37,200 nt of DNA from Oscillospiraceae bacterium (lineage in GTDB: Bacteria; Bacillota; Clostridia; Oscillospirales; Oscillospiraceae). Below the pieces are notes generated by a model. That model saw only the letters and a program-made list of their open reading frames with translations, did not search any database and was not told where the DNA came from. Positions 1 through 37,200 of this stretch are shown here, piece after piece. Position 1 is the stretch's first letter; the number at the start of each line of letters is the position of its first letter. Made by a program: the position numbers and the translations under genes. The stretch lies in contig JAFVZT010000004.1 in assembly GCA_017508045.1 (NCBI GenBank), positions 1 to 37,200 on the forward strand, given 5' to 3'.

Positions 1-1068
1 GGACAGGAAGATGACATTCTTGGCATCGGGACCTGCGGACACGGGACGGACGATCTTCTCGATGTGGTTGATGGGGTAAGAAACGCGGGTGTTCTCGGTG
101 ACGGAGCCGTCAGCAAAGTCGCACTTGCCGTTCTCGTCAACGGTCACGTTCTCCAGCAGAGCGTTGCGCTTGATGGCACGGTAGATATCGGGCTCGGACT
201 CGGGATCCAGGTTGATGACCTTGGCGTAGCAGCCGCCCTCAAAGTTGAACACGCCCTCGTCGTCCCAGCCGTGCTCGTCATCACCGATGAGCAGACGCTT
301 GGGGGCGGTGGACAGAGTGGTCTTGCCGGTGCCGGACAGGCCGAAGAACAGAGCGGTATTCTCACCGTTCATGTCGGTGTTGGCGGAGCAGTGCATGGAA
401 GCGATGCCCTTGAGCGGCAGGTAGTAGTTCATCATGGAGAACATGCCCTTCTTCATCTCGCCGCCGTACCAGGTGTTCAGAATAACCTGCTCACGGGAGG
501 TCAGGTTGAACAAAACAGCAGTCTCGGAGTTCAGACCCAGCTCCTTGAAATTCTCAACCTTAGCCTTGGAAGCATTGTAAATAACAAAGTTCGGCTCGAA
601 GTTCTCCAGCTCCTCAGCGGTGGGAGCGATGAACATATTCTTTACAAAGTGTGCCTGCCATGCCACCTCCACGATGAAGCGGATGGCCATACGGCTGTCG
701 GGGTTGGTGCCGCAGAACAGGTCCATAACATACAGCTTCTTGGGGCCGGACAGCTGCTTCAGAGCCAGCTCCTTACAAGCCTTCCAGGCTTCCATGGAAG
801 CGGGCTTATTGTCGTTGGCGAACTCCTTGGAGGTCCACCAAACGGTGTCCTTGGAGGTTTCGTCCATAACGATGAACTTATCTTTAGGAGAACGGCCGGT
901 GTAAATACCGGTCATAACATTGACAGCGCCCAGCTCGGTCAGCTGACCCTTATCAAAGCCTTCCAGAGAAGGATCTGTTTCCGCAGCAAACAGCTCCTCA
1001 TAGGAGGGGTTGTAGACGATCTCGGTGGTGCCGGTAATACCGTACTTGGAAAGATCAATCTTCTTCAT
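1..1068 (-). CDS. pckA: Phosphoenolpyruvate carboxykinase (ATP), 3' part beyond the window
   Basis: Cytosolic enzyme interconverting PEP + CO2 + ADP and oxaloacetate + ATP. The minus-strand frame is open from an ATG at 1068 to the window edge, giving about 356 residues of a family that is usually near 530, so the C-terminal third is missing because of the window, not a mutation. The translation starts [14 protein letters not shown] and contains [12 protein letters not shown], the kinase P-loop [11 protein letters not shown] and the following [20 protein letters not shown], all hallmarks of the ATP-dependent enzyme. A GAGG ribosome site lies just upstream. The gene is divergent from the decarboxylase operon that consumes oxaloacetate, which suggests a joint pathway. 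In fermenting anaerobes this enzyme often runs in the carboxylating direction. Confidence 0.96.
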
Positions 1069-1146
1069 ATTACTTACCTCTTTCATTTAAAGTAATACCC
1101 GAACCGAGACTTATTACTTGCCGGGTATCCTATAGTTTGCGATTTT

Positions 1147-1175
1147 ATCATACACTATCGATATAAAAAAAGCAA
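1147..1175 (-). promoter_or_regulatory. Predicted sigma-A promoter of pckA
   Basis: On the minus strand, TTGCTT (1170-1175) and TATGAT (1147-1152) are separated by 17 bp. The leader of about 75 nt to the ATG at 1068 contains an inverted repeat ATACCCG/CGGGTAT that could form a hairpin in the 5' UTR. Confidence 0.6.
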
Positions 1176-1239
1176 TAAATTTCTTTGCAATTTTTCTGTC
1201 ATTATGAAATTTCTTGACAGAGATTTAAGCAAAAGCGTA

Positions 1240-1268
1240 TTTACAATTGCTATTTTTCGTGTTATTAT
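1240..1268 (+). promoter_or_regulatory. Predicted sigma-A promoter of the decarboxylase operon
   Basis: TTTACA (1240-1245) and TATTAT (1263-1268) with a 17 bp spacer. A TTGACA at 1214-1219 could be an alternative upstream -35. The leader to the start at 1363 contains a hairpin built on GGCATCC/GGATGTC near 1310-1330. The two divergent promoters lie within about 130 bp, so joint regulation is possible. Confidence 0.5.
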
Positions 1269-1362
1269 GTATTTGGTGAAAATTGGGGTGTTGAAGTACA
1301 CTTCTGTGCGGCATCCGCCCGGATGTCGCCGATACATATATTATATGGAGGTCTATTAGATA

Positions 1363-2745
1363 ATGGGAAGAAAAGTACAATTTGTTGAAACCGTCTTACG
1401 GGATGCCAATCAGTCCCTGATTGCTACCCGACTGCCCTTTGAAAAGTTCGAGCCGATGCTGGAAACCATCGATAAGGCCGGCTACTATGCTGCAGAATGC
1501 TGGGGCGGCGCTACCTTTGACGTCTGCCTGCGCTACTTAAACGAGGATCCCTGGGAGCGTCTGCGGAAGATCCGCGCCAAGATGCCCAACACCAAGCTGC
1601 AGATGCTGCTCCGCGGTCAGAATGTTCTGGGCTACTCCCACTATCCCGATGATTTTGTAAAGCTGTTTGTGGCAAAGGCTGTGGAAAACGGTATGGATGT
1701 TATCCGTATCTTCGACGCACTGAATGACGTACAGAACATGAAGGTCGCCATGGAAGCCACCGTTAAGGCCGGCGCACTGGCCTCCGGCACCATTTGCTAC
1801 ACCTCCTCTCCTGTCCACACACTGCAGAAGAATGTGGAGATGGTCAAGGAGCTGAAGGAAATGGGCGCTGCTACCATCTGCATTAAGGATATGTCCGGCA
1901 TCATCGGACCTCAGGAGATTTACGACCTGGTTTCCGCCATTAAGGATGCGGTTGACCTGCCGGTTGACCTGCATACCCACTGCACCACCGGCCTTGCATA
2001 TCCGGTGTATCTGAAGGCTGTGGAAGCCGGTGTGGACATTATCGACACCGCCATTTCTCCCTTCTCCGGCGGTACCAGCCAGCCCGCTACCGAGACCATG
2101 GCCTACGCCCTGCGTCAGCTGGGCTACCAGGTGGATCTGGACGATGCCTGCACCACCAAGCTGGCAAACTACTTTAAGACCGTGCGTGACGAATACATTG
2201 CCGACGGCACTTTGATTCCCAAGGCACTGGCCACCGATACCCAGTGCCTGACCTACCAGATCCCCGGCGGTATGCTTTCCAATCTGATGACCCAGCTGAA
2301 GCAGATGGACGCTCTGGACCGTCTGGAAGAGGTTATGGCAGAAACCCCCAAGGTTCGCGCCGATATGGGTTATCCCCCTCTGGTTACCCCCACCTCTCAG
2401 ATGGTTGGCGTACAGGCTGTAAACAATGTGCTGGCCGGCGAGCGCTATAAGCGTGTCTCCAAGGAGATTAAGGCTTACTGCCGCGGCGAATACGGCACCA
2501 CCCCCGCCCCCATCAATGCTGAGGTTCAGGCTAAGATTTTGGGCGACGAAAAGCCCATCACCGGCCGCTTTGCCGACACCCTTGCGCCGGTTGTGGATGC
2601 AACCCGGGAAAAGCTTGCCGGTCTGGCAAAATCCGACGAGGATGTGCTCAGCTACATTGCCTTCCCAAACCTGGCAGAAAAGTTTATGGAAGATCGTAAG
2701 GCTAAAGAGGAGAATGTCTGCACCTACTCCATCGTAGAAGCCTAA
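1363..2745 (+). CDS. oadA: Oxaloacetate decarboxylase alpha / pyruvate carboxylase subunit B-type carboxyltransferase
   Basis: Transfers the carboxyl group of oxaloacetate to protein-bound biotin, the cytosolic step of a Na+-pumping decarboxylase. The 460-residue protein has the HMGL-like TIM barrel: metal ligand D14 in VLRDANQSL, the carboxylation-centre lysine K175 in CIKDMSG, and metal ligands H204 and H206 in DLHTHCTTG. The C-terminal half carries the PYC/OADA association domain (for example YPPLVTPTSQMVGVQAV). The usual C-terminal biotin domain is absent; biotin is carried by the separate protein at 3063. It is first in an operon with tight spacing and has GGAGG before the ATG. A pyruvate carboxylase B subunit is the main alternative, but two OadB-type channels downstream favour the decarboxylase pump. 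Confidence 0.92.
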   Translation: MGRKVQFVETVLRDANQSLIATRLPFEKFEPMLETIDKAGYYAAECWGGATFDVCLRYLNEDPWERLRKIRAKMPNTKLQMLLRGQNVLGYSHYPDDFVKLFVAKAVENGMDVIRIFDALNDVQNMKVAMEATVKAGALASGTICYTSSPVHTLQKNVEMVKELKEMGAATICIKDMSGIIGPQEIYDLVSAIKDAVDLPVDLHTHCTTGLAYPVYLKAVEAGVDIIDTAISPFSGGTSQPATETMAYALRQLGYQVDLDDACTTKLANYFKTVRDEYIADGTLIPKALATDTQCLTYQIPGGMLSNLMTQLKQMDALDRLEEVMAETPKVRADMGYPPLVTPTSQMVGVQAVNNVLAGERYKRVSKEIKAYCRGEYGTTPAPINAEVQAKILGDEKPITGRFADTLAPVVDATREKLAGLAKSDEDVLSYIAFPNLAEKFMEDRKAKEENVCTYSIVEA

Positions 2746-2758
2746 GGGGGGGCAGTCC

Positions 2759-3061
2759 ATGAATTTGGAACTTACACAACAGCAGAACAACATCATTACC
2801 CTTGCTCTGGTAGCTGTTCTGGCTCTGATGGTAATCATTGCCGTAATCCGCAAGGCTGTCGCCAACAAAAAGGCCGCGGCCGCACCTGTGGTGGTGGAGG
2901 AAGTCCCTGTAGAAGCTCCCAAAGCCCCCGGCTCTGCCGGCGAGGTAAAGCTTTACAATGTAGAGCCGAAAACCGCGGCCATGCTTATGGCCATCGTAGC
3001 TGACAAGCTGCAAAAACCTTTAAACGAACTGCGTTTTATTTCCATTAAGGAGGTTGAGTAA
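2759..3061 (+). CDS. OadG/MmdD-like small membrane subunit (first copy)
   Basis: A 100-residue protein with one N-terminal transmembrane helix (about residues 12-30), a short basic patch, an Ala/Pro/Val-rich linker and a conserved C-terminal block beginning [20 protein letters not shown]. This is the architecture of the gamma/delta subunits of biotin-dependent decarboxylases, which tether carboxyltransferase and carrier to the membrane beta subunit. It lies between the alpha and carrier genes. The codons for its last residues (IKEVE) contain AAGGAGG, the ribosome site of the next gene. The C-terminal block is nearly identical in protein and DNA to that of the second copy at 4774. Assignment rests on architecture and context. 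Confidence 0.8.
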
Positions 3062-3062
3062 T

Positions 3063-3458
3063 ATGAAATACAAAATTACCCTGAAGGGTCGTACTTATGA
3101 GGTTGAGGTGGAGGCCGGTCAGGCTATGCTGCTTGACGAGTATGAAGCCATTGTTCCCTCTGCTCCCGCACCGGTAGCTGCTGCCCCCGTGGCTGCTCCT
3201 GCTGCCGTCCCCGCTGCGCCTGCCGCCGCTGCCGTCACCGGCGCAGGCGAGGTTGTAGCTGCTCCCATGCCCGGCACCATTTTAAAGGTCAATGTGACCG
3301 CAGGTCAGGCTGTTAAGGCCGGCGATGTGCTGTGCGTTCTGGAAGCTATGAAGATGGAAAACGATATTACCGCCCCCAAGGACGGCACGGTTACCCAGGT
3401 GGTTACTGCCAAGGGCGCATCCGTATCCACAGGTGATGCTTTGGTCGTTATCGGCTAA
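3063..3458 (+). CDS. Biotin carboxyl carrier protein of the decarboxylase
   Basis: Carries carboxybiotin between the carboxyltransferase and the membrane channel. The 131-residue protein starts [20 protein letters not shown], has a flexible Ala/Pro linker (about residues 32-62) and ends in a biotinyl domain with the site EAMKMEN, whose central lysine is biotinylated. The ATG at 3063 is preferred: AAGGAGG lies 9 nt upstream, within the end of the preceding gene. An in-frame TTG at 3054 is possible but too close to that site. Only one carrier gene is present although the channel and small subunits are duplicated, so both putative complexes would share it. Confidence 0.93.
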
Positions 3459-3469
3459 GGAGGGCATCC

Positions 3470-4567
3470 ATGGAAATTTTGTACGAAAATCTGCTGGCGT
3501 TCCAGTGGCAGGATCTGGTAATGATCCTTCTGGGCTGTCTGCTCATTTTCCTTGCCATTAAGAAAGAAATGGAGCCTTCCCTGCTTCTGCCTATGGGCCT
3601 GGGTACTATTTTGGTAAACATCCCCGGCTCTACTGCGCTGACCGGTCCTATTGCGGAGCTGTATAACGCAGGTATTGCCAATGAGCTGTTCCCGCTGCTT
3701 CTGTTTATCGGCATCGGCGCTATGATTGACTTTGGCCCATTGCTGACAAACCCCAAGCTGATGCTCTTTGGCGCAGCTGCCCAGTTCGGCATCTTCTTTA
3801 CCCTGTCTATGGCCAGCATCTTCTTCCCCGAGGCGAAGGATGCCGCCTCCATCGCCATCATCGGCGCTGCCGACGGTCCTACCTCCATTGCCGTGGCCAA
3901 CACCTTAGGCTCTAACTATGTGGGTGCAATTACCGTTGCGGCTTACTCCTATATGGCACTGGTGCCGGTTATTCAGCCCCCTGTTATCAAGGCTCTGACC
4001 ACCAAAAAAGAGCGTATGATCCGGATGCCCTACGAGCAGAAGTCCGTAAGTAAAACCACCCGTATCATGTTCCCCATCATCATCACCGTTGTGGCCTCTG
4101 CCATCGTCCCCGATGCCACCGCCCTTATCGGCTTTTTGATGTTCGGCAACCTGATTCGGGAGTGTGGCGTGCTGGACAGCCTGTCCGACACTGCCCAGAA
4201 TGTTCTGGCAAACCTGATTACCATTTTCCTTGGCATTTCCGTTGCCTTTAACATGGTGGCAGACAAGTTCCTGCAGCTGGATACCCTGCTGATTATGGGT
4301 CTGGGTCTGATTGCCTTCGTGGTGGATACCGCCGGCGGCGTTCTTTTTGCCAAGCTGATTAATGTCTTCTCCAAGAAGAAGATTAACCCCATGATCGGCG
4401 CAGCCGGTATTTCTGCCTTCCCTATGTCCGGCCGTATTGTCCATAAGATGGGCCTGGCAGAGGACCCCCAGAACCACCTGCTGATGCACTCCATCGGCGT
4501 CAATGTCTCCGGCCAGATTGCCTCCGTTATTGCCGGCGGCATCATTCTGAGCATGTTTGGAGGTTAA
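3470..4567 (+). CDS. oadB: Na+-pumping decarboxylase beta subunit (first copy)
   Basis: Integral membrane subunit that decarboxylates carboxybiotin and couples this to Na+ export. The 365-residue, strongly hydrophobic protein has the OadB/MmdB/GcdB signatures: GAMIDFGPLLTNP, the loop GAADGPTSIAVANTL with the conserved aspartate, AAYSYMALVPVIQPP with the conserved tyrosine, and the C-terminal GVNVSGQIASVIAGG. Its length matches typical beta subunits. It follows the carrier gene by 11 bp with GGAGGG upstream. OadB, MmdB and GcdB cannot be separated by sequence alone; the neighbouring alpha subunit points to oxaloacetate. Confidence 0.93.
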   Translation: MEILYENLLAFQWQDLVMILLGCLLIFLAIKKEMEPSLLLPMGLGTILVNIPGSTALTGPIAELYNAGIANELFPLLLFIGIGAMIDFGPLLTNPKLMLFGAAAQFGIFFTLSMASIFFPEAKDAASIAIIGAADGPTSIAVANTLGSNYVGAITVAAYSYMALVPVIQPPVIKALTTKKERMIRMPYEQKSVSKTTRIMFPIIITVVASAIVPDATALIGFLMFGNLIRECGVLDSLSDTAQNVLANLITIFLGISVAFNMVADKFLQLDTLLIMGLGLIAFVVDTAGGVLFAKLINVFSKKKINPMIGAAGISAFPMSGRIVHKMGLAEDPQNHLLMHSIGVNVSGQIASVIAGGIILSMFGG

Positions 4568-4570
4568 GTG

Positions 4571-4711
4571 ATGAATATTCAATTTGACCCGATGGGCTTT
4601 GTACAGCAGCTTCCCAGAATGGGCGTGGGTATGCTGGTAATCTTCGTGGTTATCGGTTTGATTATCCTCACCACCATGCTGATTAACTGGCTCTTCTCTG
4701 AAAATAAATAA
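4571..4711 (+). CDS. 46-residue single-helix membrane protein in the decarboxylase operon
   Basis: Starts 3 nt after the oadB stop: ATG at 4571, TAA at 4709-4711. The protein begins MNIQFDPMGFVQQLPRMGVG, continues with one hydrophobic helix (about residues 18-40) and ends LFSENK. It resembles the N-terminal, membrane-anchor part of OadG-type subunits without linker or C-terminal block. Veillonella methylmalonyl-CoA decarboxylase has a comparable tiny fifth (epsilon) subunit, so a structural role in the pump is plausible. That is inference; no catalytic residues are visible. The gene could also be a decayed third OadG copy, but the frame is intact and well placed for coupled translation. Confidence 0.7.
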   Translation: MNIQFDPMGFVQQLPRMGVGMLVIFVVIGLIILTTMLINWLFSENK

Positions 4712-4714
4712 GAA

Positions 4715-4747
4715 GCGGGGGATCAGATCACGGGGTCTGATCCCCGC
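4715..4747 (+). promoter_or_regulatory. Intercistronic hairpin between the two halves of the operon
   Basis: A 12 bp inverted repeat (GCGGGG...GATCAGA paired with TCTGATCCCCGC, one bulged G) around an 8 nt loop. No T-run follows, so a full intrinsic terminator is unlikely. It could be an RNA stability or processing barrier that sets the ratio of the first module (alpha, carrier, beta 1) to the second (small subunit 2, beta 2). Confidence 0.5.
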
Positions 4748-4773
4748 AGACCTGTCCCAAGGAGGGATTTATT

Positions 4774-5100
4774 ATGACAAATATCACCCTGGGCGAAGCA
4801 GGAATTATTGCCCTGCTGGGTTATGCGGTGGTCTTTTTCGGTCTTATTCTTTTGATGGCCGTTACGGTTCTTTTGGGCAAATTCTTTGTTGCCACCACCA
4901 AAAAGACCGCAGCGAAAGAAGATGCGCCTGCCCCCGCACCTGCTGCCGCCCCCGTAACCGCACCCGGTACTGCCGGCGATATAAAGCTTTACAATGTAGA
5001 GCCGAAAACCGCCGCCATGCTTATGGCCATTGTGGCAGACAAGCTGCAAAAGCCCTTAAACGAGCTGCGTTTTATTTCCATTAAGGAGGTAGAGGAATGA
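4774..5100 (+). CDS. OadG/MmdD-like small membrane subunit (second copy)
   Basis: A 108-residue protein with one transmembrane helix (about residues 12-36), a Lys-rich then Ala/Pro-rich linker, and the same C-terminal block as the copy at 2759 ([18 protein letters not shown] through IKEVEE). The N-terminal halves differ, while the last 110 bp or so of DNA are over 90% identical, so the C-terminal segment appears recently duplicated or homogenised. GGAGGG precedes the ATG. The stop overlaps the next start (ATGA at 5097), implying coupled synthesis with the second beta subunit. Confidence 0.8.
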   Translation: MTNITLGEAGIIALLGYAVVFFGLILLMAVTVLLGKFFVATTKKTAAKEDAPAPAPAAAPVTAPGTAGDIKLYNVEPKTAAMLMAIVADKLQKPLNELRFISIKEVEE

Positions 5101-6374
5101 ATATCGGTGAAACTCTGCTGAAGCTTTGGAATGACTCCGGCTTTGCTGCTATGACCTGGCAAAACGGCGTAATGCTTTTGATTGGCTGTGTTCTTTTGTA
5201 TCTGGCTATTGTTAAGAAATTTGAGCCGCTGCTTTTGTGCGGCATTGCCTTCGGCTGTATCCTTACCAACCTGCCCAGCGCCGGAATGTACCACCAAGGT
5301 CTGTGGAACAGCTTCATGGCAGAATTTCTTACAGACGCAAACGGCGAATATCTGCTCAATGAGCTGGGAGAGAAAATCGCCAATCCGGCCTACCACAATT
5401 TCGGCACGATTTTGCGGGAGGGCGGCTTGCTGGATTTCTTTTACATCGGTGTCAAAACCAGCATTTACCCCTGTCTGATTTTTCTGGGTGTGGGCGCTAT
5501 GACCGACTTTGGCCCGTTGCTGTCTAACCCCAAGAGCCTTTTGCTGGGCGCTGCCGCACAGTTGGGCGTGTTCGCTGCATTTTTAGGTGCAATTGCCCTG
5601 AACGCTCTGAAAGGAATCATCCCCGGCTTTGAAGGCTTTACTGCATTGGATGCCGCCTCCATCGGCATTATCGGCGGCGCGGACGGTCCTACCGCCATCT
5701 TTGTTACTACAAAGCTTGCGCCTCATCTTCTGGGTGCAATTGCAGTGGCGGCTTATTCCTACATGGCGCTGATTCCCATGATTCAGCCCCCATTTATGAA
5801 GCTTTTGACAACCCCGGAAATGCGGAAGGTTAAGATGGAGCAAACCCGCAATGTTTCCAAGGCAGAAAAAATTGTCTTCCCAATCGCGGTTACCATTTTC
5901 GTAGCCTTGCTGCTGCCCTCTACCGCACCGCTGATCGGCTGCCTGATGCTGGGCAATCTCTTAAAAGAAACCGGCGTCACTGACCGTCTTTCCGATACCG
6001 CCCAAAACGCCTTGATAAATATTGTTACCATTTTGCTTTCTACCTCTGTAGGCGCAACGATGGTAGGCTCTAACTTCCTGACAGGACAGACCCTGCTGAT
6101 CGTCATACTGGGCGTTGTGGCCTTTATTCTGTCCACCTGTGGCGGTCTGCTGAGTGGCGTTGTGATGTATCATCTCACCGGCGGTAAGGTCAATCCTCTT
6201 ATTGGCTCTGCCGGCGTTTCCGCTGTGCCTATGGCTGCCCGTGTTGCCAACAAGGAAGGTCAGAAGGCAAATCCTTCCAATTTCCTTTTAATGCACGCCA
6301 TGGGCCCCAATGTTGCCGGCGTTATCGGCTCCGCCATCGCCGCAGGCTTTTTGCTCAGCGTCTTCGGCGGCTAA
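5097..6374 (+). CDS. oadB: Na+-pumping decarboxylase beta subunit (second copy, 425 residues)
   Basis: A second carboxybiotin decarboxylase channel subunit. It shares the family motifs GAMTDFGPLLSNP, GGADGPTAIFVTTKL, AAYSYMALIPMIQPP and GPNVAGVIGSAIAAG, with the conserved aspartate and tyrosine. It is about 60 residues longer than the first copy because of an N-terminal insertion (about residues 62-115) that includes a polar segment ANGEYLLNELGEKIANPAYH. Extended beta subunits of this size are known in this family, so this is a diverged paralogue, not an annotation error. Start and AAGGAGG ribosome site overlap the end of the preceding gene. It is the last gene of the operon and is followed by an intrinsic terminator. 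Confidence 0.92.
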   Translation: MNIGETLLKLWNDSGFAAMTWQNGVMLLIGCVLLYLAIVKKFEPLLLCGIAFGCILTNLPSAGMYHQGLWNSFMAEFLTDANGEYLLNELGEKIANPAYHNFGTILREGGLLDFFYIGVKTSIYPCLIFLGVGAMTDFGPLLSNPKSLLLGAAAQLGVFAAFLGAIALNALKGIIPGFEGFTALDAASIGIIGGADGPTAIFVTTKLAPHLLGAIAVAAYSYMALIPMIQPPFMKLLTTPEMRKVKMEQTRNVSKAEKIVFPIAVTIFVALLLPSTAPLIGCLMLGNLLKETGVTDRLSDTAQNALINIVTILLSTSVGATMVGSNFLTGQTLLIVILGVVAFILSTCGGLLSGVVMYHLTGGKVNPLIGSAGVSAVPMAARVANKEGQKANPSNFLLMHAMGPNVAGVIGSAIAAGFLLSVFGG

Positions 6375-6401
6375 TCCCAATAACAACAGTACAACAACAG
6401 G

Positions 6402-6435
6402 AAACCTCCCGGAAAAAATCCGGGAGGTTTATTTT
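6402..6435 (+). terminator. Intrinsic terminator of the decarboxylase operon
   Basis: The inverted repeat AAACCTCCCGG/CCGGGAGGTTT with an A-rich loop is followed by ATTTT. It overlaps the 3' end of the convergent remB gene (stop at 6429) and may serve both directions. Confidence 0.85.
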
Positions 6436-6671
6436 AAGCGTTTTTCCAAGGTTGCAGAGGACAAGCTCGTCAGATACACACGGGAAAAACCGTATTCCGC
6501 GGTGAGAATAAAGCTTTTCGGCAAATTGTCACAGGGGACAACCTGCCCCTGGCTTTCTGCCTTGGCTAAAAATTCCCGCGTCCGCTTGGAGGTGCTGGTG
6601 TTATCCATATCGAAAATCCCGATCACCGAGCTTTCCCGCACCGCCAAATCATTACCGATAGATAGATACAA
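6429..6671 (-). CDS. remB: RemB-like (DUF370) regulatory protein
   Basis: An 80-residue protein beginning (M)YLSIGNDLAVRESSVIGIFD, containing the block LPKSFILTAEYGFSRVYLTS and ending LSSATLEKRLK. This matches the small DUF370/RemB (YaaB) family, whose Bacillus subtilis member lies between recF and gyrB and activates matrix genes. Its placement just downstream of gyrA/rnhA in the origin cluster supports the call. The start is TTG at 6671, chosen because GGAGGAG lies about 5 nt upstream and the conserved N-terminus begins there. This ribosome site is inside the last codons of the preceding transposase gene, whose stop ends 1 nt before the TTG, so the two are translationally linked. Confidence 0.8.
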   Translation of the reverse strand: MYLSIGNDLAVRESSVIGIFDMDNTSTSKRTREFLAKAESQGQVVPCDNLPKSFILTAEYGFSRVYLTSLSSATLEKRLK

Positions 6672-6672
6672 T

Positions 6673-7179
6673 TTATCTCCTCCTGTTTTCTGTGCACCGT
6701 TGTTGCATATCCTCTTCCCATTTTAAGGGATTTCCCTCAATATATTGCCAAATATCCCGAAAATCCTCTTCTGTCCGTACGACATGATCATAAAATCCTT
6801 TTTGCCATACGGAAAAACCCAGCTGCTTGGAAACTACTCCCTTGGTTTGATTGACAACCCTGGCAATCGTAGGGGCGGTCATCGGCCGCCCGTTCTCCTC
6901 CGGTTTTATCCGCAGCAGCATATGAATATGATCTGGCATAACCACATATTTTTCCACGCAGACCATATTATAGTGTTCGGGTATGCTCTGAATTGCTTTT
7001 TCTGCTATTTTACCGTAGGAAGATAGCTGCACATCTTCCGGGCGGCCAATGACCGCCCCTACGTTCTGCCAAAATAAATTCCTTCTGTCTTGCGTGCAGA
7101 CCGTAATAAAATATGCGTGGGGCGCACTGTAATCGAACCCGCTTATTCGATTCTGTTTTCGTTTCGGCAGTTCTTTCAA
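6673..7179 (-). CDS. REP-associated tyrosine transposase (RAYT, Y1_Tnp family)
   Basis: A 168-residue single-domain HUH nuclease of the IS200-like family. Visible motifs are YFITVCTQDRRNLF (about residues 23-36), the HUH motif in MPDHIHMLL (H84, H86), the catalytic tyrosine Y130 in GFYDHVVR, and the C-terminal IWQYIEGNPLKWEED typical of RAYTs. RAYTs process single-stranded palindromic REP DNA. Here two inverted copies of a 25 bp REP-like sequence lie inside the coding frame, encoding VGAVIGRPE and NGRPMTAPTI. The start appears to be TTG at 7179 with AGAGG upstream. No terminal repeats or target duplication mark it as freshly mobile; it sits in line with rnhA and remB and may be a resident gene. 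Confidence 0.88.
   Translation of the reverse strand: MKELPKRKQNRISGFDYSAPHAYFITVCTQDRRNLFWQNVGAVIGRPEDVQLSSYGKIAEKAIQSIPEHYNMVCVEKYVVMPDHIHMLLRIKPEENGRPMTAPTIARVVNQTKGVVSKQLGFSVWQKGFYDHVVRTEEDFRDIWQYIEGNPLKWEEDMQQRCTENRRR
6868..6892 (+). repeat. REP-like 25 bp repeat, copy 1, inside the RAYT gene
   Basis: Begins CGTAGGGGCGGTCATCGG and ends CCGCCCG; self-complementary arms (GGGCGG...CCGCCC) allow a hairpin. It is the inverse complement of the copy at 7039-7063 with one mismatch, and is read in frame by the transposase. Confidence 0.8.
7039..7063 (-). repeat. REP-like 25 bp repeat, copy 2, inside the RAYT gene
   Basis: Read on the minus strand it matches copy 1 at 24 of 25 positions. The copies are 146 bp apart in opposite orientation, the arrangement of paired REPs (BIMEs), but within coding sequence. 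Confidence 0.8.
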
Positions 7180-7203
7180 TTCTTTACCTCTTTTGGTAGT
7201 AAG

Positions 7204-7230
7204 CAGGCGGCCTATGGCCGCCTGTCTTTA
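7204..7230 (-). terminator. Hairpin after rnhA
   Basis: A perfect 9 bp stem CAGGCGGCC/GGCCGCCTG with a TAT loop just downstream of the rnhA stop. A T-rich tail (CTTTATT) exists only on the plus strand, so termination of rnhA transcripts may be partial, and remB and the RAYT could be read through from the gyrase operon. Confidence 0.55.
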
Positions 7231-7665
7231 TTAAAACTTCTTACTTTCTGCCACGGCCAGCTGGTCACAGCGGTTGTTCATCGGGTTGTCGGCGTGACCC
7301 TTTACCCAATGATAGCGCATTTGGTGCTTCTGGCACAGCTTAAGCAATTTTTCCCAGAGGTCGGGATTTAAAGCCGGCTTTTTATCGGCTTTTATCCAGC
7401 CCTTTTTCTGCCAGCCCAGCGCCCAGCCCTTTTCCAGGGCATCGATAACATATTTGCTGTCAGAAAACAATTCCACAATGCAGGGCTCTTTTAATGCCTC
7501 CAGACCCTTAATCACCGCCGTCAGCTCCATACGGTTGTTGGTGGTGTTGGCCTCGCCGCCGGAAAGCTCCCGATTATGCTCCTGATAGCTGAGGATTGCG
7601 CCCCAGCCGCCGGGACCGGGATTTCCGGAGCAGGCACCGTCGGTGTAAAGTGTTACCGTCTTCAC
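7231..7665 (-). CDS. rnhA: Ribonuclease HI
   Basis: Cleaves the RNA strand of RNA-DNA hybrids (primers, R-loops). The 144 residues match the usual length of about 150. The acidic active-site residues are visible in [16 protein letters not shown] (Asp), [13 protein letters not shown] (Glu), [11 protein letters not shown] (Asp) and NNRCDQLA (Asp), plus the HADNPMNN region. The start is GTG at 7665, overlapping the gyrA stop (GTGA), so it is translationally coupled to gyrA. This placement directly behind gyrA within the origin cluster is unusual compared with Bacillus. Confidence 0.96.
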
Positions 7666-10169
7666 TGCTGAATTTCCTCATCGGCAATGGCTTCCACACG
7701 CTCCAAAGACACAAGCTTATTGCCCTCTTCAATCCGCATGATAATAACGCCCTGAACATCCCGCTTATACACATTGATGCTTGCCGCGGGAACGCGGATA
7801 ATCACACCGCCGTTTTCAATAAGCATAATATCATCGGTTTCGCTCACCACACGGCAGCCGGCGACACGGCCGGTCTTCGGGGTAATGTTGTAGTTTTTCA
7901 GACCCTTACCGCCGCGGCTCTGGGGAATTTTCTCCCCATTGGGACCGGTGCGCAGGTATTCCGGCAGCTCAGTACGCTTGCCGAAGCCGTTTTCCGTAAC
8001 GGTAAGCAGGGTCTTGCCCTCCTCCACCTTTTCCGCACCGATAACATAGTCCTCTCCGGTTAACATAATTCCGCGAACGCCTGCCGCATCACGACCCATA
8101 GGCCGGACATCGGTTTCGTTAAAGCAGATTGCCATACCGTCGGTGGTTGCCAGAATGATATTATCATTTCCGTTGGTGCGGATCACATTAATCAGCTGAT
8201 CGCCCTCATCTAAGGTGATGGCGCGGATGCCGGTCTTTCTTCTGGTAGCCAGAGCGATAAAGGGAATCCGCTTTACCGTTCCCTTGCGGGTTGCCATGAC
8301 CAAAAATTCATCCTCATGGAACTCCCGGGTGACCACCATAGCGGTTACCGTCTCCTCCTGCTTCAGGGGCAGAATGTTCACCATTGCCGTACCACGGGCA
8401 GTTCTGCCTGCCTCGGGAATCTGGTAGCCCTTGCGATGATGCACCCGGCCCTTGTCGGTAAAGAAGAGGATATGGTCGTGGGTGGATGCCACATTCAAGC
8501 TCTTTACATAGTCCTCGTCCTTAAGATTCTGGGCATTGACACCACGGCCGCCCCGGCTCTGGGTGCGGTAGGTGTCCACAGGCATCCGCTTGACATAGCC
8601 GTGATTGGAAAGGGTAATGACGCACTGCTCCTCCTCAATCAAATCCTCTATGTCAATTTCGTCCTCAATATCCTGAATTTCCGTCTTTCTTTCGTCGCCG
8701 AACTTGTCCCGAATGGCAATCAGCTCCTCACGAAGAACCGTCTTCAGCTTTTCCGGGTTGGCAAGCAGATCGTTATAGTAGGCAATCTTCTCCTGCAGCT
8801 CGTTGAACTCAGCTAAAAGCTTTTCTCTGTCCAGACCCTGCAGAGCCTTCAGGCGCATATCCAAAATCGCCTGGGCCTGAATATCGTCCAAGCCAAAGCG
8901 CTCACACAAACGCTCCTTAGCATCGTCATAGGCAGAACGGATAATCCGGATAACCTCGTCAATGTTATCCTGGGCAATTAAAAGACCCTTCAAAAGGTGG
9001 GCGCGCTCCTGCGCCTTTTTCAAATCATACTGGGTACGACGGGTAAGCACCTCCATCTGGAAGGTCAGGTACTCGTCGATAATCTGCCGCAGGGACAAAA
9101 TTCTCGGCTGCTTCTGGTCATCCACCAGCGCCAGCATAATAATGCCGAAGCTGGACTGCAGGGCCGTCTGCTTAAACAGATTGTTCAGCACAACCTGAGG
9201 ATTTACATCCTTTTTCAGCTCGATAACCATCCGCATACCGTTGCGGTCGGTTTCGTCCCGCAGGTCGGAAATGCCCTCAATACGCTTGTCCTTCACCTGG
9301 TCGGCAATATTTTTAATCAGCTGACGCTTATTGACCTGATAAGGAAGCTCCGTAACAATAATCCGGACTCTGTCCTTGTTAAATTCCTCAAATTCCGTAC
9401 GGGCGCGGACAACCACCTTGCCGCGACCGGTGGCATAGGCGGCGCGAATACCGCTGCGACCCATGATGATACCGCCGGTAGGAAAATCCGGACCGGTAAT
9501 ATGCTCCATTAAGTCCACCATGGAAATTTCAGAATCGTCCAATACCGCCACGCAGGCGTTGATAACCTCCGTCAGGTTATGGGGCGGGATGTTTGTTGCC
9601 ATACCAACGGCAATACCGTTGGAGCCGTTTACCAGCAAATTGGGGAAGCGGCTGGGTAAAACCCGGGGTTCTTTCCGGCTTTCGTCGAAGTTGGGGTCCC
9701 AGTTTACGGTTTCCTTGTCAATATCCCGGAGCATTTGGTTGCTGAGCTTGCTCAGCCGCGCCTCAGTATAACGGTAGGCAGCTGCCGGGTCACCGTCCAC
9801 AGAGCCGAAGTTGCCGTGACCGTCCACCAGCATATACCGCATGGAAAAGTCCTGCGCCAGACGCACCATTGCGTCGTAAACAGAGCCGTCGCCGTGGGGA
9901 TGATATTTACCCAGCACGTCACCGACGCAGGTGGCAGACTTTTTAAAGGGCTTGTCGGAGGTCAGGCCGCTTTCATACATTGTGTAAAGAATACGGCGAT
10001 GTACCGGCTTTAAGCCGTCACGCACATCCGGCAGGGCCCGGCCAACGATGACGCTCATGGCGTATTCGATATAGGATTTTTCCATTTCGTCAACCAGATT
10101 TGAGCTGACGATATGCTGCTCGGGATACATAATATCCTCGGGCTTATAATTACGGTTATGTTTTGCCAT
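7662..10169 (-). CDS. gyrA: DNA gyrase subunit A
   Basis: The breakage-reunion subunit of gyrase, which introduces negative supercoils. The 835-residue protein has the winged-helix/tower core with catalytic tyrosine Y134 in RYTEARL, and a six-bladed C-terminal domain with a GyrA-box-like QSRGGRGV. In the quinolone-resistance region the sequence is [11 protein letters not shown]: the residue equivalent to E. coli Ser83 is Gly95, while the Asp87 equivalent (Asp99) is present. The ATG at 10169 has AGGAGGTG upstream. It is separated from gyrB by about 530 bp containing a DUF559 gene and repeats, so the usual short gyrB-gyrA junction has been expanded. Confidence 0.98.
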
Positions 10170-10213
10170 TTCGGCACCTCCTGTATAAGGATAATTGCAG
10201 CAATCACCAACTT

Positions 10214-10263
10214 GGCCCCCTCTCAGAGGGGGCTGTCACGCAATCAGCGTGACAGGGGGAGTG
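10214..10263 (+). repeat. Left palindromic repeat flanking the DUF559 gene
   Basis: Two adjacent hairpins: GCCCCCTC-TCA-GAGGGGGC and TGTCACGC-aatca-GCGTGACA, followed by GGGGGAGTG. It is the inverse of the repeat at 10641-10696. The DUF559 reading frame ends inside it (residues TLPLSR are encoded by repeat DNA). Confidence 0.85.
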
Positions 10264-10612
10264 TGGTTCGGTAATATACTTCTTTATCAATACATTCACA
10301 AACACCACGAAAATTTCTATCTATGTCCAGATTGCAAAACCGAATTACTTTCAAACCGTATTGCTCTAAAGCAATGGTTCTTTCCGCATCTTTCTTTTCA
10401 GCATCTGGATTATAATGACCGCCACCATCCAACTCAATGACTAAGTTCGCTTTTGGACAGTAAAAATCGGCAATAAACTTTCCTATTGGTTTTTGCCTGT
10501 AAAATCTCAACGGGTACTTATTCAAGTAGCAATACCATAGCTTTCGTTCCCATGGTGTCATTTCCCGACGAAGCGTTCTTGCATATTCGACATTTTTACT
10601 GTTATAGTACAT
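10244..10612 (-). CDS. DUF559 (Vsr/restriction-endonuclease-like fold) protein
   Basis: A 122-residue protein of the DUF559 family, related to very-short-patch-repair and other PD-(D/E)XK-type nucleases. Visible features are YARTLRREMTPWERKLWY near the N-terminus, RFYRQKPIGKFIADFYCP, and the putative active-site strand LVIELDGGGHY followed by R...LEQYGLKVIRF. Family members are thought to be DNA nucleases, but most have no known function. The gene is on the same strand as gyrB and gyrA, lies between them, and is bracketed by inverted palindromic repeats, so it looks like a small mobile cassette. Its last codons lie in the left repeat. No transposase is in the cassette; movement in trans (for example by a RAYT-type enzyme) would be speculation. 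Confidence 0.85.
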   Translation of the reverse strand: MYYNSKNVEYARTLRREMTPWERKLWYCYLNKYPLRFYRQKPIGKFIADFYCPKANLVIELDGGGHYNPDAEKKDAERTIALEQYGLKVIRFCNLDIDRNFRGVCECIDKEVYYRTTLPLSR

Positions 10613-10640
10613 AGTTATACGTCCGATAATATTCTAACGA

Positions 10641-10696
10641 CACTCCCCCAGTCAGCCTTTCGGCTGACAGCCCCCTCCGAGAGAGGGCCGGGGAGA
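10641..10696 (+). repeat. Right palindromic repeat flanking the DUF559 gene
   Basis: Begins CACTCCCCCAGTCAGCC, has the hairpin GTCAGCC-ttt-CGGCTGAC, then CAGCCCCCTCCGAGAGAGGG. Compared with the inverted left copy the outer blocks are conserved, while both sides of the inner stem differ in a pairing-preserving way (TGTCACGC/GCGTGACA against GTCAGCC/GGCTGAC). Compensatory change implies selection for the hairpin. Confidence 0.85.
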
Positions 10697-10703
10697 TAGC
10701 CGC

Positions 10704-12629
10704 TTAAATATCAATGTTAATGGCGTATTTTGCGTTCTTTTCAATCCATTCCTTACGGGGCTCAACCTGCTCACCCATTAAGATTGTAAAAATCTCATCG
10801 GCGAGGCGGGCATCCTCCAGGGTAATGCGCCGCAGGGTGCGCTTTTCCGGGTCCATAGTGGTTTCCCAAAGCTCGTCCTTATTCATTTCACCAAGACCCT
10901 TAAACCGGTTGATTTCCACCTTGGCGTTACTCTCGCCCCGAAGCTCGGCGGAAATCCGGTCACGCTCCTCATCGGAGTAGGCAACCCGAACGGTTTTACC
11001 CTTTGTCAGCTTGTAAAGGGGCGGAACGGCAGAGTAAACATAGCCGTTTTCAATCATAGGACGCATATACCGGAAGAAGAAGGTTAAAAGCAGTGTGCGG
11101 ATATGAGCGCCGTCCACGTCCGCATCGGACATAATGATAACCTTGTGATACCGCAGCTTTTCAATGTCGAAATCCTCACCGATACCGCCGCCCAATGCCA
11201 CAATCAGAGGATACAGCTTATCGTTTCCGTAAATTTTGTCGGCTCTTGCCTTTTCCACATTGAGCATTTTACCCCACATGGCAAGAATTGCCTGGAAACG
11301 GGAGTCTCTGCCCTGAATGGCAGAGCCTGCAGCGGAGTCACCCTCGACGATGTAAATTTCACACAGCTCCGGGTCACGCTCATTGCAATCCTGCAGCTTA
11401 TCCGGCATTTGACCGGATTCCAGACCGGTTTTTCTCCGGACGGACTCTCTTGCCTTTCTGGCGGCCTCCCTTGCCCGGTTTGCCATCATCGCCTTTTCCA
11501 AAATTACCTTGGCTGTGGCGGGATGCTCCTCAAAATAGGTGGCAAGCTGCTCGTTTACCAGCTGATCTACCAAAGTGCGGATATAGGCGTTACCCAGCTT
11601 TGCCTTGGTCTGACCTTCAAACTGGGCATCCGTCAGCTTAACGGAAATAATGGCGGTAATGCCCTCCCGACAGTCCTCGCCGGAGACCTTATCATCACCT
11701 TTAATAATGCCGTTTTTCGTACCGTAGGCATTTAAAACACGGGTCAGCGCAGTTTTAAAACCGGTTTCGTGCATACCGCCCTCGGGGGTGCGCACATCGT
11801 TGGCAAAGGACTGGATAGACTCGTTATAGCCGTCATTATACTGAATAGCAATTTCCGCAGAGGCATCGTCCTTAGCACCTGACATATAGATAATATCCTG
11901 ATGTACGGCAGTCTTGTGCCGATTTGTCCAAGATACAAATTCCCGGATACCGCCTTCATAGCACATGGTTTCCGTAACCGGCTCTTCCTGCCGGGTATCG
12001 GAAATGGTTATGGAAAGACCGGCATTTAAGAAGGCTTCCTCCCGCATACGCTCATGGAGGGTTTCGTAGCTGTAAATCACATCGTCGAACATCTCCGGAT
12101 CGGGCTGGAAGGTAACCTCCGTACCGGTTTTGTCCGTATCGCCTACAACAGTCATTTCCTGAACAATACTGCCCCGGGCAAATTTCATCTCATGGATTTT
12201 TCCGTTTTTGTGAACCCGAACCTTCAGCCACTGGGAAAGGGCGTTAACAACCGAAGCACCTACGCCGTGCAGACCGCCGGACACCTTATAACCGCCGCCA
12301 CCGAACTTACCGCCGGCGTGAAGCACGGTAAATACAACCTCCAGCGCAGGCTTACCCGTCTGGGGCTGAATGTCTACCGGAATACCGCGGCCGTCATCAG
12401 TGACGGTGATGGAGTTGCCGGGATTTATGGTTACGGTGATGTGTTTACAGTAGCCTGCCAGGGCCTCGTCAATGGAGTTATCCACAATTTCGTAAACCAG
12501 ATGATGCAGACCGGAGGAAGAGGTGGAGCCGATATACATACCGGGGCGCTTGCGCACCGCCTCCAGGCCCTCCAAAACCTGAATCTGTTCACCGCCGTAT
12601 TCTTGTGTTACCTTTGTTTCGTCAGACAT
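10704..12629 (-). CDS. gyrB: DNA gyrase subunit B
   Basis: The ATPase subunit of gyrase. The 641 residues give the usual short-form length. The N-terminal GHKL ATPase motifs are [24 protein letters not shown] and [15 protein letters not shown]. The TOPRIM domain shows [12 protein letters not shown] and the metal-binding [20 protein letters not shown]. The C-terminus has [20 protein letters not shown]. The ATG at 12629 has AAGGAGG upstream. It belongs to the minus-strand origin cluster after recF and is followed by the repeat/DUF559 insert before gyrA. It could in principle be a topoisomerase IV B subunit, but the recF neighbourhood argues for gyrase. Confidence 0.98.
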
Positions 12630-12650
12630 AACCGTCCTCCTTAACCTAAA

Positions 12651-13760
12651 TCATTGCGTGCCGATGACAGCACCTGAGAAAATCTCAATTGTTTTTCCCA
12701 GCTTTGTAAATCTGCCGGGCTCACAGCAGGTGATAAACACCTGACCCTCGGTTATTTGGTTTAATACAAAATCCTGCCGTCCTGGGTCTAATTCCGACAG
12801 AACATCATCCAAAAGCAATACCGGGATTTCGCCGGTCTGATTTGCCATGATATCTCGCTGGGCAAGCTTTAAGCTGATTGCACTGGTGCGTACCTGACCC
12901 TGAGAGCCAAAGGCCTTCAGAGACATCCCGGAAAGGGAAATGTCAAAATCGTCCTTATGGGGTCCGGTTAAACACTGGGCGCTTTCCAGCTCTGCCCGTT
13001 CGTGAGTGAAAAGATGCTCCTGCAATTGCTCCGTTAAAACCGGAATTGGGGCAAAGGGGTCATTGACCGTGGACACTGTTTTATATTCCAGGGTAAATTC
13101 CTCCGCGCCGCCGGAAAACAGACTGTGATAGCTTTTTGCCGCCTTTTTTAATCCTTCATAATACCGCGCCCGATAGGAAATCAGCAACGCGCCTACCTGA
13201 CAAAGACGGGTATTATAGTCCGGCAAAAGCTGGCTAAGAGCAGGATTTTCAAACCGATCCTTTAAAATTCTGGTTTTTTGCTCCAAAATGCGGTTATATT
13301 CCGTCAGTGCCGCTTCATAGTTTGGCCGCAGCTGACACAGACAGCTGTCCGTCATTTTTCTCCGGGCGGCTGCTCCGGTTTTTAAAACCATCAAGTCCTC
13401 CGGACAGAACAAAACTGTCTGTAAAACTCCGGAAATTTCTCCGGCTGTTTTCTTTTTAGCCCCGTTTCGGTATAGCTGTCGGGGCTTTGCCTCCGGAAAA
13501 AAAAGCCAGCGCAAAGTTTGCTCCCTTTCCTGGGAAAAGACAGTACCTTCCAATTCTGCATATTCCTGACCCAGACGCACAAGCTCTGCCGCCTTCTGGG
13601 TGCGAAAGCTTTTTCCGCCGCCAAGATAGATGATGGCTTCCAAAAGGTTTGTTTTTCCCTGGGCGTTGTCGCCCACGATTAAATTTACCCCCTGGGCAAA
13701 TTCCAAGGATAGCTTTTCATAATTCCGGAAGTTATTCAGCTTAATTTCCCTTAGTTTCAT
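12651..13760 (-). CDS. recF: DNA replication and repair protein RecF
   Basis: An SMC-like ATPase that loads RecA at single-stranded gaps with RecO and RecR. The 369-residue protein shows Walker A in NLIVGDNAQGKTNLLEAI, the ABC-type signature region GSQGQVRTSAISLKLAQ and Walker B in PVLLLDDVLSELDPGRQ. Its length is typical. It overlaps the upstream S4-domain gene by 20 bp, the conserved coupling seen in many Firmicutes, and is followed 21 bp later by gyrB. Confidence 0.97.
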   Translation of the reverse strand: MKLREIKLNNFRNYEKLSLEFAQGVNLIVGDNAQGKTNLLEAIIYLGGGKSFRTQKAAELVRLGQEYAELEGTVFSQEREQTLRWLFFPEAKPRQLYRNGAKKKTAGEISGVLQTVLFCPEDLMVLKTGAAARRKMTDSCLCQLRPNYEAALTEYNRILEQKTRILKDRFENPALSQLLPDYNTRLCQVGALLISYRARYYEGLKKAAKSYHSLFSGGAEEFTLEYKTVSTVNDPFAPIPVLTEQLQEHLFTHERAELESAQCLTGPHKDDFDISLSGMSLKAFGSQGQVRTSAISLKLAQRDIMANQTGEIPVLLLDDVLSELDPGRQDFVLNQITEGQVFITCCEPGRFTKLGKTIEIFSGAVIGTQ

Positions 13761-13968
13761 GAATACAAATTAAATATACCGTTTCATCAAAACTTATTTC
13801 ATCACCGGGATAGAGCTTTTTGCCACGCATGGTACAAACCTCGCCGTTTACCGACACCAAGCCGTCTTGAATAACCGCCTTTGCCATACCGCCGGATTCC
13901 ACTGCGTTGGCAAACTTCAGCGCCGCTTCCAGCTTAATAAACTCCGTTCCGATTACCACATTTACCAT
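13741..13968 (-). CDS. yaaA: S4-domain RNA-binding protein YaaA (RlbA type)
   Basis: A 75-residue protein consisting of one S4 RNA-binding domain: IKLEAALKFANAVESGGMAK, the loop VIQDGLVSVNGEVCTMRGKK, then LYPGDEISFD. The family is encoded between dnaN and recF in Firmicutes and has been linked to ribosome assembly. The C-terminal codons overlap recF. The ATG at 13968 lies 9 bp downstream of the dnaN stop with a GGTGAAG ribosome site, so the three genes form one operon. Confidence 0.92.
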   Translation of the reverse strand: MVNVVIGTEFIKLEAALKFANAVESGGMAKAVIQDGLVSVNGEVCTMRGKKLYPGDEISFDETVYLICIHETKGN

Positions 13969-13977
13969 AGCTTCACC

Positions 13978-15084
13978 TTAAGAATTGATGCGTACAGGCA
14001 AAACCATGTAAGCAAAATCCTGCTTGTCATCTGCCGGTGTTAAAACAATGGGACTTAACCCGTTGGTCAGCTCCAAAACAACCTCCTCGGCAGGGACTGC
14101 CCGCAGGGCATCGCACAAATAGCGCACATTAAAGCCAATTTCCAGCTCCTTGCCGTCACCGGCCAGCGTGCAACGGTCCTCTGCCGCACCGATGGTGGTA
14201 TTGGTCTTTAACAGCACAAGCTGATTGGAGAATAGGCACCGCACAGGGCTTTTGTACTTTTCAGAAACAATCAAGCCTACACGCTCAATAGAGGAGGTCA
14301 AATCCGACACATTCGCAACCAGCTTTACCGGGCAGTTGGTGGGAACAACCCGCCGCCACTCCAAGAACTCACCCTCAAGCAGTCGGCAAACCAGTGTAGC
14401 TGCACCGATCTGGAATAAAATATGCTTGCTGCCTAAGGTGAACGCAGCTTCTTCCTCGGTATCCTGCAGAATTTTTTCCACTTCCTTCAGACCCTGTGCC
14501 GGCACAACAAAGGAAAGGCTGCGGCCGGTGGGTGTTTCGGGATGATAGGTACGGCGGGCAAGGCGGAAGCCGTCCACCGCAATGGCGGAAACAGCGGTAT
14601 CCTCCACCTCGAACTTGACACCGGTGTGAATAGGTCTGCCCTGATTTTCCGATACGGAGAAAATCGTGCCGGAAATCAAATTCTTCAAAGCATTCTGAGG
14701 TATGTTGATACTCCGGCCGGACCCAACATCCGGAAGCTCCGGATAATCCTCGGCAGATTCTGCAGAAATGGTAAAAGAGGCATAGCCTGCCCGAATGGAG
14801 ACCTTATAATTTTCATCCACCACAACGGTAACAGGACCCTCAGGCAGCCGGCGGATAATATCACCGAACAGCTTTGCAGGTAAAACGCAGCTGCCCATAT
14901 TGCTGACCTCTGCATCAATTTCGTAGGTAATAGCGGTTTCCATATTAAAACCGGTCAAAGTCAGGCCTGCACCTGCCCGGCATAAAATACCTTCAATTAC
15001 ACTCAGCGCGCTTTTTTGCGCAACGGTACGGCCGGTGATATTCAGGCCCGTTACCAGCATACTTTTTTCACAGGTAAAACGCAT
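13978..15084 (-). CDS. dnaN: DNA polymerase III beta subunit (sliding clamp)
   Basis: The ring-shaped processivity clamp. The 368 residues form three repeated clamp domains: MRFTCEKSMLVTGLNITGRT at the start, LPAKLFGDIIRRLPEG, SGTIFSVSENQGRPIHTGV in the middle domain, and a C-terminal PIVLTPADDKQDFAYMVLPVR. The final residues VLPVRINS correspond to the usual MPMR-type end near the partner-binding pocket. The ATG at 15084 has an AAGAGG site. The gene is immediately downstream of the origin region and first in the dnaN-yaaA-recF-gyrB series. Confidence 0.98.
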   Translation of the reverse strand: MRFTCEKSMLVTGLNITGRTVAQKSALSVIEGILCRAGAGLTLTGFNMETAITYEIDAEVSNMGSCVLPAKLFGDIIRRLPEGPVTVVVDENYKVSIRAGYASFTISAESAEDYPELPDVGSGRSINIPQNALKNLISGTIFSVSENQGRPIHTGVKFEVEDTAVSAIAVDGFRLARRTYHPETPTGRSLSFVVPAQGLKEVEKILQDTEEEAAFTLGSKHILFQIGAATLVCRLLEGEFLEWRRVVPTNCPVKLVANVSDLTSSIERVGLIVSEKYKSPVRCLFSNQLVLLKTNTTIGAAEDRCTLAGDGKELEIGFNVRYLCDALRAVPAEEVVLELTNGLSPIVLTPADDKQDFAYMVLPVRINS

Positions 15085-15330
15085 AAAATAAACCTCTTTT
15101 CTGTAAATAATAAAAATAAATATATATTTTTTATATTTTAAGGTAGTAATAGTAGTAATAGAGATTTTTTATGTGGAAAAGTGCATTTTGTCTTACTGGG
15201 GCAAGGCTTTTTTATCCACAATAACCTTGTGGATAAAAGAAACTTTTCCACAGCTTGGTTTTTATAGGCTTTTTAAAAAAGTTTTCCACATAAAAGTTTT
15301 CCACTTTCCACAGAGACTGTGGAAAAATTT
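15085..15330 (-). other. oriC: Chromosomal replication origin, dnaA-dnaN intergenic part (oriC)
   Basis: There are two perfect DnaA boxes, TTATCCACA at 15212-15220 and its inverse at 15228-15236. Variant boxes are TTTTCCACA at 15244-15252 and 15282-15290, TTTTCCACT at 15297-15305, CTTTCCACA at 15304-15312, and inverse TTTTCCACA at 15318-15326 and 15172-15180. Reading the minus strand from the box at 15180-15172, a run of trinucleotides CTA/TTA follows (plus strand TAG TAA TAG TAG TAA TAG, about 15146-15163), matching the DnaA-trio element known from Bacillus. Next comes a nearly pure A/T stretch (about 15100-15140) suited as the unwinding element. Order and orientation match a Firmicutes-type origin. 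Confidence 0.93.
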
Positions 15331-16641
15331 TTACAGACAGGAATTGATATTTGCGGAAATATCCCGAATATGATGCTGCAGATTTTCGTCGGTTTTCAGT
15401 GCCGCTTCCACCTTGGTAATGGAGTGCAAAATAGTGGTGTGGTCTTTGTTAAATTCCTTACCGATATCCGGTGTGCTTAAATTGGTCAGCTTACGAATAA
15501 GATAAATGGCAACCTGTCTTGCTTCGGCGGTACCCTTGTTTCGTAAGGTACCACGGAGGGTTTGTTCGTCAATGGAGTAGAATTTACAGACCTGGGAAAT
15601 AATAAGGCTGGGGGTAGGCAGGGTGTTGCCTTCGGTTTTATACATGTCTGCAATACACCGGGCCACATTTTCCAAGGTCAGTTCCATGGCGTTTAAGTCC
15701 ACATAGGCCCGGAGCTTTTTTACAGTGCCTTCAATCTGCCGCACATTGTTGGTTACATTTTTTGCAATGTAATCGCAAACCTCATCGCTTAATTCCAAGG
15801 CGAGGGAGGAGGCCTTGTTTTTAATGATTGCCATACGGGTTTCGTAATCCGGAGGCTGAATGTCCGCCAAAAGACCCCATTCAAAACGGGTGCGCAGACG
15901 ATCCTCCAGGGTCAGCATATCTCCCGGCTTGCGGTCAGAGGTCATAACAATTTGCTTATGGGCTTCATAAAGATTGTTAAAGGTGTGGAAAAATTCCTCC
16001 TGGGTGGACTCTCTTCCGGCGATGAACTGAATGTCATCAATCAAGAACAAGTCCGCCTTCCGGTACTTGTCCCGGAATTCAATATTTTTACCGCTTTGAA
16101 TGGCGGAAATAAGCTCGTTGGTAAACTGGTCGCCCTTAATGTAGACAATGCTGGCATCGGGATTGTTTTTCCGGATGCCGTTGGCAATGGCGTACAAAAG
16201 GTGGGTTTTTCCCACGCCGGGAGGGCCGTAAATAAACAGCGGATTATAGGTTTGACCGGGGGTATTGCTGACGGCAATGGCCGCGCCGTGGGCAAACCGG
16301 TTGGAAGGACCTACCACGAAATTATCAAAGGTAAACTGGGGGTTAAAGTCCATAGAGGATTTTTGCGCGCCCTTGGATTTGTAGGCATTTAATTCCTCGT
16401 CGCCGAAAACAATCAGCTTGGCATCAGAATTAAAAATCTCCTTCAGGGCATCTTGAATGTGATTTGCGCAGCGGCTGCGGATAATTTCTCTGCGAAATTC
16501 CAGGGAGGAGTGGATAATCAGCTGGGTTTCGTTCAGCTCCACAATTTCCACATCGTCAAACCATGTGGACACGGTAACCGCGTCTAAATGCTCTTCTAAA
16601 TAATTCAGGACCTTTGCCCAAACATAGGCGGATGCATACAT
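15331..16641 (-). CDS. dnaA: Chromosomal replication initiator protein DnaA
   Basis: AAA+ ATPase that binds DnaA boxes and opens the origin. With the ATG at 16641 the protein has 436 residues: domain I (about 1-85), a short linker, then AAA+ domain III with Walker A GPPGVGKTH (about 139-147) and Walker B LFLIDDIQF (about 198-206), and C-terminal domain IV with the DnaA signature around FNKDHTTILHSITKVE. The longer frame to 16722 adds 27 unconserved residues; the internal ATG is preferred because GAGGAG lies about 12 nt upstream and MYASAYVWAKVLNYLEEHLD is a normal N-terminus. Confidence 0.98.
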   Translation of the reverse strand: MYASAYVWAKVLNYLEEHLDAVTVSTWFDDVEIVELNETQLIIHSSLEFRREIIRSRCANHIQDALKEIFNSDAKLIVFGDEELNAYKSKGAQKSSMDFNPQFTFDNFVVGPSNRFAHGAAIAVSNTPGQTYNPLFIYGPPGVGKTHLLYAIANGIRKNNPDASIVYIKGDQFTNELISAIQSGKNIEFRDKYRKADLFLIDDIQFIAGRESTQEEFFHTFNNLYEAHKQIVMTSDRKPGDMLTLEDRLRTRFEWGLLADIQPPDYETRMAIIKNKASSLALELSDEVCDYIAKNVTNNVRQIEGTVKKLRAYVDLNAMELTLENVARCIADMYKTEGNTLPTPSLIISQVCKFYSIDEQTLRGTLRNKGTAEARQVAIYLIRKLTNLSTPDIGKEFNKDHTTILHSITKVEAALKTDENLQHHIRDISANINSCL

Positions 16642-16712
16642 AAAAATATGGCTCCTCTCATCTTTTTTTAGGTGCCTTGCAGGGTAAAAAAGGCAATAAT
16701 TCTTCACCGTAA

Positions 16713-16770
16713 ATTTTATCACATTTTTTTATAAAATACAAGTAAAATTATCCACAGACCCTGTGGATAA
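16713..16770 (-). promoter_or_regulatory. dnaA promoter with a pair of inverted DnaA boxes
   Basis: On the minus strand, TTGTAT (16736-16741) and TAAAAT (16713-16718) have a 17 bp spacer. Directly upstream are perfect DnaA boxes TTATCCACA at 16748-16756 and inverted at 16762-16770. This position suits autorepression by DnaA and a second (incA/B-like) sub-origin, making a bipartite oriC around dnaA. Confidence 0.8.
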
Positions 16771-16797
16771 AATCCCTTATTTTTCAAGGCTATTTTA

Positions 16798-16829
16798 CAA
16801 AAAAAACAGGGCTGCAAAAGCAACCCTGT
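16798..16829 (-). terminator. Intrinsic terminator downstream of pta
   Basis: On the minus strand, ACAGGG-TTGC-TTTT-GCAG-CCCTGT-type hairpin arms (16806-16829) are followed by a run of eight T. This shields the dnaA promoter from transcription coming from pta. Confidence 0.8.
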
Positions 16830-16838
16830 ATACCGTCT

Positions 16839-16866
16839 AAAGGCTCCCTCATCAGAGGGAGGCTTT
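16839..16866. repeat. Short palindromic repeat related to the CTCCCTC family
   Basis: AAAGGCTCCCTC and GAGGGAGGCTTT around a 4 nt loop, with one GG mismatch. It resembles the outer hairpin of the elements at 10.2, 10.65 and 25.4 kb. Confidence 0.6.
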
Positions 16867-16889
16867 GTACCGCAGCCGGTATCGTACAG

Positions 16890-16920
16890 AATCGGCAGAA
16901 GAACAAGTCTTCTGCCGATT
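16890..16920. terminator. Perfect 13 bp hairpin after pta
   Basis: AATCGGCAGAAGA and TCTTCTGCCGATT around a 5 nt loop, 38 bp beyond the pta stop. An A/T-rich tail exists only on the plus side, so it may act as a 3'-end stabiliser ahead of the stronger terminator at 16798-16829. Confidence 0.6.
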
Positions 16921-16957
16921 AAAATATCCTTATGCGAGCCGCAACTGAAATTTTAAA

Positions 16958-17956
16958 TTACACCAATGCGGCGGTGATGATTGCCATTTTGTAAACCTCG
17001 TCGGCATTGCAGCCCCGGGACAGGTCGTTAATGGGAGCAGCCAGACCCTGCAGGATGGGGCCGTAGGCCTCATAGCCACCCAGACGCTGGGCAATTTTGT
17101 AGCCGATGTTACCGGCTTCGATGCAGGGGAAAATAAAGGTGTTGGCATAGCCGGCAACGGGAGAGCCGGGGAACTTCAGCTGACCAACCTCGGGAGCAAC
17201 CGCAGCGTCAAACTGCATTTCGCCGTCAATCAGCAGCTCGGGATCCATTTCCTTGGCAACAGCGGTGGCATCGTGGCTGAGCTGAACAGTACCGCCCTTA
17301 CCGGAGCCGTTGGTGGAGAAGGAGAGCATAGCAACCTTGGGGTCAATACCGAAGACCTTGGCGGTCTTTGCGGTTTCGATGGCAACCTCAGCCAGCTTCC
17401 GGGCAGCGGAAACGGTGACATTGCCTTCCTTGTCCACACTGTCCTCGTAGCTTAAGTTAATGGCGCAGTCGCCCATGGCAATTTTTTCGTCGCCCCGAAC
17501 CATAATAAAGCAGGAGGACACTAAGTTTGCGCCCTTCTTGGTTTTCACCAGCTGCAAAGCCGGACGGACAGTATCGGCGGTGGAGTAGGTAGCGCCGCCC
17601 AAAAGGGAGTCGGCATAACCCATTTTCACCAACATTGTGCCGAAGTAGTTACCCTTCATCAGCGCCTTGCGGCAGTCCTCGGGGGACATTTTGCCCTTAC
17701 GAAGCTCTACCATCTTTTCTACCATGGCGTCCATACCCTCGTAAGTAGTGGGGTCGAGGATTTCCACACCCTCGATGTTAAAGCCACCCTTTGCGGCATT
17801 GGCCTTAACCTCTTCTACGTTGCCTACCAGAATAGGAGTCAGAAAACCGCCCTCATTCAGACGGGAGGTGGCCTCCAGAATACGGGCATCGTGACCCTCG
17901 GTAAAGACAATTTTCCGGGGATTTGCCTTCAAAACCTCAATCATACCTTGAAACAT
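16958..17956 (-). CDS. pta: Phosphate acetyltransferase
   Basis: Converts acetyl-CoA + phosphate to acetyl phosphate, feeding ATP formation by acetate kinase. The 332 residues correspond to the short Pta form without N-terminal regulatory domains. Diagnostic stretches are KIVFTEGHDARILEATSRL near the N-terminus, YADSLLGGATYSTADTVRPA, MLSFSTNGSGKGG, and FPGSPVAGYANTFIFPCIEAGNIGYKIAQR near the C-terminus. No acetate kinase gene adjoins it. The start ATG has GGAGGAATG-like spacing and a predicted promoter about 50 bp upstream. Confidence 0.96.
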   Translation of the reverse strand: MFQGMIEVLKANPRKIVFTEGHDARILEATSRLNEGGFLTPILVGNVEEVKANAAKGGFNIEGVEILDPTTYEGMDAMVEKMVELRKGKMSPEDCRKALMKGNYFGTMLVKMGYADSLLGGATYSTADTVRPALQLVKTKKGANLVSSCFIMVRGDEKIAMGDCAINLSYEDSVDKEGNVTVSAARKLAEVAIETAKTAKVFGIDPKVAMLSFSTNGSGKGGTVQLSHDATAVAKEMDPELLIDGEMQFDAAVAPEVGQLKFPGSPVAGYANTFIFPCIEAGNIGYKIAQRLGGYEAYGPILQGLAAPINDLSRGCNADEVYKMAIITAALV

Positions 17957-18003
17957 GATTACATTCCTCCATTACGGGCTTTTGCCCAAAATTTTACAAA
18001 TAA

Positions 18004-18032
18004 ATTATACATTAAAAAACCTTGGGGCGCAA
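18004..18032 (-). promoter_or_regulatory. Predicted sigma-A promoter of pta
   Basis: On the minus strand, TTGCGC (18027-18032) and TATAAT (18004-18009) with a 17 bp spacer, 48 bp upstream of the pta start. Confidence 0.6.
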
Positions 18033-18051
18033 CCGTTTTCAGAAAAAATTA

Positions 18052-18080
18052 TTGACTGGGTTTAGGATTTTTGTTATGAT
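18052..18080 (+). promoter_or_regulatory. Predicted sigma-A promoter of the nfeD operon
   Basis: TTGACT (18052-18057) and TATGAT (18075-18080) with a 17 bp spacer, 35 bp upstream of the first start. AAAGGAGG at about 18100-18107 is the ribosome site. Confidence 0.75.
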
Positions 18081-18114
18081 AAAAATGAAGAAGTCCTGAA
18101 AGGAGGTATTTACT

Positions 18115-18567
18115 ATGAATTGGGCACCGATTATCTGGCTTTTTCTGATGGTTCTTTTTATTATGATGGAGGCATCCACCGTTGCGGTAATTTCCCTGTG
18201 GTTTGCCGTGGGCGCGCTGGCTGCTATGATTGCCAGTCTGCTGGGCGGTGAGCTTTGGCTGCAGCTTTTGCTGTTTTTTGCCGTATCCTGCGTCTTGCTT
18301 TGCGCGCTGCGCCCGGTGCTGAAGCGGTTTTTTACTCCAAAGCTGACAAAAACCAATGCCGATGCCATTGTGGGTACAACCGGTGTGGTAATTGGGCAAA
18401 TCAATAATGTTCTGGCACACGGACAGGTAAAGCTTGGTGCGATGCAGTGGTCTGCCAGAAGCACAACCGGTGCGGTTATTGAAGAAGGCACCTTGGTTCG
18501 TGTGGACCGAATTGAAGGTGTAAAGGTGTTTGTTACGGCAGTTGAGGTGCCGGCAAATATAAAATAA
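18115..18567 (+). CDS. NfeD family membrane protein
   Basis: A 150-residue protein with two or three N-terminal transmembrane helices (about residues 5-27 and 30-70) and a C-terminal OB-fold-like domain (about 85-148; TNADAIVGTTGVVIGQINN, then EGTLVRVDRIEGVKVFVTAV). This is the short NfeD architecture. NfeD proteins are almost always encoded beside an SPFH/stomatin partner, and the next gene 14 bp downstream is exactly that. The pair probably forms a membrane microdomain complex; its physiological role is not settled. Confidence 0.9.
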   Translation: MNWAPIIWLFLMVLFIMMEASTVAVISLWFAVGALAAMIASLLGGELWLQLLLFFAVSCVLLCALRPVLKRFFTPKLTKTNADAIVGTTGVVIGQINNVLAHGQVKLGAMQWSARSTTGAVIEEGTLVRVDRIEGVKVFVTAVEVPANIK

Positions 18568-18581
18568 CAGGAGGTAATTTT

Positions 18582-19502
18582 ATGGAATGGTTTATTATAG
18601 GCGCAGTTGTGGTAATTCTTTTTTTAATTATCATTTCCAATATTGCGGTTGTTCAGCAGTCCCGGGCATATGTTATCGAGCGTCTGGGCGCGTTCCAGGC
18701 AGTTTGGGGCGTGGGCCTGCATTTTAAAATCCCCTTTATCGACCGGATTGCCCGCCGCGTGTCCTTGAAGGAGCAGGTTTTGGACTATCCTCCCCAGCCG
18801 GTTATCACTAAGGATAATGTTACTATGCAGATAGATACCGTTGTGTATTTTCAGATCACAGACCCCAAGCTCTATACCTACGGTGTGGAAATGCCCATGG
18901 CGGCTATGGAAACCCTGACCGCCACAACCCTGCGTAATATCATCGGTGATTTGGAGCTGGATCAGACCTTGACCAGCCGTGACATTATTAACACCAAAAT
19001 GCGCGCCATTTTGGACGAGGCCACCGACCCCTGGGGCATTAAGGTGAACCGTGTGGAGCTGAAAAACATTCTGCCTCCCCAGGACATTCAAAGCTCCATG
19101 GAAAAGCAGATGAAAGCAGAGCGTGACCGCCGTCAGGCAATTCTGCAGGCAGAGGGTCAGAAAAAGTCTGCAATTTTGATTGCCGAGGGTGAGCGTGAGT
19201 CTGCGATTTTGCGTGCGGATGCGGAAAAGCAGGCAGCAATCCTCCGGGCAGAGGCAGAAAAGCAAGCGGCAATTTTGAAGGCAGACGGTGAGGCACAGGC
19301 CATTCGCACCGTCCAGCAGGCTATGGCAGACTCTATGGCAATGCTCAATGAAAAAGCCCCCAACGACCAGGTCATTAAGCTGAAATCTATCGAGGCTATG
19401 GAAAAGGTGGCAGACGGAAAGGCTACCAAGATTATTATTCCCAGCCAGATGCAGGGCATAGTAGGTCTGGCCAACGGCTTGGTAGAGGGCGTTAAGGAAT
19501 AA
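18582..19502 (+). CDS. SPFH/Band 7 (stomatin-like, QmcA-type) protein
   Basis: A 306-residue membrane-anchored scaffold protein. It has one N-terminal helix (about residues 3-25), the SPFH domain (QQSRAYVIERLGAFQAVWG through LRNIIGDLELDQTLTSRD and TDPWGIKVNRVELKNI), and a coiled coil with a repeated unit of about 9-10 residues (AILRADAEKQA, AILRAEAEKQA, AILKADGEAQA; roughly 180-240). Such proteins form large oligomeric cages in membrane microdomains. It is preceded by its NfeD partner, and the stop overlaps the next start by 1 nt (TAATG), so a third small protein belongs to the unit. Confidence 0.93.
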   Translation: MEWFIIGAVVVILFLIIISNIAVVQQSRAYVIERLGAFQAVWGVGLHFKIPFIDRIARRVSLKEQVLDYPPQPVITKDNVTMQIDTVVYFQITDPKLYTYGVEMPMAAMETLTATTLRNIIGDLELDQTLTSRDIINTKMRAILDEATDPWGIKVNRVELKNILPPQDIQSSMEKQMKAERDRRQAILQAEGQKKSAILIAEGERESAILRADAEKQAAILRAEAEKQAAILKADGEAQAIRTVQQAMADSMAMLNEKAPNDQVIKLKSIEAMEKVADGKATKIIIPSQMQGIVGLANGLVEGVKE

Positions 19503-19702
19503 TGGCAAAAAAAGAAAAAAGATTTATTAAGGTGCTGTCGGAGGGCGGCTTTGCGTCCCCTGCCACCTACGTACTGGTGGACAGACAAACCGGCGTGAAT
19601 TACCTGTACGCCAGCAGTGGCTACGGCGGCGGCCTGACCCCCCTTTTAAACCGGGACGGAACACCCATCGTCACACAGGTCCCCAAGGTATACGAGGAAT
19701 AA
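19502..19702 (+). CDS. DUF6440-type small protein
   Basis: A 66-residue soluble protein. Residues TYVLVDRQTGVNYLYASSGY followed by GGGLTPLLNRDGTPI match my recollection of the DUF6440 family of small Firmicutes proteins. No function is known and no catalytic motif is visible. Its start overlaps the SPFH stop, and a hairpin terminator follows, so it is the third gene of the nfeD-SPFH unit. The DRQTGVNYLY stretch suggests a compact beta-rich fold, which is only a guess. Confidence 0.8.
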   Translation: MAKKEKRFIKVLSEGGFASPATYVLVDRQTGVNYLYASSGYGGGLTPLLNRDGTPIVTQVPKVYEE

Positions 19703-19712
19703 ATTACCAAAA

Positions 19713-19745
19713 GCGGCGCACTTAAAAAAGTGCGCCGCAGCTATA
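19713..19745 (+). terminator. Hairpin terminator of the nfeD-SPFH operon
   Basis: An 11 bp stem GCGGCGCACTT/AAGTGCGCCGC (19713-19738), followed by a weakly T-rich tail (CTATATTT). Confidence 0.7.
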
Positions 19746-19782
19746 TTTCCGTAAACAATCCGTAAACAATGGAAGAACACAG

Positions 19783-19810
19783 TTGAAATACGAAAACTTT
19801 GCAATATAAT
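19783..19810 (+). promoter_or_regulatory. Predicted promoter of the two-TM zinc-ribbon gene
   Basis: TTGAAA (19783-19788) and a perfect TATAAT (19805-19810) with a 16 bp spacer. AAAGGTGA precedes the ATG at 19843. Confidence 0.65.
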
Positions 19811-19842
19811 AGCTGTATAAAAAAACAAAAAGGTGATCTTTT

Positions 19843-20223
19843 ATGAAACGGATCGGTGCGTGGTTCCGGCGCTTTATGCAGGGTAGGTACGGAACGGACA
19901 AACTGAATATAGCGATTTTAACGGCGGGTGTGATAGCCTGCGTTCTTGCTATGGTGCTGCAGCTTCCGGTGGTAAACGGACTGCTGACACTGCTTTCTTA
20001 TGCGTGCATGGTCTGGGCGATTTTCCGGATGCTCTCCCGGCAAACCTATAAACGCTACGAGGAAAACCGGAAGTATTTGCGCTTTATAGAGCGAATTAAG
20101 GATAGAAGCCATCGGTATTATGACTGCCCCCGGTGTCGGCAGACGGTACGTGTACCCAGAGGAAAAGGAAAAATTTCCATATCCTGCCCAAAGTGTAAGG
20201 AAAAGTTTATTAAGAAGACATAA
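19843..20223 (+). CDS. Two-TM protein with C-terminal zinc ribbon
   Basis: A 126-residue protein of unrecognised function. It has a basic N-terminus, two transmembrane helices (about residues 23-42 and 46-63), a charged linker and a C-terminal zinc ribbon with paired cysteines (DCPRCRQTVRVPRGKG and ISCPKCKEKF). The ribbon resembles the general zinc-ribbon or MJ0042-like class, so it may bind metal and a nucleic-acid or protein partner at the membrane. It has its own predicted promoter and terminator, so it is monocistronic. Confidence 0.75.
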   Translation: MKRIGAWFRRFMQGRYGTDKLNIAILTAGVIACVLAMVLQLPVVNGLLTLLSYACMVWAIFRMLSRQTYKRYEENRKYLRFIERIKDRSHRYYDCPRCRQTVRVPRGKGKISISCPKCKEKFIKKT

Positions 20224-20224
20224 G

Positions 20225-20258
20225 AGGTGTGTGTTATTTAACACGCACCTTTATGTGT
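20225..20258 (+). terminator. Intrinsic terminator after the zinc-ribbon gene
   Basis: A 12 bp stem AGGTGTGTGTTA/TAACACGCACCT with one G-U pair and a 2 nt loop, then TTATGTGT. Confidence 0.7.
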
Positions 20259-20277
20259 CCTAAAATTGCTTAATTAT

Positions 20278-20690
20278 AGCCGCGCAACAGGGCAAGCTAT
20301 ACGCAAACCCGGCTTAAAAATCTGAAACCTTATGAGCATTCCCGGCGATGCGGCCGGGTGGGGTACATAGGGGAGGGCGGCTTGGATTGCGGGAGCAAGA
20401 CACACAGCGCCTCCCCTATGTCGGTTCTTTCGTGTCTTTCTTGCCGAAACAAGAAAGACACCCTCCGGAGGAACCTAGCCAACAATCCGGCAGAAAACCA
20501 ATTATAAACTGATAATCTTGGATTTTCTTATTGTATGCAGCCTGACAGCACAACGATACTTCCGGTGCCTCCCTGCGCGCTTTTATGAGAGTGCAAAGCA
20601 AGGCTTCGGTGCGGTTTGGGTGTGTAAAGCGGTCTTGCGTTATGCTTTGCTACATGTGTGTTGGGCTCTGGCCAAACACACCTTTTTTCT
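20278..20690 (+). ncRNA. Candidate structured noncoding RNA upstream of glgB
   Basis: About 500 bp without a convincing gene carries dense base-pairing: AGCCG (20278-20282) with CGGCT (20310-20314); CCCGGC with GCCGGG (20341-20358); a 12 bp stem ACATAGGGGAGG (20365-20376) with CCTCCCCTATGT (20410-20421); GGTTC (20423-20427) with GAACC (20471-20475) enclosing a perfect 12 bp hairpin GTGTCTTTCTTG/CAAGAAAGACAC (20432-20461). GGATTG (20384-20389), in the loop of the 12 bp stem, can pair with CAATCC (20483-20488) as a pseudoknot. A GC-rich hairpin with T6 ends the stretch at 20656-20690. The strand is inferred from the terminator. Family unknown; a raiA-type RNA or a riboswitch for glgB are guesses to be tested. 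Confidence 0.55.
20656..20690 (+). terminator. Intrinsic terminator upstream of glgB
   Basis: GTGTGTT (20656-20662) pairs with AACACAC (20675-20681), extended by G/C pairs inside, followed by TTTTTT. It ends the structured leader or ncRNA 80 bp before the glgB start. GGTGTGT near 20619 could compete for the 3' arm, so attenuation is possible. Confidence 0.75.
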
Positions 20691-20769
20691 TTGCCGGGGA
20701 TTGACGAACAAATTAAGTCGGGGTAAAATAAAAGAAAAGCGCCAAAATAACTGGGGGAGGTTCACGGAT

Positions 20770-22743
20770 ATGAAACAAAAAATATACCAATATGACCCCT
20801 GGCTGAAGCCCTACGCAAAGGATATTGATCTGCGCAGGAAAAATTACGAGACAACGCTGAGCCGGATTTTAAAGGGCAATAAAACCCTTTCGGATTTCGC
20901 AAACGGACACAAGCATTTCGGCTTTCATAAAGAAAACGGCGGCTGGGTGTATCGGGAATGGGCGCCGGCGGCAGAAAAGCTGTATTTAACGGGAGATTTC
21001 TGCCAATGGGATCGGTATGCCTATCCTATGGAAAAGGGAGATAACGGGGAATTTTCCCTGTTTTTACCCGGAGAGAATACCCTGCCGGAAAACTCTAAAG
21101 TGATGACCGTGGTAGTAAGCGGCGGTAAGGAATTAGAGCGAATCCCCCTTTACGCTACCTATGTGGTGCAGGAGGCTGACGGAAGCTGGAACGGCGTTAT
21201 TCCGCCCCAGGAGGATTTTTCGTGGACGGATGAAGCCTTTGTGCCGAAAAAGGAACTTTTTATTTACGAATGCCATATCGGCATGGCCCAGGAGGAGGGC
21301 AAGGTCGGCTCTTACCGGGAATTTGAGGAAAATATTCTGCCCCGGGTTAAGGCGCTGGGCTACAATACCATTCAGATTATGGCCATTATGGAGCATCCCT
21401 ACTATGCCTCCTTCGGCTATCAGGTGACAAACTTTTTTGCCCCGTCCTCCCGGTTCGGAACGGCAAAGGAGCTGAAAAGTCTGATTAACACCGCCCATAA
21501 GCTGGGCATCGGCGTGCTTTTGGATGTGGTACACTCCCATGCCTGCAAAAACACCCGGGAGGGTATCAACGAATTTGACGGAACGGCCTGTCAGTTTTTC
21601 CATGAGGGAGACCGGGGAGAACACAGCGCCTGGGGTACAAAATGCTTTGATTACGGCAAGCCGGAGGTACTGCACTTTCTGTTGTCCAATCTGAAATACT
21701 GGCTGACGGAATTTCACTTTGACGGCTTCCGGTTTGACGGTGTAACCTCTATGCTTTACCATGACCACGGTCTGGGTACAAGCTTTGACAGCTACGACAA
21801 GTACTTCTCCATGAATACCGATACCCAGGCGGTGAGCTATTTACAGCTGGCAACACAGCTTGCCCGGCAGGTAAAGCCCCACGCTGTTTTGATTGCCGAG
21901 GATATGTCCGGTATGCCGGGAATGTGTTTGCCCATTGAGGACGGAGGCATCGGCTTTGATTACCGCCTTGCCATGGGTGAGCCGGATATGTGGATTAAGC
22001 TTGTAAAGGAAATCCCCGATGAACATTGGGATTTGGGCTATATCTATTATGAGCTGACCCAGCGCAGACCGAAGGAAAAGGTCATCGGCTACTGCGAGTC
22101 CCACGACCAGGCCCTGGTAGGGGATAAGACCCTGATGTTCCGCCTGTGTGACCGGGAGATGTACTGGGGCATGGAGAAAAACAAGGAAAATCTGGTAATT
22201 GACCGGGGTATGGCGCTGCACAAGCTGATCCGGCTTCTGACTATGAGCTTGGGCGGTAACGGCTATCTGACCTTTATGGGCAACGAGTTCGGTCATCCGG
22301 AGTGGATTGATTTTCCCCGGGAGGGCAACGGCTGGAGTTATCATTACTGCCGCCGCCAGTGGTCCTTGGCGGACAATCCGGAGCTAAAATACCAGTACCT
22401 CAACGCCTTTGAAAAGGCTATGGTGGCGGTGGGCAGAAAAAACCGGGTATGTCGGGGCAAAGACCTGTGCCTGTATGTGCATAACGATGATAAGACCCTG
22501 GTTTACAAAAAAGGAACGGGTATTTTTGCCTTTAACTTCCATTCCAATAATTCTTATCCGGAGCTGTTTGTTCCTGTTCCGGAAGAAGGAGAATACCAGG
22601 TGGTGCTGTCTTCCGACGATTATTGCTTCGGTGGACAGGGAAGAATTTTCCACCAAAGCTACCAAACCACACAGCGCCACGGAAGACCGGGTGTTTTACT
22701 GTATTTGCCCAGCCGCACCGCGGTGGTATTGAAAAAGAAATAG
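20770..22743 (+). CDS. glgB: 1,4-alpha-glucan branching enzyme, eukaryotic-type (GH13_8)
   Basis: Makes alpha-1,6 branches in glycogen in the cytosol. The 657 residues hold an N-terminal CBM48-like domain (FGFHKENGGWVYREWAPAAE), the GH13 barrel with nucleophile D323 (DGFRFDGVTSMLYHDHG), acid/base E377 (LIAEDMSGMPGMC) and D446 (YCESHDQALVGDK), and an all-beta C-terminus. The motifs TSMLYHDHG, SHDQALVGDK and FMGNEFGHPEWIDFPR are those of the eukaryotic GBE1-like subfamily, not of typical bacterial GlgB. The ATG at 20770 follows GGGGGAGG; the frame open upstream to 20518 overlaps structured DNA and is rejected. It stands alone, with no other glg genes nearby. Confidence 0.95.
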   Translation: MKQKIYQYDPWLKPYAKDIDLRRKNYETTLSRILKGNKTLSDFANGHKHFGFHKENGGWVYREWAPAAEKLYLTGDFCQWDRYAYPMEKGDNGEFSLFLPGENTLPENSKVMTVVVSGGKELERIPLYATYVVQEADGSWNGVIPPQEDFSWTDEAFVPKKELFIYECHIGMAQEEGKVGSYREFEENILPRVKALGYNTIQIMAIMEHPYYASFGYQVTNFFAPSSRFGTAKELKSLINTAHKLGIGVLLDVVHSHACKNTREGINEFDGTACQFFHEGDRGEHSAWGTKCFDYGKPEVLHFLLSNLKYWLTEFHFDGFRFDGVTSMLYHDHGLGTSFDSYDKYFSMNTDTQAVSYLQLATQLARQVKPHAVLIAEDMSGMPGMCLPIEDGGIGFDYRLAMGEPDMWIKLVKEIPDEHWDLGYIYYELTQRRPKEKVIGYCESHDQALVGDKTLMFRLCDREMYWGMEKNKENLVIDRGMALHKLIRLLTMSLGGNGYLTFMGNEFGHPEWIDFPREGNGWSYHYCRRQWSLADNPELKYQYLNAFEKAMVAVGRKNRVCRGKDLCLYVHNDDKTLVYKKGTGIFAFNFHSNNSYPELFVPVPEEGEYQVVLSSDDYCFGGQGRIFHQSYQTTQRHGRPGVLLYLPSRTAVVLKKK

Positions 22744-22755
22744 TGGAGAAAGCCT

Positions 22756-23460
22756 GTGAGAAAAAGAATTGTCAGCATATGTCTTTTTATCCTTTTCTTG
22801 TGTGGCTGTCAGCCGGCAAAAAGTCAGGATAACGGTCTGAACAACCCGCCGCCGGAAACAACCCAAACCGAAAAGGAAGAAACCACGCCTCCGGTGGTGG
22901 TGTACCCCGGGGCGCAGGAATATTATCTGGGTGAGATTACCGACTATTCCTGGGAGCAGGAGTTCCCTCCGGAATTTGTTATGCTGCATTTTTGCAGCGC
23001 GGTGGTGAACCACCCCAAGGACCCCTATAACCACGAATATGTGCGCCAGACCTTCATTGACGCAGGGGTGAGCATCCATTATCTTATAGACCGGGAGGGC
23101 AAGGTGTTTTGCTATATTCCGGAAAACCGGTCTGCGTGGCATGCCGGCGCCGGAACATGGGCCAACGACGAAAAATACACCAATAAAATGAACAAATATT
23201 CCATCGGCATTGAGCTGATGGGTATGGGCACACAAAAGGAAATGTCCATATATATGACAAAGGCAAATTATAACAAGCTGAAAAAAGAGTGGCTTGGCTT
23301 TACCGATGCGCAGTATGCTTCCTTAAAGGCCCTTTTGACGGATGTCTGCACCCGGAACAATATCCCTATGGATCGGGCGCATATCATCGGACACGATCAG
23401 TACAATCCCAAAAAGCGAGACCCGGGAGACCTGTTCGACTGGTCCAGGATTTTACCGTAA
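22756..23460 (+). CDS. Lipoprotein N-acetylmuramoyl-L-alanine amidase (PGRP/Amidase_2)
   Basis: A peptidoglycan-cleaving amidase tethered outside the membrane. The 234-residue protein starts at GTG and has a lipoprotein signal (MRKRIVSICLFILFLCGC; lipobox LCGC, lipidated C18), a Pro/Thr/Glu-rich spacer, and a type-2 amidase domain: EFVMLHFCSAVV (first zinc histidine), VSIHYLIDREGKVFCYIPEN, WHAGAGTWAND, NKYSIGIELMG, and the C-terminal IIGHDQYNPKKRDPGDLFDW with the second histidine and the conserved DPG. It lies 12 bp after glgB, so the two may be cotranscribed, though no functional link is evident. Confidence 0.9.
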   Translation: MRKRIVSICLFILFLCGCQPAKSQDNGLNNPPPETTQTEKEETTPPVVVYPGAQEYYLGEITDYSWEQEFPPEFVMLHFCSAVVNHPKDPYNHEYVRQTFIDAGVSIHYLIDREGKVFCYIPENRSAWHAGAGTWANDEKYTNKMNKYSIGIELMGMGTQKEMSIYMTKANYNKLKKEWLGFTDAQYASLKALLTDVCTRNNIPMDRAHIIGHDQYNPKKRDPGDLFDWSRILP

Positions 23461-23472
23461 AAGCAGATCATA

Positions 23473-23508
23473 GGGCGTGCTGCAGCATTTTGCAACACGC
23501 CCATTCTT
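23473..23508 (+). terminator. Intrinsic terminator after the amidase gene
   Basis: The stem GGGCGTG-c-TGCA / TGCA-a-CACGCCC is followed by ATTCTT. Confidence 0.75.
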
Positions 23509-23518
23509 ACATAAAAAG

Positions 23519-23552
23519 ACCGGAGGATGCATTCTTGCAGCCTCCGGTTTAG
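23519..23552 (+). terminator. Second hairpin terminator
   Basis: ACCGGAGG/CCTCCGGT stem with inner TGCA pairing, followed by TTTAG. It forms a tandem terminator with the preceding one. Confidence 0.65.
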
Positions 23553-23570
23553 AGTGTCTAAAAACTTAAT

Positions 23571-23618
23571 TGTCATTCTGAGCGAAGCTGCCGGCAGGCA
23601 GCGAAGTCAAAGAATCCG
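23571..23618. repeat. Short interspersed repeat of the CATTCTGAGCG...AGAATCC type
   Basis: TGTCATTCTGAGCGAAGC, a small GC-rich palindrome (CTGCCGGCAGGCAG), then GCGAAGTCAAAGAATCC. Sequences of this kind are frequent intergenic repeats in gut bacteria. No coding potential is apparent in 23553-23718. Confidence 0.6.
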
Positions 23619-23718
23619 TTACTTTACACATCCTCTAAAGGGAAGCGGATCCTTCCATAAGCGTAGGGTCAATCAAAATGTCATCCTGAATTGATGATAT
23701 TGGGCGTTTATCAACGCT

Positions 23719-24177
23719 TTATCCGAAGGCTTTCTTTGCCAGGTTTACATAATGCTGAGCATCTGCCCGGATACCGTCTATCTGCTCTTGGGTCAGCGGC
23801 TTTACAACCGTTGCCGGATTGCCCAAAATCAAAGAACCGTCGGGGGCGTTCATTTTTCCGGTGACCAGGGCGCCGGCGCCTACTATGCAGTTGTTGCCGA
23901 TTACCGCGCCGTTGAGGACAATGGCGCCCATACCGATTAAGCAGTTATCCCCCACGGTACAGCCGTGGACAATTGCCCCATGACCTACGGTACAGCCCTT
24001 GCCCAGGGTTGTTTTTTCGTGGAGCACGCAGTTTTCCTGAATGTTGGAGTTTTCTCCCACGGAAATTTTTCCGCTGTCACCCCGCAGGACTGCGCCGTAC
24101 CAGATACTGACATTGTTTTCAAGCACTACATCCCCGGTAATCACTGCCCCGGGGGCAACATAGGTTTTGCTTTCCAT
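23719..24177 (-). CDS. Gamma-carbonic-anhydrase-like hexapeptide-repeat protein
   Basis: A 152-residue left-handed beta-helix protein (YrdA/PaaY/CaiE group). The hexapeptide pattern is regular from residue 7 on (APGAVITGDVVLENNVSIWY, GENSNIQENCVLHE, GKGCTVGHGAIVHGCTVGDN, NNCIVGAGALVTG). Candidate zinc ligands are the histidines in VLHEKT, GHGAIVHG, as in gamma-carbonic anhydrases. A C-terminal helix follows. Many members lack proven anhydrase activity, so only the fold and metal site are claimed. The ATG is at 24177 with a GGAGCG-like site. The gene lies 22 bp after the membrane-protein gene on the same strand. Confidence 0.88.
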   Translation of the reverse strand: MESKTYVAPGAVITGDVVLENNVSIWYGAVLRGDSGKISVGENSNIQENCVLHEKTTLGKGCTVGHGAIVHGCTVGDNCLIGMGAIVLNGAVIGNNCIVGAGALVTGKMNAPDGSLILGNPATVVKPLTQEQIDGIRADAQHYVNLAKKAFG

Positions 24178-24198
24178 GGAAACGCTCCTTATGAAAAA

Positions 24199-25149
24199 TC
24201 AGTCTAAATGCTTAACCTTGGTGCCGGAAACACTCTTTGCCGTGTTGCGCAGCAGGGCAAAAACACCCAGTCCGGCAAACAAAAGACCGAGACCCACGTT
24301 GGTCAGCACACCGATTCGATATTCGGCTACATAAGTAAAGTCATAGATTAACAGCGCAGGAATATCCGCTGGGGTATAGAAGGGAAGCTCGCCGGCGGAT
24401 ATGGCAAAATACAAGGAGATACCCTCGCCCAAAACCGTTCCCAGCAGAACGCCTACAAGGATACAGACGATCAAAATGGCAACCTTTCCCTTGCCCTGCT
24501 TACCCCGGAACAAATCATAGCCCTTTGCAGACAGCCAACCCATAGCAAGACCCACCAGGGAGGCCAAATAGCCGGCAGCCAGCACAAAGCCCCAAGCCAC
24601 TGCGCCGATGAGCATACCCAGAATAGCGCCGATTGTTCCGTTAAAGTAAGACCCGGTATCCGCGTCCGTTTGCTTCTGCTGGCTTTGCTCGATGTCCCAA
24701 AGGACCTTTTGGGCGCACAGCTCATGCATATGGTAAGCAGTGCCGTTAATCAGCTTCCAGCAGCTACCGCCGGAGACGGGCTGACCGCATTCGGAGCAAA
24801 TGTCTGCGCCGGAGGCAGAATGTTGATGTAAAAGGGGCATAAACCATTCGGTAAAGGCGATGATTTTATCCATCGTTCCAATGGTATCGTGGAAGGTAAC
24901 GATAATACGGCCGGTGGATATCTGCAGGTTGGTAACCCGATATACCTTTTGCAGTCGCTTCGGATCCAGACTTTCCTGCAGTGCGACCTGCTTGGCAGGG
25001 TCGGAAAATTTAGTGGTAATCACCATCTGCTTGTAGCCGCTTCCCTCGGACAGGGTGACGGCAAGTCCCATAAGGCTGCCGTAGGCAACGCCCTGAGAAA
25101 CCTTCATTCCTTGCTTGGTAGCGAATTTGGACAAACCGGAACCAATCAT
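24199..25149 (-). CDS. Uncharacterised membrane protein with a cysteine cluster
   Basis: A 316-residue protein not recognised beyond its layout. There is a soluble N-terminal part (about 1-115), a possible zinc-binding segment ICSECGQPVSGGSCWKL plus YHMHELCAQK (about 115-150), then four or more hydrophobic helices (about 175-215, 226-250, 283-305). The Cys-x2-Cys ... Cys ... His-x2-His/Cys pattern suggests a treble-clef-like knuckle. Start choice: the ATG at 25149 has AGAGGTG about 6 nt upstream; a GTG 9 nt earlier is possible. It probably shares a transcript with the hexapeptide protein downstream. No function is proposed. Confidence 0.75.
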   Translation of the reverse strand: MIGSGLSKFATKQGMKVSQGVAYGSLMGLAVTLSEGSGYKQMVITTKFSDPAKQVALQESLDPKRLQKVYRVTNLQISTGRIIVTFHDTIGTMDKIIAFTEWFMPLLHQHSASGADICSECGQPVSGGSCWKLINGTAYHMHELCAQKVLWDIEQSQQKQTDADTGSYFNGTIGAILGMLIGAVAWGFVLAAGYLASLVGLAMGWLSAKGYDLFRGKQGKGKVAILIVCILVGVLLGTVLGEGISLYFAISAGELPFYTPADIPALLIYDFTYVAEYRIGVLTNVGLGLLFAGLGVFALLRNTAKSVSGTKVKHLD

Positions 25150-25372
25150 ATAAAGCACCTCTTTCTATTTTCTCCAAATTCATTATATTCGTAATTTCGT
25201 GATTTTTCAACAAAAATTATGGAAAAAAAGAGTTCAGGAAAAAGAAGGAATCCCTTGTGTTCCTTTGTGACAAAGGAGTATTTAAGCTATGCACTGTTGA
25301 AATATATGCTGAAGCTGGAGCTGTTGCCGGAAATTCATAATAAAGAGAAAGAAACATGGGGTTATGCACAAA

Positions 25373-25494
25373 AGCTCAGCCCCCTCAAAGAGGGGGCCGG
25401 TAAAACCGAAGACTTTGGCTGGGGGAGCTTCCTATTACACTCCCTCCGTTTTTGCCTTTCGGCAAAGCCATCTCCCTCAAAAAGGGAGGCAAGC
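25373..25494. repeat. Pair of palindromic repeats (CCCCCTC / TCCCTC family)
   Basis: Unit A (25373-25429): CAGCCCCCTC-aaa-GAGGGGGCC, spacer, then GGCTGGGGGAGC. Unit B (25437-25494): CACTCCCTCCG, hairpin TTTGCC-tttc-GGCAAA, then CTCCCTC-aaaa-AGGGAGG. They face each other as inverted partners of the same design as the repeats flanking DUF559, but with no gene between them. The 400 bp region 25160-25564 holds nothing else convincing; a 134-codon open frame there crosses the repeats and is rejected. Confidence 0.75.
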
Positions 25495-25564
25495 CTTCTG
25501 ATGCATATTCGGAAAGAACAATCACGGCACATATCCAGGCGCGACACCACCGTTCGTGAAAAGC

Positions 25565-28500
25565 TTATTCGGTACGCAGTGCCACAACAGGGTCCTTTTT
25601 GGCAGCGCTTCTGGAAGGAATAATGCCGGCAAACAGAGTCAGCAAAATGCTGATAACTACAAGGATTACCGCGGTCTGCCAGGGCAGGAACGCTCTCAGG
25701 TTATTGATGCCCGTGAGGAACTGAATGATAGCATTAATGGGAATGCACAGAAGGTGCGTCACCACAACACCGATAGCACCGGAGGCAAAGCCAATCATCA
25801 CCGTCTCGGCGGTGAACATACTGGACACATTTTTCTTCGATGCGCCAATGGCCCGGAGAATACCGATTTCCTTGGTGCGCTCCTGCACAGAGATTAGGGT
25901 AATAACGCCGATCATAATGGAGGAAACCACCAGAGAAATTGCAACGAAGGCGATCAGAACATAGGTGATGGCGTTGATAATGGTGGTGATAGAGGACATC
26001 ATCAGTCCCACATAGTCTGTGTATTTGATTTGGGACAGCTCATCCATATCTTTATTGTAGTCTGCAATGGCAGCCTCGATGACATCCTTGCTCTCAAAGG
26101 TGGCGGCGTACAGGCTGATGGAGGCAGGGTCGTCAAGGTCCAGACAGCCCAGAATAACCAGGTTCTCCTCATAGGTGGATTCGGAAAATTCCAAAATCTC
26201 ATCATAGAACGTTCCGCACTGTTCGGTGGTATAACCCTTCATAGCCATATCCAAAGAGGCGGAGAGTTGTTCGGCGGACATTGCGCCCAGCTGGGCCTTT
26301 ACCTGGGCGGCATACTGCAATTTTACCTGCTCCGTCAGCATTTCGGCAAACAACTCGGTGATTTCCTCGTCAGTCATAGCACCGGTGTACTCGGAAACAT
26401 CCTCCTTGCTCATACCCATCTGCTGCACCATGGCCTGCACCAAGACCGCTTCCATATCCGCCCGGGTCATATTGCCTATAGCCTGCTGCACCATTGCATC
26501 CAGCTGCTGCTGGCTGGGGATAGACATAATGCGGATATACGCATCGGCCTTGCCGGCAACGTCCAGAGAGGCGATGTGGGCGCGGAAGGCAGCTTCCTTG
26601 ACGGCATCACTCAGGTCACCGGTGTTTTCCTCAAAGGGCAACCCGGTGAAAATGTCGATGGTGGGGTCGGCTTTCTGGGCGGCTACCGGGTCGGATTTAA
26701 CAGATTCCTTGATGATATGCTTGGTCAGTTCACTGGTATAGCCGATGGAGCCGGAGAGCATAGCGGAAACCGCATCCTCGCTGGGACGGATAATACCGGA
26801 AACCTTCAGCACAGTTCCGTTATCATAGAGGTAGCGCAGACCGGCATCGGATTTTCGCAGGTCGGTGTAAATTCCGGTAACCGGGTCATACGTAAAGCAG
26901 TCAGAGGGCAGAACCGTGCGGAACTCCATATTGCAGATTTCCTTATAGCTCCAGCTGGAGGTATCTACCTCCAGGGTCGTCTTATCCACGGCCGCCTGCA
27001 TAATAGCCTTGATGTCCTCTTCAGACTTAAGACCCAGGGCATACAGCGTCATATCGTCCAGCTCGTTGTGTTCGTCCAGAACCAAAACAATCTCGTTATA
27101 AGCGGTGGGCCAGGAGCCGTAGATGACATCGTACTGCTTTTCCAGAAGCGGGCTGATCAGCTTGCCGTTCTCGCCGGGGAGCATTTCCTGCCACAGCGTC
27201 ATTCCCGGAGTTCCGCCGGCAGAGGACAGCATACTCGTCATAGGATTTCTTTCTGCCATATCCGCCATACCGGACATATCCATACCCATAAACTGCCCCA
27301 TCAGCTCCTGCATCAGCTCCATGGTGTCGGAGGAAATGATGTTTCCGTCTACATTTTTCGTATAGATCTGAAGATCCAGATCATAGGCATACTGGATACC
27401 GGAGAGGGCTTCATAAAGGGGACTTTCCGGATTTTTCCGTTCCGCTTCAATAAAAGCCTTGAAGGAGGCCAGGTCGTTTTTGGTGGTTTCCAGATTGTTC
27501 AGCGCGTTGATCATCTCGTAGATGGCAGGCTTGGAGTAGACCGCATCGTTTTCGTGTTCGTGGCTGGACTGCGCGCTTTCCATAAAGGTAGCTATGAGGG
27601 TACTCATATCTGTGTGGGTAGCCTGAATGGTCAGAGGATAAGAGGAAAGGGTGTCCTCCTGAAGAATGTTGATATAGGTGGTCATACCCTGGGATACGGC
27701 GTAAATCAGCGCGATTCCGATGATGCCGATAGAGCCTGCAAAGCTGGTCAGCGTGGTGCGCCCCTTCTTGGAAATCAGGTTTTTCAGGCTCAGTCCAAAG
27801 GCAGTCAGCAAGGACATAGAGGGCTTCTTTTCCTTCTTTTTGTCTGAGTGCTTCTGCTTAGCCCGGGCTTGATATTGCTGATATTCACCGGGGTCGATGG
27901 GAGCAGAATCACCGGTGATTTTGCCGTCCAGCATCCGGATAATCCGGGTGGAATAGGCTTCTGCCAGGTCGGGATTGTGAGTGACCATAATCACCAAGCG
28001 GTCCTTGGCGACTTCCTTCAGAATTTCCATAACCTGTATGCTGGTCTCGGTATCCAGCGCGCCGGTAGGCTCGTCGGCCAAAATAATATCCGGGTTGTTA
28101 ACCAGAGCGCGTGCAATGGCCACACGCTGCATCTGTCCGCCGGACAGCTGACTGGGTTTTTTCTTCATCTGGTCGCTCAAACTCACGGCTTCCAGTGCGG
28201 CAGCGGCCCGTTTGCGGCGCTCTGCCTTGGAAACACCGCTTAAGGTCAGCGCCAGCTCCACATTCTGAAGCACCGTTTGGTGAGGGATCAGGTTGTAGCT
28301 TTGGAACACAAAGCCTACGGAGTGGTTGCGGTAAGCATCCCAGTCCCGATCCTTAAAGTCCTTGGTGGAGCGACCGTTAATAACCAAATCGCCCTGAGTA
28401 TACTGATCCAGTCCGCCAATGATGTTCAGCATCGTGGTTTTACCACAGCCGGAGGGGCCAAGGATGGAAACAAATTCAGCCTCCCGAAATTGGAGACTGA

Positions 28501-28570
28501 TACCCTTCAGGGCTTCTACCCTGCCGTTGCCGGCGGGATACGTTTTGTGAATGTTTTTCAGTTCAAGCAA
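25565..28570 (-). CDS. ABC transporter ATPase-permease fusion (MacB/LolCDE-like, FtsX domain)
   Basis: An exporter-type protein of about 1000 residues. The N-terminal ATPase (about 1-225) has Walker [12 protein letters not shown], signature [15 protein letters not shown] and Walker [13 protein letters not shown]. Then come a basic linker, the first transmembrane helix ([16 protein letters not shown]), a very long extracytoplasmic region (about 300-860) rich in acidic and helical segments, and three C-terminal helices with the FtsX-type motif [19 protein letters not shown]. Only half of the FtsX domain is recognisable, so it probably dimerises. Type VII ABC proteins of this kind export peptides or drugs. 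Start: TTG at 28570 ([14 protein letters not shown]) with AAGGA 9 nt upstream; ATGs at 28579 and 28609 are alternatives. Divergent from a TetR regulator. Confidence 0.9.
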
Positions 28571-28626
28571 GCTGCACATTCCTTTCTTGTGGATGAGGTT
28601 GGTTGACATTCCTTGCGACTGATGAT

Positions 28627-28655
28627 AGTATAAGATACATATGTCGCGCGTTCAA
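28627..28655 (-). promoter_or_regulatory. Predicted promoter of the ABC transporter gene
   Basis: On the minus strand, TTGAAC (28650-28655) and TATACT (28627-28632) with a 17 bp spacer. Confidence 0.65.
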
Positions 28656-28684
28656 TCATCAAATTTTCAGAAAAAAGTAGATGT

Positions 28685-28709
28685 GCAACAAACAGACTTG
28701 TTGTGTTGC
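28685..28709. promoter_or_regulatory. Candidate TetR operator
   Basis: An imperfect 25 bp palindrome with perfect 6 bp outer arms GCAACA/TGTTGC, between the divergent transporter and regulator genes and 30 bp from the regulator start. Binding by the adjacent regulator is inferred. Confidence 0.45.
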
Positions 28710-28738
28710 GGGTTTACAAAAAGTTTAAGGAGCGTACA

Positions 28739-29302
28739 ATGAAACAGGATTTACGAATCGCCGTAACCAAGCGGATGATTCAGGAAGCGCTTCTGCGCCT
28801 GCTGAAAACAAAGCCTTTGGACAAAATTAAGATAAATGAATTGTGCGCCGAATCCGGGGTCAACCGGGCAACCTTCTATCGGCATTACGAAACCCTCCAG
28901 GAGGTGCTTCACGAAATAGAGGTGGAATTTATCCGGCAGATGCCCCGTCCTGCCAAGCCACCCCAAAATGTAACCGAGGCACGGGATCATATGGAGGCCG
29001 TCTGCACCTATTTCTACGACCATGCAGATATGATCAAGCTGCTGTTTCTAAACCGGACGGATGGGGATATGCGGCAGGGGTTGAACGAGTTTTATCGCAG
29101 CTTTCTGGAGCTGCGAAACGAGAAAATGATGGTATCCGATATAGACGAGGATTCTGTCAAGGTGATTATTGCGCTGGTTGGCGGTGGCGGCTACTGCCTG
29201 CTGCAGCAGTGGATTTTGGGGGATATTATTAAGTCGCCCAAGGAGATTGCGGACGTTTTGTGCAATGTGATCCGCTGGCCGGGCTGTTCGGATTTTTCCT
29301 GA
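28739..29302 (+). CDS. TetR/AcrR family transcriptional regulator
   Basis: A 187-residue one-component regulator. The N-terminal helix-turn-helix is clear (MIQEALLRLLKTKPLDKIKI, then NELCAESGVNRATFYRHYET), followed by an all-helical ligand domain resembling the TetR_C_7/DhaS-like class (ACTYFYDHADMIKLLFLNR-type segment). The ATG at 28739 has AAGGAG 6 nt upstream; the frame opens earlier but those codons are unlikely. Divergent from the ABC transporter with a shared intergenic region, so it most likely controls that transporter and itself; the ligand is unknown. Confidence 0.9.
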   Translation: MKQDLRIAVTKRMIQEALLRLLKTKPLDKIKINELCAESGVNRATFYRHYETLQEVLHEIEVEFIRQMPRPAKPPQNVTEARDHMEAVCTYFYDHADMIKLLFLNRTDGDMRQGLNEFYRSFLELRNEKMMVSDIDEDSVKVIIALVGGGGYCLLQQWILGDIIKSPKEIADVLCNVIRWPGCSDFS

Positions 29303-29309
29303 CAGAAGC

Positions 29310-29345
29310 AAGAAAGAGGAGGTCTTCAGCCCCCTCTTTCTTTTC
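29310..29345 (+). terminator. Intrinsic terminator of the tetR gene
   Basis: A 10 bp stem AAGAAAGAGG/CCTCTTTCTT followed by TTCT. It separates the regulator from the convergent gene ending at 29369. Confidence 0.75.
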
Positions 29346-29368
29346 TGGTGCGGGTGTTCATAACGGAC

Positions 29369-30514
29369 TTAAGGAAAATCGGACGGAATAAACCAACCGG
29401 GTGTTTCCGGGAACAGGCGATCTAATGTTGGTAATAAGGTGTTCTCAAATTCGGAAACGGTAAGCAGTATGTTTTCCAGAAATGCGTCAGTTTCCTGCTG
29501 ATTGGTCGGTGTCTGATTTGCATTGCCGATCGTGTGATTAAAACCAACCCCTTGATATGACACACCTACTCCCAAATCGTAATGGGACGGTCCGCTGTCT
29601 ATATCAATATAGATCACATTTCCTTTTGCAGTACGCTTTTCCAGCGAATACACGCCCCCGTTCCAAACAAGCTTGTAGGTATACCCATATTTCTTTGCAA
29701 GCTTCTTTAACGGTTTTGCTATGGAATAATTAGACTCAAAAAGATTTTGAGAAGAAGTGAAAGGAAGCCGATTCGCAAAAAAGTCGCGGCATTTTTGCAA
29801 AACTGGTTCGGCAGATTGATTGATTTCTTTAATGCGCTGCTTTTCTTCTTCAGATAGGTAGATGGATAGAGAAGACGTTGCTTTGATTTGTGGTAATAGT
29901 TTTTGCATTGCCTCATAATAAGGAGTTGCATCCATCACGATACCATCGTGCAAAAGATCCACAGACAGTTTTAGATAGTTTTCCGCACAGGCATCTCTGT
30001 GTAAGGTAATACCGGAACCATAAGGCTGGCATTCCATATATAATGTGGGATCAAAAGGTATTTTATCCGTTTTTGACATTCGAAGTGCAACAGAATAATC
30101 ACGTTCAAAACAAGTTCTTTTCCCGAAGAAATCAATGTCAAAATAGTATAGATTACTTTCACAGAAACCATATCTACGGTGTATCTTCTTCATAAGCGGC
30201 AAGAGGTCGCTTTCAGGGAAGTCGTCCGCCCGGTCAATGTTACTCAACCATAGTTTGTCTGACCGGTTATACGATCTGCCGTTATGATACCGAATTTCAC
30301 CCAAAGAAGGACAATCTTTTAAAATTTTAGCGCAGCTGCTGCGAGGCAGTGCCTCGTCCTTAGTTTCGTTATAATCGAGAATATCCTCAAAGAAATACAA
30401 GAAGCGATGACTTGTGAGGTAGTTTTCAGACATAAAACGATGCACAATTTCCGGTAATTCTGAGAAAGGAATTTTTGTTTTGATATTGAAAATATAGTGT
30501 TTAACCAGACGCAT
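29369..30514 (-). CDS. Unrecognised 381-residue protein
   Basis: Not assigned to any family I can name. It is soluble, with no signal peptide or membrane helix, and mixed alpha/beta. Notable segments are MRLVKHYIFNIKTKIPFSEL at the start, a middle region rich in aromatic residues (YYFDIDFFGKRTCFERDYSV), a helical stretch (about 215-250), a lysine-rich block KPLKKLAKKYGYTYKLVWNG and a C-terminal WFIPSDFP. The strong AGGAGG and predicted promoter show a real, independently expressed gene. Its codon use looks more AT-rich than the core genes around it, suggesting acquisition. Convergent to tetR, with no operon partners. A defence or effector role would be a guess. Confidence 0.7.
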   Translation of the reverse strand: MRLVKHYIFNIKTKIPFSELPEIVHRFMSENYLTSHRFLYFFEDILDYNETKDEALPRSSCAKILKDCPSLGEIRYHNGRSYNRSDKLWLSNIDRADDFPESDLLPLMKKIHRRYGFCESNLYYFDIDFFGKRTCFERDYSVALRMSKTDKIPFDPTLYMECQPYGSGITLHRDACAENYLKLSVDLLHDGIVMDATPYYEAMQKLLPQIKATSSLSIYLSEEEKQRIKEINQSAEPVLQKCRDFFANRLPFTSSQNLFESNYSIAKPLKKLAKKYGYTYKLVWNGGVYSLEKRTAKGNVIYIDIDSGPSHYDLGVGVSYQGVGFNHTIGNANQTPTNQQETDAFLENILLTVSEFENTLLPTLDRLFPETPGWFIPSDFP

Positions 30515-30560
30515 AACTTTCCTCCTTTTTGAGAGCTATATGTGCCTATTCGTCACTTCT

Positions 30561-30589
30561 ATTATACATTGGTGCATGCGGTTTTTCAA
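30561..30589 (-). promoter_or_regulatory. Predicted promoter of the 381-residue orphan
   Basis: On the minus strand, TTGAAA (30584-30589) and perfect TATAAT (30561-30566) with a 17 bp spacer, 46 bp upstream of the ATG. The rest of 30590-30720 shows nothing recognisable. Confidence 0.75.
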
Positions 30590-30726
30590 CAGTCGGGTAT
30601 AGGTTGTTCCATTTATAACAAGCAACGGATTTGCTGCAGCAATCCAGCTTGTCCGGGGTGGCTCCCCTGATACCCTACCCAAAATGATCTGAAAGAAACA
30701 GAGACATTCATTCTAAAACTCAAGAA

Positions 30727-30747
30727 GAGCAGGCAAACCGCCTGCTC
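30727..30747. terminator. Hairpin downstream of the tRNA
   Basis: GAGCAGGC/GCCTGCTC with a 5 nt loop. On the minus strand it is followed by TTCTTGAGTTTT, so it may be a second terminator for the tRNA transcript. Confidence 0.5.
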
Positions 30748-30759
30748 ATGCATAAGGGT

Positions 30760-30804
30760 AAAAAGAAATCGAGTGTCCATAACTCAAATCCGTTATGAAC
30801 ACTC
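30760..30804 (-). terminator. Terminator of tRNA-Leu
   Basis: A 13 bp stem with one mismatch (GAGTGTTCATAAC/GTTATGGACACTC on the minus strand), followed by GATTTCTTTTT. Confidence 0.8.
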
Positions 30805-30808
30805 GATA

Positions 30809-30891
30809 TGGTACGGGCGACAGGACTTGAACCTGCACGGTTGCCCATTGGAACCTAAATCCAACGTGTCTGCCAATTCCACCACGCCCGC
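30809..30891 (-). tRNA. tRNA-Leu (anticodon UAG)
   Basis: An 83 nt class II tRNA with encoded CCA (TGG at 30809-30811 on the plus strand). Acceptor arms GCGGGCG and CGCCCGT pair; the D-arm contains TGGCAGACAC; the anticodon loop reads TTGGA-TTTAGGT-TCCAA with anticodon TAG; a longer variable arm (TGGGCAACCGT) is typical of leucine; the T-arm has GGTTCAAGTCC. It decodes CUN-type leucine codons. Confidence 0.96.
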
Positions 30892-30900
30892 ATTGCCCCC

Positions 30901-30929
30901 ATTATAGCAGGCGAAGATTTCTTTGTCAA
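30901..30929 (-). promoter_or_regulatory. Consensus promoter of tRNA-Leu
   Basis: On the minus strand, perfect TTGACA (30924-30929) and perfect TATAAT (30901-30906) with a 17 bp spacer, 9 bp before the tRNA 5' end. Confidence 0.9.
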
Positions 30930-30982
30930 CGACGGGGTTGGGGTATTTATGAGGTCTTTGCTCTGTTTTTCTGTAATAATTC

Positions 30983-31011
30983 TTGACAAGCCACCATTGG
31001 GCGAGTAAAAT
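30983..31011 (+). promoter_or_regulatory. Predicted promoter of rny, followed by a 200 nt leader
   Basis: TTGACA (30983-30988) and TAAAAT (31006-31011) with a 17 bp spacer. The leader to 31225 is unusually long and contains a hairpin GCTGT...ACAGC (about 31029-31053) and a second one with arms CATGA/TCATG around GAG/CTC (about 31073-31105), followed by a T-rich stretch, an arrangement that could attenuate. Confidence 0.7.
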
Positions 31012-31224
31012 AGATTCGGAATGGTGTACGCTGTTTCCGCGTTGGAAATACAGCGTTTCATATTTCACCCGGCATGAACCGAGGGTTTGCGTTTCTCGCC
31101 TCATGGCGTTTTATTTGTTTTTCTTTTTAATGCCAAATTTTGGCAAACTTAATTTTACACATGAGGCCTTTGGCGCTCACCTTCTTACTGTGTCTATTTT
31201 AAAAAGGAGGTGTGCATAAAATTT

Positions 31225-32775
31225 ATGGACTTAATGGACATTATTTTTCTTGTCCTTGCCGCAGTTGCAGGTCTGGGTATCGGTATCGGTATCGGCATGG
31301 CAATGCGTAAGCGTATATCCGAACGGGAAATCGGCAGCGCCGAGCAGGAAGCCACCCGGATTATCAATGAGGCTATCCGCAGCTCCGAGAGCCGCAAAAA
31401 GGAAATGCTTCTGGAGGCAAGGGACGAAATCCATAAATCCCGCACAGAAAACGAACGAGAAATCAAAGAGCGTCGCGCTGAGCTGACCAAGCAGGAGCGC
31501 AGACTGCAGCAGAAGGAAGAAACTCTGGATAAAAAAGCAGAGGCTTTTGAGAAGAAAGAAGAGGAAATGGCCCGCCGTCTGGCAGAGGTAGCGGTTGCCA
31601 AGGAAGAGGCCGAGGCTGTGAAAAAGGCCCATCTGGCAACCTTAGAGCAGATTTCCGGCCTGACTCAGGAGCAGGCAAAGCAATTCCTTCTGAAGAACGT
31701 GGAGGAGGAAATCCGCCACGAAACTGCAATGAAAATCAAGGAAATTGAGCAGCAGATGAAGGACGAGGCTGACGAAAAGGCCCGTGAGGTTATCTCCATT
31801 GCCATTCAGCGCTGTGCCGCCGACCACGCCGCAGAGGCTACCGTCTCCGTTGTGCCTCTGCCAAACGATGAAATGAAGGGCCGCATTATCGGTCGTGAGG
31901 GTCGGAACATCCGCACCTTAGAAACCATCACCGGTGTGGATCTGATTATTGACGATACCCCCGAGGCCATTACCGTCTCCTGCTTTGACCCTGTCCGCCG
32001 GGAGATTGCCCGTCTGGCACTGGAAAAGCTGATTGTGGATGGCCGTATCCACCCCACCCGCATCGAAGATTGTGTGGAAAAGGCCCGCAAGGACGTGGAC
32101 CGTACAATCCGGGAAGAGGGCGAGCGCGCCTGCTTCGAAACCGGCGTTCACGGCTTAAACCCCGAGCTGGTTAAGATTTTGGGCCGCCAGAAGTATCGTA
32201 CCTCTTACGGTCAGAATGTGCTGAATCACTCTATGGAGGTTGCCCACATTGCCGGCCTGATGGCCGCGGAGCTGGGTGTGGATGTGACCTTGGCAAAGCG
32301 CGCCGGTCTTTTGCATGACTTGGGCAAATCCATTGACCACGAGGTTGAGGGCAGCCACGTGCAGCTGGGTGCAGATCTTGCCAGAAAATACAAGGAAAAT
32401 CCTGTGGTTGTCAATGCCATTGAAGCCCACCACGGCGATGTTGAGCCCAAGACGATTATTGCTGTTTTGGTACAAGCCGCCGATGCCGTATCCGCCGCAA
32501 GACCCGGCGCCCGCCGTGAGAATGTGGAAAACTACATCCGCCGTCTGCAAAAGCTGGAGGAGCTTACCGGCTCTTATCCCGGCGTTGAAAAGGCTTACGC
32601 CATTCAGGCAGGCCGCGAGGTCCGGATTATGGTCAAGCCGGAAGAGGTTACCGAGGACAATATGATTATTTTGGCAAGAGATATTGCCAAGCAAATCGAG
32701 TCTGAGCTGGAATACCCCGGTCAGATTAAGGTCAATGTCATCCGGGAAACCAAGGCTGTGGAATACGCAAAATAA
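31225..32775 (+). CDS. rny: Ribonuclease Y
   Basis: Membrane-anchored endoribonuclease that starts mRNA decay in Firmicutes. From the ATG at 31225 the protein has 516 residues: an N-terminal helix with a Gly-rich run ([16 protein letters not shown]), a long coiled coil (about 30-200), a KH RNA-binding domain ([17 protein letters not shown]), and an HD domain with metal ligands in [16 protein letters not shown]. Its length is close to the usual 520. Start choice: an earlier in-frame GTG at 31210 overlaps the AAGGAGG ribosome site and is rejected; ATG at 31225 leaves a rather long 14 nt spacing. Confidence 0.97.
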
Positions 32776-32800
32776 TACTGAGGAAGCCCCTCAGATACGA

Positions 32801-32839
32801 AACCCGGGAGCAATCGCTCCCGGGTTTTACATTTTTTTC
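32801..32839 (+). terminator. Intrinsic terminator of rny
   Basis: AACCCGGGAGC/GCTCCCGGGTT with an AATC loop, followed by TTACATTTTTTT. It sits just after the stop of the convergent 47-residue gene and may serve both. Confidence 0.9.
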
Positions 32840-32970
32840 ATAACCTTTCCGCAGCAGCGGGGGATAACTTCCCCGGCTTTGATGTGCAGCAGTTTGTGGC
32901 AGATGGGGCAGTAGACATCGCAGTCTTTTTCTGCCCGCACTACCGGCAACAAACCTTCTTTTAGTTCCAT
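32827..32970 (-). CDS. 47-residue zinc-ribbon (rubredoxin/desulforedoxin-like) protein
   Basis: ATG at 32970, TAA at 32829-32827, with AGAGGTG 6 nt upstream. The protein begins MELKEGLLPVVRAEKDCDVY and contains two cysteine pairs, YCPICHK and PRCCGKVM, suited to one zinc or iron atom. It is too short for routine gene-size cut-offs. It lies 86 bp downstream of the orphan rubrerythrin 3' end on the same strand, so it was probably the next gene after rubrerythrin before mobile DNA separated them. A redox partner role is plausible from this context only. Confidence 0.75.
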   Translation of the reverse strand: MELKEGLLPVVRAEKDCDVYCPICHKLLHIKAGEVIPRCCGKVMKKM

Positions 32971-33001
32971 ATTTTCACCTCTTAAATATGCGTGTTATCG
33001 T

Positions 33002-33022
33002 CGGGAAGGCATTTCGCCTCCC
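33002..33022 (-). terminator. Hairpin downstream of the orphan rubrerythrin end
   Basis: GGGAAGGC/GCCTCCCC-type stem with a 5 nt loop, no strong T-run. It could be the former 3' hairpin of the rubrerythrin message. Confidence 0.4.
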
Positions 33023-33056
33023 CAGGGAAGGAAGACCCGTCCCCTGCGAGATTTTC

Positions 33057-33116
33057 TTACTTGAAGTATCTCTCCAGCAGGCCCTTCAGTGCCTTGCCGT
33101 GGCGGGCCTCGTCTTG
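33057..33116 (-). pseudogene. Orphan rubrerythrin 3' end, copy 1 (attachment-site remnant)
   Basis: On the minus strand the last 19 codons read DEARHGKALKGLLERYFK then TAA, the typical C-terminus of clostridial rubrerythrin-type proteins. Upstream of QDEARH the frame loses all similarity (FQAQF) and turns AT-rich. Next to the junction lies a palindrome AAAACC...GGTTTT (33129-33152). This is what remains of a gene whose 3' end was cut off by site-specific integration. Confidence 0.8.
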
Positions 33117-33214
33117 AAACTGTGCCTGAAAACCGCTTGAAATCAAGGTTTTATTATTTATTTTTCAAAAATCACACTTTTGTCACACTAAAACCGAATA
33201 ATATTGTGCTCTTT

Positions 33215-33415
33215 TTATTCATCATCGGCATTTTCTTTTTTGCGAACTTTATTAATGATTGTGATAACAATCACAAAACAGATTGTGTTTACGAATCCTT
33301 CAATTAAAATTTCGATATATGTTTTTTGGAACAACAATCCAATCAATGCAACAACAGTTGTAACAATCAAATATAGTAATAAAAATTTCAAGATATTCTT
33401 GCAGAAGTTTTTCAT
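33215..33415 (-). CDS. 66-residue membrane protein in the first integration remnant
   Basis: Starts at ATG 33415 with GGGGTG 5 nt upstream. It has two hydrophobic helices (about residues 8-28 and 38-56) and a charged C-terminus (KVRKKENADDE). The family is not recognised. It lies in AT-rich DNA between the two orphan rubrerythrin ends, so it is probably cargo of a mostly deleted element; it might also be a chance frame. Confidence 0.5.
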   Translation of the reverse strand: MKNFCKNILKFLLLYLIVTTVVALIGLLFQKTYIEILIEGFVNTICFVIVITIINKVRKKENADDE

Positions 33416-33433
33416 CCTATCACCCCAAAAACA

Positions 33434-33466
33434 AAAGATGCGCTACCGTTATGATAGCACATCTTT
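33434..33466. terminator. Hairpin between the membrane gene and the second attachment remnant
   Basis: AAAGATGCGCTA/TAGCACATCTTT with a 9 nt loop and one mismatch; TTTGTTGG follows on the plus strand. Confidence 0.5.
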
Positions 33467-33486
33467 GTTGGTTTTACAATCAAGTA

Positions 33487-33546
33487 TTAGCCGAAGTACC
33501 GCTTCAGCAGGCCCTGCAGAGCCTTGCCGTGTCTTGCCTCATCTTG
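33487..33546 (-). pseudogene. Orphan rubrerythrin 3' end, copy 2 (attachment site beside the integrase)
   Basis: On the minus strand the codons read DEARHGKALQGLLKRYFG then TAA, a variant of the copy at 33057 with several substitutions. In frame it is preceded by QS and a stop. The adjoining element side again has TGAAAACC...CTTG..AA.AAAGG.TTTTA (33556-33583), resembling the sequence next to copy 1, so both were probably attacked by related integrases. Confidence 0.8.
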
Positions 33547-33607
33547 AGACTATATTGAAAACCCTTGTAAATAAAGGATTTTACACAATTAGTTTACAAA
33601 ATACCAC

Positions 33608-33636
33608 TTGAAATCCCACCATTTGCATGTTATCAT
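33608..33636 (+). promoter_or_regulatory. Predicted integrase promoter
   Basis: TTGAAA (33608-33613) and TATCAT (33631-33636) with a 17 bp spacer; AAAGGGGG precedes the ATG at 33661. Confidence 0.6.
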
Positions 33637-33660
33637 AATATCAATAAAGGGGGATTTAAT

Positions 33661-34989
33661 ATGGCAAAATATACTGGTGTAACACAAAACCCTGATGGGT
33701 CTTGGACTTATAGAATTAAAATCAAATTGCCTGATGGGAGTGTAAAAGATACTCGCATCAAAAAGGATGCTCGTGGCAATCCTTTTTTAACTGCAAGACA
33801 GGCTTTTGATGCAAAGAAAGAACACGAAACGAGAATAAGAACAAACCCAGAAGAAAACATACCAAAGAGCAAGGTAGTAACATTGCAAGATGTATATGAT
33901 AATTATCTTGAAACCACCGCAAAGAAAAGAGCACCCGCCACTCTTAAAAAACAAGACAGTATGTGGCGAAATCATATTGCACCTGAATTTGCAGACCGTG
34001 ATATTAACTCTATAACCATTATAGAACTCGATACATTTCTTGTCAATCTTTATAAGGTAAAGTCCTATAAGTACACCGAGGGATTTTTGAAATTCTTCTA
34101 TCTGCTTTTTGGTCATGCAGACCGTATGGAAGTTTTAGACCCCAACAGATACTTGCGAATGTTTGTAACCAAAGGCAAAAGACTTACAATGCCACCAATG
34201 ACACAAGCAGATTTTGAAGAATCAGAAGAGGGTGCTACCGTTTATGATGACGGTCAGCTGCAGATAATGGAAAACATTTTCAAGAGTGAAGATGGCAATT
34301 TGCTTACTGCTTTCTATCTTGGTTTGTATTGCGGTTTGCGAGTTAGCGAATGTTTTGCTCTGCGGTGGGAAAACATAAACTGGGAAAATCATTCTATAAC
34401 TGTCAATCGGCAACTGCATTATGAAAATGGTGTTTGGAAACTTTGTGCAGTTAAGACATTAACAAGTGTTAGGCAGGTTTTAATGCCTGCATTTTTGCAA
34501 GATTATCTTGATGATTATTTCCAAAAACAAAGAGAACAACAAAGTCAACTTGGAAAGGGTTATCGTAACACGGAACGAGTGTATGATGATGTTCGTGGCG
34601 AATGGCTCACAGGTGCGGATTTTGTCAATCGCAAAAGCAACGGCGAAATGCTGACAAACAACTCTTTGAAATACTGGTCTAAACGAATTATGGAACTTGC
34701 AAAGATTGATTTTAAGTTTCATAACTTGCGACACACCTATGCGACCACTTGTGCAATAAACAATGTTAATCTTCAAATGTTAATGTCAATGATGGGACAC
34801 AAGAAAATAGATACCACTAAAACATACTATATCAATACTGACAATGAACCTTTAAGAAAAAGGACGTTCAAAATCATTGATAATATGTACACATATCAAA
34901 CTGCACCTATGCCGTTAGATGAACCACCTAAGGACTATGTAGAAACCATAGATAGCAAAGGAAGGAAAACACGATATATAAAAAGATAA
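33661..34989 (+). CDS. Tyrosine recombinase/integrase
   Basis: A 442-residue site-specific recombinase of the phage/ICE type. The N-terminal arm-binding domain is AP2-like (GVTQNPDGSWTYRIKIKLPD), followed by a SAM-like core-binding domain (about 72-170) and the catalytic domain with R227 (LYCGLRVSECFALRW), K265, H354-x2-R357 (FHNLRHTYAT), H380 (MMGHKKIDTT) and the nucleophile tyrosine at about 389/390. All catalytic residues are present, so it is probably active. It sits immediately inside the orphan rubrerythrin end with its own promoter, the normal position for an integrase acting on that site. It converges on rep across a perfect palindrome. Confidence 0.95.
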   Translation: MAKYTGVTQNPDGSWTYRIKIKLPDGSVKDTRIKKDARGNPFLTARQAFDAKKEHETRIRTNPEENIPKSKVVTLQDVYDNYLETTAKKRAPATLKKQDSMWRNHIAPEFADRDINSITIIELDTFLVNLYKVKSYKYTEGFLKFFYLLFGHADRMEVLDPNRYLRMFVTKGKRLTMPPMTQADFEESEEGATVYDDGQLQIMENIFKSEDGNLLTAFYLGLYCGLRVSECFALRWENINWENHSITVNRQLHYENGVWKLCAVKTLTSVRQVLMPAFLQDYLDDYFQKQREQQSQLGKGYRNTERVYDDVRGEWLTGADFVNRKSNGEMLTNNSLKYWSKRIMELAKIDFKFHNLRHTYATTCAINNVNLQMLMSMMGHKKIDTTKTYYINTDNEPLRKRTFKIIDNMYTYQTAPMPLDEPPKDYVETIDSKGRKTRYIKR

Positions 34990-35027
34990 AACAAAGGTGG
35001 ATCATCACGTGATGATCCACCTTTGTT
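34990..35027. terminator. Perfect 38 bp palindrome between integrase and rep
   Basis: AACAAAGGTGGATCATCA, central CG, then the exact complement. It fills nearly all of the gap between the two convergent stop codons. Most likely a bidirectional terminator, although T-runs are short; a cruciform or Rep-related role cannot be excluded. Confidence 0.75.
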
Positions 35028-35028
35028 G

Positions 35029-36279
35029 TTATGCAGTTTCCTGTGCTTCTTTTAATTCATCCATATATGAGGTTATGTCATTGAACATATCGGTTGCATC
35101 TGTTTCTTCTTTGCCCATAAGTTTCACATATTCAGGCACAGGGTTTTCAAATTCACATTTGAGTTCAGCACGTTGAATATATGACCCGTCGTGTTTGAAG
35201 CCACAAAGGAACGGCACACCCTTTTCTTCGTTTTGCTCCTGATATTCGCGAACATAATCCTTGTCAATGTCAATAAGCAAGGAAATACGGCGAAAGAATT
35301 GCCACCTTTGTTCCTTTGTACCCTCAAACCATAACAAAGGGTCTTTGGTGCTTGTGATGATTATGAGTTTACCCATAAATGTTTTGTTGGTGTATCTGCT
35401 TTTGCTACTACTTGCATAGTGAGGGTCTAACATTTTTAGAGTGTCGCTCAAACTTTCTGCTTTTCCTGTCATCTCATCTACATCTCGATAGTCATCCAAG
35501 ATGAAAATATCCTCGCCCATATAGTCTTGCATTATATCGTTGCTTGCACTACTACGAGCAAAATCTCGATAACCTTTTTTCTCGCATAGCATTTTTGCAT
35601 AGAGTTCTGCATAGGTACTCTTACCGGAACCGCTATCTCCGTGTATGAAAATAATCTTCATATTTCGCTTTCCTTTCGTTGACATTCTACATTGTTGTTT
35701 CCATATTTGCTCAACGGTTTTGTCGGCAGTCAAAATTGCTCTCAAAAGTTCCTTATTGTTACATACTTTTTTCAAGTCTTTGATTTTCTTGTTTGCCTGA
35801 GCATAAGTGATTATCTCTTGCATAAAGTCAAAAACAATTTTGTCTGCTTCATTAACTAAAGAATGATTTTTTTGGTCTTCTTCAATCGCTTGTTTTAAGT
35901 CAAAATTACTGACAACTTCATCATCCTTATATTGATACTTTTCGGGAACATTGCGGTGGGTAAGGTATAAAAGCATATCTGCCTTGCGGCCGTGAACCTT
36001 ACCAACATACTGGGGTTCATCTTTGAACCATCTTGCCACATCCTTGAATGTTGCACTACCTTGTCCAAAGTTTAAATACAAATGAATATGTGGTTTTTTG
36101 AGAGTTCCTTCCTTGTGTTCAGGGTTCTTCTCTTCGTCTTTTTTGGTATATACATCTTTATCGTGAATGATGTATGCCCATTCCTTAATTGTTCGGTGCT
36201 TATCAATAATTTCTTGCATTTCTTCTAATGAAACTTTTAAGTGTTTAATTTGTTGTGAATATTCACAATGTTTTGCCAT
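35029..36279 (-). CDS. Rep protein: HUH endonuclease plus SF3-type helicase (CRESS-like)
   Basis: A 416-residue rolling-circle initiator. The N-terminal Rep_2/pMV158-like HUH domain shows WAYIIHDKDVY (motif 1), HUH histidines H64 and H66 in KKPHIHLYLNF, and the candidate nicking tyrosine Y105 in MLLYLTHRN. The C-terminal half has a P-loop helicase: Walker A GDSGSGKST (214-222), Walker B IFILDDYRD (258-266), then a sensor-like LIIITSTKDPLLWF. HUH plus SF3 helicase in this order is the domain plan of Reps of CRESS-DNA viruses and of related bacterial plasmids. It would nick at a double-strand origin and unwind, allowing the element a circular replicating phase. The ATG has AAGGAGA. Convergent with the integrase. 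Confidence 0.88.
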   Translation of the reverse strand: MAKHCEYSQQIKHLKVSLEEMQEIIDKHRTIKEWAYIIHDKDVYTKKDEEKNPEHKEGTLKKPHIHLYLNFGQGSATFKDVARWFKDEPQYVGKVHGRKADMLLYLTHRNVPEKYQYKDDEVVSNFDLKQAIEEDQKNHSLVNEADKIVFDFMQEIITYAQANKKIKDLKKVCNNKELLRAILTADKTVEQIWKQQCRMSTKGKRNMKIIFIHGDSGSGKSTYAELYAKMLCEKKGYRDFARSSASNDIMQDYMGEDIFILDDYRDVDEMTGKAESLSDTLKMLDPHYASSSKSRYTNKTFMGKLIIITSTKDPLLWFEGTKEQRWQFFRRISLLIDIDKDYVREYQEQNEEKGVPFLCGFKHDGSYIQRAELKCEFENPVPEYVKLMGKEETDATDMFNDITSYMDELKEAQETA

Positions 36280-36303
36280 AACGGTGGTCTCCTTTCAGAA
36301 TTT

Positions 36304-36425
36304 GAATTTAAAAATTCTGAATACGGACAAAACAAAAGACCTAACAGTTTCCCGTTAGGTCTAAATTAGCACCGATTAAAAGTAGAAATAACGGAAAACG
36401 GAAAGCAATAGTAACACTATTGTTC
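36304..36425 (-). promoter_or_regulatory. Rep leader with terminator-like hairpins
   Basis: On the minus strand, upstream of rep: a hairpin CAATAGT-gtt-ACTATTG (about 36407-36423), then AGACCTAAC/GTTAGGTCT (36337-36362) followed by TTTTGTTTTG, a textbook intrinsic terminator, then CAGAATTT/AAATTCTG just before the ribosome site. A terminator inside the 5' leader suggests attenuation of rep, as in copy-control of rolling-circle plasmids. It could instead end a transcript arriving from the right. Confidence 0.55.
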
Positions 36426-36703
36426 CTTTGTTCTGTCACCCGTTTTTTTCTACTACTTACTGCCTGAATGTCTGCTATCTATCTTCGTTCAAGGTCAGTC
36501 GCCGCTTCCGTCGATGGAGCATCAATCTCTTGTAAGACGATTTCGTCATCGGGTGGGTGTGCTCATTTGTTGCTGCCCACTGGCGATACGGTATCATTAT
36601 TCAGTTGTCGCTCTCTATCATTGAGAGCATTATCAGTATATCATATTTTGGGTTAAAAGTCAAGTCTTTCGCCCTGAATTTTACCCTTTTTACACTTTTT
36701 CTA
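36426..36703. other. Noncoding control region of the element (possible origin)
   Basis: No convincing gene. Hairpins include GCTCTC-tatcatt-GAGAGC (about 36610-36630) and TGGGTG...TGCCCA. The short open frames here (up to about 62 codons) have no supported start. Its position upstream of rep and its secondary structure make it the best place to look for a nick site. Confidence 0.4.
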
Positions 36704-36745
36704 CACGGCGTTGGACAAGCCCTCCAACGCCGTGTTTTCCTTTAT
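36704..36745 (+). terminator. Strong intrinsic terminator
   Basis: A perfect 12 bp stem CACGGCGTTGGA/TCCAACGCCGTG followed by TTTTCCTTTATTT. It acts on plus-strand transcripts although no plus-strand gene precedes it, so a small RNA antisense to the rep leader may end here. Confidence 0.8.
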
Positions 36746-36815
36746 TTATAAGGGTTTCTTATATCAATTACCCTTTTACCCTTTCAATCGTAATTCTTGC
36801 ATTTTTTGAAACTCA

Positions 36816-36844
36816 TTTACTTTTGCACGGAAATATGCTATAAT
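36816..36844 (+). promoter_or_regulatory. Predicted promoter of the acetyltransferase gene
   Basis: TTTACT (36816-36821) and perfect TATAAT (36839-36844) with a 17 bp spacer. Confidence 0.65.
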
Positions 36845-36882
36845 ATAAACAATTCGATAAACTTGAATTTGGAGGGGACGAT

Positions 36883-37200
36883 ATGGTTGAACGTGCGAAC
36901 ATTAATGATATTGCCGCATTGACGGCATTAAGATTGGAATTTTTGCAAGAAGACTGTGGTGAACTGAATGAAGAAGTCATAAGTAAGCTTGTCGAAGCTT
37001 TGCCAGCATACTTTGAAAAGAATCTTAACCATAATATTTTCTGCTACCTAATTAGAGAAAAGGAAAATGTCGTTGCCTGTGCATTCTTGCTAATAGATGA
37101 AAAACCTGCAAGCCCGATGTTCATAACAGGTAGAACAGGAACAGTACTCAATGTATACACAAAACCGATATGCCGACATAAGGGATATGCAACAGAGATA
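36883..37200 (+). CDS. GNAT family N-acetyltransferase, 3' part beyond the window
   Basis: ATG at 36883 with GGAGGGG 5 nt upstream; 106 codons are visible and the frame is still open. The sequence starts MVERANINDIAALTALRLEF and later shows the acetyl-CoA-binding region beginning LNVYTKPICRHKGYATEI, matching the GNAT motif A pattern (V-x-x-x-x-R-x-x-G-x-G/A) with His-Lys-Gly-Tyr-Ala in place of the usual Arg-Gly-x-Gly. The substrate is unknown; members of this class acetylate antibiotics, proteins or small amines. It is AT-rich and probably cargo of the integrated element. Confidence 0.85.
   Translation, partial: MVERANINDIAALTALRLEFLQEDCGELNEEVISKLVEALPAYFEKNLNHNIFCYLIREKENVVACAFLLIDEKPASPMFITGRTGTVLNVYTKPICRHKGYATEI

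Follow-up and report, generated by a model that had tools for sequence, protein, structure and literature searches.

The window analysed here, a 37,200-nucleotide stretch of DNA from an Oscillospiraceae bacterium, is an entire contig (C24), and the region at its right end differs from the remainder in composition (37.1% GC in 33550-37200 vs 50.1% in 1-32800). From left to right, this region comprises a native rubrerythrin (rbr) tail, a remnant, a second rbr tail representing attL, an integrase gene, a rep gene, an origin-like hairpin and the start of a GNAT gene. It is preceded by a host gene named zinc-ribbon-like by inspection (32827..32970, minus strand), which follows rubrerythrin in congeners: rbr was found upstream of it in 22 of the 29 congener loci examined (C-terminus reached, same strand, within 1.2 kb). 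The native rubrerythrin 3' end, i.e. the outer att copy (33060..33121, minus strand), lies 90 b from the start of the zinc-ribbon gene; measured likewise, the four congener loci with the tightest spacing give 74-79 b. The duplicated tail that constitutes attL (33490..33551, minus strand) is 83% identical to it over 59 nt and is followed by an imperfect inverted repeat marking the element end (33558..33582) and by the arm-type repeat TTGAAATCCCACC (33608..33620, plus strand). Between the two tails, ~0.37 kb of DNA (33122..33489; 29.5% GC) appears to be the remnant of an earlier related element. It retains the element-end repeat near 33129-33152 and an open frame of 66 aa (33215-33415, minus strand), for which a search of the collected loci at E 1e-6, leaving out seven of them (the window's own contig, L126), gave nothing. 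The first-pass annotation had missed this second, degenerate element end. Its proposal that rubrerythrin is the target was borne out: the left end is located within a duplicated rbr 3' end, and the same arrangement of intact rbr, element and duplicated rbr tail is found in both of the closest integrase relatives (G486 and G038), the two genomes in which rbr was examined out of 92 having some integrase match. The RNase Y neighbourhood was discarded as an empty-site reference, as 29 congener RNase Y loci showed no rbr tail within their 1.5-kb flanks.

The gene for the tyrosine integrase (33661..34989, plus strand) is intact, as had been proposed. Its 442-residue product matches PF00589 (E=2.4e-19) and harbours the strings GLRVSE, KTLTSVR, HNLRHT, MGH and TYY, beginning at aa 225, 265, 354, 378 and 388, respectively, which we take to be the catalytic motifs. 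The convergent int and rep genes are separated by a 19-bp perfect inverted repeat (34990..35027), which is terminator-like on the minus strand. At the other end of the region, the cargo slot (36871..37200, plus strand) contains the start of a gene for a GNAT-type acetyltransferase, whose open frame (36883-37200) is cut by the contig end and matches Acetyltransf_1 with 20.6 bits (5.5e-4), just below the cut-off of 20.7.

Of the limits initially assigned to the element, 33487 and 37200, the former holds and the latter is merely the contig end; the element had been seen in part because the window is the whole contig and stops inside the cargo gene. Contig C15 of the same genome very probably contains the right end of the same element copy, as judged from sequence features. 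Across the gap, it encodes a MobV relaxase (Mob_Pre PF01076, E=3.4e-28, match nearly full-length) and a small ORF, followed by attR in an intact rubrerythrin gene. The GC content of this segment is 39.0%. The longest exact identity between attL and attR corresponds to positions 33527-33540 (CCGTGTCTTGCCTC on the plus strand). The AAAACCCTTG of the element-end repeat and the 13-mer arm-type repeat are found again at the C15 right end, which contains AAATCCCACCAT too, and the arm repeat AAATCCCACC occurs twice in L105 against 0.02 occurrences expected. The genome is ~76% complete, and the gap between the two contigs may contain further genes.

A related locus in another genome, RGIG7330 (L126, JAFYQN010000180.1), has rep, the origin region, the cargo slot and mobV together on a single contig, arranged and oriented alike. 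Its Rep is 98% identical to that of the window at the amino acid level, and its DNA is 95% identical to window positions 34993-36870 and 86% identical to the C15 end. It differs by its neighbour, the 3' end of a rumA-like gene, and by its cargo, an HTH-like gene (both named by inspection), its integrase side being cut by the contig end. The comparison with L126 shows a stable Rep-origin-MobV core around which site and cargo differ. The presence of another gene in the same slot supports by position the initial reading of the GNAT gene as cargo, while its assignment as a GNAT remains marginal for a truncated frame. A GNAT gene running on into C15 was rejected: C15 opens with bases that match L126 sequence past the cargo ORF, and therefore the end of the gene falls in the gap. 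Beside mob there are inverted repeats and an oriT-like hairpin, a candidate oriT; they are kept in L126, and the hairpin shows one compensatory pair when C15 and L126 are compared.

Given the MobV relaxase on C15, the element, whose C24-C15 join is inferred, is an integrative and mobilizable element (IME) spanning 5.2 kb plus the unsequenced gap, and its Rep is of the YLxH type (pCRESS4-8); the relaxase had been missed when the element was described as an integrated replicon only. We hold with high confidence that about two thirds of an IME, its left part, lie in the window, in an account that includes the right part on C15 and the mechanism set out below. In the sequenced part, the six main ORFs, scanned against Pfam, revealed neither viral structural genes nor a capsid gene, no ORF for conjugation machinery was noticed, and a single-protein scan found no relatives among viral contigs. 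The Rep-MobV pairing is not the rule, since MobV was found in the fetched flanks of 6 out of 80 Rep loci (the best 80 of 115 relatives). These neighbourhood counts apply to flanks of up to 8 kb, often cut by contig ends, and to tyrosine, not serine, recombinases. The integrase profile started from 3 seeds and the MobV profile from 2, so that distant tyrosine recombinases may escape. Loci L106-L108 did not enter the analysis.

The 416-residue Rep (35029..36279, minus strand) combines an HUH nuclease with an SF3 helicase, in agreement with the initial description. Both Pfam matches are above the curated cut-offs, Rep_OBD (PF01719) with E=7.7e-12 at aa 19-128 and RNA_helicase (PF00910) with E=2.3e-9 at aa 210-310. 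The nuclease residues are H64, H66, Y105 and H108, and the helicase residues G219 and K220, D262/D263 and R331. The helicase part of a 26-Rep profile matched the PDB chains 9pqj_A (2.6e-12), 9pqq_A (4.9e-12), 7lar_A (1.9e-7) and 8xms_A (1.5e-6), which are named Replication-associated protein or helicase Rep and are presumably CRESS-virus Reps. The two findings that could have overturned this description, a C-terminal domain unrelated to SF3 or a non-conserved HUH tyrosine, were not made: the profile matches argue against the former, and the catalytic Tyr is present in 90/90 aligned Reps, including that of the window. Matches to PADLOC profiles are weak (best 6e-4). Motif III reads YLTH (aa 105-108), and YLxH is found in 81/90 aligned Reps. 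The YxxK form, which defines the Reps of eukaryotic CRESS-DNA viruses (PMC6668415), is absent from the window Rep. That paper places YLxH-type Reps at the base of the tree, next to pMV158-type Reps and not in the groups nearest viruses, and on this point the initial description is not supported. In our own tree (83 rows, midpoint-drawn, 7 short Reps left out, built without published reference Reps of groups 4, 5, 6 and 8), which has several long branches, the window and L126 Reps fall into a 41-row clade (99/90), apart from pCPa. The best plasmid matches of the Rep are pCPa (34.7% identity) and its phytoplasma kin.

Upstream of rep, a stem-loop with a 13-bp perfect stem and the Rep-sense loop GGGCTTG within GGGCTTGTCC (36703..36735, minus strand) is a candidate double-strand origin. 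This constitutes our newest result. By a strict test, 51 of 81 loci have a stem-loop with the loop GGGCTTGTC upstream of rep on the Rep-sense strand, and none has one on the opposite strand; for 139 permuted 7-mers, the mean was 0.09 and the maximum 4. The loop is constant and the stems vary, with 48 distinct stems in 57. The stem-loop is thus likely to be the nick site, and the element likely displays the replication start signal of its family. The conserved nick site whose search upstream of rep had been suggested therefore has a candidate, and the idea of a rolling-circle replicon residing in a chromosome gains an origin-like hairpin. In the other 30 loci the hairpin is missing under the strict test, some having it farther off or with an altered loop. 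It was not found in the plasmids pCPa, L. wadei p3 and pRGI00478, and it does occur, with the same Rep family, in phytoplasma plasmids typed as non-mobilizable. Other origin motifs were discarded using 41 loci, 39 of which are shared with the 41-row tree clade (L163 and L168 replace L130 and L146). The origin of eukaryotic CRESS-DNA viruses has a NANTATTAC-type nonanucleotide. The window does contain TAGTGTTAC and CTACTACTTA, but neither the nonanucleotide nor the pMV158 nick site is conserved in these loci; TA(A/G)TATTAC lies upstream of rep in 1/41 of them, the conserved loop being GGGCTTGTC. The pMV158 nick site TACTACGA was found upstream of rep in 3/41 loci, at scattered places. In the rep leader, a terminator-like hairpin (36337..36362, minus strand) might possibly be an attenuator for copy control. 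The best promoter-like site for rep is TTGACT-17-TATACT, with TG before the second hexamer (36635..36663, minus strand), in a region with 7 such sites vs 6.2 in shuffles, i.e. no excess.

The arrangement has precedents: integrated elements of the pCRESS kind have been known since 2019 and IMEs with this type of Rep since 2017. According to Kazlauskas 2019 (PMC6668415), 97.5% of the Reps from all pCRESS groups except 7 and 9 belong to site-specifically integrated elements. As described there, the YLxH supergroup (pCRESS4-8) resembles our element in its HUH + SF3 Rep, YLxH motif III, integration and lack of a visible capsid gene; the MobV relaxase and the rubrerythrin 3' end as target set ours apart, though the published maps may include such cases. 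The plasmid pJMUB3936p3 of Leptotrichia wadei (NZ_AP019844.1) shares a Rep, a MOBV relaxase and a site-specific integrase, as annotated, but is circular by record, has a Rep with 21.5% identity and no GGGCTTGTC hairpin was found in it. Plasmid pMV158 also has a MobV-type relaxase. Plasmids of the pMV158/pE194 type share the Rep_OBD nuclease; however, their Reps lack a helicase domain (PMC6668415), and their nick sequence is TACTAC(C)G/A (PMC3541243), whereas the window Rep has a helicase domain and the conserved loop is GGGCTTGTC, which sets the element outside that family.

Among streptococcal IMEs, as classified in Coluzzi 2017 (PMC5357655), IME_Class_10 (MobT + MobV + tyrosine integrase) likewise pairs an RCR-type HUH enzyme with a MobV one, but in our element PF01719-PF00910 takes the place of PF02486 in the RCR-type protein, and no repA_N-like ORF was noticed by eye. 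IME_Class_4 shares the PF01719-PF00910 protein with a tyrosine integrase. There, such proteins are classed as relaxases because they are found beside an integrase and, in 4/15 cases (Table 2), a TcpA coupling protein. By analogy, the window protein might mainly be a transfer relaxase, the hairpin its oriT and MobV an accessory, and two staphylococcal plasmids with Rep relatives do have an FtsK/SpoIIIE-domain gene beside rep. We nevertheless find this unlikely: given the C15 join, the element has a separate relaxase of the canonical MobV kind, with a Mob_Pre match of nearly full length, so that PF01719-PF00910 would not be its sole relaxase; the sequenced part showed no coupling-protein-like or TcpA-like ORF; and the hairpin accompanies this Rep family in the phytoplasma plasmids typed as non-mobilizable.

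There is a still smaller chance that the GGGCTTGTC hairpin is a transcription terminator. The window hairpin, with 8 G-C pairs in its stem and a T-rich tail on the plus strand, would fit such a role, but T-runs follow 0/51 hairpins on the Rep-sense strand and 6/51 on the other, the loop is fixed while stems differ, and the structure is strand-specific relative to rep. We retain the origin as the likelier reading. In the mechanism that we propose, the integrase would recombine attL and attR within GAGGCAAGACACGG to excise a circle; rubrerythrin would stay whole, since the last codons of rbr come from the element. Rep would open the hairpin and nick in its loop via Tyr105, and its SF3 domain would unwind the DNA for rolling-circle replication. 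MobV would nick an oriT adjoining its gene, and the single strand would exit via the conjugation pore of another element. The two HUH enzymes would therefore share the tasks, Rep serving replication and MobV transfer.

That the element is dead and only looks intact is very unlikely: a degenerate remnant does adjoin it and its GNAT gene is truncated where the contig stops, but the integrase, Rep and MobV frames are all open, and a 98% identical Rep beside a different gene in another genome suggests recent movement. Least probable of all is that C15 carries another element, inserted at a second copy of rubrerythrin, the window's element having another right half. C24 and C15 do not overlap, window positions 36000-37200 having no second match in the genome, and they are separated by an unsequenced gap in an incomplete genome. 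However, that genome has one Rep, one MobV and three PF02915 matches of which one is a rubrerythrin of the target type, the end and arm repeats match between the contigs, and both blocks lie colinearly on the single L126 contig.

The IME thus makes it testable whether PF01719-PF00910 proteins of integrative elements start replication or transfer, because it carries a separate canonical relaxase, and the GGGCTTGTC stem-loop would offer a biochemical substrate for bacterial relatives of CRESS Reps. More tentatively, GGGCTTGTC could be the common nick site of YLxH Reps in IMEs, phytoplasma plasmids and a lineage of virus-like elements in gut Clostridia to which the IME would be sister; a replication module of CRESS type would then move between ssDNA-virus-like elements of bacteria and conjugation-dependent ones. 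In this reading the lineage would be large and undescribed, its members encoding a Rep, a small SSB-like protein, large secreted proteins and a membrane-anchored ATPase. Three Inovirus records (L214-L216), in which neither the hairpin nor the ATPase of the sister clade is present, match the Rep profile over its nuclease part.

The Rep ORF (35029-36279, minus strand) codes for a 416-residue protein whose matches to Rep_OBD and RNA_helicase (SF3) exceed the Pfam cut-offs, and a profile of 26 Reps matched, in its helicase part, Replication-associated proteins from the PDB (best E-value 2.6e-12). Both results bear out the relatedness of the C-terminal domain to SF3 helicases, proposed in the first-pass annotation. 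The HUH histidines, Tyr105, His108, the GK of Walker A and R331 are invariant across 10 aligned Reps. A wider alignment comprised 90 Reps, from 80 genome loci (the best 80 of 115 relatives), the window, 7 plasmids and 2 viral contigs; in this set Tyr105 is kept in 90/90 sequences, HxH in 87/90 and YLxH in 81/90, and the Walker A GK is present in all 87 Reps long enough to reach its position. The HUH tyrosine, on which the same annotation relied, is thus conserved among homologues. Motif II reads HxD in loci L149 and L157 and HxT in L151, instead of HxH. The Rep is rare among relatives, being found in 2 of 99 genomes (its own and one weak, partial match) and in 6 of 391 genomes of the class, its own included, with the other five weak and partial.

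The rubrerythrin 3' end is present twice in the window. The inner copy (33490-33551) is the attL of the element, and the outer copy (33060-33121) is read as the probable native tail, because it lies 90 b from a zinc-ribbon-like gene, compared with 74-79 b by the same measure in the four tightest congener loci. Such a gene follows rubrerythrin in congeners, with a same-strand upstream rubrerythrin gene that reaches the C-terminus within 1.2 kb in 22 of 29 loci, namely the non-self loci returned by a search that matched 52 of 101 genomes. The ~0.37 kb separating the two tails (33122-33489; 29.5% GC) retains the element-end repeat and is best read as the likely leftover of an earlier insertion at the same site. 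A 66-residue hydrophobic ORF lies within it.

The rubrerythrin site seems to be used again and again in congeners. Within the genus, the integrase has its two nearest relatives (38% and 37%) next to rubrerythrin tails, each with an intact rubrerythrin gene at the far side of its element. They belong to two different elements (L103:8136-13541 and L104:4893-13476), with resolvase-like and HTH-like ORFs by inspection; no Rep-like ORF stood out among the ORFs listed for them. At least three related integrases therefore have rubrerythrin 3' ends as a target; together with the duplicated 3' end at attL, this agrees with the target specificity initially suggested. Literature searches found nothing pairing rubrerythrin with an integrative and mobilizable element (IME); rubrerythrin, integrase and integration site together do have matches. 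Extra rubrerythrin tails occur in congener loci L050 and L055, and partial ones in L058 and L060; L041, L050, L055, L058, L060, L064 and L069 have extra tails or rubrerythrin-to-zinc-ribbon spacings of 0.8-1.2 kb. The only tRNA gene found in the window, for tRNA-Leu (30809-30891), is not at the element.

The window makes up the entire contig C24 (37,200 b). A second contig, C15 (95,629 b), harbours a rubrerythrin gene, beyond which the DNA is low in GC as far as the end of the contig; this low-GC DNA encodes a 229-residue Mob_Pre relaxase (MobV; 3.4e-28) and a 51-residue ORF. Repeats of AAATCCCACC on C15 (2 in 4.6 kb versus 0.02 expected) match TTGAAATCCCACC at 33608 in the left arm, the C15 end repeat is shared with window position 33558, and GAGGCAAGACACGG is common to attL and attR. 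One Rep and one MobV were found in the source genome, which is ~76% complete. We infer that the element of the window's contig and the C15 segment are joined as one. Of the boundaries that were to be established, the left one is fixed in the window, but the right one is placed on C15 by this join.

An independent copy, L126, comes from a water-buffalo cecum MAG (JAFYQN010000180.1). Its one contig matches window positions 34993-36870 at 95% identity and, after 887 b of differing sequence, the C15 end at 86%, with the order of the two blocks preserved. At the place of GNAT in the window, the 887-b stretch carries an HTH-like gene (names by inspection), and the gene whose 3' end adjoins the L126 element is a rumA-like methyltransferase gene, not rubrerythrin (by inspection; the integrase side is beyond the contig end). 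Between the two copies, Rep, origin region and MobV are kept while cargo and neighbour gene change. A candidate oriT precedes mob on both C15 and L126: reading by eye shows a common hairpin, in which one change is compensatory, together with inverted repeats of greater length. The MobV of congener G033 (L229:3774-6890, contig C20) is 61% identical to that of C15, and the mobilization gene thus appears common to the window's element and another kind of element. By inspection, the G033 gene has a serine-integrase-like ORF as its neighbour and a smpB-like ORF upstream.

Such Reps and their integrated state are described in the accessible portion of Kazlauskas 2019 (PMC6668415). The portion available of Coluzzi 2017 (PMC5357655) reports tyrosine-integrase IMEs, 15 with PF01719-PF00910 and 10 with MobT and MobV, and contains no PF01719-PF00910 plus MobV class among 144 streptococcal IMEs; the window's element, with the inferred C15 join, has both. 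A Leptotrichia plasmid, as annotated, combines the same trio of Rep, MobV relaxase and integrase. Given these precedents, the element, which is real and well explained, is a variant of an already known kind.

A more useful new result than the element itself is a GGCTTGT stem-loop, a candidate origin. Of 41 origin loci (39 of the 41 loci whose Reps form the sister clade of the window and L126, plus L163 and L168, all from the best 80 of 115 relatives), 36 have the 9-mer GACAAGCCC or its complement in the 1.5 kb preceding rep. The window's copy sits in a 13-bp perfect hairpin (36703-36735), in which GGACAAGCCCTCC has its only occurrence in the source genome; GGGCTTGTCC occurs once only in the window, with at least one copy in 13 of 100 shuffles. 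Requiring GGCTTGT flanked by 8 or more perfect pairs, between -1000 and +100 of rep, we found the hairpin on the Rep-sense strand in 51 of 81 loci (the best 80 of 115 relatives and the window) and on the other strand in 0/81, thereby providing a candidate for the conserved nick site to be sought upstream of rep. These loci are partly non-independent (window and L126; several loci from one genome). In the same test, 139 permutations of the 7-mer gave a mean of 0.09 loci and a maximum of 4, for TGGGCTT, which overlaps the true motif. A looser rule retrieved the hairpin in 57/83 loci (genome loci from the best 80 of 115), with the loop GGGCTTGTC and 48 distinct 5' stem sequences. Two phytoplasma plasmids, pOYNIM and pAYWB-II, carry the hairpin, and none was detected in pCPa, pRGI00478 or the Leptotrichia plasmid. 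Folding of the 431 nt that precede rep is stronger than that of shuffles (z -5.2). In the literature, GGGCTTGTC with 'rolling circle' matched only work on B. subtilis chromosomal integration, no work linking GCTTGTC to a nick site and a replication initiator was found, and the phrase 'nick site' is absent from the accessible part of PMC8780604, on pCRESS structures. The rep leader has a terminator-like hairpin (36337-36362) and further strong secondary structure (36395-36460), in a region 95% identical in L126; copy-number control by attenuation is possible.

In a midpoint-drawn tree of 83 Reps with several long branches (genome loci from the best 80 of 115 relatives), the window and L126 group with 41 Reps (support 99/90; 98/83 for the 41 alone). 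In the fetched flanks of these 41 sister-clade loci, from the same best 80 of 115, a tyrosine integrase is found in 3 and MobV in none; in those of 32 loci outside the clade, likewise drawn, tyrosine integrases number 21 and MobV 6, with both in 3. A large, membrane-anchored ATPase-like protein is encoded in 16 of the 24 sister-clade loci having at least 5.5 kb downstream (from the best 80 of 115). Pfam and PDB gave no convincing match for this protein, and PHROG none for two members. The sister-clade loci may possibly represent undescribed ssDNA-virus-like elements of gut Clostridia. In these elements (e.g. L141:6852-16450), a small, SSB-like gene (by eye) lies upstream of Rep and large secreted-looking proteins are encoded downstream; the ATPase-like protein reaches ~740 residues, and several members have a Walker A motif, for instance GTIGTGKTT.
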